Positions 1 through 64,000 of a stretch of DNA of 64,000 nucleotides are shown here, one piece after another (the first letter of the stretch is position 1; each line of letters opens with the position of its first letter). The notes under the pieces are model-generated. The model did not search any database, had not been told where the DNA came from, and was given only the letters and a program-made list of their open reading frames with translations. The stretch lies in assembly GCF_012931685.1 (NCBI RefSeq), contig NZ_JABANC010000002.1, positions 186,001 through 250,000 on the forward strand, in the 5' to 3' direction. The DNA is from Hanstruepera ponticola. GTDB lineage: Bacteria > Bacteroidota > Bacteroidia > Flavobacteriales > Flavobacteriaceae. The translations under genes and the position numbers were made by a program.

Positions 1-1
1 A

Positions 2-1900
2 AACATTTATGATAAGGCTTTCGAAATTTATAATTCAACAGACCGTATTGCTTACCCATCTACCAATGGCAATTACGTTTATAATTTTTGGAAAGACCAA
101 GATCATGTGAGAGGTATTTGGCGAAGAACTTTGAAAGAAGACTATACAAGTGGAAATCCAAACTGGGAAATTCTGCTAGATATTGATGCACTATCAGAAC
201 AAGATGGTGTAAAATGGGTTTACAAAGGCGCTAGTGGCTTGTATCCAGATTATAACAGATTTTTAGTACAATTATCAAAAGGTGGTGGTGATGCAGTAGT
301 TACAAAAGAATTTGATGTTAACACTAAGCAATTTATTGAAGATGAATTTTTTATTCCAGAAGCCAAAGGTGGTGCGACTTACGTAGATATGAACACTATT
401 ATTGTTGCTACAGATTTTGGTGAAAACACTATGACCACATCTGGCTATCCCAATCAAATTAAACTCTGGAAACGTGGCACAGATTTAAAAGATGCACAAT
501 TAATTCATGAGGGAAATCAAACCGATGTTGGCTCTTGGCCAAGTGTATTGCGAGATGGCGATAAAAAATATATTGTAATATTTCAAGCCGTAACATTCTT
601 TACTCGAAATACCAAAGTTTGGCACAATGACAAACTTGTGACATTGGATATTCCTGATGACGCTGCTCCAAGTGGCGTATTGAATAATCAATTACTAGTT
701 GATTTAAAATCAGATTGGAGCGTGAATGGTACAACCTATAAGCAAGGTGCGATAATTAGCTTGAATATGACCGATTTATTAAATGGAAAACATACGGTTA
801 ATCTTATTTACCAACCTGATGCCTTTTCTAGCGTATCAGGTATTTCAACAACCAAAAACCATTTGCTTTTAAATGTCCTTAACAACGTTATCAGTGAGTT
901 ACACATCTACACGCTTAAAGATAATTCATGGAGTAGCACAAAAGTTGATGCACCTGATTACGGAACACTTTCAATAGTCAACAGCAATGAATTATCTGAC
1001 GACTACTATTTTCAATTTGAAAATTTCCTAACTCCGGAAACTCTATTTACTGCCAATGCGCACGAGAATACATTTAAGGCCTTTAAATCCTTACCTGCTT
1101 ATTTTGATGCAAGTAAATACAAGGTAAAGCAGTTTATGGCCAAGTCACAAGATGGAACAATGATTCCATACTTTGTTGTTGGTGCAATAGACATGAAAAT
1201 AGATGGTAGTAATCCAACCTTACTATATGCTTATGGTGGATTTGAATCGTCTTCCCTACCCTTTTACTCTGGAGGCTTTGGTTCATCTTGGTTAAATAAA
1301 GGCGGCGTGTTTGTTTTGGCTAATATTCGCGGTGGTGGCGAATACGGACCCAAATGGCACCAAGCAGGATTAAAAGAAAACAGACAGCGCGTTTATGATG
1401 ATTTTCATGCTGTTGCTAAAGATCTCATTGCAAAAAAAATTACGACACCAGAACATTTAGGCATAATGGGTGGTAGTAATGGTGGTTTATTGGTTGGTGT
1501 AGCCTTTACACAACGTCCGGATTTATACAATGCTGTTGTGTGTCAAGTACCACTATTAGACATGAAACGCTACAACAAATTATTGGCAGGTGCCAGTTGG
1601 ATGGGCGAATATGGTAATCCTGATGTACCTGAAGAATGGGCCTATATTAAAAAATACTCGCCTTATCACAATTTAAAAACAGATACAGCCTATCCTGAAG
1701 TATTTTTCTATACCTCCACAAGAGACGACCGAGTGCATCCAGGTCATGCTAGGAAAATGGCAGCTAAAATGTTGGATATGGGCTACCCTATTTATTATTA
1801 CGAAAATACCGAAGGTGGTCATGCAGGTGCCTCAACCAATGAACAACGTGCAAAATCAACCGCATTATCCTTTTCTTATTTATTGCTAAAACTGAAGTGA
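2..1900 (+). CDS. Prolyl oligopeptidase family serine peptidase (5' end outside window)
   Basis: S9 family serine peptidase that cuts short peptides after proline. The frame is open from base 2, so the N-terminus lies outside the window and 632 residues are visible; the family is usually about 700. The first part reads as the beta-propeller (NFWKDQDHVRG start region). The C-terminal alpha/beta-hydrolase domain carries the triad: Ser in GGSNGG (codon 1475-1477), Asp in RDDRV (codon 1727-1729) and His in EGGHAG (codon 1820-1822). An internal GTG at 107 could be mistaken for a start, but the family homology runs upstream of it. It ends 5 bp before the TauE-like gene, so the two are probably co-transcribed. 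A signal peptide cannot be assessed. Confidence 0.93.
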   Translation, partial: NIYDKAFEIYNSTDRIAYPSTNGNYVYNFWKDQDHVRGIWRRTLKEDYTSGNPNWEILLDIDALSEQDGVKWVYKGASGLYPDYNRFLVQLSKGGGDAVVTKEFDVNTKQFIEDEFFIPEAKGGATYVDMNTIIVATDFGENTMTTSGYPNQIKLWKRGTDLKDAQLIHEGNQTDVGSWPSVLRDGDKKYIVIFQAVTFFTRNTKVWHNDKLVTLDIPDDAAPSGVLNNQLLVDLKSDWSVNGTTYKQGAIISLNMTDLLNGKHTVNLIYQPDAFSSVSGISTTKNHLLLNVLNNVISELHIYTLKDNSWSSTKVDAPDYGTLSIVNSNELSDDYYFQFENFLTPETLFTANAHENTFKAFKSLPAYFDASKYKVKQFMAKSQDGTMIPYFVVGAIDMKIDGSNPTLLYAYGGFESSSLPFYSGGFGSSWLNKGGVFVLANIRGGGEYGPKWHQAGLKENRQRVYDDFHAVAKDLIAKKITTPEHLGIMGGSNGGLLVGVAFTQRPDLYNAVVCQVPLLDMKRYNKLLAGASWMGEYGNPDVPEEWAYIKKYSPYHNLKTDTAYPEVFFYTSTRDDRVHPGHARKMAAKMLDMGYPIYYYENTEGGHAGASTNEQRAKSTALSFSYLLLKLK

Positions 1901-1905
1901 TTTGA

Positions 1906-2649
1906 GTGAGAGATATTAGTTACATCTTTTTATTTCTTGCATTAATAGCTGAAATAGTTGGTACCGTAGGTGGTTTTGGTTCATCCGTTTTTTTTGTTCC
2001 AGTTGCTAACTTTTATTTTGATTTTTATTCAGTTTTAGGGTTAACAGCCTTATTTCACTTGTCAAGTAATCTGAGTAAAATTTTTCTATTTAGAAAAGGG
2101 CTAGACAAAAAGCTACTGATGCAAATTGGAATTCCATCGGTTCTTTTTGTTATAATAGGCGGCTTTTTATCCAAGTATGTAAACAGTCAATATCTTGAAG
2201 TTATTCTAGGCATATTTTTGGTGACCTTTAGTTTATTTTTTTTAATAAAGAATAAAGTTATTGTTTTACCTAATAAGAAAAATGCCATTCTTGGTGGCTC
2301 ACTTTCTGGATTTTCGGCGGGTTTATTAGGAACAGGAGGTGCTATTAGGGGTTTGACTATGGCAGCATTTAATTTAGAAAAGAGTGCGTTCATTGCTACT
2401 TCCGCTTTTATAGATTTCATGATAGATTTCTCACGCACATTTGTCTATTATCAAAACGGCTACATTCATAGTCATGATATGAAATATGTGCCATTTTTAT
2501 TTCTTATTGGTATTATAGGCTCTTATTTAGGTAAAAGGATTTTGGCCTATATACCTCAAACAAAATTTCGTATCCTGTCTTTAGTCTTAATACTCTTAAT
2601 TGGTTTGGTTACAATCGGTCAGTTAGTAGTGAAGCACGAAGTTCTATAA
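1906..2649 (+). CDS. TauE/SafE (TSUP) family membrane permease
   Basis: Polytopic membrane protein of 247 aa resembling the sulfite exporter TauE/SafE family, which moves sulfur-containing or organic anions. About eight hydrophobic segments are seen. Gly-rich loops (GTVGGFGSS near residue 20 and GLLGTGGAIRG near 145) are the two repeated family signatures. The start is GTG at 1906, 5 bp after the peptidase stop; no ATG fits. Its last 6 bases overlap the convergent TonB receptor gene. The substrate cannot be told from the sequence. Confidence 0.85.
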   Translation: MRDISYIFLFLALIAEIVGTVGGFGSSVFFVPVANFYFDFYSVLGLTALFHLSSNLSKIFLFRKGLDKKLLMQIGIPSVLFVIIGGFLSKYVNSQYLEVILGIFLVTFSLFFLIKNKVIVLPNKKNAILGGSLSGFSAGLLGTGGAIRGLTMAAFNLEKSAFIATSAFIDFMIDFSRTFVYYQNGYIHSHDMKYVPFLFLIGIIGSYLGKRILAYIPQTKFRILSLVLILLIGLVTIGQLVVKHEVL

Positions 2650-4797
2650 ATTATCCAATTGATTATCGGTTTTATTTTCACTTATGGTCCAGAAAAAGCC
2701 TATAAAAAAGAAGCTGTCTGCTGCAGGCTTTAGAGCACGTCTATCAAACACACCATTAGCATTTGGCGTATTGGCATATTGGTATCCATTAATGTTTTGT
2801 GTACCCAACACATTATTTACAGAAACATACAATATTTTTTGTTGGGTTATTAAATACGCCCAGTTCAAACTTATATTATTATAGTTTTTGGTTTTTTGGT
2901 TTAAAAAATCACCCAAATTGGGGTCTGTGTAACTTCTACCTGTAGCAAACGCATAAGCTATCCCTACCTGACTTTTCCAATCTTCAATCCAGTACTTTCC
3001 TACCACAGAAAGATTATGTGTATTGGCAAAACTTGGCGTAGCTGCTTCTGGATAATTCTGGTAATCACGCTCGGTATCTAAGAAACTATAACTAATCCAG
3101 TAATCAAGGTTTTTAAAACTTTTGTTATCGCGCCAAAATAAATCCAATCCTGTAGCATAGGCAGAACCTGTATTGGTATAATTACTATTAAACATGGTAA
3201 ACTCGGTATTGTATTTTACTAGATCGTCATAATTTTTATAATATGCTTCAGCTCTAAATATTTGTCCTTCACGGTTTAACTGGTAATTTAAAATATAATG
3301 CTGTGTGTTTTCGGCTTCTAAATCCTGATTAAACTTTAAAACAGCACTATTTGGGTTTTGGTAAAAATTACCGTATGCCAAGGACATTTGGCTGTTTTGT
3401 CCTGTTTTATAAGCAAATGAAATTCGTGGTGATAATGTAAACTGCTTGAACAGTTCACTGTACTCTAAACGCAAACCGGCCTTTAAGGCGAGTTGTTTGG
3501 AAAATATAACATCGGCTTCGGTATAAGCTGCAGCAATATTATTATTAAATCCATAATCAATGGCTTCTGTAAAGGGGTTACGATAATTCTCGTTAAAATC
3601 GGTTGCAAAATATTCGGTTCCAAAATTCAATTTAAATCGGCTACTAAAACGACGTTTAAATTTCAGCTTGGCATGAAAAGAGTTTTCGGTATCTATTATT
3701 TCGTCATTAATAAATTGCACATCGGTTTTGGCATAGGTATAACTCATCCCTCCAAAAACAGACCAAGTATCGGTCAGCATACCACGATATGAACCATTAA
3801 AATATAAATTATTATTGTTCAACTTTGTGTAAACTCCTTCAGGAATGTTAATGTCTTCTTGGGTTAAGGCGAATCCACCAGCATCAAAAGCTGTATAAAG
3901 TTTTAGCATCCCAGAATTAAATTTACGTCTAAACACAGCTTCTCCTGAACCACCATAAAAGGGTTTATCCCAATCGTTACGGTCTGGAAACAAGGCAATA
4001 TAAGGTGCCAAGTTAATATAGGAACCATTAACACTTAAGGAACTTTTCTCCCACTTTTCAGTATGCCCTAATGCTGCACCAACGCTCATAATACCAATAT
4101 CGGTTTTCTCTTGATCGGGTTCTTCAATAGTATTTAACAATAAGACACTGGAAAGCGCCTGACCAAATTCAGCAGAATAACCACCTGTAGAAAAGGTTAT
4201 ACCATCAAATAAAAATGGTGAATATCTACCACGCGTAGGAATATTATTTGTTGTTGGTGTAAACGGTGTAAATACACGAATACCATCAATAAAAATTTGC
4301 GTTTCGTTGGCATCGCCACCACGCACAAACAAACGACCATCTTCGGCTACTGTTGATGTTCCAGGTAATGTTTGTAAAGCACCAACAAAGTCGCCTAATG
4401 CACTAGCAGTGGTAACAACATCCAAAGGCTTTAAAACCGAAACCTTACTGTTATCACCTGCTTCAAAGGTTCCCGCAGAAATAACGACTGTATCAAGAGA
4501 ATTAACATCATCGCGAAGTTTTACAGTGATATTATTGAATGAACTTACATCGGCAATTTGTTTGTAGGTTTCAAAAGATAAAAATGAAACAATAAGTGTT
4601 TGTTGTCCAGTTTCTTGCGTGACAAAAGCGAAAGAGCCATCGGCTTGTGATGTAGCTCCATCATAAGTGCCGTCCAAATAAACGTTGGCACCTACTAGCT
4701 CATTACCTTTAGAATCGGTTACGATACCTGAAATAGTGGTTTGTGCCAGTAGTGACAATGCATTGAGGCAGAATAATAGGAAGGTTAGTGATTTCAT
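2644..4797 (-). CDS. TonB-dependent outer membrane receptor with CarboxypepD_reg-like domain
   Basis: Outer membrane receptor of 717 aa. It has an N-terminal signal peptide (MKSLTFLLFCLNALSLLAQ), then a carboxypeptidase-regulatory-like beta-sandwich (about residues 20-105, VTDSKGNELVGANVYLDG), a plug domain (about 110-230, with GTSTVAEDGRLFVRGGDANET) and a long beta-barrel. It lacks a SusD partner next door, so it is not obviously a glycan-utilisation SusC. It is more like the siderophore/vitamin or orphan receptor type. It is monocistronic on the minus strand. The ligand is unknown. Confidence 0.9.
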   Translation of the reverse strand: MKSLTFLLFCLNALSLLAQTTISGIVTDSKGNELVGANVYLDGTYDGATSQADGSFAFVTQETGQQTLIVSFLSFETYKQIADVSSFNNITVKLRDDVNSLDTVVISAGTFEAGDNSKVSVLKPLDVVTTASALGDFVGALQTLPGTSTVAEDGRLFVRGGDANETQIFIDGIRVFTPFTPTTNNIPTRGRYSPFLFDGITFSTGGYSAEFGQALSSVLLLNTIEEPDQEKTDIGIMSVGAALGHTEKWEKSSLSVNGSYINLAPYIALFPDRNDWDKPFYGGSGEAVFRRKFNSGMLKLYTAFDAGGFALTQEDINIPEGVYTKLNNNNLYFNGSYRGMLTDTWSVFGGMSYTYAKTDVQFINDEIIDTENSFHAKLKFKRRFSSRFKLNFGTEYFATDFNENYRNPFTEAIDYGFNNNIAAAYTEADVIFSKQLALKAGLRLEYSELFKQFTLSPRISFAYKTGQNSQMSLAYGNFYQNPNSAVLKFNQDLEAENTQHYILNYQLNREGQIFRAEAYYKNYDDLVKYNTEFTMFNSNYTNTGSAYATGLDLFWRDNKSFKNLDYWISYSFLDTERDYQNYPEAATPSFANTHNLSVVGKYWIEDWKSQVGIAYAFATGRSYTDPNLGDFLNQKTKNYNNISLNWAYLITQQKILYVSVNNVLGTQNINGYQYANTPNANGVFDRRALKPAADSFFFIGFFWTISENKTDNQLDNL

Positions 4798-4906
4798 GTT
4801 AATGATTTTACTGTTCGCTAATTAATTGATACAGCAAAAGTGCTCACAAACCAAAAATAACGAAACTAAAAGAAACTGAACAGTTAAATATCTATGATGA
4901 ATTGCA

Positions 4907-4914
4907 TATTTTTG
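4907..4914 (+). promoter_or_regulatory. Possible -7 promoter element (TATTTTTG)
   Basis: TATTTTTG fits the Bacteroidota -7 consensus TAnnTTTG and ends 16 bp before the lysoplasmalogenase start. No good -33 TTTG is seen at the expected distance, so this is tentative. Confidence 0.3.
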
Positions 4915-4930
4915 GAAGAAATCACAAAGT

Positions 4931-5593
4931 ATGCTAACTAAATCATATAAAAACTTCACTATCCTGTTTTGTTTTATCCTGTTATTTGAAATACTAACCG
5001 CCAACTATTATACCAAGTGGCATTATTTTGCAAAACCAGCATTACTTATATCACTTATTCTATTCTATTGGTACCATTGCAAGTCCATTTCTCAAAAATT
5101 TAAAACTATAACTTTAGGTGCTTTGGTGTTTTCTCTTTTAGGAGACATTTTATTGATGTTTGTTAATGAATCGCCTCATTTTTTTACTGCAGGTTTGGCG
5201 TCTTTTTTATTGGCTCACATTCTATATATTTTGGTGTTTTTAAAAGTGAGAGATTCCAACAAAAAACCATGGCTCTTTACTGGTGTTTTATTAGTTTATG
5301 GAGGTTGTTTATTCTATATTATAAAAAGCAATTTAGGCGCGATGCTTCTACCGGTATTTTTTTACATGCTCGTAATTTTAACTATGGCAACAAGCGCATT
5401 TTTACGTCAAAGTAGTTTAGGTAAAGTGAGTTACAATTTTGTTCTTATTGGTGCCATTTTATTTTTAATTTCAGATAGTTTATTAGCAATCAACAAATTT
5501 TATACACCTTTGGCATATTCAAATTTTAGTATTATGTTTACATACGCTTTCGCACAGCTTTTTATCGTTTTTGGGCTCTTAAAACAACGATAG
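4931..5593 (+). CDS. YhhN family lysoplasmalogenase-like membrane protein
   Basis: Integral membrane protein of 220 aa with about eight hydrophobic helices. It resembles the YhhN/TMEM86 family, whose animal members hydrolyse the vinyl ether bond of lysoplasmalogens. The segment FSLLGDILLMF (about residues 70-80) and the later LFLISDSLLAINKF carry the conserved acidic residues in membrane helices that mark the family. It starts with ATG and stands alone between a divergent TonB receptor and a convergent NADH dehydrogenase. Whether the bacterial protein has the same activity is an inference. Confidence 0.85.
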   Translation: MLTKSYKNFTILFCFILLFEILTANYYTKWHYFAKPALLISLILFYWYHCKSISQKFKTITLGALVFSLLGDILLMFVNESPHFFTAGLASFLLAHILYILVFLKVRDSNKKPWLFTGVLLVYGGCLFYIIKSNLGAMLLPVFFYMLVILTMATSAFLRQSSLGKVSYNFVLIGAILFLISDSLLAINKFYTPLAYSNFSIMFTYAFAQLFIVFGLLKQR

Positions 5594-5655
5594 ATTTTGC
5601 TTATAGTTAACTTTTATAAAATTGATAATCAATATTTTTGCATAGTTTTGATAAA

Positions 5656-6936
5656 CTATTTATTTAACTTATCAAAAGGACGTATAATCAAACGTGCTGC
5701 TTTGTCAAAATTGACATAATTATACACCCAATTAAAGAAAACGACCACGCGATTTCGAAATCCAACGAGTGACATGAGATGAATAAACATCCAAACAAAC
5801 CAAGCGAAAAATCCACCGAACTTTACCTTCCCTAAATCGACAACTGCTTTATTTCTTCCTATAGTTGCCATGGAACCTTTATCGTTATATTTAAATTTAC
5901 GCATCGGTTTATTCGCTATCAAATTCATGATGTTTTTACCTAATAATTGCCCTTGCTGAATTGCTGGTTGAGCCACCTGTGGATGACCCTTTGGAAAGGC
6001 TTCAGTTTCCATATATGCAATGTCTCCTAAAGCAAAAATATTCGAGTAGTTTTCAACCTGATTATACCGATTAACTTTATAGCGATTTGAACGCTCCATA
6101 AGGGCATTGGCAGCCAACCCTTTTACAGGACTTCCTGTTACACCAGCTGCCCAAATTAAGGTTTCCGACTCCAATTCTAAATCCGAATTGGTTTCAACCT
6201 TTTTACCATCATATTCTTTTACTAAAGTGTTGCAATGTACTTGCACACCTAAATCTTTCAAGAATTTTTCAGCTTTGGCAGATGCTTGCTTACTCATTGG
6301 TGGCAAGACTCTGCCAGCACCTTCCAAAAGATGTATTTGCATGTCTTGAGCATTTAAATCTCTATAGTCTCGCGGAACAACGTGATTTTTAAGTTCGGCT
6401 ATTGCACCTGCTAACTCTACACCTGTTGGCCCTGCACCAACAATAACAAAATTTAAATAGGCCTTCCGCTCCTCTTCGGTTTTTGCTATGGTAGCTTTTT
6501 CTAAATTTTGTAAAATTAAACTACGAATATTCAGTGCTTCAGGTACCGTTTTCATAGGCATGCTATAGGCTTCCACATTTTTATTACCAAAAAAATTAGT
6601 AGTTGTACCCGTTGCTAAAACCAGATAATCATAAGAAATAGTACCTATAGTTGTTTCTATAGAATTTGATTGAGGATTGATTTCTTGGACTTCAGTTAAA
6701 CGGAAAATAACATTATTTGATTTTTTAATAATCTTCCGTAACGGATAAGCAATGGAATCGGGCTCTAACCCTGAACTTGAAACTTGATACAATAAAGGTT
6801 GAAACGTATGGTAGTTATGCTTATCAATTAGAAGAACTTGAATGGGTTTGTTTTTTAGTGATTTAGCCAAATTAATACCAGCGAAACCGCCACCAACTAT
6901 GATTAGTCTTGGGAAATTGGACTCGGGAATGTTCAT
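5656..6936 (-). CDS. ndh: Type II NADH dehydrogenase (NDH-2), FAD-dependent
   Basis: Single-subunit flavoprotein of 426 aa that passes electrons from NADH to quinone without pumping protons. It has an N-terminal FAD-binding Rossmann motif (VGGGFAGINLAK, residues 14-25) and a second, NADH-binding one (IVGAGPTGVELAGA, about 165-178). The C-terminal hydrophobic/amphipathic region (FFAWFVWMFIHLMSLVGF) is typical of membrane-associated NDH-2. The NYHTFQPLLYQV stretch near residue 42 is a strong family signature. It starts with ATG and is monocistronic. The neighbouring ECF sigma gene is divergent. Confidence 0.92.
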   Translation of the reverse strand: MNIPESNFPRLIIVGGGFAGINLAKSLKNKPIQVLLIDKHNYHTFQPLLYQVSSSGLEPDSIAYPLRKIIKKSNNVIFRLTEVQEINPQSNSIETTIGTISYDYLVLATGTTTNFFGNKNVEAYSMPMKTVPEALNIRSLILQNLEKATIAKTEEERKAYLNFVIVGAGPTGVELAGAIAELKNHVVPRDYRDLNAQDMQIHLLEGAGRVLPPMSKQASAKAEKFLKDLGVQVHCNTLVKEYDGKKVETNSDLELESETLIWAAGVTGSPVKGLAANALMERSNRYKVNRYNQVENYSNIFALGDIAYMETEAFPKGHPQVAQPAIQQGQLLGKNIMNLIANKPMRKFKYNDKGSMATIGRNKAVVDLGKVKFGGFFAWFVWMFIHLMSLVGFRNRVVVFFNWVYNYVNFDKAARLIIRPFDKLNK

Positions 6937-7016
6937 AATATTTGTAAGAAAAAATGTCTAACAAAGATACAACATACCCAACTTAAAGACTATTTTTATA
7001 GAATATTTCATGAGTC

Positions 7017-7053
7017 TGTAACATTTTTAAATTAATGTTACATATAGTGTAAC
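7017..7053 (+). promoter_or_regulatory. Nested TGTAAC inverted repeats upstream of the ECF sigma gene
   Basis: Three TGTAAC-type half-sites lie here. TGTAACAT (7017-7024) and ATGTTACA (7035-7042) are an 8-bp inverted repeat with a 10-bp gap. GTTACA (7037-7042) and TGTAAC (7048-7053) are a second one with a 5-bp gap, so the middle half-site is shared. The region ends 12 bp before the sigma factor start. It may be an autoregulated ECF promoter (a GTAAC -35 is common for ECF factors) or a repressor operator; this is inference. Confidence 0.5.
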
Positions 7054-7065
7054 TAAACAACCGAT

Positions 7066-7560
7066 TTGAGCGAAGAATTAGAACATAGTTTTATCGAGCA
7101 ATTAGAGAAGCACCAAAACATCGTGCATAAGGTTTGTAGGCTTTATACCAACAATCAGGACGCACACAATGATTTGTTTCAAGAAATAACCATACAACTC
7201 TGGAAAGCCTTTCCAAAGTTTCGTGGCGAAGCAAAATTTAGCACTTGGATGTACCGTGTTGGCCTAAACACAGCCATTACGCTCTACCGAAAAAAGAAAC
7301 GGACTATAAACACTGAAGCTTTTGATGCGTTTGAATTTAAAATTAAAAGTGAAGAGTATGATGACACTGAAGAACAGCAACTGAAATTGCTTTACCAAGC
7401 CGTGCATCAATTAAACGATATTGAAAAAGCACTCGTGTTTTTATATCTAGAAGACAAAAACTATAGAGAAATAAGTGAAACAATGGGTATCAGCGAGGTG
7501 AATGCTCGTGTGAAGATGAATCGTGTGAAAACAAAGTTAAGAACCATTTTAAATCCGTAA
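7066..7560 (+). CDS. RNA polymerase sigma factor, ECF subfamily
   Basis: Sigma-70 family factor of 164 aa with only regions 2 and 4, as in ECF factors. Region 2 spans about residues 15-80 (DAHNDLFQEITIQLWKAFPKF). Region 4 spans about 105-160 and has the helix-turn-helix YREISETMGISEVNARVKMN. The best start is TTG at 7066, which gives a normal-length N-terminus; the first in-frame ATG would remove half of region 2. The next gene begins 4 bp downstream and encodes a membrane protein that may act as its anti-sigma factor. The upstream TGTAAC repeats suggest autoregulation. Confidence 0.9.
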   Translation: MSEELEHSFIEQLEKHQNIVHKVCRLYTNNQDAHNDLFQEITIQLWKAFPKFRGEAKFSTWMYRVGLNTAITLYRKKKRTINTEAFDAFEFKIKSEEYDDTEEQQLKLLYQAVHQLNDIEKALVFLYLEDKNYREISETMGISEVNARVKMNRVKTKLRTILNP

Positions 7561-7564
7561 TACT

Positions 7565-8206
7565 ATGGATGAATTAGATTTATTAAAAAAAGATTGGCAG
7601 AAATCGGATAGTAATTACCCGAAACTCTCCTATAATGATCTGTATAAGATGATATTAAAGAAATCATCATCCATTGTAAAATGGATTTTTATTATCAGTA
7701 TCATTGAATTTGTATTTTGGATTATAATATCCTTTGCACTAAAGGATACTAAAAGCATGGAACGCTTTAATGAATACAATGCTGATGCTATTATCATCCC
7801 ATTAGCTGTAGTTGGCTACATTATTTTGGCTTATTTTTTCTATTTGTTTTTTAAGAATTATCGTAATATTTCGGTTACAGACAATGCCAAGATTCTTATG
7901 GAAAACATTCTCAAAACGCGACGTACTGTAAAACACTATGTCGCTTTTAATCTAGGCTATTTAATAGTTTCCGTAATCGTTGTTCTTTTTATAGAATTTG
8001 ATCAAGACCCACAAATCATTGCTCAAGTTCAAAAGGCAGCTGCCGATGGTGAAGTGCTTAAGTTCTACGCTATTTTTATTTTAACAACCATGTTGTTTTT
8101 AGCTATAGCTATTGGTGTGCTTTTATTATTTTACTGGCTGGTTTATGGCATTTTACTAGGCAGACTTAATAAAAACTACCGAGAACTTCAGAAAATGGAG
8201 GTTTAG
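7565..8206 (+). CDS. Membrane protein, probable partner or anti-sigma of the ECF factor
   Basis: Protein of 213 aa with a soluble N-terminus of about 38 residues (MDELDLLKKDWQKSD) and four predicted membrane helices (about 39-60, 80-100, 125-143 and 170-193). No named domain is recognised. Similar proteins commonly sit directly after ECF sigma genes in flavobacteria. The DLLKKDWQ start resembles the cytoplasmic tails of such partners. The 4-bp spacing implies one transcript with the sigma factor. An anti-sigma role is inferred from position and topology only. Confidence 0.75.
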   Translation: MDELDLLKKDWQKSDSNYPKLSYNDLYKMILKKSSSIVKWIFIISIIEFVFWIIISFALKDTKSMERFNEYNADAIIIPLAVVGYIILAYFFYLFFKNYRNISVTDNAKILMENILKTRRTVKHYVAFNLGYLIVSVIVVLFIEFDQDPQIIAQVQKAAADGEVLKFYAIFILTTMLFLAIAIGVLLLFYWLVYGILLGRLNKNYRELQKMEV

Positions 8207-8214
8207 TTTTAGGT

Positions 8215-9018
8215 TTATGAACGCCAACGTCTTTGTGCATTCAATGCTTCTTGAGCTTCTAACTCTTCTTGAGGAATAACCTTTAAAAATGATGGGTGCT
8301 GTTCAATAGCATATTCTATTTTTTCAACAATTTCAGCAACACTTTCATTTTTGTAGTCTATTTGCAATGGCTCTTTAATTTCCATAGACTGTAAAATATT
8401 TTTCTTCTTAATACGTAGTCCTTTTTTATCAAATGAACGTCTAAAACCATCAATAACAATGGGAACAACTACAGGATTGTATTTTTTGATAATATGCGCT
8501 GTACCCTTTCTTATAGGCTTAAAAGGCGTTGTTGTTCCTTGCGGAAATGTAATTACCCAACCATCATTTAGAGCCTTACCAATATTAGAAATATCACTCA
8601 TTTTAACCTGTCGGTTTACATCCTTTCCTTCTGCTCGCCACGTACGCTCAATACTTACAGAACCTACATAAGCTAATATTTTTGGTAGTAATCCGGCTTT
8701 CATGGTTTCCTTGGCCGCTACATAATAAATGTTCAATTTCGGGTTCCACAAATAACCTATACCTTTTATAGAATCTTCACGATTACTCAAACTCGCATTA
8801 AATACATGAAACATGGCAACAACATCAGCAAAATACGTTTGATGGTTGGAAATGAACAACACGTTAGTTTCTGGTAAATTTTTAATGATTTCAGAACCTT
8901 CTATTTGTAATTCATTAAACCCTCTGAAACGCCTATGAGTGGCAGCTCCCAGTATTCTGATAAGCCATTTTTTTATAAAGAGTATGTGTCCGAAAGGATT
9001 TTTTTTGAACAATCCCAT
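8215..9018 (-). CDS. 1-acyl-sn-glycerol-3-phosphate acyltransferase family protein (PlsC-like)
   Basis: Membrane-associated acyltransferase of 267 aa that would acylate lysophospholipids or a related acceptor. It carries the HX4D catalytic motif as NHQTYFAD (about residue 60) and a variant of the FPEGT substrate motif, FPQGTTTPF, in which Glu is replaced by Gln. The ATG at 9018 (MGLFKKNPFG) is chosen. The frame continues upstream to 9129 but would run into the neighbouring NUDIX gene, and those extra residues look unlike the family. The Gln variant and substrate are worth noting; the enzyme may use an unusual acyl acceptor. Confidence 0.85.
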   Translation of the reverse strand: MGLFKKNPFGHILFIKKWLIRILGAATHRRFRGFNELQIEGSEIIKNLPETNVLFISNHQTYFADVVAMFHVFNASLSNREDSIKGIGYLWNPKLNIYYVAAKETMKAGLLPKILAYVGSVSIERTWRAEGKDVNRQVKMSDISNIGKALNDGWVITFPQGTTTPFKPIRKGTAHIIKKYNPVVVPIVIDGFRRSFDKKGLRIKKKNILQSMEIKEPLQIDYKNESVAEIVEKIEYAIEQHPSFLKVIPQEELEAQEALNAQRRWRS

Positions 9019-9068
9019 GTTTAAATTTCCTTGATAGTTAAGATTACAAATGTAATAAAACTGATAGT

Positions 9069-9710
9069 TTACAGCGTTTCTTTTAACAAGTCTTTTATTT
9101 CGCTCAACATCATAGCTGTAGCTCCCCAAACCACATGACCATTTAATTTAAATGCTGGGACAACCACATCAACCTTATAGGATGTTGACACTCTTTCGGT
9201 TATCACATTGGATTCATCAATAAAATCCGTTAACGCAACTTCAATAATGGCTTCAACCTCATCATCTTGTTTTACAAATAACGGTTTGTGTTTTACAACA
9301 CCAACAAAAGGCTGCACAAAAAAATTACTTGGTGGAATATAAACTTGTGTCATTTGCTTTAAAACATGTATCTCTTGCCGAGGCACACCAATCTCTTCAT
9401 AGGTCTCACGCACAGCTGCCTCCATAAGGCTGTTGTCACCAGGCTCTAACTTACCTCCTGGAAAACCAACCTGTGCGGAATGCACACCTTTATAGGTTTT
9501 TCGCAATATCAATACTAATTTTGTCAGGCGTTTATCATCTGGATAAAAAAGTGCCATTACACCCGCATGCTTGGCTTTTTTTATATTATCCCTTTGTATT
9601 TCTTGAAGTTTTAATCTAAAAGGAGGCGACATTTTAAACTGCGAAGCCTCTGCTGGTAGTGGGATATTTTTTATTTTTGAAGCAGATTCTAAAAATTGAT
9701 CAAAATTCAT
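9069..9710 (-). CDS. NUDIX hydrolase, coenzyme A pyrophosphatase type
   Basis: Hydrolase of 213 aa that probably cleaves CoA or acyl-CoA to 3',5'-ADP and phosphopantetheine. The NUDIX box runs from about residue 85 to 109 (GGKLEPGD followed by RETYEEIGV). It is preceded by HSAQVGFPGG, matching the CoA-pyrophosphatase signature (GQ.SFPGG) with one change. Its ATG lies only 2 bp from the ATG of the divergent cyclophilin gene, so each promoter must lie inside the other gene. It is followed by the PlsC-like gene 50 bp downstream, probably as one lipid/CoA-related transcript. Confidence 0.88.
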   Translation of the reverse strand: MNFDQFLESASKIKNIPLPAEASQFKMSPPFRLKLQEIQRDNIKKAKHAGVMALFYPDDKRLTKLVLILRKTYKGVHSAQVGFPGGKLEPGDNSLMEAAVRETYEEIGVPRQEIHVLKQMTQVYIPPSNFFVQPFVGVVKHKPLFVKQDDEVEAIIEVALTDFIDESNVITERVSTSYKVDVVVPAFKLNGHVVWGATAMMLSEIKDLLKETL

Positions 9711-9712
9711 TT

Positions 9713-10417
9713 ATGAAACAGATTCTTTTAATTGGTATCAGTATTGTTCTACTAGGTTGTGAAGATAAACAATCCAAACAAAAAAATACAATCTTAAAGC
9801 CAACCTCATCAACTGAAAAGCAAGTAAAGCAAGAGGACACCTCGGCAAACCAAGAGCCTGAATTTCCTTATTTAACTGATGACAATGCCATGGAATTCTT
9901 TTTGGAATACGAAAAAGAGAACAAAGAAAACAAAGTACGCATTACCACCCGCTTTGGTGAAATTGATATCTTACTCTATGATAAAACCAAATTCCATCGC
10001 GCTAACTTTATCTACTTGACCAAACGCGGTTATTTTGACAAAACCCAATTTTATAGAGTGGTCAACAATTTCATTATTCAAGCAGGTAATACGGATGACC
10101 CAAAGGTAAAACGTAAACGTAAAAAAATTGGTTATTACTTGTTGCCTCCAGACACCAAACGTGGTTTTAAACACAAAAGAGGTGTTGTAAGTATGCCAAG
10201 TAGCGAGATAGAAAACGCCTATAAGCTAGCTTCTCCCTTTGAGTTTTTTATAGTTCAAGCTGAAAATGGTGCCCATCATTTGGATGGTGAATACACAATT
10301 TTTGGAGAAGTAATACGTGGCATGGATGTCGTTGATGAAATTGCAGCTCAAAAAACGGATGGTGGCGAATGGCCTATGCGCAATATTTATATTAAAAATG
10401 TGGAGATTATTGAATAG
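9713..10417 (+). CDS. Peptidylprolyl isomerase, cyclophilin type, lipoprotein
   Basis: Cyclophilin-like PPIase of 234 aa that speeds proline isomerisation during protein folding in the periplasm or at a membrane surface. It starts with MKQILLIGISIVLLGC, a lipoprotein signal peptide with the lipobox LLGC, followed by a polar linker. The cyclophilin domain covers about residues 60-230 (TRFGEIDILLYD, HRANFIYLTKRGYFDKTQFYR, GEYTIFGEVIRGMDVVDEIA). The ATG at 9713 is preferred because it places the signal peptide at the very N-terminus. It is divergent from the NUDIX gene with a 2-bp gap. Confidence 0.9.
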   Translation: MKQILLIGISIVLLGCEDKQSKQKNTILKPTSSTEKQVKQEDTSANQEPEFPYLTDDNAMEFFLEYEKENKENKVRITTRFGEIDILLYDKTKFHRANFIYLTKRGYFDKTQFYRVVNNFIIQAGNTDDPKVKRKRKKIGYYLLPPDTKRGFKHKRGVVSMPSSEIENAYKLASPFEFFIVQAENGAHHLDGEYTIFGEVIRGMDVVDEIAAQKTDGGEWPMRNIYIKNVEIIE

Positions 10418-10447
10418 TGGTTAGTGAAAAATAACCGTGAGTAAATT

Positions 10448-11050
10448 TTATTCTTTATAAATACTCGGCAAACTAATTTTAAAACGTACCGCTAGTAACC
10501 TCGTTACGATAACTACCATTCCAGAAATAATAAAAACCACATTGTTATCAATTGGCAGTTTTTTGATGAGAAAATAAGATAAACCGCCCAATATACAAGC
10601 AGTTGCATAAACTTCCTTTCTAAATATCACAGGAATTTCATTACAAAGAATATCACGAATAACACCACCAAAACAGGCAGACATAGTACCTAAAGCTATA
10701 CATATTATAGGATGCAATTCTGCCGAAATACCTTTTTCAACTCCTACAACCGTATATAGCCCAATACCAATGGTGTCAAACAAAAACAATGATTTTCTTA
10801 AATAATCAATTTTGTTTTTAAAGATTACTGCAAAAAAAGCAGCACCAATTATTACATAAGTATAGGTTAGATTTTCCATCCAACTTACTGGTGTATCTCC
10901 TATAAGAATATCACGTAATGTTCCACCTCCTACGGCCGTTACAAAAGCAATGATTAATATTCCAAAGGGATCCATCTTCTTACTCAATGCTACCAAAACC
11001 CCTGAAATAGCAAAGGCAATGGTTCCTAAAATATCAATAAAGTAAAACAT
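10448..11050 (-). CDS. Trimeric intracellular cation (TRIC)-type channel family, UPF0126 protein
   Basis: Membrane protein of 200 aa made of two related halves, each with the Gly-rich UPF0126 signature: TAVGGGTLRDILIGDTPVSW (about residues 38-57) and CFGGVIRDILCNEIPVIF (about 124-141). There are about seven transmembrane helices. The family includes prokaryotic TRIC channels that pass K+ or Na+ and the E. coli protein YadS. Its ATG overlaps the stop of the upstream RDD gene by one base (TAATG), which suggests translational coupling. Confidence 0.88.
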   Translation of the reverse strand: MFYFIDILGTIAFAISGVLVALSKKMDPFGILIIAFVTAVGGGTLRDILIGDTPVSWMENLTYTYVIIGAAFFAVIFKNKIDYLRKSLFLFDTIGIGLYTVVGVEKGISAELHPIICIALGTMSACFGGVIRDILCNEIPVIFRKEVYATACILGGLSYFLIKKLPIDNNVVFIISGMVVIVTRLLAVRFKISLPSIYKE

Positions 11051-11775
11051 TACATATTTTGTGTATAGTAGTTATAATCCTTTAAGATGGTGTCAATAAA
11101 TTCCTTATCAAATAAATCAGATTCTACCTGGAGGACATCACAAATCTTATTGCGTAAGATTGTTAATGTTTTAAAATCATTATTCTTTTTAGAAATGATA
11201 AACGTGTCTTTAATTATTCGCACATCCTTGTCACTTAATTGGGTTACTGTATTAAATACGGGTTGATAATCATCTGTAATGTCCTCCAAAATAGTACTTG
11301 TAATTTTGTGTTTTTTCTTTACACTAATAACAACTGTACCAGCCGCAGCATCGCCTATACGTTGCTTTTTTTCTGATAGCAAAATGCTCATAACACCAAT
11401 AGAGGAAAAGAACAGCCATATATCCACAATACGCAGCATCCACCTTACTAAAAAATTATACCACTGCGTGGGTGAACCATCAAAACGAACTACTTTTATT
11501 TTCATAATCATTTTACCAACAGTCTGTCCACCAAACAACACATGACAGAGTAGTGAATAAAAAAAGGCTGGCAATAAAAATAGTCCTAAAAACCCTCGTC
11601 GTGTCCAACTATCTACATCAAAAATTGCAGAAATCTCAACCAAATTCTCAACCACAAACATATAAGCCGTTAAAATTAACCCATCAATCAAGAAAGCCAC
11701 AAAGCGTTCACCGATGCCAATAAGTTTATAATCTAAATTGACATTTTGGGCAGTGTTAATTGCTAATTTGCTCAT
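11050..11775 (-). CDS. RDD family membrane protein
   Basis: RDD domain protein of 241 aa. The family signature is seen at the start (GERFVAFLIDGLIL, about residues 21-34) and again at KIKVVRFDGSPTQWYNFLVRWMLR. Three to four transmembrane helices are followed by a soluble tail of about 90 residues with no recognised domain. The ATG at 11775 (MSKLAINTAQ) is chosen; upstream in-frame codons would overlap the divergent SpoIIM-like gene. RDD genes regularly sit next to SpoIIM and MoxR/DUF58 clusters in Bacteroidota, as here. Molecular function is unknown; some RDD proteins act in ion exchange. Confidence 0.88.
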   Translation of the reverse strand: MSKLAINTAQNVNLDYKLIGIGERFVAFLIDGLILTAYMFVVENLVEISAIFDVDSWTRRGFLGLFLLPAFFYSLLCHVLFGGQTVGKMIMKIKVVRFDGSPTQWYNFLVRWMLRIVDIWLFFSSIGVMSILLSEKKQRIGDAAAGTVVISVKKKHKITSTILEDITDDYQPVFNTVTQLSDKDVRIIKDTFIISKKNNDFKTLTILRNKICDVLQVESDLFDKEFIDTILKDYNYYTQNM

Positions 11776-11808
11776 GGAAATGTATATTCGTTTAAATTTA
11801 ATTTTTCT

Positions 11809-12777
11809 ATGCGCGAAGCATCTTTCGTGAAGCAAAATAAGGAAAAATGGATGGTATTTGAAAAGGCATTACACAATAATGTAAAAATAAATCCTGATGA
11901 CCTTGCTTCATACTATATACAATTAACAAATGACCTGTCTTATGCTCAAACCTACTACCCTGATAGTAAGACGTTGTTGTATTTGAATTCGTTGGCATCT
12001 GAAGCACATCAGAAAATATACATTACTAAAAGAGAATCAAAAAACAAGATTATTTCTTTCTGGAAACATGAATTTCCATTGTTCTTTAAACAATATCACA
12101 AAACCCTCCTATACGCCTTTTTAATTTTTATGTCAGCTGTTTTAATTGGTGTGATTTCAACCTTAAATGACACTAGTTTTGTGAGACTTATTTTAGGTGA
12201 TGGCTACGTAAACATGACTATTGAAAATATTGAAAATGGCGAACCCATGGCAGTTTATAAAAGTGGTAGTCAGGTAGGCACATTTTTGGGGATAACCATC
12301 AACAACATCCGAGTGGCCATTATAGCATTTGCGCTTGGTGTAATGTTTAGTGTTGGAACTATATATGTACTATTTAGTAATGGTATCATGCTAGGTGCTT
12401 TTATTACATTCTTCTATAATTATGGTATTTTAGAAAAAACATCAACCGTTTGGCTGCATGGCACCATCGAAATATCTGTAATTGTTATTGCAGGATGTGC
12501 TGGACTAGTAATGGGCAATAGCTTTCTTTTTCCTAAAACCTACTCCAGACGTGTGGCCTTCATGAAAGGCGCTAAAGACGGGCTAAAAATAGTGGTAAGC
12601 ACCATTCCTTTTTTCATAATTGCTGGTTTTATTGAAGGCTTTTTCACACGGTTTGGCGAACACATGCATTGGACCTTATCCTACAGCATTATTTTAGCTT
12701 CATTAAGCCTTATTGTTTATTATTATATTATTTACCCAATCCGTTTGAATCGAAAATTATCAGTAATTAATAAGTAA
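11809..12777 (+). CDS. Stage II sporulation protein M family (SpoIIM/DUF95) membrane protein
   Basis: Membrane protein of 322 aa with a soluble N-terminal region of about 100 residues (starting MREASFVKQNKEKW) and about five transmembrane helices. The central segment (MAVYKSGSQVGTFLGITINN, then GIMLGAFITFFYNYGIL) is the SpoIIM-like signature. Flavobacteria do not sporulate. In this context the protein is the first gene of the MoxR/DUF58 operon and probably helps an envelope-associated complex. It is divergent from the RDD gene with a 33-bp gap, so the two may share a control region. Confidence 0.88.
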   Translation: MREASFVKQNKEKWMVFEKALHNNVKINPDDLASYYIQLTNDLSYAQTYYPDSKTLLYLNSLASEAHQKIYITKRESKNKIISFWKHEFPLFFKQYHKTLLYAFLIFMSAVLIGVISTLNDTSFVRLILGDGYVNMTIENIENGEPMAVYKSGSQVGTFLGITINNIRVAIIAFALGVMFSVGTIYVLFSNGIMLGAFITFFYNYGILEKTSTVWLHGTIEISVIVIAGCAGLVMGNSFLFPKTYSRRVAFMKGAKDGLKIVVSTIPFFIIAGFIEGFFTRFGEHMHWTLSYSIILASLSLIVYYYIIYPIRLNRKLSVINK

Positions 12778-12784
12778 CCTACTC

Positions 12785-13708
12785 ATGAGTGAGAAACCCT
12801 ATATTGAACTACGTACAAGAAATACTTTTGGAGACATAATCAATACGTATTTTTTATTCTTAAAGTACAACTTCAAACATTACAGTAATTTGTATCTACG
12901 CTATAACGCCATTAGTATCATTTTAACCATAATTGGAACCTATCTTTTAGTAACAGGCTTTATGGGTTTGGCAAGTCGTGATTTTCGGTTTGGCATGGGA
13001 AGCAATATTGATAATAACATGTATGTTGGTTTAGGTGCCATTGTACTCCTAATTATTTATGCGGCAACAGCTTTTCTTAACAATAGCCTTTCAAGTGCCT
13101 ATATAAGTGAATATGTAAAAAACAAAGGTCATGTTGAAGCCAAAAGTGTTTGGCAGGCTATCGTTAATAAATTAGGCGACTTAATTTTATTAATCCTGAT
13201 TGGTATTGTAATTTATATCATTTACCTCATAGCCACATTTGTTTTGGCCATTATACCATTCTTGGGTATGATTGCACAATATGCTTTAAATTTTACAGTT
13301 TCAGCATTTTTTGGATTATCATTTATGGTCATGTTTTCAAGCAGAAAAAGTGTGGGGCAAGCTCTCACCGAAGGTATGAATTATACAACAGGTAATTTTA
13401 TGCGTGTAGTATTTTACGGATTGATCATTGGTATTCTAAATTTAATGATTGCTGGTTTGATTGCTGCTATTCCAGGCTTTATTTTAGCTATTTACACTTA
13501 TTTTTCAGCAGAAAGCGGTATCGACTTATCTACGAGCGTGTTTGCAACGGTCATGTTCACAATGGGTTTTGCCATTTTTATTTTAACATTTATTTTTTCT
13601 CAAGCTCTGTCACAACTGGCTTATGGCGTGTTATATTTTAATCTGCATGAAGAAAAATATAATTTATTTTTAAGAGAACGTATTGAAGAAATTGGTGTTA
13701 ATGAATAA
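12785..13708 (+). CDS. Multipass membrane protein of the MoxR/DUF58 cluster (DUF4013-like)
   Basis: Protein of 307 aa with a short cytoplasmic N-terminus and about six strong transmembrane helices. No catalytic motif is visible. Its layout resembles DUF4013/glycerophosphodiesterase-membrane-type proteins found at this place in flavobacterial MoxR clusters. It begins 7 bp after the SpoIIM-like stop and overlaps the next gene by 8 bp, so it is clearly in the operon. The role is unknown; it may form the membrane platform for the soluble MoxR/DUF58 pair. Confidence 0.75.
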   Translation: MSEKPYIELRTRNTFGDIINTYFLFLKYNFKHYSNLYLRYNAISIILTIIGTYLLVTGFMGLASRDFRFGMGSNIDNNMYVGLGAIVLLIIYAATAFLNNSLSSAYISEYVKNKGHVEAKSVWQAIVNKLGDLILLILIGIVIYIIYLIATFVLAIIPFLGMIAQYALNFTVSAFFGLSFMVMFSSRKSVGQALTEGMNYTTGNFMRVVFYGLIIGILNLMIAGLIAAIPGFILAIYTYFSAESGIDLSTSVFATVMFTMGFAIFILTFIFSQALSQLAYGVLYFNLHEEKYNLFLRERIEEIGVNE

Positions 13709-14426
13709 ACGAATTACATACACAACTTATTTTTCAGTTTGGTTATATATCATCCCATTTCACTTTTTTTTCGGCCAAGAAAAGATAAAAAAAGACTCTT
13801 CTACTGTAACCGTAGAGTATTTTAAAGACGGAATAAAAGACCGTTACAATGGAGATGATTTCAATTATAATATTAATGATTCTGGAGGTGTTAATCTTAT
13901 TCAAGATATTTTCAGAAAATTCTTTAGATGGTTAGGCGATTTATTTGGAATTGACATTGATTTTATTGACTATCAAACCATGGAATATATTGTGTACGGT
14001 TTATTGGCTCTCGGCTCCATTTATCTGCTTTTTAAATTCTTTTTACAAGCACCATTGAGCACTGTTTTTAAAACAGAAGAACAATCTATAGAGAACTTTA
14101 AATATGTAGAAGAAAACATTACCGAAGTCAATTTTGATGCGTTGATTAAAAAGGCTTTGAAAGATTCCAACTATCGTCTGGCAACGCGTTATTTATATTT
14201 AGCATCACTCAAAAAATTAACTAGCAAAAATGTCATTGAATGGCATTATGACAAAACCAATTCTGACTATCTGAACGAAATACAGGATGTTACTATTAAA
14301 GGATATTTTAAACGTATTTCCTATATATATGACTATGTTTGGTATGGCGAATTTAGCATTGATCAATCAGCATTCAATAAGAATCAAGAAGATTTTAATA
14401 AACTAAACAAAGTGCTTAATGGATAA
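13701..14426 (+). CDS. DUF4129 domain protein
   Basis: Protein of 241 aa with an N-terminal signal or anchor segment, a periplasmic stretch, one transmembrane helix at about residues 95-115 (YIVYGLLALGSIYLLFKFFL) and a C-terminal DUF4129 domain (about 140-235: ALKDSNYRLATRYLYLASLKKL, WHYDKTNSDYLNEI, YVWYGEF). DUF4129 is found C-terminal to transglutaminase-like domains and in MoxR operons. ATG at 13701 overlaps the previous stop by 8 bp; an upstream TTG at 13683 is possible but less likely. It overlaps the DUF4350 gene by 8 bp. Confidence 0.85.
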   Translation: MNKRITYTTYFSVWLYIIPFHFFFGQEKIKKDSSTVTVEYFKDGIKDRYNGDDFNYNINDSGGVNLIQDIFRKFFRWLGDLFGIDIDFIDYQTMEYIVYGLLALGSIYLLFKFFLQAPLSTVFKTEEQSIENFKYVEENITEVNFDALIKKALKDSNYRLATRYLYLASLKKLTSKNVIEWHYDKTNSDYLNEIQDVTIKGYFKRISYIYDYVWYGEFSIDQSAFNKNQEDFNKLNKVLNG

Positions 14427-15609
14427 ACGTTCTAAATTCGCTTTGTATAGTATTGGCTTTATAATTCTGTTATTAATGGCTGCTGAAATATCAAAACCCA
14501 AGGCACTCAATTGGCGTGACTCATACTCGGCTGCTGATAAAATTCCTTTAGGTTGCTATGTCATTTTTAACGAACTAAAAAATAGTAGCTACAAGAAGGT
14601 TGAAACATCTTCCAAAAGTCTTTACGAAAAACTCAAAGAAATTCCTGACTCAACCAAGAGCACTATTTTATTAATAAATAATTATATCAGTATTGAAGAT
14701 GAAGGTTCAGAATCATTATTAGATTTTGTGGACAAAGGCAATACAGTATTTATTAGCACCAATTATTTTTATGGAAAAATAGCTGACACACTCCATTTAG
14801 AGTTTGATAGGAATTATGAAGGCTTTTTAAAAAGTCCTTCCCATAGCACCTTTACTAATCCTATTTTAGAAAAAAACAACACGTTCTTTACAGATGTAAT
14901 TGAAAATAATTACATCACATCTATTGACACAAGCAGTACGACTGTTTTGGGTTACTATTGGGATGAAGACAAAGAAGTCTCTGAAGTTAACTTTATAAAA
15001 GTAGCTTTTGGCATTAACGGTGGCTCATTTTATTTTCACAGCAATCCTTTTGCTTTTACTAATTACCACATGTTGGATGGTAAGGAAAATTATGTAGCTT
15101 CTGTACTATCATATTTACCCAAACAACCAATAATTTGGGACAACTACTACAAAAGCGGTCGTAAGATAGTCTCAAGTCCCTTACGGTTTATACTATCAAA
15201 TGAAGCCTTGAAATGGGCATTTTACACAAGTCTATTAGCTCTTATATTATTTGTGATTTTTAAAGGAAAACGTACACAGCGTATTATTCCAGTTATTGAG
15301 CCATTAAAAAATGCTACGATAGATTATACACAAACCATTGGTGACTTATATTTTCAGCATGGTGATTACTCCAACATCATACATAAAAAAATTACTTACT
15401 TTCTTGAGCATGTTCGCAGTAGTTATTATTTAGATACCAATGAGTTTAGTGAGCGTTTTATTCAGAAATTAGCAGTTAAATCATCAAACACTTTACAGGA
15501 CACTAAAGCACTAATAGACTTTATAACTTATTTAAAATCCAAAAGCTACCATACAGAAAAGGAACTCATTGAACTTAACAATAAAATAGAAGAATTCTTA
15601 AAAACGTAA
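14419..15609 (+). CDS. DUF4350 domain protein
   Basis: Protein of 396 aa. An N-terminal transmembrane helix (about residues 8-24) is followed by a periplasmic DUF4350/GATase-like domain (about 35-230), where YSAADKIPLGCYVIFNELK is the typical opening. A second helix lies at about 267-285 and a cytoplasmic helical tail follows. It is the usual partner of MoxR and DUF58 in Bacteroidota. ATGGATAA gives an 8-bp overlap with the DUF4129 gene, a sign of translational coupling. No enzymatic residues can be assigned. Confidence 0.85.
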   Translation: MDKRSKFALYSIGFIILLLMAAEISKPKALNWRDSYSAADKIPLGCYVIFNELKNSSYKKVETSSKSLYEKLKEIPDSTKSTILLINNYISIEDEGSESLLDFVDKGNTVFISTNYFYGKIADTLHLEFDRNYEGFLKSPSHSTFTNPILEKNNTFFTDVIENNYITSIDTSSTTVLGYYWDEDKEVSEVNFIKVAFGINGGSFYFHSNPFAFTNYHMLDGKENYVASVLSYLPKQPIIWDNYYKSGRKIVSSPLRFILSNEALKWAFYTSLLALILFVIFKGKRTQRIIPVIEPLKNATIDYTQTIGDLYFQHGDYSNIIHKKITYFLEHVRSSYYLDTNEFSERFIQKLAVKSSNTLQDTKALIDFITYLKSKSYHTEKELIELNNKIEEFLKT

Positions 15610-15615
15610 AATCAA

Positions 15616-16635
15616 ATGGAAGACAATCAATCCGAAACACGCGATAATCAAGCAACGCCAGAACATGTCAATTTTGAAAATAGAATTGATTTAAAACCAT
15701 TGCAAGACCATGTTGAAAAAATAAAAACAGAAATTGGTAAAATAATCGTTGGCCAAAACGATATGATTGAATTGCTTATCATTTCAATCTTATCAAATGG
15801 ACATACGTTAATAGAAGGTGTTCCTGGTGTTGCCAAAACCGTTACTGCCAAACTACTTGCCAAAACATTAAATGTTGATTTTAGTCGTATTCAATTTACA
15901 CCTGATTTAATGCCGAGCGACATATTGGGAACATCCATTTTTAATGTAAAAACCAATGATTTTGAATATAAAAAAGGACCTATATTTTCTAATATAATCC
16001 TTATTGATGAAATAAATAGAGCACCAGCTAAAACCCAAGCTGCTCTTTTTGAAGTTATGGCTGAACGTCAAATAACTATTGATAACAATAAGTTTATAAT
16101 GGAAGCTCCTTTTTTAGTGTTTGCTACCCAAAACCCAATTGAGCAAGAAGGTACTTATAGGTTACCTGAAGCTCAACTAGACCGTTTTTTATTCAAGATT
16201 GATGTGGATTACCCATCACTAGAAGATGAAGTTCAGATTCTGGTTGATAATCATAAACGTGAAGACAAGTTAGACTATAGTACTATAAATGCTGTACTTA
16301 ACGCTGCCGATATCACAAAGTATCAAAGTTTGATTAAGCAAATTTTAGTTGAAGATCATTTACTACACTACATTGCATCTATAGTAAATAACACACGTGC
16401 TAATGCCAATTTGTATTTGGGAGCCTCACCTAGAGCTTCCATAGCTATTCTGAATGCAGCAAAAGCAAATGCTGCTATTAACGGAAGGGATTTCGTAACA
16501 CCAGATGATATTAAACGTTGTACAAAAGCCGTTTTAAAACATAGATTGGTGTTAACACCTGAACGTGAAATGGAGGCTTTCACCGTTGAAAAAGTTATTG
16601 ATCAAATCCTAGAAACTATTGAAATACCTAGATAA
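15616..16635 (+). CDS. MoxR family AAA+ ATPase
   Basis: AAA+ ATPase of 339 aa of the MoxR type, a chaperone-like motor that acts with VWA or DUF58 proteins in assembling or activating envelope complexes. Walker A is GVPGVAKT (residues 68-75), Walker B is IILIDE (about 127-132), followed by sensor 1 ATQNP and the arginine finger region EAQLDRF. The C-terminal lid domain carries LGASPRASIAILNAAKA. It starts 6 bp after the DUF4350 stop and runs directly into the DUF58 gene with no gap. Confidence 0.95.
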   Translation: MEDNQSETRDNQATPEHVNFENRIDLKPLQDHVEKIKTEIGKIIVGQNDMIELLIISILSNGHTLIEGVPGVAKTVTAKLLAKTLNVDFSRIQFTPDLMPSDILGTSIFNVKTNDFEYKKGPIFSNIILIDEINRAPAKTQAALFEVMAERQITIDNNKFIMEAPFLVFATQNPIEQEGTYRLPEAQLDRFLFKIDVDYPSLEDEVQILVDNHKREDKLDYSTINAVLNAADITKYQSLIKQILVEDHLLHYIASIVNNTRANANLYLGASPRASIAILNAAKANAAINGRDFVTPDDIKRCTKAVLKHRLVLTPEREMEAFTVEKVIDQILETIEIPR

Positions 16636-17967
16636 TTGAAGCGTATTTTTAAAAATATTTATTTAGAGTTTCGCTTTTTTTTAAGCTTAATGGTCTTGAT
16701 ATTCCTGTATATTCTGTCTTATCAATTTCCAGGGTTATTGGTCATTACAAACATGTTATTCTATGTTTTTCTGGCTATCGTAATTATTGATAGCATTTTA
16801 CTTTTTAAGCAAAAAGGAATAAAAGCTAGTCGAATTTTACCTGAAAAATTGAGCAATGGCGATGAGAATCCTATAGAAATCAAAATACATAATAATTATA
16901 ATTTTACTGTTTCGCTCAATCTTATTGATGAGCTGCCTTTTCAATATCAAAAACGTGACTTTCAAATTCAAACCATAATTAAAAAAGGAGCTGATAAAAA
17001 AATCACTTATACATTAAGACCTTTAAAACGTGGCGAATACCAATTTGGTCATATGAACATTTACACTACTTCTCCTATAGGTATTATAACTAGGCGCTTT
17101 CAGTTTGGAAATGAATCTATGGTTCCTAATTATCCATCATTTTTACAGCTCAAAAAGTATATGCTCATCGCTTTTTCCAATAAGATTTTTGAGTTCGGAT
17201 TGAAAAAAATCCGTCGTATTGGCCATACTATGGAATTTGAACAAATAAAAGATTATGTACCAGGTGACGACATACGTAATATCAATTGGAAAGCAACGGC
17301 TAAACGTAACCAGTTAATGGTCAATCAATATCAGGATGAACGCTCACAACCTATTTATTCTGTAATTGATAAAGGTCGTGCTATGAAAATGCCCTTTAAC
17401 GGCTTAAGTCTATTGGATTATGCTATAAATGCCACGTTAGTCATTAGTAATGTCGCCTTAAAAAAACAGGATAAAGCAGGCATGTTTTCGTTTTCAAGAA
17501 AAGTGGAAAATAAGGTAGTTGCAGAACGAAGACCTTCGCAAATGAATCAAATACTGGAAACCCTATACAACCTAAACACTGATTTTTCAGAATCTGATTT
17601 TTCTAGGCTGTACATTGACATTAAACGTAGTCTTACCCAAAGAAGCCTCATATTACTTTATACAAATTTTGAAACTTTAGATGCACTGCACAGGCAACTA
17701 CCGTATTTGCAAGCTATTGCTAAAAATCATGTCTTGGTGGTTATCTTTTTTGAAAATACCGAATTGGATAAACTTGTTCAAAAACCATCCTCTAGCACCT
17801 ATGATATTTTTGAAAAGACCATTGCAGAAAAATTTGTTTATGAAAAAAAGCTGATTATCACAGAACTTCAAAAGCACGGTATTCAAAGTATTCTAACAGC
17901 TCCTGAAGACTTAACCATAAATACGATAAATAAATATCTAGAAATCAAAGCTAGAGGACTTATTTAG
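16636..17967 (+). CDS. DUF58 domain protein, MoxR partner
   Basis: Protein of 443 aa with two N-terminal transmembrane helices (about residues 10-50), a beta-rich middle part and the DUF58 signature (EFEQIKDYVPGDDIRNINWK, about residues 198-217), followed by a von Willebrand A-like fold. DUF58 proteins are thought to be MoxR substrates or adaptors. The start appears to be TTG at 16636, touching the MoxR stop; the next ATG would remove part of the first membrane helix. It closes the operon. Confidence 0.9.
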   Translation: MKRIFKNIYLEFRFFLSLMVLIFLYILSYQFPGLLVITNMLFYVFLAIVIIDSILLFKQKGIKASRILPEKLSNGDENPIEIKIHNNYNFTVSLNLIDELPFQYQKRDFQIQTIIKKGADKKITYTLRPLKRGEYQFGHMNIYTTSPIGIITRRFQFGNESMVPNYPSFLQLKKYMLIAFSNKIFEFGLKKIRRIGHTMEFEQIKDYVPGDDIRNINWKATAKRNQLMVNQYQDERSQPIYSVIDKGRAMKMPFNGLSLLDYAINATLVISNVALKKQDKAGMFSFSRKVENKVVAERRPSQMNQILETLYNLNTDFSESDFSRLYIDIKRSLTQRSLILLYTNFETLDALHRQLPYLQAIAKNHVLVVIFFENTELDKLVQKPSSSTYDIFEKTIAEKFVYEKKLIITELQKHGIQSILTAPEDLTINTINKYLEIKARGLI

Positions 17968-18086
17968 TGGATAGTGGATAGCATAATTACAGTTCATCAT
18001 ACAGATACTACAATTCGGTAAAACAGATTATATACTTCTTTAAAATAGTCTGACTTTTACATTGTAATTATAAAAAACCAATTAAT

Positions 18087-18506
18087 ATGAAAACGCTTGC
18101 ACTATTTATTGCACTAACCTTAACGGCAATTTTTGGCTATTCACAAGACAAATCAGAAACACTTACAATAACAGTAAAGGTTGACAACCCTTTAAACGAC
18201 AATGGTCATGTTCTCATTGGCTTGCACACTGTAGATACCTTTATGAAAGGACAAGGTGTTCAAAACGCAAAAGAAAAAGTTAAAGATGGACAGATAATTG
18301 TAACATTTGAAAATGTAACACCAGGTGATTACGCCATTATGGTATTGCATGATGAAAACGATAATCAACGTATGGATTTGGAAGTCAATGGTATGCCAAA
18401 AGAATCATATGGTATGTCTAATAACCCAATGCTATATGGACCTCCTACATTTACCGACGCCAAGTTTGAATTAACTGAAGACAAAGAAGTTGTAATTCGT
18501 TTCTAA
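18087..18506 (+). CDS. DUF2141 domain secreted protein
   Basis: Protein of 139 aa with a cleavable signal peptide (MKTLALFIALTLTAIFGYSQ). The rest reads as a beta-sandwich of the DUF2141 family: VDNPLNDNGHVLIGLHTVDTF, then FENVTPGDYAIMVLHDENDN with its conserved HDENDN loop. DUF2141 is found in secreted or periplasmic proteins of unknown role. Its stop (TAA) is directly followed by the ATG of the RDD gene, so the two are translated from one message. Confidence 0.88.
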   Translation: MKTLALFIALTLTAIFGYSQDKSETLTITVKVDNPLNDNGHVLIGLHTVDTFMKGQGVQNAKEKVKDGQIIVTFENVTPGDYAIMVLHDENDNQRMDLEVNGMPKESYGMSNNPMLYGPPTFTDAKFELTEDKEVVIRF

Positions 18507-19001
18507 ATGACACTTTTACTAAAGCGCTTAATAGCAGGTTTCTTGGATTATGTAGTTATAGGAATTTATGCATTGGCACTTTATGTTGTTGTTACTTCTG
18601 TCGCTCCGCTTGAAGCACTACTTAAAACATCAAACCCAATTAATGGTCAATTAATTGGGTTTATAACTTTAACATTACCAGTATTTTTATATTTCTATTT
18701 TTCAGAAAAAGGCAGTCACAGGGCAACCATTGGAAAACGAATAACTAAAATTCAAGTTAGTTCCACAGGTTCAATACTTAAACGTAACTTGTTTAAATTC
18801 CTGCCATGGGAAATGGCCCATTTAGGTGTTCATTGGATATTCTATTACTCCAATAAGAATATTGAAACACCTTTTTGGGTATGGTTTTGCTTGATCACGC
18901 CACAAGCTACAGTATTCTTGTATTGCATAAGTATCATATGGTCAAACGGTAAGTCGAGTATCTATGATAAGTGGAGTCAAACTGACATTATTCAAAAATA
19001 A
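18507..19001 (+). CDS. RDD family membrane protein (second copy)
   Basis: Protein of 164 aa with four hydrophobic helices and the RDD start signature LLKRLIAGFLDYVVIG (residues 4-19), followed by KGSHRATIGKRITKIQVSS. It is much shorter than the first RDD protein and lacks its soluble tail. The ATG touches the stop of the DUF2141 gene. A 31-bp element with perfect 13-bp arms lies inside the coding region (18632-18662). Function unknown. Confidence 0.85.
   Translation: MTLLLKRLIAGFLDYVVIGIYALALYVVVTSVAPLEALLKTSNPINGQLIGFITLTLPVFLYFYFSEKGSHRATIGKRITKIQVSSTGSILKRNLFKFLPWEMAHLGVHWIFYYSNKNIETPFWVWFCLITPQATVFLYCISIIWSNGKSSIYDKWSQTDIIQK
18632..18662. repeat. Perfect inverted repeat inside the RDD gene
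   Basis: Arms AAACCCAATTAAT (18632-18644) and ATTAATTGGGTTT (18650-18662) are perfect complements around a 5-base loop. It lies in the coding region and encodes part of a loop between helices. It could form a stable mRNA hairpin within the RDD message. Confidence 0.8.
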
Positions 19002-19040
19002 AAGTGGTTAGATTTGATACCTGTAAAACCTAACCACTTT
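19001..19040. terminator. Bidirectional terminator-like hairpin between RDD gene and dps
   Basis: AAAGTGGTTAG (19001-19011) pairs perfectly with CTAACCACTTT (19030-19040) across an 18-base loop. It lies between two convergent genes. T-runs are short, so termination strength is uncertain. Confidence 0.6.
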
Positions 19041-19064
19041 AAACTATTAACCAATTAAAGAAAC

Positions 19065-19544
19065 TTAAACGGTTTCTCCCAACCAAGCTTTCATCATCCA
19101 AACTGTTTTTTCCTGCTCTGTTATAAAATCACTCATCATAGAGTTAGTACCTTCATCATTAGCATCATCAGATTTGTCTAAAATGTGACGCTCTATTTTT
19201 AATAATTCGGTTAGAGACTCTACGATTAATTGAACAGCCTTTTCGTCTTGTGAAACATTTTGTCCCACAGGCACTTTAGCCGCTTTTGAATAATCTTCAA
19301 ATGTATGTAAGGGCGTGACACCCAATGTTAAAATCCGCTCGGCTATTTCATCAACTTTTAAGTTGGCATCAGTATATAATTCTTCAAATTTCACATGTAA
19401 GTCAAAAAAACGTTTCCCTTTAATATTCCAATGAATACCTCTTAAATTTTGATAATATATCTGAAAGTTTGCTAATAATTGATTTAAATCATCAGCTATT
19501 TGTTTTGTTTTATTCTCGTCTAATCCTATACTATTTAATGTCAT
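19065..19544 (-). CDS. dps: Dps family DNA-binding ferritin-like protein
   Basis: Ferritin-like dodecamer subunit of 159 aa that oxidises Fe2+ with peroxide, stores iron and protects DNA in starvation and oxidative stress. The ferroxidase ligands are seen in GIHWN (His38), FFDLHVKFEELY (His50, Glu54) and the following DEIAERI. The length is normal for the family. It faces away from oxyR across a spacer of about 160 bp, the common arrangement in flavobacteria, and OxyR-dependent control is likely. It lacks the long Lys-rich N-tail of E. coli Dps, so direct DNA binding is uncertain. Confidence 0.95.
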   Translation of the reverse strand: MTLNSIGLDENKTKQIADDLNQLLANFQIYYQNLRGIHWNIKGKRFFDLHVKFEELYTDANLKVDEIAERILTLGVTPLHTFEDYSKAAKVPVGQNVSQDEKAVQLIVESLTELLKIERHILDKSDDANDEGTNSMMSDFITEQEKTVWMMKAWLGETV

Positions 19545-19640
19545 TTTTTTATATTTTTTATTATTACCACAAATTTAATTTATAATTAACAGCTATTTCC
19601 ATAAATTTTATTGATAGTTTTTATATTTTTATAGCCTAAA

Positions 19641-19727
19641 TTGATATACATGACAATCACACAATTATATTGATATACATGACAATCACACAATTATATT
19701 GATATACATGACAATCACACAATTATA
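19641..19727 (+). repeat. Three perfect 29-bp tandem copies across the oxyR start
   Basis: Units at 19641-19669, 19670-19698 and 19699-19727 are identical; each begins TTGATATACATGACAATCAC. Each holds an ATG (19650, 19679, 19708). In copies 1 and 2 the ATG reads MTITQLY and then stops at TGA (19671-19673 and 19700-19702), because 29 is not a multiple of 3. Only copy 3 continues into oxyR. The distance from each decoy stop to the next ATG is 5 bases. The spans are small enough for slippage to change copy number. Confidence 0.95.
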
Positions 19728-20646
19728 TTATGTTTTGGCAGTTGCCGAAAATCAAAACTTCACTAAAGCAGCTGAAAAATGCTTTGTAACGCAACCAACA
19801 TTAAGCATGCAAATTCAAAAATTAGAAGACGAATTGGATGTGCAAATATTTGACAGAAGTAAAAAACCTATTGAATTGACTGATGTTGGTCGTAAAATAG
19901 TTAATCAAGCAAAAAACATTGTTAATGAGTCATATCGCATTCAAGATATTGTAGATCAGCAAAAAGGATTTATTGGTGGAGAATTTAAATTAGGAATCAT
20001 TCCCACAGTAATGCCCACTTTATTACCTATGTTTTTAAAAACATTTATAAAAAAGCACCCAAAAATCAAATTAAAAATTGAGGAGCTCACAACCGAGGAG
20101 ATAATTTCACGTATTAATGAAGGTCATTTGGATGCTGCCATTGCGTCAACACCACTGGAACATGAGAACATAAAGGAGCGTGTCTTGTATTTTGAGCCTT
20201 TTGTGGGCTACATTCCTAATCACCACAGACTCTATAATGCTGGGAAAATAGATGTTTCGGATTTAGAAATTGATGACATGCTCTTATTGGAAGATGGGCA
20301 TTGTTTTAGAGATGGTGTCATTAACTTGTGTAAAGCATTTAAGGATCACAATGATGATCAGTTTCAATTGGAAAGCGGTAGTATTGAAACCTTAATAAAG
20401 CTTTCTGATGAGGGCTTGGGCATGACATTATTGCCTTATTTACACACGTTAGATTTAAGTGAAAAAGGCAAACAAAATTTACATTATTTTAATGAGCCAG
20501 CACCAGCTCGAGAGGTCAGTTTAATTTATCATAAGAGTGAATTAAAAATGCAGATTATTGAGGCTATGCAAACCGTTATTTCAGGTATTATACGTGGAGC
20601 CATTACATTTCAAAATGTGCAAATTATTAGCCCCATTTCAAAATAA
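19708..20646 (+). CDS. oxyR: LysR-type regulator, OxyR-like hydrogen peroxide sensor
   Basis: LysR family regulator of 312 aa. The N-terminal winged HTH (residues 1-60: YYVLAVAENQNFTKAAEKCFVTQPTLSMQIQKLE) is followed by the LysR substrate-binding domain. OxyR identity is supported by EDGHCFRDGVINLC (about residues 195-208), which holds the two redox cysteines in the usual RCxxD-like setting, and by the divergent dps. ATG at 19708 (MTITQLYYVL) matches the family N-terminus. The start lies in the third of three 29-bp tandem copies, so two short decoy ORFs precede it. Confidence 0.93.
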   Translation: MTITQLYYVLAVAENQNFTKAAEKCFVTQPTLSMQIQKLEDELDVQIFDRSKKPIELTDVGRKIVNQAKNIVNESYRIQDIVDQQKGFIGGEFKLGIIPTVMPTLLPMFLKTFIKKHPKIKLKIEELTTEEIISRINEGHLDAAIASTPLEHENIKERVLYFEPFVGYIPNHHRLYNAGKIDVSDLEIDDMLLLEDGHCFRDGVINLCKAFKDHNDDQFQLESGSIETLIKLSDEGLGMTLLPYLHTLDLSEKGKQNLHYFNEPAPAREVSLIYHKSELKMQIIEAMQTVISGIIRGAITFQNVQIISPISK

Positions 20647-20768
20647 AAGGAAATCGCATACCTTTTTTAAGTCATTTCACTCATTGAAGTGACCCGTTTA
20701 CTCATTATCAATAGTGTTTTGGTACCATTTTGAATACCTTGATTGTACAATCACCAAAACAAATTGCT

Positions 20769-21371
20769 ATGAAATATCTTTACTCATCTATCATTTTTGT
20801 TTTTTGTTTAATTGTTTATCTGCAAATTCAATATCCTCCTGTTCATGTAAACAAATCTTTGAAAGATCAAAACCTGAATTACAGTACCATGCTCTATAGC
20901 TCCTATTTCCTTGCAAATGTTCCTGTAATAAAAACTAAATCAACTGATGACTTATTTGGGGATTTAAAGAAAACCAATGGTTTAGCGTTTGATAGTAAAG
21001 GACATATTTATGTTGTAGAACATAGCAAATCACAAATCGTTAAGTATGATGAAGATGGCGTAGTTTTAAATACTTTTAAAGTCACAGATGGTTATCCTCT
21101 TCATATTATTAAATCATTTGATTCAGATGCTATGATTTTTACAAACGTTACGGACAACAGTATTAATAAACTTTCAGAGCATGGAAAAATCACCAAACTC
21201 TATAAAGGATACCCATTGGATGTTCCTGTAGGGCTCACTTATAATGCAAAAGGGCTTTTACACGTAAGCAATTATAAGGAGAAAAAAGTATTCTCATTTA
21301 AAGATTACAAGTTACAATATATTACTACCCTACCAGAAGCAGATACCATAGTGTGTAAGGCCAAAAAATAG
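20769..21371 (+). CDS. Small NHL/SMP-30-like exported protein
   Basis: Protein of 200 aa with an N-terminal signal or anchor (MKYLYSSIIFVFCLIVYLQ) and beta-propeller-like repeats: TNGLAFDSKGHIYVVEHSKSQIVKYDEDGVVL, a central region, then VGLTYNAKGLLHVSNYKEKKVFSF. These have the G-x-LHV-S-N pattern of NHL or SMP-30 repeats. At this length it covers only about half of a six-bladed propeller, so it may be short for the family or may dimerise. ATG at 20769 is chosen because it puts the signal peptide first. It follows oxyR by 122 bp. Function unknown. Confidence 0.7.
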   Translation: MKYLYSSIIFVFCLIVYLQIQYPPVHVNKSLKDQNLNYSTMLYSSYFLANVPVIKTKSTDDLFGDLKKTNGLAFDSKGHIYVVEHSKSQIVKYDEDGVVLNTFKVTDGYPLHIIKSFDSDAMIFTNVTDNSINKLSEHGKITKLYKGYPLDVPVGLTYNAKGLLHVSNYKEKKVFSFKDYKLQYITTLPEADTIVCKAKK

Positions 21372-21387
21372 CACGTTTAATTTATTA

Positions 21388-21413
21388 AAAAAGCGACCAA
21401 TTGGTCGCTTTTT
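21388..21413. terminator. Bidirectional rho-independent terminator
   Basis: AAGCGACCAATTGGTCGCTT (21391-21410) is a perfect 20-bp palindrome flanked by A and T runs, placed between two convergent genes (stops at 21371 and 21419). Confidence 0.9.
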
Positions 21414-21418
21414 AATTT

Positions 21419-21604
21419 TTATGATTTTAAATAAATTAGACATTGATTTAATTCGGGGTTTTGCTGTACTAAAGATTGAATAAAAATCTTTAACTCTTCA
21501 ATTTCATACGGTAATAATCGTTGAAGCGCTTTTTGTACTTCTTTGCAAAACAACGTAGCATCAAAACTTACTTTATTAAGTACCGTTTTGGTGTACTCAA
21601 ACAT
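21419..21604 (-). CDS. Small conserved flavobacterial protein
   Basis: Protein of 61 aa from the ATG at 21604 (MFEYTKTVLNKVSFDATLF); four more residues are possible from 21616. It is highly alpha-helical with the pattern KEVQKALQRLLPYEIEELKIFI. I recall similar 60-70 aa proteins with the MFEYTK...VSFD start in many Flavobacteriaceae, without a known function. The terminator at 21388-21413 ends its message. Confidence 0.7.
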   Translation of the reverse strand: MFEYTKTVLNKVSFDATLFCKEVQKALQRLLPYEIEELKIFIQSLVQQNPELNQCLIYLKS

Positions 21605-21828
21605 TGCTCTTGCCATTAATCTTAAGGTTTTTTGGTTAAAAAAGTAGTTTTAGTTATAGGCGAACGGTTTTATTATTCCGATTAAATGTACAAAAAAATT
21701 ACATTCAAAATTCACCATATAGAAAATTTTAACAGATGAAAACTGCATCTATCTAGAAATAATCAATTAAACTCAAGCATAAATAAGGATTTGATTCATT
21801 TAAATTTGTTAATAAGTTTGTTCAAACA

Positions 21829-22629
21829 TTAAAACCTATTATCGCCATCCAATAAATCACCCAAGCCACCTAAAATACTGCCTTCGCCTTTGTCTTTTCC
21901 TCCTCCTCTAGGTGCAGATGCTAACACACGTCCTGCCAAACGACTAAATGGTAGTGATTGAATATAAACTATTCCTGGTCCTTGTAATTTTGCAAAGAAT
22001 AGACCTTCACCTCCAAATATGGTATTTTTTATTCCGCCTACAAATTCAATATCGTAATCTACATCTTGTGTAAAGCCCACTATACAACCTGTATCTACAC
22101 GCAAGGTTTCACCCGCTTGCAATTCGCGTCTTGCCAAGGTTCCTCCTGCATGTACAAAAGCCATACCATCGCCTTCCAGTTTCTGCATGATAAAACCTTC
22201 ACCTCCAAATAGTCCACGACCCAAACGTTTACTGAATTCTATGCCTACACTCACGCCTTTTGCCGCACATAAAAAAGCATCTTTTTGACAAATAAATTTT
22301 CCTCTGTAATTGGTCAAGTCAATAGGAACAATCTTACCAGGATAAGGTGACGCAAAACTCACTTTCCGCTTACCTGATAAATCATTATAAAAAGCGGTCA
22401 TAAACAAACTTTCACCTGTCAATATACGCTTTCCGGCTCCTAATATAGAACCTAAAAATCCTTTGTTCTTGGTAGAGCCATCACCAAAAATGGTTTCCAT
22501 TTTGATACCATCAGCCATCATCATAAAACTTCCCGCTTCAGCTACTACGCCCTCCTGTGGATCTAGTTCTATTTCAACATATTGCATTTCCTCGCCGTAA
22601 ATGATATAGTCTATTTCGTGTGCATTCAT
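21829..22629 (-). CDS. AIM24/TIGR00266 family protein
   Basis: Protein of 266 aa with the beta-helical AIM24 fold. The typical segments are [20 protein letters not shown] (about residues 22-41), [21 protein letters not shown] (about 144-164) and [23 protein letters not shown] (about 207-229). The last 30 residues are Gly-rich. In yeast the family is linked to mitochondrial inner-membrane architecture; in bacteria its role is unknown. Starts with ATG. The DUF4442 gene lies 67 bp upstream on the same strand. Confidence 0.9.
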
Positions 22630-22696
22630 TGTAATTTATTTTAATTGATTGATACTACTATGTGTTGTTTAAAATATAAGTTTGTTACAAATCTTC

Positions 22697-23152
22697 TTAT
22701 TTTTTCAGCTTTAAGGTCCATTCAAAATTAAATGTAGATACTTCAATTCCTTCGGAGTTTATACCTATGGACTGCATCCAAATGGTTTGCCCCTCACCTG
22801 TTTCAATAGTTTTATTGATAGCTTCGTCAATTTTATAACCATCCTTACAAATAAAATTAATTCGTCCTGTGGCCTTTTTAGTAAATGTGGCATTATTATT
22901 TAAAACCAACATGGATATATTTTTGCCGCTGGTTTTAATTTTTCCTAACACCAAAGCGCCAGTTGTTAACTCGGCAGCAATACCTTGAACAGCCCAAAAC
23001 ATAGAATTAAATGGGTTTTGATTTATCCAACGGTGTTTGACTGAAACAGTACAAGATACATCATCAATCTCTGTAACGCGTACGCCTGTAAAGTAAGCAG
23101 CAGGTAATTTAAATAGGTTGAATAGGTTTATTTTTCTAGGTGTTAGCTTCAT
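22697..23152 (-). CDS. DUF4442 hotdog-fold thioesterase-like protein
   Basis: Protein of 151 aa with a hotdog-like pattern: FTGVRVTEIDDVSCTVSVKHRWINQNPFNSMFWAVQGIAAE (about residues 21-61) contains the N-P-x-N-S-M-x-x-A-x-x-G-x-A-A-E motif of DUF4442, related to acyl-CoA thioesterases (YiiD-like). Active-site residues are not certain. It is probably co-transcribed with the AIM24-like gene. Confidence 0.85.
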   Translation of the reverse strand: MKLTPRKINLFNLFKLPAAYFTGVRVTEIDDVSCTVSVKHRWINQNPFNSMFWAVQGIAAELTTGALVLGKIKTSGKNISMLVLNNNATFTKKATGRINFICKDGYKIDEAINKTIETGEGQTIWMQSIGINSEGIEVSTFNFEWTLKLKK

Positions 23153-23236
23153 TTTGTGATATTTTATTTTCTAAAATTATTGAAAATAATCGACAACTCA
23201 ATTTGTTAATTTTTTGTTAAATTTTAGTACTTTGTA

Positions 23237-23268
23237 TTGCATAATACCTTCTTTTAGATATATATTTG
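23237..23268 (+). promoter_or_regulatory. Bacteroidota-type promoter for the DUF4870 gene
   Basis: TTG (23237-23239) as a -33 element and TATATTTG (23261-23268) as a -7 element, 21 bp apart, match the TTTG/TAnnTTTG consensus. The ATG follows 16 bp downstream. Confidence 0.5.
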
Positions 23269-23284
23269 CATAAGAAACTATTAT

Positions 23285-23743
23285 ATGATTTTAAAAATGA
23301 TCGATAATCACCAAAAAAACATAGCCACTTTTATTCATCTATCTAGCTTTTCAAGGTTTATAATACCCTTTGGAAATTTTCTTGGACCAATCATATTATG
23401 GATAGCCAATAAGGATAAATCTGAATTTATAGATGCACATGGAAAGCAAATAATCAATTTCCAAATTAGTATTTTGCTTTATGCGCTAGTAATTGGTATG
23501 ATAACCGTTCCTTTTTTTCTATTTAACATCTTTAATGGATTAGATTTTATTGACATTCACGCTTTTGATAGTATCCACATAAATATTGACCAGCCTTCTC
23601 CTCTATTATACATTGGAGGTGGATTAGGATTTCTGGCAGTCATTGCTTTTTTATTAGAAATGGTATTCATTGTTAGAGCTGGTTTAGCAGCTAAAGAAGG
23701 TGAGTTATTTAATTACCCTTTAACCATCAACTTTTTAAAATAA
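23285..23743 (+). CDS. DUF4870 membrane protein
   Basis: Protein of 152 aa with three membrane helices. The family pattern is clear: HLSSFSRFIIPFGNFLGPIILWIANKDKSEFID followed by AHGKQIINFQISILLY. Function unknown; such proteins are common in stress- or envelope-related operons. It is followed 74 bp downstream by the PadR-PspC operon and may share regulation with it. Confidence 0.88.
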   Translation: MILKMIDNHQKNIATFIHLSSFSRFIIPFGNFLGPIILWIANKDKSEFIDAHGKQIINFQISILLYALVIGMITVPFFLFNIFNGLDFIDIHAFDSIHINIDQPSPLLYIGGGLGFLAVIAFLLEMVFIVRAGLAAKEGELFNYPLTINFLK

Positions 23744-23817
23744 ACGCTGAATAATTTTCAGCTTCATCAAATCAATCAAAAAATGAACAGTTTAAAAAAT
23801 TTAAAACGCTTTAGAAT

Positions 23818-24159
23818 ATGAAGATAGAAAACACAAAAGCACAGATGCGTAAAGGTGTTCTGGAGTATTGCATTCTTTCAGTCTTGAAGGATGAAGATGC
23901 TTATGTAGCAGAAATACTAGACACCTTAAAAGACGCCAAGTTGCTTGTAGTTGAGGGCACCATATACCCATTGCTTACTAGGCTTAAAAACGCTGGACTA
24001 CTCAACTATCGTTGGGAAGAATCCACATCTGGACCGCCAAGAAAATACTATGGTCTTACCGAAACAGGCAAGTTGTTTTTAAAGGAGTTGAATACAACTT
24101 GGAGTGAATTACAAAATGCAGTTAATATAGTAACCAGTCAAAAACAAAAATCAAAATGA
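23818..24159 (+). CDS. PadR family transcriptional regulator
   Basis: Small winged-HTH regulator of 113 aa: KGVLEYCILSVLKDEDAYVAEILDTL (residues 12-37), then VVEGTIYPLLTRLKNAGLLNYRWEESTSGPPRKYYGLTETG with the typical PadR wing (GPPRKYY). The family is often an autorepressor relieved by a small ligand. Its stop overlaps the ATG of the PspC gene by 4 bp (ATGA), so the two are translationally coupled, and PadR most likely controls this operon. Confidence 0.93.
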   Translation: MKIENTKAQMRKGVLEYCILSVLKDEDAYVAEILDTLKDAKLLVVEGTIYPLLTRLKNAGLLNYRWEESTSGPPRKYYGLTETGKLFLKELNTTWSELQNAVNIVTSQKQKSK

Positions 24160-25982
24160 ATAAAACAGTCAACATAAATTTAGCAGGTATATTCTTTCAT
24201 ATAGATGAAGATGCATACGCCAAACTACAACGCTATCTTGAGGCTATAAGACGTTCATTTACAGACTCTCAAGGTCGTTCAGAAATTATTTCAGACATTG
24301 AAGCTAGAATCGCCGAATTATTTAGCGAACGTATTAAACACGATAAACAAGTCATAGGTAACAAAGAGGTAGATGAAGTTATTACCATTATGGGACAACC
24401 CGAAGACTACATTGTTGATGATGAAATCTTTGAAGACGAACCAAAACGATCATATCAAAGACCATCAGGGCCTTCCAAAAAATTATTCAGAGATACTGAA
24501 AACTCTTATATTGGTGGTGTATCAGCTGGATTGGGTCATTACTTTGGTATTGATGCCCTTTGGATTCGATTGGCTTGGATATTATTGATTTTTGGAGCAG
24601 GAACCGGTGTCCTACTGTACATACTGTTATGGATTTTATTACCTGAAGCAGTTACCACAGCAGACAAATTAATGATGCGTGGTGAGCCAGTGAATATTTC
24701 AAACATTGAAAAAAAAATCAAGGACGGATTTGATAGCGTATCGGATGTCGCAAAAAATGTTACTGATTCTGTAACTGGAGCAGCAAAAAATGTTTCAGAA
24801 TCAGTCTCTGATGCTGCTAAAAACGTCGATTTAAAGAGACAAGGTAATAAGATAAAGTCAGGGTCTCAATCCTTTTTTGATGCCATTGGAGACATCTTTA
24901 TGTTCTTCTTTAAAGTACTAGCCAAGTTTATTGGAGTTATTCTAATTATTACAGGTGCTTCGGCCTTAATTGGTTTAATAATTGGGTTGTTTACTTTTGG
25001 TGCATCTGACTTCATTAACGTTCCAGGTTTTGATTTTGTTGATGCAGCAAATGCAGCCAATACACCAGTTTGGTTGGTGTCTATGCTAACATTATTTGCT
25101 GTAGGCATTCCATTCTTCTTTGTGTTTTATTTAGGTTTAAAAATCCTGATAAACAACCTTAAATCCATTGGAAACATAGCTAAATTCGTATTGCTTGGTG
25201 TTTGGTTAGTATCAATAATTAGTTTAACTGTTATTGGACTTAGACAAGCAAGTGAACATGCCTTTGATGCTAGTGTTACTAAAAAAGAGGTTTTAAACAT
25301 TAGTGCCAACGACACCTTAAAGGTTAGAATGGTTGGAAATGATGAATATAGAAAAGGTGTTTACAGACATGGAAGTTCCTACAGACTATTACGCGATGAA
25401 AATGATGAAAAAATTATTTACTCTTCAGATGTTCGTTTGATAGTACGTTCAACTAAAGATTCTTTAGCATCAATTAGTATTGAAAAAAATGCTGAAGGTA
25501 GCGACTATCAAATAGCAAAAAAGCGCGCCAACAACATAAACTATAATTACGAATTAAAAGGAAATGAATTATTGCTTGATGGTTATTTAACTACTAAAAT
25601 AGAAAATAAGTTTAGTGATCAAGAAGTTGAAATTATTTTGTACTTACCAGAAGGCTCCACACTTTATGCTGATGATAACACATATAGTTTCCATAGAAAT
25701 TCAAGCTATTATAATGATATTCTAGATAACGGTATGGAAGAACACTATCTTAAAGTTATTGATGATGATGTTATCTGTTCAGATTGTCCAGATGAAAATT
25801 TTCAATTAAAGGTAGATGTTGATAATGATGGCGCTAGCGTTAAAATTAATGATAAAGGAATAGAAATTAAAACTACCGATTCAAGTCTTGAAATCAATGA
25901 CGATGGCTTTAAAGCAAATGGTGAGGAAGTAAAAGTAAATATTGACGAAAACGGTATTGAAATAACATCGGAAGACAATTAA
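24156..25982 (+). CDS. PspC domain membrane protein
   Basis: Protein of 608 aa. An N-terminal soluble region (INLAGIFFHIDEDAYAKLQRYL, residues 7-28) is followed by the PspC domain (about 108-167: SYIGGVSAGLGHYFGIDALW, then a GAGTGVLLYILLWILLPEA helix). Next come three 11-residue amphipathic repeats (193-225), three more membrane helices (about 240-365) and a large C-terminal beta-rich region (about 375-600) similar to DUF2807-like adhesin/head domains. PspC proteins are linked to envelope stress. It is coupled to the upstream PadR gene and followed by a DUF2807 lipoprotein. Confidence 0.9.
   Translation: MNKTVNINLAGIFFHIDEDAYAKLQRYLEAIRRSFTDSQGRSEIISDIEARIAELFSERIKHDKQVIGNKEVDEVITIMGQPEDYIVDDEIFEDEPKRSYQRPSGPSKKLFRDTENSYIGGVSAGLGHYFGIDALWIRLAWILLIFGAGTGVLLYILLWILLPEAVTTADKLMMRGEPVNISNIEKKIKDGFDSVSDVAKNVTDSVTGAAKNVSESVSDAAKNVDLKRQGNKIKSGSQSFFDAIGDIFMFFFKVLAKFIGVILIITGASALIGLIIGLFTFGASDFINVPGFDFVDAANAANTPVWLVSMLTLFAVGIPFFFVFYLGLKILINNLKSIGNIAKFVLLGVWLVSIISLTVIGLRQASEHAFDASVTKKEVLNISANDTLKVRMVGNDEYRKGVYRHGSSYRLLRDENDEKIIYSSDVRLIVRSTKDSLASISIEKNAEGSDYQIAKKRANNINYNYELKGNELLLDGYLTTKIENKFSDQEVEIILYLPEGSTLYADDNTYSFHRNSSYYNDILDNGMEEHYLKVIDDDVICSDCPDENFQLKVDVDNDGASVKINDKGIEIKTTDSSLEINDDGFKANGEEVKVNIDENGIEITSEDN
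24732..24830 (+). repeat. Three 33-bp (11-codon) repeats within the PspC gene
   Basis: Residues 193-203 DSVSDVAKNVT, 204-214 DSVTGAAKNVS and 215-225 ESVSDAAKNVD. The 11-residue period with Ala, Lys and Val spacing is like that of membrane-surface amphipathic helices in LEA proteins. The DNA copies are diverged, so the repeat is not recent. Confidence 0.8.
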
Positions 25983-25990
25983 AAAAATAT

Positions 25991-26021
<31 letters not shown>

Positions 26022-26033
26022 AATCAACTAATC

Positions 26034-26762
26034 ATGACAACTTTAACTAAATTAATTGTTTCTACAATCTTGGCCTTACTCTTATTTTCCTGTGAGTTCA
26101 GTACCAACTGGAATTCAGGAATAAAAGGAGATGGTAATGTGATAACCAAAGAACGACCCGTTGAAGGTAGTTTTAATGAAATTCATGTTAGCCGTGGACT
26201 AGATGTTTATCTGACTCCTGCTGATACTGATAAGATAATTATAGAAGCCGATGGGAATCTGCATGACATTATCACAACGCATATTGATAATAATGTTCTT
26301 AAAATTACCACAGAAGAGAATATTGGAACTGCAAGTTCCAAAAAAGTATTAGTAAGTTTTAAAAATGCTCATAAAATTGTGGCAACAAGTGGCAGTGATG
26401 TTTATTCTACCAAAACCATAACCACTGAAAATTTAAAATTAGAAACAAATAGTGGTAGTGATATGAATTTAGACCTTAACGTGAACTCATTGGTTTGTTT
26501 AGCTACAAGTGGTAGCGATTTGGAGCTAACTGGAAAGGTTACTAATTTTGATGCTGAAGCCAATAGCGGAAGCGACATAGATGCAGCCGATTTACAAGCT
26601 CATACATCCAATGTTAAAGCAACAAGTGGTGCCAGCGTTAGTGTTAACACTTCTAAAGAACTTATAGCGAGTGCCAATAGTGGTGGCGATGTTATATACT
26701 TTGGGAATCCTGAAAAATTAGAAAAAACTGAAGGTGTTTCTGGAGAAATTCGGAAAAAATAA
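26034..26762 (+). CDS. DUF2807 (GIN domain) lipoprotein
   Basis: Protein of 242 aa with a lipoprotein signal (lipobox LLFSC, Cys at residue 20) and a right-handed beta-helix of the DUF2807 family. Successive turns carry SGSD motifs: ATSGSDVYS, NSGSDMNLD, ATSGSDLELT, NSGSDIDAA, ATSGASVSV and NSGGDVIYF. The GNVITKERPVEGSFNEIHVSRGLDVYL start is the family hallmark. It completes the PadR-PspC-DUF2807 operon, whose biological role is not known but is envelope-related. Confidence 0.92.
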   Translation: MTTLTKLIVSTILALLLFSCEFSTNWNSGIKGDGNVITKERPVEGSFNEIHVSRGLDVYLTPADTDKIIIEADGNLHDIITTHIDNNVLKITTEENIGTASSKKVLVSFKNAHKIVATSGSDVYSTKTITTENLKLETNSGSDMNLDLNVNSLVCLATSGSDLELTGKVTNFDAEANSGSDIDAADLQAHTSNVKATSGASVSVNTSKELIASANSGGDVIYFGNPEKLEKTEGVSGEIRKK

Positions 26763-26792
26763 TCACACTTATTTAAAACCAACCAAAAGAAG

Positions 26793-26834
26793 AAACCATT
26801 TTAATCTTTACATTTTAGATTGAAATGGTTTTTA
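26793..26834 (+). terminator. Terminator after the PadR-PspC-DUF2807 operon
   Basis: AAACCATTT (26793-26801) pairs with AAATGGTTT (26823-26831). Inside it AATCT (26803-26807) pairs with AGATT (26817-26821). A short T-run follows. It lies 31 bp after the DUF2807 stop. Confidence 0.75.
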
Positions 26835-26929
26835 AATTATTATAACTATCAAGTAAAGTTATAATTTGAGAATTAAAGAATATATTTAGATACTTTTAAA
26901 ATATTGCAAACTTAAAGAGACAGAGCCTT

Positions 26930-27517
26930 CTAAAGTTGATTTAAATAAAGATTAAAATTCACCTCAATATCATGGTTAACAACGATTAAGCCCATCATTT
27001 TTTTTGGTGGCTCTAAATCAAAATCTCGTAAGTCTAAAAAGAGACTTCCTTTAATTTGAATATCGTTATCTTTAGTCACATGAACAGGAAAAGTATAAGT
27101 ACTGGCACAATTAGCTATGTGAATTTTTACTCGTGCATCATAAGTGTTACTTAATTTTGAGGCTTTTTCAATTGCAATTAGTTTTAGTCTTATTTTAGGA
27201 TACAACTCTGTTTTCAAAAGCTTTTTAAAGTCCTTATTTATAGCCTTATGACCACAATCAAAACAGTCACTCTCTAGTTCAAGAACAGTAGATTGAAAAA
27301 ACATTTTTTTGTCTCTAGATTCAAAGCTAACAGAAATAGGGTCTTCTAAATTGGCAACATTATAAAAACAATTAAAAGAGTTTATGTTACTAGTGCCAGA
27401 AATAGAAACTTCACTTTCACTTTTGACCTTTATTTCTAAAGATTCCTTTTCAGATAAATATGACGTACTAAAAGCTGTGATTATTAAAAACGCTACTAAA
27501 AGGTATATCCTTTTCAT
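26930..27517 (-). CDS. YceI-like periplasmic lipid-binding protein with four cysteines
   Basis: Protein of 195 aa with a signal peptide (MKRIYLLVAFLIITAFSTSY) and a YceI-like beta-barrel: ISGTSNINSFNCFYN (about residues 39-53), KAINKDFKKLLKTELYPKIRL, and DLRDFDLEPPKKMMGLIVVNHDIEVNFNL. YceI proteins bind isoprenoid lipids such as quinones. Unusually it has Cys50, Cys85, Cys88 and Cys137, including a CFDC pair, which may form disulfides or bind metal. It is the third gene of the YceI-porin-YceI group, 95 bp after the porin, with a strong hairpin between them. Confidence 0.85.
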   Translation of the reverse strand: MKRIYLLVAFLIITAFSTSYLSEKESLEIKVKSESEVSISGTSNINSFNCFYNVANLEDPISVSFESRDKKMFFQSTVLELESDCFDCGHKAINKDFKKLLKTELYPKIRLKLIAIEKASKLSNTYDARVKIHIANCASTYTFPVHVTKDNDIQIKGSLFLDLRDFDLEPPKKMMGLIVVNHDIEVNFNLYLNQL

Positions 27518-27536
27518 AGAATTAAATTTAAAAAAA

Positions 27537-27587
27537 CATGTCTTATGCTACAAATTTCAAATTGTAAATCTGTGAACATAAGACATG
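27537..27587 (-). terminator. Long hairpin with T-run after the porin gene
   Basis: CATGTCTTATG (27537-27547) and CATAAGACATG (27577-27587) are perfect 11-bp arms. The loop can form a further stem (TACAA/TTGTA). On the minus strand the right arm is followed by seven T, so it looks like the porin terminator. It lies 20 bp before the start of the Cys-rich YceI gene, so it may also attenuate readthrough. Confidence 0.8.
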
Positions 27588-27612
27588 AAAATTAAAAATT
27601 ACCATTAGTTAT

Positions 27613-28908
27613 TTAGAAGCTAATTATTGCTTCAACCATTAAACCATTGAATTTACCGTCATACAAAATATTATCTACAGGATACCCATCATACGTTTGA
27701 GAAACATACTCTAGTTTAGTTAATATATTCTTCGTTAAGAAATATCCAGCAGAAAATTGGAATCTATTGATATCTACATCACCGAATGATTGTTCAGAAC
27801 TTACCGTATTATAACGACCACCTAGGAAGAAGTTTTCAGTTTGTCCAAAACGGTAGATTACTTCACCTGCTAATTGTGTAGTACTACGATTATCTGTTTC
27901 AGCAGATGCTCTACCTTTTGCAAGTTCAACTGTTCCAAAGAATTCCAAACCATTATATTTTACAAAAGGATTGAACATTACCGCTGTGATTCTATTTCTG
28001 AATCCAGGATCAAAACGTCCAGATCTGAATGGAGATTTTGCAGTAGCATCAACATCTTCCATAACAAAGTAATATCTAGAACCTGCTCTATCAGCTGTAT
28101 AAAGATAGTTGTTAGGAACATAACCTGTTGTGTATATTGATCCTGTTAATCTCACTCTTAAATCCTCTGTTAACTGATTGTCGTACCCTAATTTAGCTAT
28201 GAATGAAGCACCTCCAGTTTTCTCATTTGAACCTTCTGCTACTGATTGATTCAACTTACCGTTAGTAAACCCTACCATACCTAAAAAACCATTGCGTTGA
28301 TAGTACAACTCGGCACCAACCTCTGTAGTAAAAGAATCCATAATTAAGTTTCCTACAAATGGGTTGTAGATAGCTTGCGCATTATCTGTTCTTCTAAAGT
28401 GTGCATCACCATAGTTATTTTCCATGTGACCAACTTTTACCGTTGTATATTTCATAACATTAGTTAATAGTCCTTCTGAAATGAAGTCCAAATTATCAAT
28501 TTGAAAATACCCACCTTTCACATATGGTTCTGGATGGTGACGTGATGATAAATACGTTCTTAAGTGCATTCTAACACCTTTGGCTAAAGCCACATCTAAA
28601 TCTAAATTTGCAGTAGCCAAGTTAAAGTTGTAACCTATTTCTTTCAATGGCATGACTGTACCATCATCTATTAAGTCTTGAGACACACCGTTCTCATGAT
28701 CTAATGCTTGAAATTGAAGCGTAGAAGATCCACCTATTCTTACTCTTACATTTTCAAAAGTAAATACGGTATCCTTTGGTGCTTCAAACACATTGATTCC
28801 TCTTTTATCTGGAGCTCTGTAGTTATCCAGATCTCTTTTTTGGGCGTATAAACTTATACCCATTAACATTAACGAAAAAATTAGCGTCCTTTTAATTGTA
28901 GTTCTCAT
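27613..28908 (-). CDS. Outer membrane porin-like beta-barrel protein
   Basis: Protein of 431 aa with a signal peptide (MRTTIKRTLIFSLMLMGISLYAQ) and alternating polar/hydrophobic strands ending in an aromatic residue (MVEAIISF), as for outer membrane beta-barrels. Segments such as RVRIGGSSTLQFQALDHENG, VKVGHMENNYGDAHFRRTDN and NFFLGGRYNTV resemble phosphate-selective/OprP-like porins of Bacteroidota. It lies between two YceI genes in one orientation, so it may pass a small hydrophobic or anionic solute handled by them. The substrate is unknown. Confidence 0.82.
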   Translation of the reverse strand: MRTTIKRTLIFSLMLMGISLYAQKRDLDNYRAPDKRGINVFEAPKDTVFTFENVRVRIGGSSTLQFQALDHENGVSQDLIDDGTVMPLKEIGYNFNLATANLDLDVALAKGVRMHLRTYLSSRHHPEPYVKGGYFQIDNLDFISEGLLTNVMKYTTVKVGHMENNYGDAHFRRTDNAQAIYNPFVGNLIMDSFTTEVGAELYYQRNGFLGMVGFTNGKLNQSVAEGSNEKTGGASFIAKLGYDNQLTEDLRVRLTGSIYTTGYVPNNYLYTADRAGSRYYFVMEDVDATAKSPFRSGRFDPGFRNRITAVMFNPFVKYNGLEFFGTVELAKGRASAETDNRSTTQLAGEVIYRFGQTENFFLGGRYNTVSSEQSFGDVDINRFQFSAGYFLTKNILTKLEYVSQTYDGYPVDNILYDGKFNGLMVEAIISF

Positions 28909-28938
28909 GTTATTAATAGTTTAAAGATTGATTTTTAA

Positions 28939-29523
28939 TTAGTTAAAAACTGAATTGAATTTAATTATTACTTCATCACCTGTAGTTATGGTTCCAAATA
29001 AAGCTTTAGGCGGTTCAATACCGTAATCTGTCATATTAAATGTTTTCTCACCTTCCAAGGTTACTACACCTGAAGCTACTTTCATTTTAAAAGATAGATC
29101 AATCGTTTTTGCGACACCTGCGATACTTAATTTACCCGAAACTGTTACCTGATAAACAGAATTCCCCAAAGCAGTGACCTTTTTAGAATCTATCATTTTA
29201 AAAGTTATGGTCTTGTGGTTTTTTGTATCCAAAGCTTTGTAAGTATTTTTATCCATTGCAGATTTTCCACTTTTAATACTTTCAGCAACAATACTAACAT
29301 TGAGATTACTGATATCTGTTTCCTCTTCTGCAATCAATTCTATACTACCAGAATGTTCTTCAACTACCTCCTCCCAATCATGCAAACTGGAGGTTCCCAG
29401 AATAGACATGTCAGATTTTGAATTATTAAGATTGAATTGTTGAGCTAAAATATTTTGACTTGTGAAGATTACTGTTAATATGGCGAATAACCACATCATT
29501 CCGTTTTGTTTAATTGTTCTCAT
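28939..29523 (-). CDS. YceI family periplasmic protein
   Basis: Protein of 194 aa with a signal peptide (about residues 1-27, ending in ILAQ) and the YceI domain: SILGTSSLHDWEEVVEEHSG, KSAMDKNTYKALDTKNHKTITFKM and FNMTDYGIEPPKALFGTITTGDEVIIKF. These match the common YceI pattern (binding of polyisoprenoids, base induction). It is the first gene of the YceI-porin-YceI set, 30 bp before the porin. A TGAT-N4-ATCA palindrome lies about 55 bp upstream. Confidence 0.92.
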   Translation of the reverse strand: MRTIKQNGMMWLFAILTVIFTSQNILAQQFNLNNSKSDMSILGTSSLHDWEEVVEEHSGSIELIAEEETDISNLNVSIVAESIKSGKSAMDKNTYKALDTKNHKTITFKMIDSKKVTALGNSVYQVTVSGKLSIAGVAKTIDLSFKMKVASGVVTLEGEKTFNMTDYGIEPPKALFGTITTGDEVIIKFNSVFN

Positions 29524-29577
29524 ACCTCTATAAATTAATTTTGCATTACAAATTTCGGGGTTATGAGTAATCTAAAA

Positions 29578-29593
29578 CATGATTTATATCATG
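29578..29593 (-). promoter_or_regulatory. FNR/Crp-like palindromic operator (CATGAT-N4-ATCATG)
   Basis: CATGATTTATATCATG is a perfect 6-bp inverted repeat with a 4-bp spacer, 55-70 bp upstream of the first YceI start. It has the form TGAT-N4-ATCA of FNR/Crp-type operators, suggesting control by oxygen or another small signal. Confidence 0.6.
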
Positions 29594-29615
29594 AAGAGTC
29601 AATTAGCTATAAAAA

Positions 29616-29643
29616 CAAAAAAATCCGGGATAACCCGGATTTT
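29616..29643 (-). terminator. Rho-independent terminator of trxB
   Basis: AAAATCCGGG (29620-29629) and CCCGGATTTT (29634-29643) pair perfectly around ATAA. On the minus strand the stem is followed by a T-run, 27 bp after the trxB stop. Confidence 0.9.
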
Positions 29644-29669
29644 AAAATAAAGTTAATTTCTTTAACTAT

Positions 29670-30650
29670 TTAATTATAAGTAGATGTACTTACTTCAAAA
29701 GTTGAATCTTTAGCAGCTAACCATCTTTCAGCATCTAAAGCAGCCATACATCCTGTTCCTGCTGCAGTTACAGCTTGTCTATACACATGGTCCGCAGCAT
29801 CACCAGAAACAAAAACACCTTCAACGTTGGTTTTGGATGTTCCTGGTTTGTTAATAATGTAACCTGTTTCGTCTAGTTCCAGATAATCCTTAAAAATATC
29901 CGTGTTCGGTTTATGTCCAATGGCTACAAAAAATCCTGTTGCTGGAATTTCAAACTTTTCATTAGTCTGATTATTAAATACACGCACACCTGTTACGACT
30001 TGACCGTCACCTAAAACCTCATCGGTTTCAGTATTGTATAGTATTTCAATGTTTTCAGTATTTTTTACACGCGCTGCCATAATTTTAGAAGCTCTAAACT
30101 CATCACGACGCACTAACATAGTTACTTTCTTACAAAGTTTTGATAAATAATGTGCTTCTTCACACGCAGAATCTCCTGCTCCAACAATCACAACTTCCTG
30201 ATTTCTATAAAAGAATCCATCACATACAGCACAAGCTGATACGCCACCTCCTAATTTTAGATATTTCTGTTCAGAATCTAGACCTAAATATTTTGCAGAA
30301 GCTCCAGTTGAAATAATAACGGTATCACAATGTATTTCTTTGGTATCATTAACCCAAACCTTGTGAACATCTCCTGAAAAGTCCACTTTGGTAATCCAAC
30401 CATCACGAACATCTGTTTCAAACCTTTCGGCTTGTTTTTGCAGTTCAATCATCATTTCTGGTCCTGTAATTCCATCTGGATAACCCGGAAAATTTTCTAC
30501 TTCATTAGTGGTTGTTAACTGACCTCCAGGTTGCGAACCTTGATATAAAACTGGTTTCATATTGGCTCTTGCAGCATATATTGCCGCAGTATATCCTGCA
30601 GGTCCTGAACCTATGATAAGACATTTTACTTTTTCGATTGTATCTGACAT
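29670..30650 (-). CDS. trxB: Thioredoxin-disulfide reductase
   Basis: Flavoenzyme of 326 aa that uses NADPH to reduce thioredoxin in the cytoplasm. It has an FAD motif (IIGSGPAGYTAAIYAARA, residues 12-29), the redox-active CAVC (Cys140 and Cys143) and an NADPH motif (VVIVGAGDSACEEAHYL). The C-terminal FAD segment (GVFVSGDAADHVYRQAVTAAGTG) is complete. The length is normal. It is monocistronic with its own terminator. It lies next to the cysteine-bearing YceI operon, though no link is proven. Confidence 0.97.
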   Translation of the reverse strand: MSDTIEKVKCLIIGSGPAGYTAAIYAARANMKPVLYQGSQPGGQLTTTNEVENFPGYPDGITGPEMMIELQKQAERFETDVRDGWITKVDFSGDVHKVWVNDTKEIHCDTVIISTGASAKYLGLDSEQKYLKLGGGVSACAVCDGFFYRNQEVVIVGAGDSACEEAHYLSKLCKKVTMLVRRDEFRASKIMAARVKNTENIEILYNTETDEVLGDGQVVTGVRVFNNQTNEKFEIPATGFFVAIGHKPNTDIFKDYLELDETGYIINKPGTSKTNVEGVFVSGDAADHVYRQAVTAAGTGCMAALDAERWLAAKDSTFEVSTSTYN

Positions 30651-30755
30651 AATTTGATTATAATTTATAAGACAAAAGTAGAATTTTTGTCAAAAACCTT
30701 ACTTATAAGTTATCAACAGTTATTATAAAGCCATAAGAAAAACGTATTTATCGAC

Positions 30756-31325
30756 CTAACTAGCATTCTCGTCCTCTAAATCCTCGTGGTTTTCTTTTAC
30801 TTTTTCTTGTTCCTCACTCAACAAAGAATGATCTTTTTTAAGCCCAACTATAAGGATAATATTTTTAACAGTATTATATAGCATTAAAATTACTACCACC
30901 ATAACACCACTCAACAGGGATGACAAAAATAATGTTGCCCAATAAATAGCAGTAAACCATACCGTTGGCACATTATCAGATTCTGTAATGGGTATGTTAA
31001 ATAATTGAAACAAAATGAGCGTAACAATAAAGAGTGAAGTATCAATTTTCGCAATATTCAATACCTCGAGATAATGACCATCTTTTAATTTTGATTTGGT
31101 ACTTGTGCTTATTGCTAACAGGGTAAGTAACAATGCCAAAATGGTAGCCGAAGCCAATACAATAGTATTACAAAGCATATTTATACCTGGTAGTGACGCA
31201 CTTAACAGCTGTTTTGCCTCATAACCTGATATATTTCCTAATAGAAATACGCTTAAGGCAACAAAAATAAAAGTGATTAGTCCGCCATATATAGCTCTCT
31301 TATTTTGTTTTAAAAATTCCTTCAT
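30756..31325 (-). CDS. Conserved membrane protein of unknown function
   Basis: Protein of 189 aa with about four transmembrane helices (about residues 14-32, 50-70, 93-112 and 125-150) and a charged C-terminal tail (EEQEKVKENHEDLEDE). No known domain is recognised. It stands alone between trxB and the ArsC-like gene. Confidence 0.75.
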   Translation of the reverse strand: MKEFLKQNKRAIYGGLITFIFVALSVFLLGNISGYEAKQLLSASLPGINMLCNTIVLASATILALLLTLLAISTSTKSKLKDGHYLEVLNIAKIDTSLFIVTLILFQLFNIPITESDNVPTVWFTAIYWATLFLSSLLSGVMVVVILMLYNTVKNIILIVGLKKDHSLLSEEQEKVKENHEDLEDENAS

Positions 31326-31408
31326 TTAATTGCAATTGGGTTAATTTTAAAAGTATTAAGGTTACAGTGATTTGATTTTTAGAAATAATTTTATCTAAAA
31401 TTAAACTC

Positions 31409-31819
31409 ATGGGAAGCATAACAACTCATAATAGACAAAATACGCTATTTTTTCATTCAGAATCTTCGTTAGGGAAACAATCATTAGCATATTTGAAATC
31501 ATCAGATTTTGATATTCGGATTATAGATATTTCCGAGACCAAAGTCACTGGTACACAGTGGGCGGAAATTGCTAAAAAACTAAACATGAATTTATCAGAT
31601 TTAGTTGCAAAAGATCATCCTGATTTTAAATCAAATTATGATATCTCTACCAAATTATCAAGTGATGATTGGATAAAAGTACTTCAAAAGCATCCTAAAG
31701 TTCTTTGTTGTCCTGTTTTAATAAATGGTGAAAATTATCATCTCATTCAAACGCCTTCAAAAATCGCTAAAATTCTGGAAGGTGAAGAGTATTCTCAAGA
31801 TGCACGATCTTCAGACTGA
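31409..31819 (+). CDS. ArsC/Spx-like thioredoxin-fold protein without the active-site cysteine
   Basis: Protein of 136 aa resembling the ArsC/Spx/YffB arsenate reductase family: an N-terminal beta-alpha start, GTQWAEIAKKLNMNLSDLVAKDHPDF in the middle and CCPVLINGENYHLIQTPSKIAKIL near the end, the position of the RPI motif. In the family the first loop holds CxTCRK. Here it is HSESSLGKQS (residues 16-25) with no cysteine, so classical arsenate reduction is unlikely. It may act in binding or regulation. Two other cysteines lie side by side near residue 98. It faces the next small gene convergently with a 2-bp gap. Confidence 0.75.
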   Translation: MGSITTHNRQNTLFFHSESSLGKQSLAYLKSSDFDIRIIDISETKVTGTQWAEIAKKLNMNLSDLVAKDHPDFKSNYDISTKLSSDDWIKVLQKHPKVLCCPVLINGENYHLIQTPSKIAKILEGEEYSQDARSSD

Positions 31820-31821
31820 AT

Positions 31822-32145
31822 TTAAATGTCTTCATTTGACTGATCATTTTCTTTGGGAATATTCTTAAAAAACTCATCGAGTTCCGTATCACTATTTGAA
31901 CCATAATTAGCTGTGACCAAACCTTTCATACCATCTTCTGTTTCAATCACATAAAGTATAGACATATCTGATGGATTACTTAAGCCCTCAAATCTATGCT
32001 CTCGTTTTATAATGACTTGCTCTGGCTTATAAGCTTTTTTTGTTTTCAGTTCAATTAAACTGTTGTTTTCACATCTGAAATTACTGGTGTAACCCCTAGC
32101 CTGATATTTTTCTATATAATCTAATTCATTTCTTTCTTGTTCCAT
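31822..32145 (-). CDS. Small conserved protein of the flavobacterial stress island
   Basis: Protein of 107 aa from the ATG at 32145 (MEQERNELDYIEKYQARG). The central segment FRCENNSLIELKTKKAYKPEQVIIKREHRFEGLSNPSDMSILYVIETEDG matches a small family often labelled 'phosphoribosylpyrophosphate synthetase'. It has none of the PRPP-binding motifs, so that name is not supported. Acidic, soluble, function unknown. Confidence 0.75.
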   Translation of the reverse strand: MEQERNELDYIEKYQARGYTSNFRCENNSLIELKTKKAYKPEQVIIKREHRFEGLSNPSDMSILYVIETEDGMKGLVTANYGSNSDTELDEFFKNIPKENDQSNEDI

Positions 32146-32236
32146 AATATTCAATTTAAAAAAAGGTAGAGGCATGTTTCAGTAACATACCGTCTACCAA
32201 CTAACTAATTAACTAACTACTAGTTTCTTTATGTTA

Positions 32237-32374
32237 TCAATCCACTGCATCTTCAACATCATCCGCAACTTCTTCTACAGCTTCTTCGGCTTCACTTTCT
32301 TTAGTATCTCTACAGCTATTTAAAGTAATAGAAAATGTAAATAGCAATAAAAATAGATATGCTAGTTTCTTCAT
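32237..32374 (-). CDS. Short lipoprotein with acidic tail
   Basis: Protein of 45 aa: a signal peptide MKKLAYLFLLLFTFSI with lipobox LNSC (Cys21), then a highly acidic stretch (about half Glu and Asp) ending in DVEDAVD. No named family. It lies between the preceding gene and DUF1328 on the same strand. Confidence 0.72.
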   Translation of the reverse strand: MKKLAYLFLLLFTFSITLNSCRDTKESEAEEAVEEVADDVEDAVD

Positions 32375-32414
32375 AATAAGTGTTTGTTTTAAGTGATTTG
32401 TTAATTAATAAAAT

Positions 32415-32573
32415 CTAGACTTTTTTACCTCTGATAAGCGAAATGATAAAAAGAACTAAAAAGATAAAGAAGAGCACTTTGGCTATTCCAGCAGCTCCAG
32501 CGGCAATACCACCAAAACCTAAAATACCTGCAATAATTGCAAGAACTATAAAAATTATTGTCCAACGTAACAT
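32415..32573 (-). CDS. DUF1328 small membrane protein
   Basis: Protein of 52 aa: [16 protein letters not shown], then Gly- and Ala-rich [19 protein letters not shown] and a basic C-terminus (RGKKV). This matches the DUF1328 (YtjA-like) family, two helices, common in general-stress regulons. Probably co-transcribed with the short lipoprotein downstream. A TTGAGTTAA element lies about 105 bp upstream. Confidence 0.85.
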
Positions 32574-32779
32574 AGTGTTTGTGTTTTAAGTTAAAAAAGA
32601 AACTTGACTTTCAAATTTCTATAGTATAAATATCTTACTATTCACATAGGTTTATTTGCTCTTTAGAATTATTCATTAACTCAAATGAAAGACAAAATTT
32701 CTTTAATTTTTAAATTATGGATTGAGTCAATACGTTAAAAATAATTATAGTATTTTTAATTCCTTAAACAAATTCTATT

Positions 32780-33802
32780 TTGGAAATTCACTGCGAGGCA
32801 AAAAATGCACACGATATAATTCAAATTGTTGCAGATAAACTGAATACAACTATTAATGAAGACGGAAATGAATTATGTTTTAATCTTCCTGAAGAAGTAG
32901 GATCTGGTCATATTAAATCGGTATTATTTGATTTTGGATTTAGTGTTTTTGAAATCGATGTGCTACTAAAAAAGAAGTTGGTAATCAATTTTGAAAAAGA
33001 TTCCATAAATGCTTTATACGTTCTATTCAATTTAGATTCATCAGTAAGTCATAAATTCAGCGCGAGCGGCAAAGCCAATTCAATAAAACAATTGGAATGC
33101 TTGATGAGTAGTGCCGGAAATAATGAATCACATTCACTAATACTAAAAAAAGGCAATCCAATAAATGTATTTACGCTAATAATTAATCGTAAATTATTTG
33201 AATCTAAAGTAGAAGCGTTTGTTAAAGACATGGACGATAATATTGAAATGTTATTTAGAGACGTTAACGGAATTAATCAGTTTGATTATAAAAACTTTTT
33301 TACACTAGAAATCTCTAAATTAATTGAAGAGTTTAAAAATTGTGACTTAACAGATTTCATGAAAGCAACCTTTTTAGAAGGTAAAGCTTATGAAATTCTC
33401 ACAAGACAATTAGAAAATTATTTAAGCAATAAGAACGGACCAGATGGACGCACGTTATTGCGCAATGCAACCATTAATAAAGTTAAAAATGCAGTTGATA
33501 TTATTGAAAGTCAACTCGAAACCAGAATAAGTGTTAATTCCCTGGCAAAAAAAGTTGGACTTAACCAAAATACGCTTCAAAACGGATTTAAAACGTTATT
33601 TAGGAAATCGGTCAATGAATATATACAACATCAAAGATTAGAACAGGCTAAAGATTTAATTGAAAACTCTGCTTTAAATATAACTGAAATCACCTACAAA
33701 ATAGGTATTAATTCTCGTAGCTACTTTTCTAAAGTATTTAAAGAAAAATTTGGTGTAACTCCAAACCAATATTTATCGCAAGTTCGCAACAAAGCCTCAT
33801 AG
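32780..33802 (+). CDS. AraC family transcriptional regulator (copy 1)
   Basis: Protein of 340 aa. The N-terminal sensor-like region (about residues 1-220; GSGHIKSVLFDFGFSVFEIDV) is shared with three neighbours, and the C-terminal AraC DNA-binding domain has two HTH motifs (about 235-335: ISVNSLAKKVGLNQNTLQNGFK, then ITEITYKIGINSRSYFSKVFKEKFG). The start is probably TTG at 32780; no suitable ATG exists near it. It is the first of four paralogs in 7 kb, each of which may respond to a stress signal and act on the surrounding genes. Confidence 0.9.
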   Translation: MEIHCEAKNAHDIIQIVADKLNTTINEDGNELCFNLPEEVGSGHIKSVLFDFGFSVFEIDVLLKKKLVINFEKDSINALYVLFNLDSSVSHKFSASGKANSIKQLECLMSSAGNNESHSLILKKGNPINVFTLIINRKLFESKVEAFVKDMDDNIEMLFRDVNGINQFDYKNFFTLEISKLIEEFKNCDLTDFMKATFLEGKAYEILTRQLENYLSNKNGPDGRTLLRNATINKVKNAVDIIESQLETRISVNSLAKKVGLNQNTLQNGFKTLFRKSVNEYIQHQRLEQAKDLIENSALNITEITYKIGINSRSYFSKVFKEKFGVTPNQYLSQVRNKAS

Positions 33803-33849
33803 CGAAACATTTACATATATTTCTTCACGTATCATTATACTCTAAAAGC

Positions 33850-33864
33850 ACCCAATAGTGTTAA
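33850..33864 (+). promoter_or_regulatory. ACCCAATAGTGTTAA element upstream of AraC copy 2
   Basis: Identical 15-bp word to 35836-35850 upstream of AraC copy 3. It lies 105 bp before its gene. A shared operator or promoter part is likely. Confidence 0.5.
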
Positions 33865-33968
33865 ACTTCGTGCGTATAATGTTAAACAAAATCTGTTGAT
33901 TATTCGTGCTTTGCATCACTAACAACCAGAATTGAAATTATTCTAAAAATTTAATTTTTATTTTTAAA

Positions 33969-35003
33969 ATGATAACAATATTTGTTAAGTCTGTTGGAAT
34001 AAAGCAGATTATTGATGAGATCAACAAAGGCCTAAAAGGCACAATAAAAAATGAGTTTGGTGAGCAAACTTTGCATTTTGACAATAAAATAGGTAAGGGT
34101 AGTATAAGAATTATTGGTTTTGATTGGGGAATCTCACTTTTAGATTACAATGTCCTATTTTATGAAGACGTAAAAATGGTTTTTGAAATATCAGGAAATA
34201 GTCCTATTGAGTTTCTATTTATATCTGAAGGTAATTTAAAATATAGTCCGAATGGAAAATTTGTAGATCTTGAGCGTTTTCAAAACGTTATATTATCGAA
34301 TAAGACAAATGCAGAAAACTCTTTCTTATTTCCTGCTAATGAATTAATTAAAGTTAATTTTATTCAAATAATAAAGCAAGAGTATCGTAAAAAAGCGAAT
34401 AATAATATTAATTCGTTACAAGACTCTATACTATCCATATTTAGAATGGATAATCCGGATGTTGCTTTCCAACATTTAGGTAATTACAACATTAGAATTG
34501 CTGATTACATTAAAGATTTGAATGCATGCTCGGAGACAGGAATGATAAAGTCCTTGACTATAGAAGGTCAATTGAATCTTATTTTAGCCATGCAACTTTT
34601 AGAGCATCGTAATTACGAAAATAGGACCGTATTACCAGATTCACTTTCAAAGAGCGATTTAAAACAAATTCATAAGTTGGCAGATTACATTATTGACAAT
34701 ATTTCAAGTCCCTTGTCCATTGAGGTATTATCTCGAGAATCTGGATTAAGCCCGAAACGGTTGCAATTAGGTTTTCAATTACTATATAACAAATCTGTTA
34801 ATGAATATGTGCGCAAATTAAAACTTGAACTAGCTAGAGACTTATTAAAGGATTTTGATATGAATATATCTGAAATTGTTTACGCTATAGGTTATAAAAG
34901 CAGGAGTTACTTTTCAAAGCGGTTTTTTGAATACTATGGTATTTTACCAACCGAATACCGATCTCAATTGAAAAATAAATTTAAAGCAAATATTATTGAT
35001 TAA
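33969..35003 (+). CDS. AraC family transcriptional regulator (copy 2)
   Basis: Protein of 344 aa with the same architecture as its neighbours: N-terminal region with GKGSIRIIGFDWGISLLDYNV (about residues 41-61) and C-terminal AraC HTH (LSIEVLSRESGLSPKRLQLGFQLLYNKSVNEYV, then ISEIVYAIGYKSRSYFSKRFFEYYGILPTEY). It starts with ATG. Its end overlaps the convergent SRAP-like gene by 4 bp. Confidence 0.9.
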   Translation: MITIFVKSVGIKQIIDEINKGLKGTIKNEFGEQTLHFDNKIGKGSIRIIGFDWGISLLDYNVLFYEDVKMVFEISGNSPIEFLFISEGNLKYSPNGKFVDLERFQNVILSNKTNAENSFLFPANELIKVNFIQIIKQEYRKKANNNINSLQDSILSIFRMDNPDVAFQHLGNYNIRIADYIKDLNACSETGMIKSLTIEGQLNLILAMQLLEHRNYENRTVLPDSLSKSDLKQIHKLADYIIDNISSPLSIEVLSRESGLSPKRLQLGFQLLYNKSVNEYVRKLKLELARDLLKDFDMNISEIVYAIGYKSRSYFSKRFFEYYGILPTEYRSQLKNKFKANIID

Positions 35004-35692
35004 GGTAAATCTTTATATCTAACCGGATCCAACATAGATTCAAATACAATGTCGTTTTTAAAAAACTCTTTTGCAATTGGGTGAGCATGTAAATCAATTT
35101 CGTTCGAAGCTTTTGCAAAACTCTCTATATCCATATTAGATTCATTTTTTAACCAGTTTTCCCTGGCTTCTTTTGGTATAATTAAGGGCATTTTTACATT
35201 AATATTGTGAATATTCCTTATAAAATTATTCGCTTCAGAAACTAGTATAGTACAAGTTTTAAAACCATCATTTAGTTTATTATACAATCCTGCCACGCTA
35301 ATTGGATTATTTAGTTTAGTATAAACATAATATGGATATATTGTTCCATTCTTTATATAGGAGGTGAAAAAACCTGTTATAATAATGAGGCATCTTTTAC
35401 TACAGAATTGATTATTCAATGTATCGTCGTTCTGTAACATGTCTTCGTCAAAATTCAAGGTGTTATTAACATTTTGAAAAATAATCCAATCATCTTCAAA
35501 ATCTTTCGGAAGTAAACCCCAAATTCCAGGAACAATTTGATGGGGCATTTCATCTGTTATGATATAAATGCTCTCTTCCTTGAATCCGTTAATCAATGGG
35601 TTTGATTCGTACAGATTTGGATATTTAAACTTCGCATTGAACTCTTTTTCAATGCGCTCTTTTGAAGCCGTATTTGATAATTTGTAAAACAT
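35000..35692 (-). CDS. Degenerate SRAP (HMCES/YedK-like) family protein
   Basis: Protein of 230 aa that keeps the SRAP fold pattern: FNAKF near the start, PGIWGLLPKDF, QNVNNTLNF, KRCLIIITGFF, PISVAGLYNKL, IHNINVKMPLII. SRAP proteins normally begin MCGR, where Cys2 forms a DNA-protein crosslink at abasic sites. Here it begins MFYK, so Cys2 is absent, and the GFYEW glutamate is replaced (GFFTSY, Thr110). His162 in NIHNINVKMP may be the remaining conserved histidine. It is not a frameshift product. Crosslinking activity is unlikely; a binding role is possible. Confidence 0.82.
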   Translation of the reverse strand: MFYKLSNTASKERIEKEFNAKFKYPNLYESNPLINGFKEESIYIITDEMPHQIVPGIWGLLPKDFEDDWIIFQNVNNTLNFDEDMLQNDDTLNNQFCSKRCLIIITGFFTSYIKNGTIYPYYVYTKLNNPISVAGLYNKLNDGFKTCTILVSEANNFIRNIHNINVKMPLIIPKEARENWLKNESNMDIESFAKASNEIDLHAHPIAKEFFKNDIVFESMLDPVRYKDLP

Positions 35693-35835
35693 ATTTTATA
35701 GACGCAAGTACGTGAAAATCAATAATTGGAATTATTCGAATAAAATTATTTTTTGACACATATGAATTTAAAATGTTAAAAAAAAGTGTTAGAAATTACT
35801 TTATCTCTTAACTGCCTTAATAACGACACACATAA

Positions 35836-35850
35836 ACCCAATAGTGTTAA
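35836..35850 (+). promoter_or_regulatory. ACCCAATAGTGTTAA element upstream of AraC copy 3
   Basis: Exact copy of the 15-bp word at 33850-33864, here 36 bp before the AraC copy 3 start. Confidence 0.5.
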
Positions 35851-35885
35851 CCAAGCTCAATTAGTTGCAATAAATTTACAGTAAT

Positions 35886-36947
35886 ATGTTTTTTAACATT
35901 CAAGACCTTATTAACTCAATTAGAATGGAAAATCAATTAATTACAATGAGCTGCAACACTCAAGCAAGTTATCTAGCTGATTTTATTGCAGAAATCCCTG
36001 TATTAAGTCATGGTATTCATCAATATAATTTGAGTACAAATGAGGGTTCAGGTTATGTTAGGTTTATAGATTTCGGACGAGGTTTTACTTCCATAGACTT
36101 AAATTTCAGACTTAAAGATCATCTTACTTTGGAGTTGGGAAATGATATGAAGGACATTCTATATTTTATGTATGTTACTCAAGGTATCTGTTTCTATGAA
36201 TTTAAAAATCATCATAAATCTAAACGTATTGAAGAATATAAATCGAGCTCAACGCGATGTGAAGTAGGAAACGAAGGTGAAATATCTATTAGTAAGGATA
36301 TGCACTTTATCATGAATATAATTAGCTTGGACAAAGAATTATATTTTAAGCGTTTCATTGCCAGAAATAATGAAAGCACTAATAAATATGATAAACTGTT
36401 TGACTCTTTTAAATTGTTAAAAAATCATATACATGTATCGTCATATAGTCTGAAAATCGCTGAACAACTACGCGTGATTCATAATAAAACTGAAACTTTT
36501 GAAATTGTAGACTCTATACGCTTAGAAAGTCGCTATTATTTCATTGTCGCTCTCCATTTAGATCAGCTATTTGGTGAAATCTATGGCTCCAAACAAGACA
36601 ACAAACTTAATAAGACACAGTTAAATAAAATCTGCAAGGTTACCGAATTTATCGTTGACAATCCTGATCATGACCACTCAATTAAAAAATTATGTGATCA
36701 TACTGGACTCTCTCCAGCAAAACTGCAAGAAGGATTTAAATGTATGCATGCTACAACAGTAGCAGATTTTGTGCGAAATGCAAGAATTGAAAAGGCCGAA
36801 ATTTTGTTGGCAAACACGGATTTAAACATTTCTGAAGTTGTTTACTCTATAGGTTTTACCAGCAGAAGTTATTTCTGTAAAATTTTCAGACAGAAATATG
36901 GCTGCAGTCCAAGAGAATACAAAAAGCGCCCTAGCTTATTACAATAA
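35886..36947 (+). CDS. AraC family transcriptional regulator (copy 3)
   Basis: Protein of 353 aa and the most diverged of the four. The N-terminal part has EGSGYVRFIDFGRGFTSIDLNFRL (about residues 54-77), matching the shared sensor block. The C-terminal AraC domain has HSIKKLCDHTGLSPAKLQEGFK and ISEVVYSIGFTSRSYFCKIFRQKYG. It starts with ATG at 35886. Extra Cys residues near the second HTH are not seen in its neighbours. It is followed by a bidirectional terminator. Confidence 0.9.
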   Translation: MFFNIQDLINSIRMENQLITMSCNTQASYLADFIAEIPVLSHGIHQYNLSTNEGSGYVRFIDFGRGFTSIDLNFRLKDHLTLELGNDMKDILYFMYVTQGICFYEFKNHHKSKRIEEYKSSSTRCEVGNEGEISISKDMHFIMNIISLDKELYFKRFIARNNESTNKYDKLFDSFKLLKNHIHVSSYSLKIAEQLRVIHNKTETFEIVDSIRLESRYYFIVALHLDQLFGEIYGSKQDNKLNKTQLNKICKVTEFIVDNPDHDHSIKKLCDHTGLSPAKLQEGFKCMHATTVADFVRNARIEKAEILLANTDLNISEVVYSIGFTSRSYFCKIFRQKYGCSPREYKKRPSLLQ

Positions 36948-36984
36948 GCTACTCAAAATATTGAAAATAGAACCTCTACTTATG

Positions 36985-37022
36985 AAAAAAGGATGTAACT
37001 CACTATGAGTTCATCCTTTTTT
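36985..37022. terminator. Bidirectional terminator between AraC copy 3 and the PA2169-family gene
   Basis: AAAAAAGGATG (36985-36995) pairs with CATCCTTTTTT (37012-37022). An inner stem AACTC/GAGTT (36998-37002 and 37007-37011) extends it. A and T runs flank both sides. Confidence 0.92.
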
Positions 37023-37045
37023 ACTAACCAACCAACTAACTATTA

Positions 37046-37498
37046 TTAATCATTTAGATCTTCTAAACGCTTAATATTATTAAGATCATTATAAATTGTA
37101 TTTTTTTGATTTAACAACACGTTTTTTGTGGAATCAGGCAAAGACATTTCATTTAATACATCTTCGTATTCTTCAACAGATGCTTTTTCTCCTCGAATGG
37201 CTTCTTCGAGCATAGCCTCTTCATTATCAGAAGAAAATATTGCTTTAACATCCATCCATGTTCTGTGCATGCTACCTGTGAAGCTTCCTCCTTTATCAGG
37301 TTCTTCTCCAAAAGTTTGTAATTCACTTTTTATTTCATGACCAAAATTGTATCGTTCTTGGGCTTTTCTTTGAAAGAAATTCTTTAAACTTAAATTCTCT
37401 GTATTTTCCGCAGCTTTCTTATATCCTTTTTCTGCATCATAATTCTTTTCTAATAACTCATTGAGTTTACTGCCAATTTTTTCTGTGTAAGTTTCCAT
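37046..37498 (-). CDS. PA2169/DUF2383 four-helix-bundle stress protein
   Basis: Protein of 150 aa, all-alpha, ferritin-like, with the family pattern ENTENLSLKNFFQRKAQERYNFGHEI (about residues 31-56) and MHRTWMDVKAIF, then EDVLNEMSLPDSTKNVLLNQ. DUF2383 proteins are found in general-stress gene sets. It starts with ATG. Upstream (37593-37630 region) there are TTGAGT- and TTAACTC-type elements on the promoter side. Confidence 0.88.
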   Translation of the reverse strand: METYTEKIGSKLNELLEKNYDAEKGYKKAAENTENLSLKNFFQRKAQERYNFGHEIKSELQTFGEEPDKGGSFTGSMHRTWMDVKAIFSSDNEEAMLEEAIRGEKASVEEYEDVLNEMSLPDSTKNVLLNQKNTIYNDLNNIKRLEDLND

Positions 37499-37744
37499 TC
37501 TATTAATTTTAAAATTACAGACGATTAACCTATTCGATGCTCGTCATATCGCACCTTTTTTTTGCTTTCACAGTAAAATTAACACTTCATTATTTGAGTA
37601 ATTAATTCAATAGATTTTTAAATTAACTCGATAAGATAAAATTGAATTATACCACAATTTTTGGTGTATAATTTTAGAAATAGCTCACATATTATTAAGA
37701 CTGCTGGCAAAATTATCACGTACATTCGTATGTGTATACATATG

Positions 37745-38179
37745 TTATAAATTTTCAGACATATAAGATTTATACGGCTTGACTAAATTCATCTTTTGAG
37801 ATTCATTAAATACCTTTCCTGCCAACTGAAAAAATGTGTGTTCCTCATCTTCTAAATGATGTTCAACTTTATCCTTTAAATCCTTTGCTGTCTTAAGCCA
37901 AGCTGATGAATCGTATTCTGTTTTTTCAAGCTTTTCTATTAATTCATCAATTTCGTGATGTTCAGCAATACCATGTCTTGCGTGTTCTTGCATCATGTCA
38001 TTACTAATTAATGGTTTATAAAAATGGCGTTCTTCAGCTTCAGCATGTATTTGCAGTTGCTGTTTTAGTTCTTTAAATATAGAATCTCGATTTTTTGTGT
38101 CTCCGCTGGTATTTATTAATTTATCTAATAAATCTCGTTGAATGTCATGGTCATGTCTAATAGCTTCAAAAATGGTCAT
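37745..38179 (-). CDS. Hemerythrin-domain protein
   Basis: Protein of 144 aa with the hemerythrin HHE pattern: IRHDHDIQRDLLDKL (about residues 7-21), QIHAEAEERHFYKPLI (about 47-62), AEHHEIDELIEKL, and VEHHLEDEEHTFFQLA. These supply the His and Glu ligands for a di-iron site that binds oxygen or nitric oxide. No fused domain. It fits an oxidative- or nitrosative-stress role next to the PA2169-family gene. Confidence 0.93.
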   Translation of the reverse strand: MTIFEAIRHDHDIQRDLLDKLINTSGDTKNRDSIFKELKQQLQIHAEAEERHFYKPLISNDMMQEHARHGIAEHHEIDELIEKLEKTEYDSSAWLKTAKDLKDKVEHHLEDEEHTFFQLAGKVFNESQKMNLVKPYKSYMSENL

Positions 38180-38356
38180 TGAAAATTGGTTTTAATGTTA
38201 ATATAGTTACGAAATTAATACCTATCATCGTAAACTTTGGATACAATCCGTGTATTTAATGACTTATATGATTATGCGTTATAACATTATTAGTGCGTCG
38301 CGATGAAGTCTAAAAGCATGTGTTTGTTGTAAAAAGACCATAACGCATGGTCTCAT

Positions 38357-38378
38357 TTGAGTAAATAAATTAACTCAA
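38357..38378. promoter_or_regulatory. TTGAGT-N10-ACTCAA inverted repeat
   Basis: TTGAGT (38357-38362) and ACTCAA (38373-38378) are perfect arms with a 10-bp gap, in the spacer between hemerythrin and AraC copy 4, 67 bp before the latter. It resembles elements at 32676-32684, 44641-44649 and 46851-46859. Confidence 0.5.
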
Positions 38379-38444
38379 TAAAGTAAAAAGTTAAATTATT
38401 TTGAAAAAAAAGTCGAAATTGCAATCACTTATTATTTAATCATC

Positions 38445-39470
38445 ATGAACAATTTACATATACTTCCAAGAAACAATACTGATTTACTATCAAAACTGCA
38501 AACAAAGTTAGGAGGCAACATAACAGAGACATTCGGAAAAATTAAGCTTACTGTTAATAATAGTAATGGTTTTGGGACTATAAAATATCTCCAATTAGAT
38601 TGGGGTGTTGAGCTTATTCAATTAGATATTAGATTTTCAGAATATTATAACTTAACACTTGATGCTAGTGAGTTTAATCCCATTCAATTTATTTATTCGT
38701 CAAATGGGCGTTTAGGGCATTATTATGAAGATCCTAAAGATCTACAATATGTTGAAGAATTTCACACCTTAATTCTTACCAGTAAAGATGGTAGTAAAAA
38801 TAATTTTGTTTTTCCTAAAGATCAAAATCTGCAAATAACTATAATACAAATCGTACGACAAGAGTTTTTAAAGAAAAAGCATTCAAACGTATCCCAACTA
38901 AACAAACAGCTATACGAGGTGTTTATGGACACCGATCATGAAAATAAATTTCGCTTTTTCGGAAGTTTTAATTTAAAAATCGCTGATAAAATTAATGAGC
39001 TTCAGAATCTTAAGTCTAAAGGTATGATAAGGATTTTAAAGATAGAGGCTATTGTCTATGAAATATTATCACTTCACATTCAAACGCACAAAAACACTTT
39101 AGACGATATTAAAATCCCAGATTCGCTTTTAAAAAGTGAGTTGCGTATCATACGGAAACTATCAAAAAAGATTGTTGATAATCCTTCAAAAAATTATGAC
39201 CTAAAATCCATGTCCATGGAATCTGGTTTATCACAGTTAAAATTACAGGATGGCTTTAAACACCTTTATAACCGAACGGTTACAGATTATATAAGACATA
39301 TAAGGTTGCAAACAGCAAGAGATTTAATTCGTAATTCTGAATTAAACATTTCACAAGTAGTATATACAATTGGTTTTACGAGTAGAAGTTATTTTTCAAA
39401 AATATTTAAAGAAAAGTATGGCATTACGCCCCATGAGTTTAAAAAACAAGCTTTATCGGTGAGTGTTTAA
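38445..39470 (+). CDS. AraC family transcriptional regulator (copy 4)
   Basis: Protein of 341 aa. The sensor-like region has GFGTIKYLQLDWGVELIQLDI (about residues 45-65) and a long helical part, and the AraC domain has YDLKSMSMESGLSQLKLQDGFK, then ISQVVYTIGFTSRSYFSKIFKEKYG. It is closest to copy 2 by eye. It starts with ATG 67 bp after a TTGAGT inverted repeat. It may control the YtxH/holin-like and aldehyde dehydrogenase genes that follow. Confidence 0.9.
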   Translation: MNNLHILPRNNTDLLSKLQTKLGGNITETFGKIKLTVNNSNGFGTIKYLQLDWGVELIQLDIRFSEYYNLTLDASEFNPIQFIYSSNGRLGHYYEDPKDLQYVEEFHTLILTSKDGSKNNFVFPKDQNLQITIIQIVRQEFLKKKHSNVSQLNKQLYEVFMDTDHENKFRFFGSFNLKIADKINELQNLKSKGMIRILKIEAIVYEILSLHIQTHKNTLDDIKIPDSLLKSELRIIRKLSKKIVDNPSKNYDLKSMSMESGLSQLKLQDGFKHLYNRTVTDYIRHIRLQTARDLIRNSELNISQVVYTIGFTSRSYFSKIFKEKYGITPHEFKKQALSVSV

Positions 39471-39472
39471 AT

Positions 39473-39679
39473 CTATCTTTTAAACAATTTTTTGAGCAAA
39501 ATAAAAGCGCCATATTTACCTGCAATTCTTATCATACTTTGTATCCAGTTATAAGGTTGAAGATCTTCCTTGAAATCATTTTTAACAAGTTTGAGTTCTT
39601 CCCATGCAATTTTTCGTTCTAGATTTAGACGTTTTAAATCGGCTTCAACCTCTTGAAAATTTCTATATGTTGGTTTCAT
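39473..39679 (-). CDS. Small stress-island protein (DUF6327-like)
   Basis: Protein of 68 aa from ATG 39679: MKPTYRNFQEVEADLKRLNLERKIAWEELKLVK is an amphipathic helix, and the C-terminus ends in a basic tail (FILLKKLFKR). I recall similar proteins with the MKPxYRNFxEVExDLxRL pattern in flavobacteria, as DUF6327. Third gene of the YtxH/holin-like set. Confidence 0.72.
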   Translation of the reverse strand: MKPTYRNFQEVEADLKRLNLERKIAWEELKLVKNDFKEDLQPYNWIQSMIRIAGKYGAFILLKKLFKR

Positions 39680-39708
39680 AATGTGCAATTCTTATTTAAA
39701 AAATATCA

Positions 39709-40065
39709 TTAATTGTCTTCAGAGAAAAACTTTGATCCCAATTTCTCCAAAACTATTTTATTGATAAACGAACGATTAACATAAATAATAACGCCTATCA
39801 AGATAAATATTAGCCCAACTAACAAATAGCCCAGCGACATACTCTCTAAAGCATTTCCCAAAGCTATTGCACCAGCCACAGCTCCAAAAATAAAGCCAAT
39901 AAATACAAAGGAACCAATAGCTATAAGTTTAGTAATCAAGCTAATAGAGAATGTGATTTGCTGAAAGACTTTCAGTTTAAAATACTGGTGAGAAGTTTTT
40001 AAAAACTTCTCACCAGTATCTGTTGCTTTATCAGCAGTTTCTCCTAATGAATCAAATACGCTCAT
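39709..40065 (-). CDS. Phage holin-like membrane protein (PF07332-like)
   Basis: Protein of 118 aa with a short soluble N-terminus and two or three transmembrane helices (about residues 40-70 and 80-97). It resembles the phage-holin superfamily proteins found after YtxH genes in flavobacteria. There is no phage gene near, so a host stress role is more likely. The N-terminal coding part holds a perfect 38-bp palindrome (39982-40019). It lies 14 bp after the YtxH stop. Confidence 0.75.
   Translation of the reverse strand: MSVFDSLGETADKATDTGEKFLKTSHQYFKLKVFQQITFSISLITKLIAIGSFVFIGFIFGAVAGAIALGNALESMSLGYLLVGLIFILIGVIIYVNRSFINKIVLEKLGSKFFSEDN
39982..40019. repeat. Perfect 38-bp palindrome inside the holin-like gene
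   Basis: Arm ATACTGGTGAGAAGTTTTT (39982-40000) is followed with no loop by its exact complement (40001-40019). It encodes about residues 16-28 of the holin-like protein. It could form a cruciform or a strong mRNA hairpin in the first quarter of the message. Confidence 0.95.
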
Positions 40066-40079
40066 AAATTGAATTATTA

Positions 40080-40421
40080 TTATACATTAACAGAATTCTT
40101 CTGAAACTTTTTGTTTTTTTCTTTGAGGTCTTTTAGCTTAGCCTCTAATGTTGTTATCACATCTTCTGCCTTGTAACTAGCGTTAGAAACAATAGATTCT
40201 ACTTGTTCGTCTAATGTTTGCTTTTGAGCTCCAACACTATTAACTACGCGATCTTTTAAATCTACTGCAGATGATGCTAATCTTTCTTTTTGAGCTTCAG
40301 CTTCGTCTGCTATTCGCTGTCTTGTCACGCTTCCTTTATCAGGAGCAAACAAAATGCCTAAAATAGCACCTACTGCTGTTCCTGCTAAAATTCCTAAAAC
40401 TGTATTTCCGTTATTACTCAT
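40080..40421 (-). CDS. YtxH domain stress protein
   Basis: Protein of 113 aa with a Gly/Ala-rich membrane helix at the start (NTVLGILAGTAVGAILGILFAPDKGS, residues 6-31) and a long coiled-coil-like helix to the C-terminus (AEAQKERLASSAVDLKDRVV). YtxH proteins belong to general-stress regulons. It is the first gene of the YtxH/holin-like/DUF6327-like operon. It is divergent from the aldehyde dehydrogenase. Confidence 0.9.
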   Translation of the reverse strand: MSNNGNTVLGILAGTAVGAILGILFAPDKGSVTRQRIADEAEAQKERLASSAVDLKDRVVNSVGAQKQTLDEQVESIVSNASYKAEDVITTLEAKLKDLKEKNKKFQKNSVNV

Positions 40422-40604
40422 GTCTATTTTTTGTTTTTAATTAAACTAAATTTCTTATCAGCAATATCAAGATAAATGTTGAATTATGTTATCGTTATAA
40501 ATTTAAATCTTAACGTAAACAAAATTACGTAAAAGAGTTAACTATTTCACGTTTAAAGATAAGCAGAAAAGCTCTTTGTAAATAATTTTGAAAAGAAAAG
40601 ATAA

Positions 40605-41966
40605 ATGATGACTATACAAACCTTAAACCCTTACTCGGGTAATCAGATAAAAACTTATGAATTATTTTCTGACAACAAGATTGATGCTTGTTTAAAAATG
40701 TCAGAAGAAGCATTTAGTCATTGGAAAGACCAAGATCTTGCCATAAGAACAGATTTTCTTGAAAGACTTTCAAAAACACTATTGCAAAATATTGACAGCT
40801 ATAGTACGTTGATGACTGAAGAAATGGGAAAACCCATCACTCAAAGTCGGGCAGAAATTGAAAAATGTGTGTTTTTATGTGATTTTTATGCTAAAAATGC
40901 AGCCCTTTTTCTGTCTGATGAAATAATAGAAACTGATGCCAAAGAAAGTTTTGTAAGTTATGACCCTATGGGAATAATTTTAGGTATCATGCCATGGAAT
41001 TATCCATTTTGGCAAGTATTAAGATTTGCCATTCCAACACTGACTTCTGGTAACACCGTTCTATTAAAACATGCATCCAATGTAACGGGTTGCGCTCTTG
41101 CTATACAAGAATTATTTGAAAATAGCGGTTTCCCAAAAGGATGTTTCCAGACTCTAATCGCAGAGCATGACCAAATTGAAAAGCTCATATCAGATTCAAG
41201 AATTAAAGCAGTATCATTGACAGGTAGCGAAAAAGCAGGTAAACACATCGCAGAAGTAGCAGGTAAAAATCTGAAGAAAACTGTTTTGGAATTAGGAGGT
41301 AACAATGCCTGTATAATTTTAAAAGATGCCAATTTGAATAAGTACATGGACACCATTGTGAATGCACGTATGCAAAATACAGGTCAAAGTTGTATTGCTG
41401 CAAAACGATTTATAGTAATGGCATCTGTTTATGACGAATTTATAGAACGGTTTACAGAAAAGATAAAAGACCTTAAATATGGTAATCCCAAGGACAAATC
41501 AACAACCATAAGCACATTGGCTAGAGTTGATTTGGCTGAAACCTTAAAAGAGCAAATTGATGAATCGGTAAAAAAAGGAGGCAAAATCCTAATTGGAAAT
41601 AATCAAGATAAGGCCTTTTTTGAGCCAACAATTATTACCAATGTCGAACCTGGCATGCCTGTTTTTGATGATGAAACCTTTGGGCCCATTGTCGCCATAA
41701 CAAAAGTTAATACAGAAAAAGAAGCCTACAAGCTTGCTAGTAAAACCAAGTATGGTTTAGGTACAATGGTTTTTACCGAAAACACAGAAAAAGCCTTAAA
41801 GCAATCATCAAAAATAAGTGATGGTGCCTTTTTTATTAACGAATTGGTAAAATCTGACCCTAGACTACCCTTTGGAGGCACCAAAGCATCAGGATACGGC
41901 AGAGAGCTTTCCAGAGAGGGAATTCATGAGTTTGTGAACAGAAAAACAATTTATATTAACAAATAA
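40605..41966 (+). CDS. NAD(P)-dependent aldehyde / succinate-semialdehyde dehydrogenase
   Basis: Aldehyde dehydrogenase of 453 aa. Motifs seen: PWNYPFWQVLRFAIPTL, SLTGSEKAGKHIAE, catalytic Glu in LELGGNNACIIL (about residues 222-233) and catalytic Cys in NTGQSCIAAKRFIV (about 264-277). The GQSCIAAKRF form and the 453-residue length fit the succinate-semialdehyde dehydrogenase/YneI-type branch. In this island it may detoxify reactive aldehydes. Starts with ATG. Followed 13 bp later by a small membrane protein. Confidence 0.93.
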   Translation: MMTIQTLNPYSGNQIKTYELFSDNKIDACLKMSEEAFSHWKDQDLAIRTDFLERLSKTLLQNIDSYSTLMTEEMGKPITQSRAEIEKCVFLCDFYAKNAALFLSDEIIETDAKESFVSYDPMGIILGIMPWNYPFWQVLRFAIPTLTSGNTVLLKHASNVTGCALAIQELFENSGFPKGCFQTLIAEHDQIEKLISDSRIKAVSLTGSEKAGKHIAEVAGKNLKKTVLELGGNNACIILKDANLNKYMDTIVNARMQNTGQSCIAAKRFIVMASVYDEFIERFTEKIKDLKYGNPKDKSTTISTLARVDLAETLKEQIDESVKKGGKILIGNNQDKAFFEPTIITNVEPGMPVFDDETFGPIVAITKVNTEKEAYKLASKTKYGLGTMVFTENTEKALKQSSKISDGAFFINELVKSDPRLPFGGTKASGYGRELSREGIHEFVNRKTIYINK

Positions 41967-41979
41967 AAACAATTATATT

Positions 41980-42132
41980 ATGCCTTTTATAAAAGATAGT
42001 GATTCAGATAGAGAAGATTATTTATTACAAGATGACAAAACAACCATTTTTACTGGAACTTTTGTTATTGTAGCTTTAATAGTATTAGTAATAGCTGTAA
42101 TAGTTTCAGGATTCTATTTTGAATGGTTTTAA
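41980..42132 (+). CDS. Small single-pass membrane protein
   Basis: Protein of 50 aa: MPFIKDSDSDREDYLLQDDK is a soluble acidic start and the rest one membrane helix (about residues 26-46) ending in FEWF. It lies 13 bp after the aldehyde dehydrogenase gene on the same strand and before a terminator, so it is probably expressed with it. Not recognised as a named family. Confidence 0.65.
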   Translation: MPFIKDSDSDREDYLLQDDKTTIFTGTFVIVALIVLVIAVIVSGFYFEWF

Positions 42133-42153
42133 AACCAAATAACATAAAAAATT

Positions 42154-42180
42154 AAGCCCAACATGTGTTGGGCTTTTCTT
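42154..42180. terminator. Bidirectional terminator after the aldehyde dehydrogenase unit
   Basis: AAGCCCAACA (42154-42163) is followed by TG and its complement TGTTGGGCTT (42166-42175), then TTCTTT. The other side has an A-rich run for the convergent gene. Confidence 0.9.
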
Positions 42181-42203
42181 TAATATAGCAATTATTTTTA
42201 AGG

Positions 42204-42719
42204 TTAATGGTTGTGAAGATTAACATAACCTTTCTCACTATTAGTTTCGTGAACAAAACCCATGGAATCTTCAGCCATTTCTAAAACGTAAACACGTTTT
42301 TGGTCTTGACCATCCCAATAGTAGGCATCCTCCATATTAACACACATAAGAGCCAAATTTTCATCATCCTTACCTCCTTTAAACCAATGACTTAATTCTG
42401 GTTTCCATAATTCATTTAGTTTGGTGTTATCTTCTATGTGCGTCGCATTTCCATAAATTGAGATATATCTATTTTTAGCCTCATCAGCATATACAATCTG
42501 AACTTTATTATTATAGTCAATATCGTTAAAATGATCGCTTTGTTTTGAAGTAAAGAACCATAACTCTCCTTGTTCATCTATTTGTTGCAAGGTCATAGGA
42601 CACACAGAAAGTGGTTTTTTATTCAATCCTGTGATTAACATTACCGTTTTTGGTGCATCAATGAGTTCACGCATTTTTTCCAATCCATTTTTGTCTTTTG
42701 TATAATCTCTATTTTTCAT
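42204..42719 (-). CDS. Pyridoxamine 5'-phosphate oxidase-fold general stress protein
   Basis: Protein of 171 aa of the flavin-binding split-barrel type (general stress protein 26-like): LIDAPKTVMLITGLNKKPLSVCPMTLQQIDEQGELWFFTSKQSDHFNDID (about residues 17-66) and VQIVYADEAKNRYISIYGNATH. The WFFT...SDH pattern is characteristic. It probably binds FMN or a related cofactor. Starts with ATG. Confidence 0.92.
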   Translation of the reverse strand: MKNRDYTKDKNGLEKMRELIDAPKTVMLITGLNKKPLSVCPMTLQQIDEQGELWFFTSKQSDHFNDIDYNNKVQIVYADEAKNRYISIYGNATHIEDNTKLNELWKPELSHWFKGGKDDENLALMCVNMEDAYYWDGQDQKRVYVLEMAEDSMGFVHETNSEKGYVNLHNH

Positions 42720-42751
42720 TTTATATTTTTTTTAATTATTAGTTTCTTTTA

Positions 42752-43069
42752 TTATGCTGCCTGCAATCTACATGCTTCGGCACAAGCTAAACATGAGGCT
42801 GCGCACTTTTGGCAGTGTTCATGTTCGTGTTGCTTACATTGTTCGGCACACCATTCACAAATTTCAGCACATAAGAGGCAGTACTCTTTTGTAAACTTAC
42901 TGTCCATTATCATAAATTTTATGCAGATAGAACAAGCCTCTACACACTGCAAACAACATTCAGGACAATCATTAAAGCTTTCTTTACCTAACATATGGCT
43001 TAAACAGTCTTGGCAAGTTGTTAAGCAGTCCTGACAGGCTTTTATGCATGCTTCATAATTACGTATCAT
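42752..43069 (-). CDS. Cys-rich four-helix-bundle copper-binding protein (DUF326/Csp-like)
   Basis: Protein of 105 aa with 21 cysteines (20 percent), spaced as CxxxC and CxxC along four helices, plus a His-rich QHEHEH (about residues 80-85) loop. This resembles DUF326 and Csp-type proteins, which store many Cu(I) ions inside the bundle. No signal peptide, so it would be cytosolic (Csp3-like). Starts with ATG. It lies 32 bp upstream of the stress flavin-protein gene on the same strand. Confidence 0.9.
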   Translation of the reverse strand: MIRNYEACIKACQDCLTTCQDCLSHMLGKESFNDCPECCLQCVEACSICIKFMIMDSKFTKEYCLLCAEICEWCAEQCKQHEHEHCQKCAASCLACAEACRLQAA

Positions 43070-43202
43070 AATTTTATTTTTTAATTAATGGTTACAATTA
43101 ATTAAATACTTTTTTCCAAATATCTTGACCGTAAAAAAATTAATTTTGATGCAAATAGTATTGTCAAATCATGACATACTTTAAAAGCAGTTTAGCTTTT
43201 GT

Positions 43203-44219
43203 TTAGAGATTTCCTTTTGGTTTTGATGCGTATTCCTTTTTATAAATTCTCACAATTATTAAAAACAGACTTACTAGAAGTGGTCCAAAAATTAAACCAA
43301 TAAATCCGAATAAAGGAATACCAATGATAACACCAATGAGTGTAATTAAAGGGTGAACATTATCTAATTTTTTGAGAATAAATAATCTAATAATATTATC
43401 TGTTGCTCCAACTACAACAATTCCATAAATTAAAATAGCCCACGCTTGGAATGCATGACCATTTGATAAGGAGAGTATAAAAACAGGAAAGGTTCCCAGC
43501 ATGCTACCTACAAATGGAATCATTGACCCTATAGCAACTACTGCAGCCCAAAACAACGGATCATCAATACCAAAAATTAAAAACCCAATTAAGGCTACAA
43601 AACCTTGAGCAATGGCAACTAATGGAATTCCCAAAGCGTTGGAACGTACCATTTCTCTAATTTCCTTACCTAATGTTTTTAAATTTTCCGTACTTACTGG
43701 CATATACTCATAAAGTGATTCTCGTAACATTTTCCTGTTAGTAAGCATATAGAACAATAAAAAATACATGATTGTAATGGCTAAAAACGCATTGAAAGTA
43801 CCTCCTGCCAAACTTTGTAAGTTATCTGAAAGCCACGATGAAATAGCCGAAACATCTATTTGCGAGGAAATATCACGACCAATAAACGATTCAATATGAT
43901 TCAACTCTTTCTTAAAAGCCGTTACAACTTCTTTTGAATTATCAATAGCATAACCAATTTTATTGGTCAGCATCAGAATCACACCTCCTACTGGAATTAA
44001 GATGATAATAAATGACATAAACATGAGAAAACCCGACGCAAGATTAACATTCCATCCTTTATTAATTAAAAAAACCAATGGCTTTTTGAGCAAAACATAT
44101 AGCGTTATGGCTCCCAGAACACCTGAAAAATATGGTAACATTTCCTTGAAAATTAATGTGCCCATTAAAACAATTGTTAAGAGCACAAAAATTTGTCTGA
44201 TGGTTTTAGCTTCAATCAT
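43203..44219 (-). CDS. AI-2E family transporter
   Basis: Membrane protein of 338 aa with seven or eight helices and the AI-2E family signature in the C-terminal half (LVAIAQGFVALIGFLIFGIDDPLFWAAVVAIGSMIPFVGSMLGTFPV, about residues 200-246, and HPLITLIGVIIGIPLFGFIGLIFGPLL). The name comes from a proposed autoinducer-2 exporter; other members export Na+ or small metabolites. Starts with ATG. Confidence 0.9.
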   Translation of the reverse strand: MIEAKTIRQIFVLLTIVLMGTLIFKEMLPYFSGVLGAITLYVLLKKPLVFLINKGWNVNLASGFLMFMSFIIILIPVGGVILMLTNKIGYAIDNSKEVVTAFKKELNHIESFIGRDISSQIDVSAISSWLSDNLQSLAGGTFNAFLAITIMYFLLFYMLTNRKMLRESLYEYMPVSTENLKTLGKEIREMVRSNALGIPLVAIAQGFVALIGFLIFGIDDPLFWAAVVAIGSMIPFVGSMLGTFPVFILSLSNGHAFQAWAILIYGIVVVGATDNIIRLFILKKLDNVHPLITLIGVIIGIPLFGFIGLIFGPLLVSLFLIIVRIYKKEYASKPKGNL

Positions 44220-44254
44220 AAATTAATATGTAATTATTTATAAAAATACACTTT

Positions 44255-44494
44255 TTAATTATTCCTTAATGCTTGTATTAATTCAGATTTAGACATTTTT
44301 GATCTACCTTCAATACCAATCTCTTTAGCTTTGTTGTACAACTCCTCTTTTGTACGATCTTCATAGGCTGAAGCCTTACCTCCTTTTTCACTTGAATTGG
44401 GTGTATTAGCAATTCTAGCAGCTTTTTGCTAACTATATCCTTTATCTTTAAGAGCTTCATACTGTTCTTCATTTTTCACACTGGGAATGTCCAT
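44255..44494 (-). pseudogene. Rho-N/SAP-like stress protein gene interrupted by an in-frame TAG
   Basis: Reading from ATG 44494: MDIPSVKNEEQYEALKDKGYS, then TAG at codon 22, then QKAARIANTPNSSEKGGKAS, AYEDRTKEELYNKAKEIGIE, GRSKMSKSELIQALRNN and TAA. The halves are in one frame and together form a DUF7218-like protein of about 79 residues (Rho-termination-factor N-terminal-like helix at the end). One base change in the TAG would restore it. Either a recent pseudogene, a sequencing error, or readthrough. Confidence 0.82.
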
Positions 44495-44640
44495 GATATT
44501 AATATTTTTAATTCACTTACAAAGATTAGCTTCCTTTAGATAATTATTTAGCACATTTACTATAAAACTTAACGCCTTTAATAGCTTATTAATGGTTATA
44601 GTCAAGGATTTATTGGTTTGCGATAATTTAACAAGTCACC

Positions 44641-44649
44641 TTGAGTTAA
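44641..44649 (+). promoter_or_regulatory. TTGAGTTAA element upstream of CsbD
   Basis: TTGAGTTAA followed by TTTTACAGTAACG lies 45 bp before the CsbD start. The reverse-strand leader of the PA2169-family gene has a related GTGTTAATTTTACTGTG. Confidence 0.45.
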
Positions 44650-44693
44650 TTTTACAGTAACGAAAATGAAGTATTAATTTAAAACACAATATT

Positions 44694-44879
44694 ATGAATT
44701 CTGAAGAATTAAAAGGAAAATGGAATCAAGTCAAAGGAGAATTCAAACAAAAATACGGCAATTTAACCGATGATGACGTAACTTTTGCTGAAGGAAAATT
44801 TGATGAAATGCTAGGTAAATTACAAGAGAAAACCGGCAAACAAAAAGAAGCTTTGAGAAAAGAAATAAGTGAGTGGTAA
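44694..44879 (+). CDS. CsbD family stress protein
   Basis: Protein of 61 aa: ELKGKWNQVKGEFKQKYGNLTDDDVTFAEGKFDEMLGKLQEKTGK is the CsbD pattern in full. CsbD proteins are small, helical and strongly stress-induced (sigma-B dependent in Bacillus). It has its own terminator and a TTGAGTTAA element upstream. Confidence 0.95.
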   Translation: MNSEELKGKWNQVKGEFKQKYGNLTDDDVTFAEGKFDEMLGKLQEKTGKQKEALRKEISEW

Positions 44880-44900
44880 TATATTTATTTCACTCATTTA

Positions 44901-44930
44901 AAACCTCGACAAATGTTGAGGTTTTTTTAT
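44901..44930. terminator. Bidirectional terminator between CsbD and YihY genes
   Basis: AAACCTCGACA pairs with TGTTGAGGTTT (one G-T wobble) around a short loop (44901-44924), followed by a T-run. Confidence 0.88.
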
Positions 44931-45823
44931 GCAATTGTTTTTAAATCTTTTTCAATATTGTAGCCATATGCATTGGCATAAACCCACGTAAACTCTGCAC
45001 CAAAAAATAGGATTAAACAAGAATACGATACCCATAATAAAATAAGTACAACTGTACCTGCAGCTCCATAAGTTGAACCTGGATCGGCTTCTCCAAAATA
45101 AAAACCTAATAATGATTTTCCTAATACAAAAAGAATTGCAGTAATTATGGAACCAACCCATACTGCTTTCCATTTAATTTTAGCATCAGGTAAATATTTA
45201 AACATTAAAGCAAATAACACAGTAATAATTCCAACAGACAGTAGTGCATCTAAACCATAAGCAATGTACACCACCAAATCAGGAAACAAACTCTTTATAT
45301 AAGTCGTCAGTACTGTAATAGCTGTTGTTACTATAAAACTAATAAGTAAAAGAAAACCAATTGCAAGTATAAAAGCAAAACTTCTCAAGCGCCTTATAAA
45401 CATTTTTAAAATACTTAAATCATCTTTTACTTTTACTTCCCATATATGATTTAATGATAGTTGTAAATGATAAAATACACCTGTTGCGCCAAAAATTATA
45501 GTACAAATACCCAAAATAGTAGCCATTGTGTTTCTGGTATTATTTTGGGTTTCCGCAAGCATAGTTTGAATAGAATTAGCTGCATCACTTCCTAATGCTC
45601 TAGAAATTTCATCAGTCAATTGTCCTTGAACAATTTCAGTACCCCAAACCGAGCCTACCAAATTAATGATAATAATTAGTAAACCTGGCAATGATAAAAC
45701 TGCATAATATGCTACTATGGCACTTAACCTAAAAGGCTTATCCTTTTCCCACGCTTTGTAAGTTTCAACAAGCAACCTAGGAAGGTGATTAATCTTAAAA
45801 TGTTTTTCATTAACATCTGACAT
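44927..45823 (-). CDS. YihY/virulence factor BrkB family membrane protein
   Basis: Membrane protein of 298 aa with six helices and the family signature near the start (KDKPFRLSAIVAYYAVLSLPGLLIIIINLVG, about residues 23-53) and in the middle (GATGVFYHLQLSLNHIWEVK). The 'RNase BN' name sometimes used is not supported. Starts with ATG. It shares the terminator with CsbD. Confidence 0.9.
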   Translation of the reverse strand: MSDVNEKHFKINHLPRLLVETYKAWEKDKPFRLSAIVAYYAVLSLPGLLIIIINLVGSVWGTEIVQGQLTDEISRALGSDAANSIQTMLAETQNNTRNTMATILGICTIIFGATGVFYHLQLSLNHIWEVKVKDDLSILKMFIRRLRSFAFILAIGFLLLISFIVTTAITVLTTYIKSLFPDLVVYIAYGLDALLSVGIITVLFALMFKYLPDAKIKWKAVWVGSIITAILFVLGKSLLGFYFGEADPGSTYGAAGTVVLILLWVSYSCLILFFGAEFTWVYANAYGYNIEKDLKTIA

Positions 45824-45855
45824 AAATAGAATTTAAATTTATTAGAAGTAAGAAA

Positions 45856-45881
45856 AAAGGTCAGCATTAACGCCAACCTTT
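45856..45881 (-). terminator. Terminator of the SYLF gene
   Basis: On the minus strand AAAGGT and ACCTTT (45876-45881 and 45856-45861) with inner GC pairs close a loop and are followed by a T-run, 20 bp after the SYLF stop. Confidence 0.6.
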
Positions 45882-45900
45882 AGGAATTTTATTTAATGAT

Positions 45901-46431
45901 TTATTTGAAAGCTGTAAAATCAAATTTTTGACCAACTACTGAAATATCAGCCATCAATCCGCCCTTTGTCATAGTGACAACGAGTACGCCATCGCTATAA
46001 TCTAGGTTTTTAGACTTTCCTTTGTCAAGAACAACTGCAGAAATTTCAGCTGATAACTCATAGTTACCTTCTTTAAAATCAGATAATGCATCATCAGTCT
46101 CAAAAAATATAACTTCAATTACAGCTTGACCACCAGCCTGAAGACCAACGCTCAATTTTTTTAAATCAGCCATACCAATCTTCATACCATCTTCATACAC
46201 TACTCCATTGCCGCTTGCTCCTCCTATAATGAGACCACCTTTTCCAACATTTGGAAAAATGACATAACCAGAAGATGTACTAAAAAATGGGCTAATGTCT
46301 GAATTCATTTTAATAAGTTCAGTTTTAGCAGCTTCTGCATCGTTAATTATTTTCTTATCTTTTTCTGTTTGGGATGTTGCTGTCATTGTAATCATTAAGA
46401 AAACAGCAAGACATGTTTTTAGAATTTTCAT
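45901..46431 (-). CDS. SYLF (YSC84-like) lipid-binding domain protein, exported
   Basis: Protein of 176 aa with a signal peptide (MKILKTCLAVFLMITMTATSQ) and the SYLF domain: ISPFFSTSSGYVIFPNVGKGGLIIGGASGNGVVY (about residues 46-79) and KLSVGLQAGGQAVIEVIFFET. SYLF proteins bind phosphoinositides or other lipids; bacterial ones are exported and stress-linked. ATG at 46431 is chosen so that the signal peptide is at the start; the frame extends upstream to 46467. Confidence 0.9.
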   Translation of the reverse strand: MKILKTCLAVFLMITMTATSQTEKDKKIINDAEAAKTELIKMNSDISPFFSTSSGYVIFPNVGKGGLIIGGASGNGVVYEDGMKIGMADLKKLSVGLQAGGQAVIEVIFFETDDALSDFKEGNYELSAEISAVVLDKGKSKNLDYSDGVLVVTMTKGGLMADISVVGQKFDFTAFK

Positions 46432-46475
46432 AATTATTTTATTTTTTGGTTTACCCTTAAATAACATGAAATTCA

Positions 46476-46489
46476 GTTACATATGTAAC
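46476..46489 (-). promoter_or_regulatory. GTTACATATGTAAC palindrome upstream of the SYLF gene
   Basis: Perfect 14-bp palindrome 45 bp before the SYLF start. It resembles the GTTACA/TGTAAC repeats upstream of the ECF sigma gene at 7037-7053. Confidence 0.4.
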
Positions 46490-46555
46490 GCTAATAAAAT
46501 TTATATTATCGTATTTAATAATTATAAATTCAATAAGACACTCACTATTGAAATA

Positions 46556-46795
46556 CTACATTAGAAGACTATGTACTTTAGAACCAATCCAATATCCAAA
46601 ACCTAAAATGAATGGATAACCAATAAATAGCCACAAATAATCTACAATACCTAATTTACCAAAAGCGTGTATTCCAAATTCGTTTAATAATTCAATAAAA
46701 TCATACCAAGATTTTATGCCAATTTTCACAACTAGTGCATTTGCGATAATGGCAATAATGAGAATGCTTACTCCAATTATATATAATTTAAACAT
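46556..46795 (-). CDS. Small two-helix membrane protein
   Basis: Protein of 79 aa from ATG 46795 (MFKLYIIGVSILIIAIIANALVV): a first helix, a middle part KIGIKSWYDFIELLNEFG and a second helix (DYLWLFIGYPFILGFGYWIG). Similar SWYD...LDYLW proteins are common in flavobacteria without a known role. Confidence 0.7.
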   Translation of the reverse strand: MFKLYIIGVSILIIAIIANALVVKIGIKSWYDFIELLNEFGIHAFGKLGIVDYLWLFIGYPFILGFGYWIGSKVHSLLM

Positions 46796-46850
46796 ACCTT
46801 TAATATAATAAAAGTTAATCAATTACATTAAACACTATTTAAAATTGTGA

Positions 46851-46859
46851 TTGAGTTAA
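46851..46859 (+). promoter_or_regulatory. TTGAGTTAA element upstream of GH3
   Basis: Same 9-bp word as at 44641-44649, here 53 bp before the GH3 start. A TAATTTTG at 46901-46908 may be a -7 element but lies very close to the ATG. Confidence 0.4.
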
Positions 46860-46912
46860 ATCTTGTAGTAAAAAAGTAACAGTCCTATTGGGATTAAAAA
46901 TAATTTTGCTTT

Positions 46913-48439
46913 ATGGCAATTATAGGAAACCTAATAAAAGGAGTTATAAACTTAAAAGGAACTTTGGAATCAGATCCTAATCCTGTTGAAGAGCAAAAAA
47001 GTGTGCTATCTGATTTATTGAAAAAAGCGAAAGACACTGAATTTGGAAAACATTATCAATTTAAAAACATACTGGCTTCTGATAATATCCAAACTACTTT
47101 TTCTACAAGTATTCCCTATCATGACTATAGCAAAATGAATACTGATTGGTGGAACAGACTTCACAACGGTGAATCTAATATTACATGGCCAGGTGATTTA
47201 GGTTATTTTGCTTTGAGTTCAGGGACTACTGGTAAAAAAAGTAAGCGTATTCCGGTTACTGATGATATGATTGAAGTTATTAGGCAAGCTGGAATTAAGC
47301 AAGTTTTTGCACTCAAGAATTTTGATCTCCCTGCAGATTTTTTTGAGAAAGAAATTATGATGCTAGGTAGCTCAACAGATTTAAATGAAAACGATCAATT
47401 TCTTGAAGGAGAAATTAGTGGTATTAGCGCAAGTAACATTCCCAGTTGGTTTAATGGTTATTACAAGCCAGGAGAAGAAATTGCAAAAATTGACGATTGG
47501 GATAAGCGCGTTCAACGAATTGCAGAACGTGCGAAAGACTGGGATATTGGTGCGTTGAGTGGCATTCCATCTTGGATTGAACTCATGCTTGAAAAAGTTA
47601 TTGAACATCATAATCTCGATAACATCCACCAAATATGGCCTAATCTTCAGGTTTTCACTTCTGGCGGTGTTGCCTTTGGACCTTATAAAAAAAGTTTCGA
47701 GGCTTTAATGGGAAAACCTGTTACCATTATTGACACTTATTTGGCTTCTGAAGGATTCATTGCATTCCAACAGCGACCAGAAACATCATCAATGAAGTTA
47801 ATTACGGATAATGGGATTTATTTTGAATTTGTTCCTTTTAAACCTGAATATATCAATCAAGATGGATCTATTGTGGCTGATGCTCCCGCTATTACTTTAG
47901 CTGATGTAAAACCCAATCAAGACTATATTCTAATCATAAGTACAGTAAGTGGTGCTTGGCGATATCTCATTGGAGACACCATTGAATTTACTGATATTGA
48001 AAACGCTGAAATTAAAATTACTGGTCGAACAAAGTTTTTCTTGAATACCGTTGGATCACAATTATCAGTCAATAAACTTGATAAAGCTGTTCAGTTTTTA
48101 GAGGAAGAATTAAATCTAAAAATACCGGAATATACCTTGTCAGCTAAACGCTATGATGACGATTTTTATCACAGTTGGTATTTGGCGTGTGATAAATTGA
48201 ATATAGACTCTAAAATATTGGCAGAAAAACTAGATAAACATTTGAGTGACGCCAATAAAAACTATAAAGTTGCACGGTCTAAAGCATTGAAAGGTGTTAA
48301 AGTTCAAATTGTTTCATCAGACGTTTTTTATGAATGGAGTGGAGCCAATAAAAAGAAAGGCGGTCAAGTAAAAATGGAACGTGTCATGGGTGAAGAAAAA
48401 TTTGAAGAATGGGAACAGTTTGTCAACAATTACTCATAA
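46913..48439 (+). CDS. GH3 family acyl-adenylating enzyme
   Basis: Protein of 508 aa of the GH3 family, which in plants joins amino acids to jasmonate or auxin through an acyl-adenylate. Motifs: SSGTTGKKSKRIPVT (about residues 102-116, ATP-binding), YLASEGFIAFQ (about 277-287) and WRYLIGDTIEF (about 345-355). The bacterial substrates are unknown. It ends by overlapping the convergent HExxH gene by 10 bp. Confidence 0.93.
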   Translation: MAIIGNLIKGVINLKGTLESDPNPVEEQKSVLSDLLKKAKDTEFGKHYQFKNILASDNIQTTFSTSIPYHDYSKMNTDWWNRLHNGESNITWPGDLGYFALSSGTTGKKSKRIPVTDDMIEVIRQAGIKQVFALKNFDLPADFFEKEIMMLGSSTDLNENDQFLEGEISGISASNIPSWFNGYYKPGEEIAKIDDWDKRVQRIAERAKDWDIGALSGIPSWIELMLEKVIEHHNLDNIHQIWPNLQVFTSGGVAFGPYKKSFEALMGKPVTIIDTYLASEGFIAFQQRPETSSMKLITDNGIYFEFVPFKPEYINQDGSIVADAPAITLADVKPNQDYILIISTVSGAWRYLIGDTIEFTDIENAEIKITGRTKFFLNTVGSQLSVNKLDKAVQFLEEELNLKIPEYTLSAKRYDDDFYHSWYLACDKLNIDSKILAEKLDKHLSDANKNYKVARSKALKGVKVQIVSSDVFYEWSGANKKKGGQVKMERVMGEEKFEEWEQFVNNYS

Positions 48440-49050
48440 GTATTTGAGGCTTTATGTTGTTCTGCAACAATTTCCATTATTTCTTCAGGTGACAAATAAT
48501 ATTTCTTAATACGGTTCTTATAGGTTTCGGATATATCAGCATGATTAAGTATGAAATTTTTAGTTTTTAAAATATAATCTGCCATACCATGATTAACCGC
48601 AAAACGATCTGCAGCACGTTCTGCTTCAACTATATGATTTTCTGATAATAAGTATTTCAATCCAAACCAAATCAAATTAATTTTACTACGATTTTGGTAA
48701 TCCATAATATGCCCTAATTCATGGCCAATCCATCCAATTAAAATATCTGAGGGTATATCACGTGTTGAGAATTGTTTATTAGATATTTTAAAAGTTTCAC
48801 TTATTAATATCACATAACTTCTATATGATTTCTTCCTAAAAAAACTACCAAACTTTGGTTGGGCTAGCATAGTAGATTTTTTTATATTCTTTTTAAACCG
48901 AATTTCAATAGGTATATTTTCCAATTCTGGAAAATGCATGAAAGCGACTTGTGCTTCATTGCTAATAGATTTGGGAATAATATGCTGTGCATTGGTTTGA
49001 CTCATAGAAACGATTAAAAAACTGATTAGATAGGTTTTGATCTTTATCAT
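48430..49050 (-). CDS. Exported HExxH zinc metalloprotease-like protein
   Basis: Protein of 206 aa from ATG 49050 (MIKIKTYLISFLIVSMSQTNAQ), a signal peptide. The zinc motif is IGHELGHIMDYQ (His at about residues 110 and 114) and the third ligand is probably the Glu in VEAERAADRFAV, an M48-like ExxxD arrangement. Family otherwise not recognised. It lies next to the tRNA-Pro gene. Confidence 0.82.
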   Translation of the reverse strand: MIKIKTYLISFLIVSMSQTNAQHIIPKSISNEAQVAFMHFPELENIPIEIRFKKNIKKSTMLAQPKFGSFFRKKSYRSYVILISETFKISNKQFSTRDIPSDILIGWIGHELGHIMDYQNRSKINLIWFGLKYLLSENHIVEAERAADRFAVNHGMADYILKTKNFILNHADISETYKNRIKKYYLSPEEIMEIVAEQHKASNTYE

Positions 49051-49118
49051 AACATTCAATGATAATCGATTTCAAAAATTCTATGTGATTGTTTCAATTA
49101 AAAAAGTATCGCAAATAA

Positions 49119-49145
49119 AAAAGCCCAACAAAATGTTGAGCTTTA
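49119..49145 (-). terminator. Terminator of tRNA-Pro
   Basis: AAAGCTCAACA and TGTTGGGCTTT pair (one G-T wobble) on the minus strand just after the tRNA 3' end, followed by T-rich sequence. Confidence 0.85.
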
Positions 49146-49148
49146 AAG

Positions 49149-49223
49149 TCGGGGTGGCAGGATTCGAACCTGCGACCTCCGCGTCCCAAACGCGGCGCGA
49201 TAACCGGGCTACGCTACACCCCG
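49149..49223 (-). tRNA. tRNA-Pro(TGG)
   Basis: 75-nt tRNA without an encoded CCA. The acceptor stem CGGGGTG pairs with CACCCCG. The anticodon arm is CCGCG, loop TTTGGGA, CGCGG, with anticodon TGG at 49186-49188. The T-loop GGTTCGAATCC is present. A spurious frame on the other strand crosses it. Confidence 0.98.
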
Positions 49224-49337
49224 AAAATTGGTTATCTTAAAGGACTGCAAATATATAGTTTTTCTACAAAACAAAAATAAAATTCCAATAAAATTAAAAG
49301 CTTTGTATCAAAGCCTTTCATTTATTGGTTAAATAAC

Positions 49338-49345
49338 TAAATTTG
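49338..49345 (+). promoter_or_regulatory. Possible -7 element of udk (TAAATTTG)
   Basis: TAAATTTG fits TAnnTTTG and ends 20 bp before the udk ATG. No clear -33 TTTG at the right distance. Confidence 0.3.
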
Positions 49346-49365
49346 TGTTTGTAAACTTTTCATGC

Positions 49366-49974
49366 ATGTTAATAATAGGAATTGCTGGTGGAACTGGTTG
49401 TGGTAAAACCACAGTTGTCAATCAAATTTTAAATCAATTACCTGAAGGTGAAGTTGGTGTCATATCACAAGACTCCTATTACAAGGACACCTCACATTTG
49501 AGCTATGATGAACGTGTAAAAATCAATTTTGACCATCCTAGGTCTATTGATTTTGAACTGCTTGAGGAACACTTAAAAGAGTTAAAAAAAGGCAATGCTG
49601 TTGACCAACCTGTTTACTCATTTGTAAAGCACAATCGCACTGGAGACACTATTAAAACCAATCCACGGAAGGTTATGATTGTTGAAGGCATCTTGATTTT
49701 AACAAATCCTGAATTACGCAATATGTTTGACATAAAAATATTTGTGCATGCTGATAGTGACGAACGTTTAATAAGACGCTTGAAACGTGACATTTCAGAA
49801 CGTGGTCGTGATTTGGAAGAAGTTTTAAACCGTTATCAAAACACATTAAAACCGATGCACCAACAGTTTATTGAACCCATGAAAGAATATGCGGACATTA
49901 TTATTCCAAACAATAAATACAACACGGTTGCTGTTGATATTGTCAAAACCATCATTAATCAACGTTTAGTATAA
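49366..49974 (+). CDS. udk: Uridine kinase
   Basis: Kinase of 202 aa that phosphorylates uridine and cytidine in pyrimidine salvage. P-loop GGTGCGKTTV (about residues 7-16), nucleoside-binding SQDSYYKD and FDHPRSIDFELL, and RLKRDISERGRDLEEVLNRYQ (lid). ATG at 49366 gives the family N-terminus MLIIGIAGGTG; the frame opens at a GTG upstream. The next gene begins directly after its stop (TAAATG). Confidence 0.95.
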   Translation: MLIIGIAGGTGCGKTTVVNQILNQLPEGEVGVISQDSYYKDTSHLSYDERVKINFDHPRSIDFELLEEHLKELKKGNAVDQPVYSFVKHNRTGDTIKTNPRKVMIVEGILILTNPELRNMFDIKIFVHADSDERLIRRLKRDISERGRDLEEVLNRYQNTLKPMHQQFIEPMKEYADIIIPNNKYNTVAVDIVKTIINQRLV

Positions 49975-50301
49975 ATGGCAAAATTTAAAAGTAAATACTT
50001 GAAGCCATTCAAAAATATTTTTTTATTAATATTTGTTGTGTTTGCTATTTGGATGTTGTTTTTTGATGCAAATTCTTGGTTTATTCATCATGAATTGAAT
50101 AGTGAAATTGATAAATTAGAGGATGAAAAAGAATACTATAAAAAAGAAATTGAAAAAGACCGTAAAGAAATAAAAGAATTGAGTAATGAGGAGGGTATTG
50201 AAAAACTAGCCCGAGAGAAATACTATATGAAGAAAGACAATGAAGAAATCTTTATTATAGAATATGAAGATAGTATTCCAAAAGAAGACAAAAATGACTA
50301 A
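49975..50301 (+). CDS. DivIC/FtsB-like septum formation initiator family protein
   Basis: Protein of 108 aa with one membrane helix (about residues 13-30) and a periplasmic coiled coil (SEIDKLEDEKEYYKKEIEKD) ending in a family pattern EGIEKLAREKYYMKKDNEEIFIIE. FtsB/DivIC proteins stabilise the division complex with FtsL/FtsQ. It starts at the udk stop and overlaps the mutA start by 8 bp, so these genes share one message. Confidence 0.9.
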   Translation: MAKFKSKYLKPFKNIFLLIFVVFAIWMLFFDANSWFIHHELNSEIDKLEDEKEYYKKEIEKDRKEIKELSNEEGIEKLAREKYYMKKDNEEIFIIEYEDSIPKEDKND

Positions 50302-51661
50302 ACCATTATTTCAAGAATTTCCAGAAGTTTCATCAAAGCAATGGAAACAAAAAATACAAGCCGATTTAAAAGGTGCTGATTATAATGACACTCTTATTTG
50401 GAAAACCATTGAAGGTATTAATGTTAAACCATTTTATCATCAAGATATAGTAGAAGAGCCTTTGGCAATTGACAACTCATTAAACCAGTGGTCAATTTGC
50501 CAAACAATTTACGCACACAGCGCCAAAGCCTCTAACCAAAAAGCCATTAATGCCCTAAAAAGAGGTGCTAATGCTATTAAATTTATTATACCTTCCACAG
50601 ATATTTCATTAAGTGAATTATTACTTGAAATTGATTTAAGCGCTGTAAACGTTTATTTAGAGTGTTTGTTTATAGATCCAGAATACATAAAAAAACACCA
50701 AGAATTATTAAGTAAAGATAATATTCAACTTGAGTTAGACATTATTGGCAATCTTTGTAAAACTGGGAATTGGTTTCAAAATTTAAATACCGATCATGAT
50801 AATCTTTATGACATCGTTTCAATTACAAATGCCTTAACCATAAATTTATCATTATACCAAAACGCAGGTGCCAATATTGTTCAGCAATTAGCCTATAGCC
50901 TTTCGCACGTTAATGAATATCTGAACCATTTGGACGCCAAAATAAAACCAAAAGATAAAGCTAGTTTCACATGCTTGTTTAACGTTTCAATTGGTTCAAA
51001 CTACTTTTTTGAAATTGCCAAACTTCGTGCTTTGAGAGTATTATATAAATCTTTAGCAAGTGAATATGGCTTTAATGAGACTTGTACCATTTTTGCAAAA
51101 CCAAGTAAACGCAACAAAACAATATATGATTATAACACCAATATGTTGCGCACAACTACGGAATGTATGAGTGCAATTTTAGGAGGGAGTGATGCTATTT
51201 GCAATATGCCTTATGATGCCATTTATCACAAAAACAATGAGTTTGGTGAGCGTATTGCCCGCAATCAATTGTTGGTACTAAAACATGAAAGCTATTTTGA
51301 CAAGGTCAATAATCCTGCTGATGGAGCCTATTATATTGAAGAACTAACGAATCAATTGGCCACAAAAGCTTTAATTCTTTTTAAAGAAATTGAAGCCAAA
51401 GGTGGTTTCTTATCTGCTTTAAAAGAAGGTACTATTCAACGAAAAATAAAAGAAAGCGACCAGAAGGAACAAGAACAATTTGAAAATGGAGAGATTACGC
51501 TTTTAGGTACAAATAAACATCCTAATCCAAATGACAAAATGGAACATGAACTGGAATTGTATCCTTTTGTAAAAACGAATATTCGTAAAACATTAATTGA
51601 ACCAATAATAGAAAAAAGACTTTCTGAAAAAATAGAACAACAACGATTACAAACTGAATAA
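50294..51661 (+). CDS. mutA: Methylmalonyl-CoA mutase small subunit
   Basis: Protein of 455 aa, the non-catalytic subunit of the B12-dependent mutase that interconverts methylmalonyl-CoA and succinyl-CoA. It carries the TIM-barrel segments seen in mutB in a weaker form (LRTTTECMSAILGGSDAICNMPYD, about residues 285-308, and DPADGAYYIEELTNQL-like NNPADGAYYIEELT) but no C-terminal B12 domain. ATGACTAA gives an 8-bp overlap with the preceding stop. A lipoprotein gene separates it from mutB. Confidence 0.93.
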   Translation: MTKPLFQEFPEVSSKQWKQKIQADLKGADYNDTLIWKTIEGINVKPFYHQDIVEEPLAIDNSLNQWSICQTIYAHSAKASNQKAINALKRGANAIKFIIPSTDISLSELLLEIDLSAVNVYLECLFIDPEYIKKHQELLSKDNIQLELDIIGNLCKTGNWFQNLNTDHDNLYDIVSITNALTINLSLYQNAGANIVQQLAYSLSHVNEYLNHLDAKIKPKDKASFTCLFNVSIGSNYFFEIAKLRALRVLYKSLASEYGFNETCTIFAKPSKRNKTIYDYNTNMLRTTTECMSAILGGSDAICNMPYDAIYHKNNEFGERIARNQLLVLKHESYFDKVNNPADGAYYIEELTNQLATKALILFKEIEAKGGFLSALKEGTIQRKIKESDQKEQEQFENGEITLLGTNKHPNPNDKMEHELELYPFVKTNIRKTLIEPIIEKRLSEKIEQQRLQTE

Positions 51662-51679
51662 ACATTAAATTTAAAAACA

Positions 51680-52363
51680 ATGAAAACATTATTAAAACTT
51701 ACTGTACTTGTATTATGCTTATCATTTTATGGTTGTAAAAATGAGCCTTCTGCTGCTACTTTTGATGATTATAAGTATGTAGATTCAGAAAATGTTTTAA
51801 ACTGTAATGACATTGACACCAAATTATATAATGAAGCATTACTGTCTTTTGAAAACGACATTTTAAAAGCATTTAATAGTCGTAATAACGACTTAAGAGT
51901 AGCATACACCACATTCTTCAGAACTTTACAAGGTAACCGTGTTCAATTTCAAGACGTCGCTTCACCGCACAGTATGAAAGTATTTGAAGCCTTAAAGGGT
52001 CAGCATAACTTATGGAATGATGACAATAGCATTAATTATCGTGCTGATATTTTTAATTGCTTAAGCAGTAATTTCAAAAATCAAAGTTTAGCAACTACTT
52101 TTAACGCATTGGTACAAACCAATAGCATGCGATTGGATTTAATAGCTGCGCCTTTACAAAAAGTAATAAAAAATGCTAATAGTGATCGCTATTTAGCTGC
52201 GTATATTGCTTTAGACATGTATTATGCAAACTTATTTAACGTAGATCCTACTAAAGTAACTGAAAAACCTGAAACAGATGAAGCTATTCAAACAACGCCT
52301 AGTAAGCCTACAATAAACCAAACTCCTGCTAATGACCCACATGCTGGTCATGATCATGACTAG
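51680..52363 (+). CDS. Lipoprotein of unknown function between mutA and mutB
   Basis: Protein of 227 aa with lipobox YGC (Cys19 after MKTLLKLTVLVLCLSFYG) and an all-helical body. The C-terminus is His- and Asp-rich: DPHAGHDHD, a possible metal-binding tail. Not recognised as a named family. It starts 18 bp after mutA and ends 27 bp before mutB, so it is in the same operon although its role in the mutase is not obvious. Confidence 0.78.
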   Translation: MKTLLKLTVLVLCLSFYGCKNEPSAATFDDYKYVDSENVLNCNDIDTKLYNEALLSFENDILKAFNSRNNDLRVAYTTFFRTLQGNRVQFQDVASPHSMKVFEALKGQHNLWNDDNSINYRADIFNCLSSNFKNQSLATTFNALVQTNSMRLDLIAAPLQKVIKNANSDRYLAAYIALDMYYANLFNVDPTKVTEKPETDEAIQTTPSKPTINQTPANDPHAGHDHD

Positions 52364-52390
52364 AACTCACTAGCTTATAATATTCTGTAA

Positions 52391-54508
52391 ATGTCAAGAA
52401 AAAATATCCAACATATAAAATTAGAAATAGGCAAACAAAACCTAAAATCAAACAGTTCCTTTATCACAGCTGAAGATATCCCTGTTAAATCACGTTATTC
52501 TAAAACTGATCTAAAAGGTGTGGAACATTTGAATTTTGTTGCTGGTATTGCACCAAACTTACGTGGTCCATACAGTACTATGTATGTCCGAAGACCTTGG
52601 ACAATTCGTCAATATGCTGGTTTTTCAACGGCTGAAGAAAGTAATGCTTTTTACAGACGTAATCTAGCAGCCGGACAAAAAGGGCTTTCCGTAGCGTTTG
52701 ATTTGGCAACACACAGAGGCTACGATTCCGATCATGAACGTGTTGTTGGTGATGTTGGAAAAGCTGGTGTGGCAATCGATTCGGTTGAGGATATGAAAAT
52801 TCTGTTTGACCAAATCCCACTAGATAAAATGTCAGTTTCTATGACTATGAATGGTGCTGTATTACCCATAATGGCATTCTATATTGTGGCAGCTGAAGAA
52901 CAAGGTGTCAAGCCGGAGCAACTTGCTGGAACCATTCAAAATGATATTCTCAAAGAATTTATGGTGCGAAATACCTATATCTATCCGCCAACACCTTCTA
53001 TGAAAATCATTTCGGATATTTTTGAATACACGAGTCAAAACATGCCTAAATTCAACAGTATTAGTATTTCTGGATATCACATGCAGGAAGCTGGTGCTAC
53101 CTGTGATATTGAATTGGCTTATACCCTAGCCGATGGTTTAGAGTATATTAGAAAAGGACTTGCAGCTGGTATGGACATCGATACCTTTGCGCCTCGTTTG
53201 TCTTTCTTTTGGGCTATTGGTATGAATCATTTTATGGAAATTGCTAAAATGCGTGCGGCACGTATGCTTTGGGCAAAATTGGTTAAACAATTCAATCCTA
53301 AAAACGAAAAATCCCTAGCATTACGTACTCATTGCCAAACATCTGGTTGGAGTTTAACAGAACAAGACCCGTTTAACAATGTAGCGAGAACCACTATTGA
53401 AGCGGCTGCTGCGGCTTTTGGTGGAACGCAAAGTTTACACACCAATGCACTGGATGAGGCCATTGCACTCCCAACAGATTTTTCTGCACGTATTGCCAGA
53501 AATACACAAATCTATTTACAAGAAGAAACACATATTACCAAAACGGTTGACCCGTGGGCTGGTAGCTATTATGTTGAGAAACTAACTCACGACATTGCTC
53601 AAAAAGCATGGAAACTTATTGAAGAAGTTGAAGATTTAGGTGGTATGACCAAAGCTATTGAAGCTGGTATTCCAAAAATTCGCATTGAAGAAGCGGCTGC
53701 TCGTAAACAAGCTCGCATTGATTCTGGTCAAGATATTATTGTGGGTGTTAACCAATATCGATTGGATGAAGAAGATCCTATTACAACGCTAGAAGTTGAT
53801 AATCAAACGGTTCGTAGTCAGCAAATAGCCAGTTTAAACAAAATTAAAGCAGAGCGTGATGCCAATAAAGTTAATCAGGCATTAGCAAATTTAACCAAAG
53901 CAGCGCAAACAGGAGAAGAAAATTTATTAGCTTTAGCTGTTGAAGCGGCTCGTGAACGTGCAACACTAGGTGAAATCAGTGATGCTCTGGAAGCCGAATT
54001 TGGGCGTTACAAAGCACAAATCAAATCATTTTCAGGGGTGTATAGCAAAGAAATAAAAGACGACGAATCCTTCAAAAAAGCCAAAGAACTGGCCGATAAG
54101 TTTGAAGAACAAGATGGCAGACGACCACGAATTATGATTGCCAAAATGGGACAGGATGGTCATGACCGTGGTGCCAAGGTAGTGGCTACGGGTTATGCTG
54201 ATGTTGGTTTTGATGTGGATATTGGCCCATTATTTCAAACACCTCAAGAAGCTGCCAAACAAGCTGTAGAAAACGACGTCCATATTTTAGGAGTTTCCTC
54301 ATTGGCAGCAGGACACAAAACATTGGTACCACAAGTCATTGAAGCGCTCAAGGGCTATGGTCGCGATGATATTATGGTGATTGTAGGTGGCGTAATCCCA
54401 AAACAGGATTACCAATATTTATTTGATGCTGGTGCTGTGGCTGTCTTTGGTCCAGGGACTAAAATTAGTGATGCAGCCATTAAAATTTTGGAGATTTTGA
54501 TTGATTAG
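52391..54508 (+). CDS. mutB: Methylmalonyl-CoA mutase large subunit
   Basis: Protein of 705 aa, the catalytic B12-binding subunit. The TIM-barrel start has [30 protein letters not shown] (substrate-binding, about residues 57-86) and the active-site [23 protein letters not shown]. The C-terminal B12 domain has DGHDRGAK (DxHxxG motif, about residues 594-601). It joins odd-chain and branched amino acid catabolism to the TCA cycle. No epimerase or MeaB chaperone gene is nearby. Confidence 0.97.
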
Positions 54509-54619
54509 TTTGTTTTGATTCTAAATCAAAAATCAACTAACTTCGTTTACAGTAGATATAAATCATTGAAACGGATTCATATCAAATCGTTGTGCTTCAT
54601 TATGACAAACCGCTAACCA

Positions 54620-55441
54620 ATGATAAAATTCTTTAGAAAAATTAGACAAAAATTACTCTCTGAAAATAAGTTCAGTAAGTATCTTATTTATGCTATAGGA
54701 GAAATTATACTTGTTGTTATTGGAATCTTGATTGCTCTTCAAATTAATGTCAATGAACAAAATAAATCAAATCAAAAAAAACTGGATAAATATTTATCAT
54801 CACTAATTGAAGATTTAAATAAGGATAAATTAAGCCTTTTGAAATGTATTGAATTTGACTCTACAAAAAGTCGGCTATTGAATCAATACATTGGCTCTGG
54901 TAGATTAAAATTAAGCAACGAAACATTTAGGTATTCAGCCTTATGGAAAAACTTTATAGTGCATAAATCTACTTACCAGGCAATTCAATCAAGTAACATA
55001 TTAGAATTAATTGATGAGGTTGAACTACAAAAGGCAATTTCAGAATATTATGCACTTGCTGAACAAGTGAATCAAGAAGAGCTTAATCATCTAAATACTC
55101 AAATGTCAAATTACACAAATGAAATAATTAAACGGAAAAGGCTTATGCAGTTTTTCTACAAGAAAAATTCAAATATTGAATTAACAACCGAAGAAGATTT
55201 AGTGTTCTACGGATATTTTAGTCATATGAGAGATATTGCCGATTATGAGGTAAGTAATTATAATAAATTGCTCAAAGAAATTGAAAAACTATCTAACTTA
55301 ATCAATTTGGAAAAAAATAACGAAAGCACAACAATGGCTATAAGTAATTGCTTGTTCTCGCCTACTTCTGAAAATCCTCACGGATTTTCAGTCTGGTGTG
55401 TACTTGCAAAGTTTCGTGCTAACCCACGCAACTACTCATAG
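54620..55441 (+). CDS. DUF6090 family membrane-anchored protein with aberrant C-terminus
   Basis: Protein of 273 aa: IKFFRKIRQKLLSENKFSKYLIYAIGEIILVVIGILIALQIN (residues 2-43) is the highly conserved DUF6090 start with one membrane helix; the body is helical. The last 35 or so residues (from about codon 239) do not look like the family and are read from a MITE-like repeat, so the natural end was probably replaced. Function unknown. It is isolated between mutB and the SDR gene. Confidence 0.82.
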   Translation: MIKFFRKIRQKLLSENKFSKYLIYAIGEIILVVIGILIALQINVNEQNKSNQKKLDKYLSSLIEDLNKDKLSLLKCIEFDSTKSRLLNQYIGSGRLKLSNETFRYSALWKNFIVHKSTYQAIQSSNILELIDEVELQKAISEYYALAEQVNQEELNHLNTQMSNYTNEIIKRKRLMQFFYKKNSNIELTTEEDLVFYGYFSHMRDIADYEVSNYNKLLKEIEKLSNLINLEKNNESTTMAISNCLFSPTSENPHGFSVWCVLAKFRANPRNYS

Positions 55442-55451
55442 CCCAAACCGT
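55328..55451. mobile_element. MITE-like repeat at the end of the DUF6090 gene
   Basis: About 120 bp from ACAATGGCTATAAGTAATTG to the TAGCCCAAACCGT end. Its ends share an inverted GGCTAT. Inside are perfect arms CTGAAAATCC (55368-55377) and GGATTTTCAG (55382-55391). I recall very similar short repeats in many flavobacterial genomes. No transposase is present. Confidence 0.65.
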
Positions 55452-55467
55452 AAACGAAACTTAAAAA

Positions 55468-56352
55468 ATGAACCACACACAAAAAATGCTTCGAGATGAC
55501 GCCTTAAAAGGCAAAACTATTATTGTAACTGGTGGAGGTTCTGGTTTAGGCAAGGCCATGACCAAATACTTTTTGGAATTAGGCGCCAATGTAGCTATTA
55601 CATCCAGAAATTTAGAGAAACTGGAAAACACCTCCAAAGAATTGGAAGCCGAAACTGGTGGCTCGTGCCTACCCTTACAATGCGATGTGCGCCATTACGA
55701 CCAAGTAGAAGCCATGCGTGATGCCGTGATTGCAAAATTTGGAAAAATTGATGTGTTATTAAACAATGCAGCAGGTAATTTTATTTCTCCCACCGAGCGA
55801 CTTTCAGCCAACGCTTTTGATACCATTATTGATATTGTATTAAAAGGCACAAAAAACTGCACCTTGGCTATTGGTAAACATTGGATAGACACCAAGCAAA
55901 CCAATACTGCTGTTTTAAATATCGTGACTACCTACTCATGGACAGGCTCTGCCTACGTTGTGCCAAGTGCTGCAGCCAAAGCTGGCGTACTTGCTATGAC
56001 TCGTAGCTTGGCGGTTGAATGGGCCAAATATGGTATGCGTTTTAATGCTATTGCTCCTGGACCATTCCCAACCAAAGGTGCTTGGGACCGATTACTTCCT
56101 GGCAATTTGAAAGATAAATTTGATATGGCTAAAAAGGTCCCTTTAAATCGCGTTGGTGAACATCAAGAATTGGCTAATCTAGCGGCTTATTTAGTGTCCG
56201 ATTTTTCAGCATATGTCAATGGCGAAGTTATTACCATTGATGGTGGTGAATGGCTTAAAGGTGCTGGTGAATTTAATCTTTTGGAAGAAATTCCGCAAGA
56301 AATGTGGGATCAATTGGAAGAAATGATTCGCAGTAAAAAGCGTAATTCATAA
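55468..56352 (+). CDS. SDR family oxidoreductase, 2,4-dienoyl-CoA reductase-like
   Basis: Short-chain dehydrogenase of 294 aa with NADPH motif VTGGGSGLGKAM (about residues 20-31) and NNAAGNF. In place of YxxxK it has SAAAKAG, as in eukaryote-type 2,4-dienoyl-CoA reductases, with Ser and Lys kept. The C-terminal segment VNGEVITIDGGEW is typical. It probably takes part in beta-oxidation of unsaturated fatty acids. Starts with ATG. Confidence 0.9.
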   Translation: MNHTQKMLRDDALKGKTIIVTGGGSGLGKAMTKYFLELGANVAITSRNLEKLENTSKELEAETGGSCLPLQCDVRHYDQVEAMRDAVIAKFGKIDVLLNNAAGNFISPTERLSANAFDTIIDIVLKGTKNCTLAIGKHWIDTKQTNTAVLNIVTTYSWTGSAYVVPSAAAKAGVLAMTRSLAVEWAKYGMRFNAIAPGPFPTKGAWDRLLPGNLKDKFDMAKKVPLNRVGEHQELANLAAYLVSDFSAYVNGEVITIDGGEWLKGAGEFNLLEEIPQEMWDQLEEMIRSKKRNS

Positions 56353-56463
56353 CATTTTATACTATAAAAAAACGCCTATAATTATTTAACGTTTGTTAAC
56401 AACTTACGTTTTCTAAACCCACAAATAATTGTATTTTTACGCGTATTAAAACCAAATCATTTA

Positions 56464-57228
56464 ATGGGTAAAATCATAGCAATTGCTAACCAAAAAGGCG
56501 GTGTTGGGAAAACAACCACTTCGGTTAATTTAGCCGCTTCCTTGGGTGTATTAGAAAAAAAAGTCCTACTTATAGATGCAGACCCTCAAGCCAATGCCAC
56601 ATCTGGATTGGGAATTGATGTTGAATCTGTTGAAATTGGCACCTACCAATTATTAGAACACACAAATAATGCTAAAGAAGCCATTATTGATAGTGGTACA
56701 CCAAATTTAGATATTATACCTGCTCATATAGACCTAGTTGCTATAGAAATTGAACTAGTTGATAAAGATCAGCGCGAATACATGCTCAAAAAAGCATTAG
56801 AAGATATTAAGGATGATTATGATTTTATTCTAATTGACTGTGCACCTTCTTTGGGCTTATTGACATTAAATGCCTTAACAGCCTCTGATGCTGTTATTAT
56901 TCCCATACAATGTGAATATTTTGCTTTAGAAGGTTTAGGTAAATTGTTGAATACCATTAAAAGTGTTCAAAAAATTCACAACCAACAATTGGATATTGAA
57001 GGGCTTCTTTTAACCATGTATGATTCGCGTTTACGATTATCTAATCAAGTTGTTGAAGAAGTACAAAAACATTTTAATGATATGGTTTTTCAAACAATCA
57101 TTCAAAGAAATGTACGTTTAAGTGAAGCACCTAGTTATGGTGAAAGCATCATTAATTACGATGCCAGTAGTAAAGGTGCCAACAATTATTTAAGTTTAGC
57201 CAAAGAAATTATCAATAAAAACTCCTAG
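56464..57228 (+). CDS. parA: ParA family chromosome-partitioning ATPase
   Basis: Protein of 254 aa, a Walker-type ATPase that segregates the chromosome with ParB. Deviant Walker A KGGVGKTT (residues 11-18), then LLIDADPQANATSGLG (switch), and DYDFILIDCAPSLGLLTLNAL. Length and form are of the chromosomal Soj type. ParB follows 2 bp later. Confidence 0.97.
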   Translation: MGKIIAIANQKGGVGKTTTSVNLAASLGVLEKKVLLIDADPQANATSGLGIDVESVEIGTYQLLEHTNNAKEAIIDSGTPNLDIIPAHIDLVAIEIELVDKDQREYMLKKALEDIKDDYDFILIDCAPSLGLLTLNALTASDAVIIPIQCEYFALEGLGKLLNTIKSVQKIHNQQLDIEGLLLTMYDSRLRLSNQVVEEVQKHFNDMVFQTIIQRNVRLSEAPSYGESIINYDASSKGANNYLSLAKEIINKNS

Positions 57229-57230
57229 TT

Positions 57231-58136
57231 ATGGCGAAGGCAACCAAGAAACAAGCTTTAGGTAGAGGATTATCGGCATTACTGAAAGATCCTTCAAATG
57301 ATATTGCTTCAGCCAAAGATAAAAACGCAGACAAAGTCATAGGAAATATAGTTGAATTGGATGTCAACGCTATTGAAATAAATCCGTTTCAACCACGTAC
57401 CAACTTCAATGAAGAATCACTTCGTGAATTAGCGTCTTCTATTAAAGAACTAGGCGTTATTCAGCCTATTACGGTTAGAAAATTAAATTTCAATAAATAC
57501 CAATTGGTTTCTGGTGAACGTCGCTTTAGAGCATCAAAATCTATTGGTCTGGAAACTATTCCAGCTTACATTCGCATTGCCAACGACCAGGAATCGCTTG
57601 AAATGGCCTTGGTTGAGAACATTCAACGTCAGGATTTAGACCCTATAGAAATTGCGCTTTCTTATCAACGTTTAATTGATGAAATTAATCTTACACAGGA
57701 GCAAATGAGCGAACGCGTTGGTAAAAAACGTTCGACTATTGCCAATTATTTGAGATTATTAAAACTGGATCCCATTATTCAAACAGGCATGCGTGATGGT
57801 TTTATAAGCATGGGACACGGTCGAGCTATTATCAATATTGACGACCAAAGTTTGCAATTGGATATCTATGAACAAATTATCACGAATAAATTATCTGTTC
57901 GTGAAACGGAAGCTTTGGTAAGAAATTTTCAATCAGACAAGCCTTCAAAAACCTCACAAAAACAAAAACCTGAACTTCCTAAATACATCAAAAAAGGTGT
58001 TAAGGATTTTTCTGACTATTTTGGTCATAAAATTGATGTGAAAGTTTCAAAAAATGGCAAAGGCAATATTAGCATTCCTTTTCATTCCGAAGAAGATTTC
58101 AATAGAATAATTAAATTGATTAAGCGTGCTAAATAA
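57231..58136 (+). CDS. parB: ParB/Spo0J chromosome-partitioning protein
   Basis: Protein of 301 aa: an N-terminal KKQALGRGLSALLKD tail that touches ParA, ParB/CTPase domain with NPFQPRTNF, ELGVIQPITVR and VSGERRFRAS (about residues 87-105), an HTH (ERVGKKRSTIANYLRLLKL, about 164-182) and a C-terminal dimer domain. It binds parS sites; none was seen in this window. It overlaps the DUF5683 gene by 11 bp. Confidence 0.97.
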   Translation: MAKATKKQALGRGLSALLKDPSNDIASAKDKNADKVIGNIVELDVNAIEINPFQPRTNFNEESLRELASSIKELGVIQPITVRKLNFNKYQLVSGERRFRASKSIGLETIPAYIRIANDQESLEMALVENIQRQDLDPIEIALSYQRLIDEINLTQEQMSERVGKKRSTIANYLRLLKLDPIIQTGMRDGFISMGHGRAIINIDDQSLQLDIYEQIITNKLSVRETEALVRNFQSDKPSKTSQKQKPELPKYIKKGVKDFSDYFGHKIDVKVSKNGKGNISIPFHSEEDFNRIIKLIKRAK

Positions 58137-58722
58137 ATTCTCAATAGCGCTTTTATTAATTTTTGGCTTTGTTACCACATCTTTTGCCCAAGAGGATGAT
58201 GAAAAGGAAGACAAAAAAGCATTAACTGAAACTGAAAAGCTGAATGTTGAAGCAAAAACAGTCATCAGTGACCCTATAGATCCGCTGTCACCTGCACGTG
58301 CTGCATTTTATTCTGCTGTATTACCTGGGTTAGGGCAAGCTTACAATAAAAAATATTGGAAAATACCCATTGTTTATGCTGGATTGGGAATTGGTATGTA
58401 TTTTTATTTGGATAATGATAAAGAATATAATCGCTACCGAGATGCTTATAAACGACGATTAGCCGGTTTTGAGGATGACGAATTTTTCGGAACCGTAACA
58501 GATGATGGTTTACGCGAGGCTCAAAAAACCCTTCGCCGAAATAAAGAAATTTCACTTTTAGTAACCATTGGTATTTATGCCTTAAATATCATAGATGCCA
58601 ACGTTGACGCACATTTACTTCAATATAATGTTGATGAAAATTTATCCTTTAAGCCCCATTATAAAATCAATGAATTTGATAACACTGGTGATTTAGGTTT
58701 AACCGTAAATTTTAAATTTTAG
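58126..58722 (+). CDS. DUF5683 domain membrane protein
   Basis: Protein of 198 aa with a signal peptide, then DPLSPARAAFYSAVLPGLGQAYNKKYWKIPIVYAGLG (about residues 47-83), the DUF5683 signature with hydrophobic helices. It starts at GTG 58126 inside the end of parB. Its place between parB and dapB is typical of Flavobacteriia. Function unknown. Confidence 0.88.
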   Translation: MLNKFSIALLLIFGFVTTSFAQEDDEKEDKKALTETEKLNVEAKTVISDPIDPLSPARAAFYSAVLPGLGQAYNKKYWKIPIVYAGLGIGMYFYLDNDKEYNRYRDAYKRRLAGFEDDEFFGTVTDDGLREAQKTLRRNKEISLLVTIGIYALNIIDANVDAHLLQYNVDENLSFKPHYKINEFDNTGDLGLTVNFKF

Positions 58723-58725
58723 TTT

Positions 58726-59427
58726 ATGAAAATTGCATTACTAGGATATGGGAAAATGGGCAAAATCATTGAGCAAGTAGCCATAAATAGAGGTCATGAA
58801 ATAGTCATAAAAACGTCAGAAGAAGATGGCTACGACATTACTGATGCCGATATTGCTATTGATTTTAGCGTTCCAACTGCAGCTTTTTTTAATATAGTAA
58901 ACTGTTTTAAGCATCAAATTCCCGTAATTTCAGGAACTACTGGTTGGTTGCATAATTATGATAAAGCTATTGAAATTTGTAAAGATGAAAATGGCGCTTT
59001 TATTTATGCATCTAATTTTAGTCTGGGTGTCAACATATTTTTTGAATTGAATAGTCATTTGGCCAAACTTATGAATGGTCTGGAACAATATCATGTTTCC
59101 ATGGAAGAAATTCATCACACTCAAAAGCTTGATGCTCCAAGTGGCACAGCCATTACCCTTGCAGAATCGATAATTAACAAACAAGGACGATATAGTAATT
59201 GGTCACTTGATGAAAACAGAGAAGATGCTCTTTCTATAAAAGCCAAGCGCATTGACAATATACCTGGAACGCATATTGTTAATTATAAGAGCGAGACTGA
59301 TAGTATTAAAATTGAACACGAAGCACACAATCGTGAAGGCTTTGCATTGGGAGCAGTTATTGCTGCTGAATGGCTTTTGGGCAAGACTGGTGTTTATACC
59401 ATGAAAGATGTGTTAAATATTGGTTAA
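58726..59427 (+). CDS. dapB: 4-hydroxy-tetrahydrodipicolinate reductase
   Basis: Enzyme of 233 aa in lysine and meso-diaminopimelate biosynthesis. NAD(P) motif LLGYGKMGK (residues 4-12), GTTGW, SNFSLGVNIFF, and the active-site EEIHHTQKLDAPSGTAI (about residues 126-142). Slightly shorter than E. coli DapB, as usual for Bacteroidota. Starts 3 bp after the DUF5683 gene. Confidence 0.96.
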   Translation: MKIALLGYGKMGKIIEQVAINRGHEIVIKTSEEDGYDITDADIAIDFSVPTAAFFNIVNCFKHQIPVISGTTGWLHNYDKAIEICKDENGAFIYASNFSLGVNIFFELNSHLAKLMNGLEQYHVSMEEIHHTQKLDAPSGTAITLAESIINKQGRYSNWSLDENREDALSIKAKRIDNIPGTHIVNYKSETDSIKIEHEAHNREGFALGAVIAAEWLLGKTGVYTMKDVLNIG

Positions 59428-59491
59428 GATAGAATCTTGTGGTAACGAATTAGAATTTTGAACCACTAATTAAGACAGAAAAAAATAAGAT

Positions 59492-61216
59492 ATGACACTT
59501 ACGCAATTATTTTTTGTATTTCTAGTAATTCAACTTATACACGGATTAGGAACGTGGAAATTATACGTTAAAGCTTGCAGACAAGCCTGGGAAGCATTTG
59601 TTCCTGTTTACAATGCTGTGATTTTAATGAAAATAATTAACAGACCTTGGTATTGGGTTATTTTATTATTTCTTCCCATAGTTAACCTTATTATGTTTCC
59701 TGTAGTTTGGGTTGAAACGGCTAGAAGCTTTGGCAAAAATTCATCTTTAGATACTTTTTTAGCCATTATCTCTTTTGGTTTTTATAATTACTACCTTAAT
59801 TATGCACTTGATTTAGATTACAAAGAAGATAGAGACTTACATCCTAAAACTGGTTTAGGTGATTGGGTAAGTTCTATATTATTTGCTATTGTAGCCGCTA
59901 CTATTGTTCACACCTATTTTATTCAACCTTACACCATTCCAACCTCTTCCTTAGAAAAATCTTTACTCGTTGGCGATTTCTTATTTGTGAGCAAGTTTCA
60001 CTATGGTGCTCGAGTACCAATGACAACGGTTGCAGCTCCTATGGTTCATGATACCATTCCAGTCCTTAAAAAGAAATCGTATTTATACAATGACAATGAT
60101 AAAGATGCTTTTGTAAATAAGCTGTCTCTTCCCTATTTAAGAATTCCTGGGTTTCAAAATATAAAGCACAATGATATTGTGGTTTTCAACTGGCCTGCAG
60201 ATTCATCATATAGCATGGCTGTAAACAATCCAGATAGAAAATATTTAAAGCCTATTGACAAAAAAACCAACTATGTAAAACGTTGTGTTGGATTGCCAGG
60301 TGACTCTCTAGAAATAAAGGATGGTTTCGTTTATATTAATGGTAAACAGAATGTATTACCAGATAGAGCCAAATTACAGTTCTTCCATACTGTTGAGACA
60401 AAATCAGATATCAGCCAGAATTTTTTAGATAAATATGGTATAACTGAATACACGCGTGTTTATATGTTACCAACTAATGTTTGGAATGACTCACGTGTTC
60501 AAGATTTTTTAAATACCAACAATACACATTTAGATGTTGTACATAAGGACAGCACAAATGTGCATTTAGTTGGGCAAATGAGTCAGACTGCGTTTGATAG
60601 GCTGAAATTCAATTTTGTAGGTAATAAAATAAGTGCCAACGCTACTTTAGAATTGGCAAATACTATAAAAAATGACCCGAATGTTATATCGGTTGTAAAA
60701 AACAATTCTAAAACAAGAGATAGTGGTATTTTCCCTCATAATGCCAATTACGATTGGAACAATGATAATTTCGGTCCGTTATATATCCCTAAAGCTGGCG
60801 CAACCATTGATCTTAATTTAGAGGTTTTACCGCTTTATGAACGTATTATTACTGATTATGAAAACAACACAGTTCAAGTAAAAGGTAACCAGGTTTTTGT
60901 GAATGGTGAATTAGCCTCCAACTATACCTTTAAAAAAGATTATTACTGGATGATGGGAGACAATCGCCATAACTCATTAGATGCACGATCTTGGGGTTTT
61001 ACGCCTTTTGACCATGTTGTTGGGAAACCTGTATTTATTTGGATGAGCTGGAACAGCAACGGAAACGGCATTAAAGAAAAAATACGTTGGGAACGTTTGT
61101 TTACGACTGTTAATGGTAGTGGCAAACCGATATCTTTCTTTATTCCATTTTTAGTCCTGTTGGCTATTTGGTTTGGTTTTAATCAATTTCGCAAGCGTAA
61201 AAAAGCAAAATCTTAA
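59492..61216 (+). CDS. lepB: Signal peptidase I with N-terminal membrane extension
   Basis: Enzyme of 574 aa that removes signal peptides at the outer face of the inner membrane. Catalytic Ser153 (IPTSSLEKSL), Lys263 (YVKRCVGLPGD) and the final box GDNRHNSLDARSWG are present. Before the usual catalytic domain there are about 110 extra residues with three membrane helices resembling DUF5684, and a large insert lies between the Lys box and the final box. Both are seen in other Bacteroidota LepB proteins. Confidence 0.95.
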   Translation: MTLTQLFFVFLVIQLIHGLGTWKLYVKACRQAWEAFVPVYNAVILMKIINRPWYWVILLFLPIVNLIMFPVVWVETARSFGKNSSLDTFLAIISFGFYNYYLNYALDLDYKEDRDLHPKTGLGDWVSSILFAIVAATIVHTYFIQPYTIPTSSLEKSLLVGDFLFVSKFHYGARVPMTTVAAPMVHDTIPVLKKKSYLYNDNDKDAFVNKLSLPYLRIPGFQNIKHNDIVVFNWPADSSYSMAVNNPDRKYLKPIDKKTNYVKRCVGLPGDSLEIKDGFVYINGKQNVLPDRAKLQFFHTVETKSDISQNFLDKYGITEYTRVYMLPTNVWNDSRVQDFLNTNNTHLDVVHKDSTNVHLVGQMSQTAFDRLKFNFVGNKISANATLELANTIKNDPNVISVVKNNSKTRDSGIFPHNANYDWNNDNFGPLYIPKAGATIDLNLEVLPLYERIITDYENNTVQVKGNQVFVNGELASNYTFKKDYYWMMGDNRHNSLDARSWGFTPFDHVVGKPVFIWMSWNSNGNGIKEKIRWERLFTTVNGSGKPISFFIPFLVLLAIWFGFNQFRKRKKAKS

Positions 61217-61245
61217 TCAATTTCATCCTGTGTTAAATTGGAAAT

Positions 61246-61881
61246 ATGGCTATGAGTAATATATTGATTCATTCTACATATTTTCCTAACATAGCTCATT
61301 TTGTGGCAATGCTTCAGGCTGATTCCATAACCATTGAATGGGATGATAATTTCCAAAAGCAAACCTATAGAAATCGTTGTTATGTTTATGGCGCTAATGG
61401 CAAGCTGTCACTTAATGTTCCAGTAATTCATACGCAAAAGCAACGTCAAAAATACCGAAATGTCAAGATTCAGAATACTGAAAACTGGCAACGAAATCAC
61501 TGGAAATCTTTGGAGTCTGCGTATAGAACGTCGCCTTTCTTTGAGTTTTACGAAGATGATTTAAAATTCCTATTTGAAACGCCATTTGAAAACTTATATG
61601 ATTTCAACACACTTTGTTTTAATACCATTTGCACGTGTTTACAATTGGATTTACCAGTAGAGAAATCGTTAGAATATATACATCAACCACCAGATAAAGT
61701 TGATTATCGACAACTCGTTAATGCCAAGCGCGAAAAACCGTTTGGCTTTGAAAAATACGTACAGGTGTTTAGTGAAAAACACGGATTTATTGAAAATTTA
61801 AGTATTCTGGATTTATTGTTCAATGAAGGTCCAAATGCTATTTCTTATCTAGAATCACAAAGTCTAAATTGCCATGATTAG
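61246..61881 (+). CDS. WbqC family protein
   Basis: Protein of 211 aa: HSTYFPNIAHFVAMLQADSITIEWDDNFQKQTYRNRCYVYGANGKLSLNVPV (residues 9-60) and WKSLESAYRTSPFFEFYEDD match the WbqC family, found in glycan and other gene clusters. Enzymatic role unproven. It overlaps the DUF6122 gene by 8 bp and lies 29 bp after lepB. Confidence 0.9.
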   Translation: MAMSNILIHSTYFPNIAHFVAMLQADSITIEWDDNFQKQTYRNRCYVYGANGKLSLNVPVIHTQKQRQKYRNVKIQNTENWQRNHWKSLESAYRTSPFFEFYEDDLKFLFETPFENLYDFNTLCFNTICTCLQLDLPVEKSLEYIHQPPDKVDYRQLVNAKREKPFGFEKYVQVFSEKHGFIENLSILDLLFNEGPNAISYLESQSLNCHD

Positions 61882-62182
61882 AACTACATGGCATTATGGT
61901 ATTCATTTTATTCTGCCTTTGCTCGTTGCTCTTTTTATTTATCCTAAACAATGGAAAAAAGTATATATAATTATGCTAGCATGCATGCTCATTGATTTAG
62001 ATCATCTGCTTGCTAGTCCAATTTTTGATTCAAACAGATGCAGCATCAATTTTCATCCGTTGCATACTTATTATGCTATAGTTGCTTATTTTATTTTAAT
62101 AATACCTAGACGTACTAGAATAATTGGCTTGGGATTGATTATTCACATACTAGCAGATTATGTGGATTGCTGGTTAATGTAA
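61874..62182 (+). CDS. DUF6122 small membrane protein
   Basis: Protein of 102 aa with three helices and the pattern DLDHLLASPIFDSNRCSINFHPLHTYY (about residues 42-68), which contains His and Asp residues typical of DUF6122/metal-dependent hydrolase-like YdjM proteins. It overlaps the WbqC gene (ATGATTAG) and ends 9 bp into the convergent EEP gene. Confidence 0.85.
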   Translation: MIRTTWHYGIHFILPLLVALFIYPKQWKKVYIIMLACMLIDLDHLLASPIFDSNRCSINFHPLHTYYAIVAYFILIIPRRTRIIGLGLIIHILADYVDCWLM

Positions 62183-63193
62183 TTTAAAACGAGCCATTAT
62201 TGGATAGTGGTCAGACAACTTATTGTCGTAGGTCTTAAAACTGGTGATTTCAATTTCTGGGTCAGAAAAAATGTAATCTATCCGTACAGGAAAAAACTTA
62301 AACTCATAGGTTCTACCAAATCCATTTCCAGCTTCCTTAAAAGCATCGTTTAAATCACCTCGTACTTCTTTATACACGTAAGAGAAAGCCGTATTATTAA
62401 AATCACCACAGATTATCATTTTGTAAGGACATTGGTTCTTGTGTTTCAAAAATAATTCTGTTTGTTCTTGTTGCATTTCAAATGTTTTCTCAACACGTTT
62501 TAAAAGGCGTTCAGAATCCTCTTGCTTCAATTCGGCATTGGCATCAATCTTCATAGATTGTAAGTGGATATTATAAATTCGCAAAGTATCTGAAGCCTTT
62601 ACAATGTCAACAAAAATAGCATTGTTGGAAGTGTTTGGGAATTCTATAGAACCTGAATTGACAATAGGATACTGTGAAAAAATAGCCTGTCCGTTCTTTA
62701 CTTTATTACCTGAAAGTTTTTCAAATTTATACTTGAAAAATGATAAATCAATATTTTTGTGAGGATGGTATTCTTGGATACTTAAAACATCAGGTGCTTT
62801 TAACTTAATGAAATCAACAATAGTATTTTCGACATGCTTTTCAGGTATCCAATCATATAGGTTAAATAACCTAACGTTAAAATTCATCACATCAAGTTTA
62901 TCATCATGCGATACAAATTCATTAGAAGAAAACTTGTAAAGCGAACCAAAACTAAAGTAACCAATAGCTAAAACTGTCAGTGGTAAAATCAATTGTTTCT
63001 TCAGCTTAATTAACCAATATAACAGAAATAAAACATTAACAAGTATTAAAAACGGAACGCCTAAACTTAACACAGATAAGAGTGCAAATGATTTTGGTGG
63101 CACATAAGTAAGTGCGTATGAAAGCAACAGCATAAAAGCTAATAGACCATTAATTAGGTAGATTATTTTGTCTATTAACTTTAGGTTTTTCAT
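62174..63193 (-). CDS. Endonuclease/exonuclease/phosphatase family protein, membrane-anchored
   Basis: Protein of 339 aa with three N-terminal membrane helices (about residues 8-90) and a C-terminal EEP domain: SIQEYHPHKN (catalytic Glu), CGDFNNTAFSY, and the closing LSDHYPIMARF (SDH motif) for metal-dependent hydrolysis of phosphodiesters. The substrate may be nucleic acid or a phospholipid. It starts 2 bp after the rhomboid gene. Confidence 0.93.
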   Translation of the reverse strand: MKNLKLIDKIIYLINGLLAFMLLLSYALTYVPPKSFALLSVLSLGVPFLILVNVLFLLYWLIKLKKQLILPLTVLAIGYFSFGSLYKFSSNEFVSHDDKLDVMNFNVRLFNLYDWIPEKHVENTIVDFIKLKAPDVLSIQEYHPHKNIDLSFFKYKFEKLSGNKVKNGQAIFSQYPIVNSGSIEFPNTSNNAIFVDIVKASDTLRIYNIHLQSMKIDANAELKQEDSERLLKRVEKTFEMQQEQTELFLKHKNQCPYKMIICGDFNNTAFSYVYKEVRGDLNDAFKEAGNGFGRTYEFKFFPVRIDYIFSDPEIEITSFKTYDNKLSDHYPIMARFKLH

Positions 63194-63195
63194 GA

Positions 63196-64000
63196 TTATT
63201 TTCCTGCCTTAAACAAAAACTCCTTTTCCTCTTTTGTCAGACTGTCGTAGCCACTCTTACTAATTTTATCAAGTATGAGGTCTATTTTTTTCTGTTTATT
63301 AAACTCATTAAATTCTGCTTTAGTATAACCAGCCACTTTACCTGACTTCTTTTTATGAACTGTTTTTAAGGGAGATTTGCCACTTGATTTAAATAGACTA
63401 GCAATACGATCCATCATTTTTTCAAACCCCTTACCAATATCGTTCCCTTTTACAAGTTGCTTGGCATAAACATATCCTAGAGCTGCACCTCCCAAATGGG
63501 CAAGGTTTCCACCAGCATTCCCATAAATAGGATCGCTGATACCAGCTACAACGCCCAAAACATCAAAAACCACAATCACAGCACCAATATACCATAGCTT
63601 AATGTTGAAGGTAAAAAAACGTACCTCCATTGTAGGCATATAGGCACAAAGAAAAATCAACAACGCTCTAATAGCTGCTGATGCTCCAACCAATCTTGGA
63701 CTGGTTTGAAAAATATTAGGAAATAAATTATAACCCAGTAAAAACAAGAGACCTCCAAAAATAGCCCCTAGAAAATAGACATTCAAGCCCATTTTAATAC
63801 TGAACATATTAGAAAACATCCCTCCAATAAAGTATAACCAAACCATATTGAATAGAAAGTGCCAAAAGTCATAGTGAATAAAAGCATAGGTAATAATACT
63901 CCATGGTTTTAAAATGAAATCATTGAAATCACTAGGTAGTTCAAACCATTCAAATCCAAAATGGAAAATATTTTTCAATAACAAACCAATGACAAATAGA
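63196..64000 (-). CDS. Rhomboid family intramembrane serine protease (N-terminus outside window)
   Basis: At least 267 residues are visible and the frame stays open to the window end, so the true start is beyond it. Motifs: FIHYDFWHFLFNMVWLY (start of the core), GASAAIRALL with the catalytic Ser, and AHLGGAALGYVYAKQL with the catalytic His. The C-terminal tail of about 80 residues is basic and soluble (KKSGKVAGYTKAEFNEFN). It is the partner of the EEP gene, 2 bp upstream. Confidence 0.92.
   Translation of the reverse strand, partial: LFVIGLLLKNIFHFGFEWFELPSDFNDFILKPWSIITYAFIHYDFWHFLFNMVWLYFIGGMFSNMFSIKMGLNVYFLGAIFGGLLFLLGYNLFPNIFQTSPRLVGASAAIRALLIFLCAYMPTMEVRFFTFNIKLWYIGAVIVVFDVLGVVAGISDPIYGNAGGNLAHLGGAALGYVYAKQLVKGNDIGKGFEKMMDRIASLFKSSGKSPLKTVHKKKSGKVAGYTKAEFNEFNKQKKIDLILDKISKSGYDSLTKEEKEFLFKAGK

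Follow-up and report, generated by a model that had tools for sequence, protein, structure and literature searches.

How does a gene come to carry its own translation start three times over, from which of these starts is its product made, and what does the multiplication do to its expression? These questions are raised by the oxyR locus of Hanstruepera ponticola, a member of the Flavobacteriaceae, within the 64,000-nucleotide stretch of DNA analyzed here (hereafter, the window). Direct reading of the window reveals three identical 29-bp units arranged head to tail at 19640-19726, and Tandem Repeats Finder reports an array at 19640-19729 with a period of 29, 3.1 copies, 100% matches and 0% indels. 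The original prediction had placed three perfect 29-bp repeats at 19641-19727, which is the same array read in another register. Each unit consists of ATTGATATAC, the ATG, and the 16 nt that come next in oxyR, and it contains 10 nt of leader, the start codon, and most of six oxyR codons, the TAT codon being completed by the base after the unit. Every unit is followed by ATT, and the ATT at 19727-19729 after the third copy is the same triplet that opens each unit. Having head-to-tail copies (at least two by definition) of a unit within the range of about 10-100 bp, the array is a minisatellite.

The three copies occupy positions 19640-19668, 19669-19697, and 19698-19726 of the forward strand, with their ATG codons at 19650, 19679, and 19708, respectively. 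The third of these (ATG3) opens an intact, full-length OxyR frame, and the first two (ATG1 and ATG2) open frames that read ATG ACA ATC ACA CAA TTA TAT TGA, followed by TATAC and then by the next ATG. The resulting 7-codon leader ORFs, mini-ORF 1 (19650-19673) and mini-ORF 2 (19679-19702, both on the forward strand), encode MTITQLY and terminate close to the main start; as had been claimed for both, the stop lies 5 nt before the next ATG, with TATAC at 19703-19707 separating mini-ORF 2 from ATG3. The three AUGs are identical from -10 to +19 and differ only in their order, their distance from the 5' end, and their folding. The main oxyR frame is open back to 19654, behind a TGA stop at 19651-19653; a longer OxyR initiated at an in-frame codon further upstream is not favored, since the extension contains no ATG and its only common start is the TTG at 19699.

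The gene starting at ATG3 (19708-20646, forward strand) encodes OxyR. Its 312-aa product combines a LysR-type HTH with a substrate-binding domain (Pfam HTH_1 and LysR_substrate matches), its best PDB match is OxyR 4x6g (E 1.1e-47), and its best NCBIfam model is OxyR with 211 bits, under the model's cut-off of 329. The translation contains a Cys-X8-Cys pair as in OxyR, where C199 and C208 are the cysteines with reported roles. Upstream, a dps-like gene with a ferritin-like domain (19065-19544, reverse strand) is divergent from oxyR, and a divergent match of this kind precedes oxyR in 67 of the 106 loci compared, our own included.

For comparison with other species, we collected relatives from two sources. 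An OxyR match was present in 50 of 60 genomes (our own included), the best 30 of these matches (29 relatives) were taken for inspection, and the best 80 of 577 named loci, from Flavobacteriaceae such as Flavivirga, Algibacter, and Bizionia, were added, giving 105 relatives after 4 duplicates were dropped. In none of the 105 was a self-repeat of at least 14 nt with a period of 12-60 found between -120 and +90 of the start. All four other genomes inspected from the genus, one per species, have a single unit, and a degenerate pattern for a tandemly doubled oxyR start, which would miss OxyRs not beginning MTITQL, matched 1 of 397 family genomes, namely that of H. ponticola itself. The original prediction had proposed to compare the oxyR 5' ends of close relatives; in the four sisters, this comparison shows a single unit.

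The promoter region provided a fixed point for recognizing the ancestral start. In 104 of the 105 relatives, the oxyR ATG is preceded at 25-30 nt by a TAnnTTT(A/G) box; 200 block shuffles gave 8.6 such cases on average and 15 at most. Its last letter is A in 94 and G in 10 of the 104, G being that of the published flavobacterial -7 consensus, and its free positions vary as expected for a consensus with two free bases. The box starts 26 nt before the ATG in 66/104 cases and 25-27 nt before it in 94/104. In the window, the putative -7 box of oxyR is TATTTTTA (19624-19631, forward strand), which fits the flavobacterial consensus TAnnTTTG except for a final A. Published placement of the box at -12 to -5 (PMC9723704; PMC6847099) would put the transcription start at about 19636 and suggests a leader of usually 14 nt in the relatives. 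ATG1 lies exactly 26 nt after the box start at 19624, and ATG3 is 58 nt further. Likewise, the dps-to-oxyR distance is 164 nt when measured to ATG3, as opposed to a median of 106 nt in the 67 loci (our own included), and 164 minus 58 equals 106. Both distances therefore identify copy 1 as the ancestral start position, from which the OxyR start has moved 58 nt downstream. By this comparison, the ancestral spacing relative to the promoter box and to dps is preserved in copy 1 and not in copy 3, a point that the original prediction had missed. Since the predicted promoter lies upstream of both mini-ORFs, both should be transcribed, which supports the earlier assumption that they are part of the leader.

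The intergenic region between dps and oxyR has further features. In most relatives, those from other genera among them, conservation of the block ATAAATTTTATTGATAGTTTTTATATTTTTATAG (19601-19634) extends far past the -7 box, and the block is a possible OxyR operator common to dps and oxyR. The putative dps promoter, TAAATTTG (19570-19577, reverse strand), matches the -7 consensus exactly. An ATG within the predicted leader is present in 21 of 100 relatives with the box, so that an extra AUG appears to be often tolerated and may cost little. This leader ATG (in loci L010, L012, L060, L075, and others) is often AAATGAATA at -10, out of the OxyR frame, and constitutes a recurrent natural decoy start.

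Within its own genome the array is exceptional. A search of all 3,177,316 bases for the unit with at most 3 mismatches returned these three copies only, and the array is not due to chance. For comparison with other gene starts we used a 464-kb sample (400 kb plus the window; about 15% of the genome, all from one contig) with 333 starts, defined as the leftmost ATGs of ORFs of at least 150 aa. Exact tandem duplications with a period of at least 9 span the start in 2 of the 333 cases, one being the oxyR array (period 29) and the other a 10-bp repeat that is rich in T/A and present in two copies, and among 473 gene starts in the loci of relatives there is one, also of 10 bp. The oxyR array is the only one in the sample with a period of at least 10, at least 3 copies, and 100% identity, and a genome rich in such arrays was not seen in these 464 kb from one contig (about 15% of the genome). 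Chains of at least two mini-ORFs ending near the next ATG, as defined by loose rules, precede 9/333 gene starts in the sample and 7/473 in the relatives; thus, the rare thing is the duplication, not the mini-ORFs. An Rfam scan of 18900-20800 gave no match to a riboswitch or other known RNA. A mutator background is ruled out by mutS and mutL, which are intact and over cut-off in all five genus genomes. Longer arrays occur elsewhere on the contig, one with period 84 (7.2 copies, 91%; L123, 1-601) and one with period 198 (7.8 copies, 74%; L124, 14126-15669, G000 contig 7). Another leader repeat in the window, (ATCA)n at 25991-26027, is followed within a few nucleotides by the ATG of an ORF (26034-26762) whose product presumably resembles a head-GIN-type lipoprotein; the repeat has 7 perfect copies here, the maxima in the four sisters being 2, 2, 2, and 4, and is a second leader repeat in the window that differs between species.

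The sequence of the units also bears on how and when they arose. The ATT opening each unit and the ATT after the third form a 3-bp direct repeat spaced by 29 bp, which suits slippage as a mechanism. We propose that replication slippage between two such triplets 29 bp apart would have generated a tandem duplication, and that one further expansion would have left the oxyR start region copied twice. The oxyR start differs from that of the four sisters at two third codon positions, and both differences are present in all three copies, implying that the copying came later than these changes. Synonymous sites are saturated in comparison with the sisters (pS 0.76-0.87), and the copies have no difference at all. 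The event thus appears to be much younger than the species split, unless slippage keeps the copies alike; the identity of the copies supports the recent duplication originally proposed.

As for translation, a single transcript would start approximately 14 nt upstream of copy 1 and carry three AUGs. Ribosomes starting at AUG1 or AUG2 would produce the heptapeptide and terminate 5 nt short of the following AUG, where part of them may reinitiate, and others would bind AUG3 directly; with two upstream sites competing, OxyR would still be made, probably at reduced yield. For leaders with one, two, and three units, folding at 37 C predicts opening energies at the OxyR AUG of 3.5, 4.2, and 5.65 kcal/mol, respectively, with no error estimate; this predicted trend fits a lower yield in its direction and is modest in size. 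Reinitiation in E. coli is reported to lose 5, 20 or 70% with a gap of +2 nt and 40-80% with +14 nt, the last 15 nt of the upstream gene being sufficient, and in Haloferax a gap of +13 nt costs 60% in one gene pair (PMC10666635). By these values, which come from E. coli and Haloferax and not from Bacteroidetes, the 5-nt gap is short enough for the termination-reinitiation that had been proposed (PMC10666635), the effect of the mini-ORFs on OxyR translation itself being plausible. The reversible changes in oxidative-stress response that the original prediction envisaged are not supported: no inspected relative has a second unit, and gain or loss of 29 bp never alters the OxyR frame, since the last ATG is always in frame. 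On/off phase variation is rejected for the same reason, and any effect of copy number would be graded at most, with graded tuning being possible. OxyR output is probably lower, not abolished, and the allele is most probably short-lived and either neutral or of mild cost, rather than a device dedicated to regulation. As a whole, this reading, with recent slippage followed by continued synthesis of OxyR through initiation at ATG3 and reinitiation, seems to us fairly probable.

Several other explanations have to be weighed against it. The array could be under selection as a rheostat, its unit number changing at an appreciable rate and setting OxyR output stepwise, with heritable variation in the peroxide response as the outcome, but we consider this unlikely; we are likewise doubtful that each extra 29-bp unit adds a decoy start before oxyR so as to form a stepwise dial, with slippage moving cells between settings. 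Perfect direct repeats tend to gain or lose copies, the opening energy computed for the OxyR start rises as units are added, and leader repeats do change within the genus, as exemplified by (ATCA)n before 26034; however, the array was found in only one of the genomes compared, it never switches the OxyR frame, and the intact mutS and mutL genes of the genus leave no mutator to drive such changes. The array is known from a single genome assembly, which might be taken to suggest an assembly or sampling artefact, the true unit number being one or some other value, or three units being a minority variant. This is quite improbable, as short reads of the usual length exceed the 87 bp of the array and hence can span it, the genome is listed as 100% complete with 0.03 contamination, the contig has 605,726 bases, and the copies are all identical in a clean context.

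Two further possibilities concern the gene and its promoter. With two complete starts ahead of the real one and nearest to the predicted 5' end of the transcript, the duplication could have all but silenced OxyR and put the gene on its way out. Yet the full-length frame and both cysteines are kept, and the dN values of this OxyR relative to three outgroups (0.084, 0.097, and 0.093) are within the range of the sisters (0.081-0.115), so that the protein is without sign of decay and not evolving faster than in the sisters, by a weak test that is blind to a very recent event; we regard such a loss as very unlikely. There is also little probability that the units serve as extra promoters or operators, with the copy 3 transcript starting inside the array and the decoys being irrelevant. 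TATATTGA at each unit junction (19666 and 19695) is close to SM5, the minor motif TAnnTTGY reported for F. psychrophilum (PMC9723704), and every unit contains a sigma-70 pattern, TTGATA-16-AATTAT. However, SM5 needs a pyrimidine at its last base, where TATATTGA has A, the G of the junction TTG, the commonest base at its position, is present in only 0.35 of relatives, and the units are devoid of a TAnnTTTA/G box; the sigma-70 hits are not above shuffles (9 found versus 11.7 expected), and the main sigma factor of the phylum is described as using another consensus (PMC6847099).

The favored reading, a recent slippage duplication of the translation start, can be compared with several known systems. 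Like minisatellites or VNTRs in bacterial 5' regions, the array consists of identical head-to-tail units in one genome, and their number is expected to vary; unlike them, the oxyR unit holds a whole translation start, and copy number leaves the frame unchanged. Like the mycobacterial MIRUs, the array has short ORFs at a start codon that could deliver ribosomes by translational coupling, whereas MIRUs are described as dispersed and seemingly mobile, with a -4 nt spacing (PMC12548453), and the oxyR array is a local self-copy with +5 nt. Membership in a dispersed repeat family of this type is not supported, the unit being found at oxyR only in the genome. The array also resembles termination-reinitiation gene pairs in having a stop few nucleotides before the next start, but such pairs are reported to consist of real genes with mostly overlapping stop and start codons (PMC10666635), in contrast to two heptapeptide ORFs copied from oxyR. 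In Flavobacterium johnsoniae, AUGs beside the start are reported to be underrepresented, as they would mislead ribosomes (PMC6847099), whereas two additional AUGs, each in a full start context, are present in the oxyR leader. Such depletion was not reproduced in the H. ponticola genome: AUG and GAU at -21 to -1 number 48:48 for its 333 starts and 75:134 for the 473 starts of relatives, neither ratio being a fair test, given that the starts are leftmost ATGs and the loci of relatives represent a few genes repeated. A literature search by titles and abstract openings, mostly outside subscription journals, recognized no earlier report of such a start triplication, and we regard the array as a translation start recently duplicated in the manner of a minisatellite, a variant not found described in the literature searched.

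In Bacteroidetes, ribosomes are reported not to rely on Shine-Dalgarno pairing for locating start codons; according to one proposal, the initiation complex reaches the first AUG that suits it by diffusion along a leader free of structure (PMC6847099). The predicted oxyR leader, with three AUGs in an identical -10 to +19 context, amounts to a natural experiment on start choice, and start use on this array would directly test the first-AUG, nearest-5'-end, and reinitiation models. If OxyR output depends on the number of units, the array would also be a simple dial by which the level of a stress regulator could evolve.
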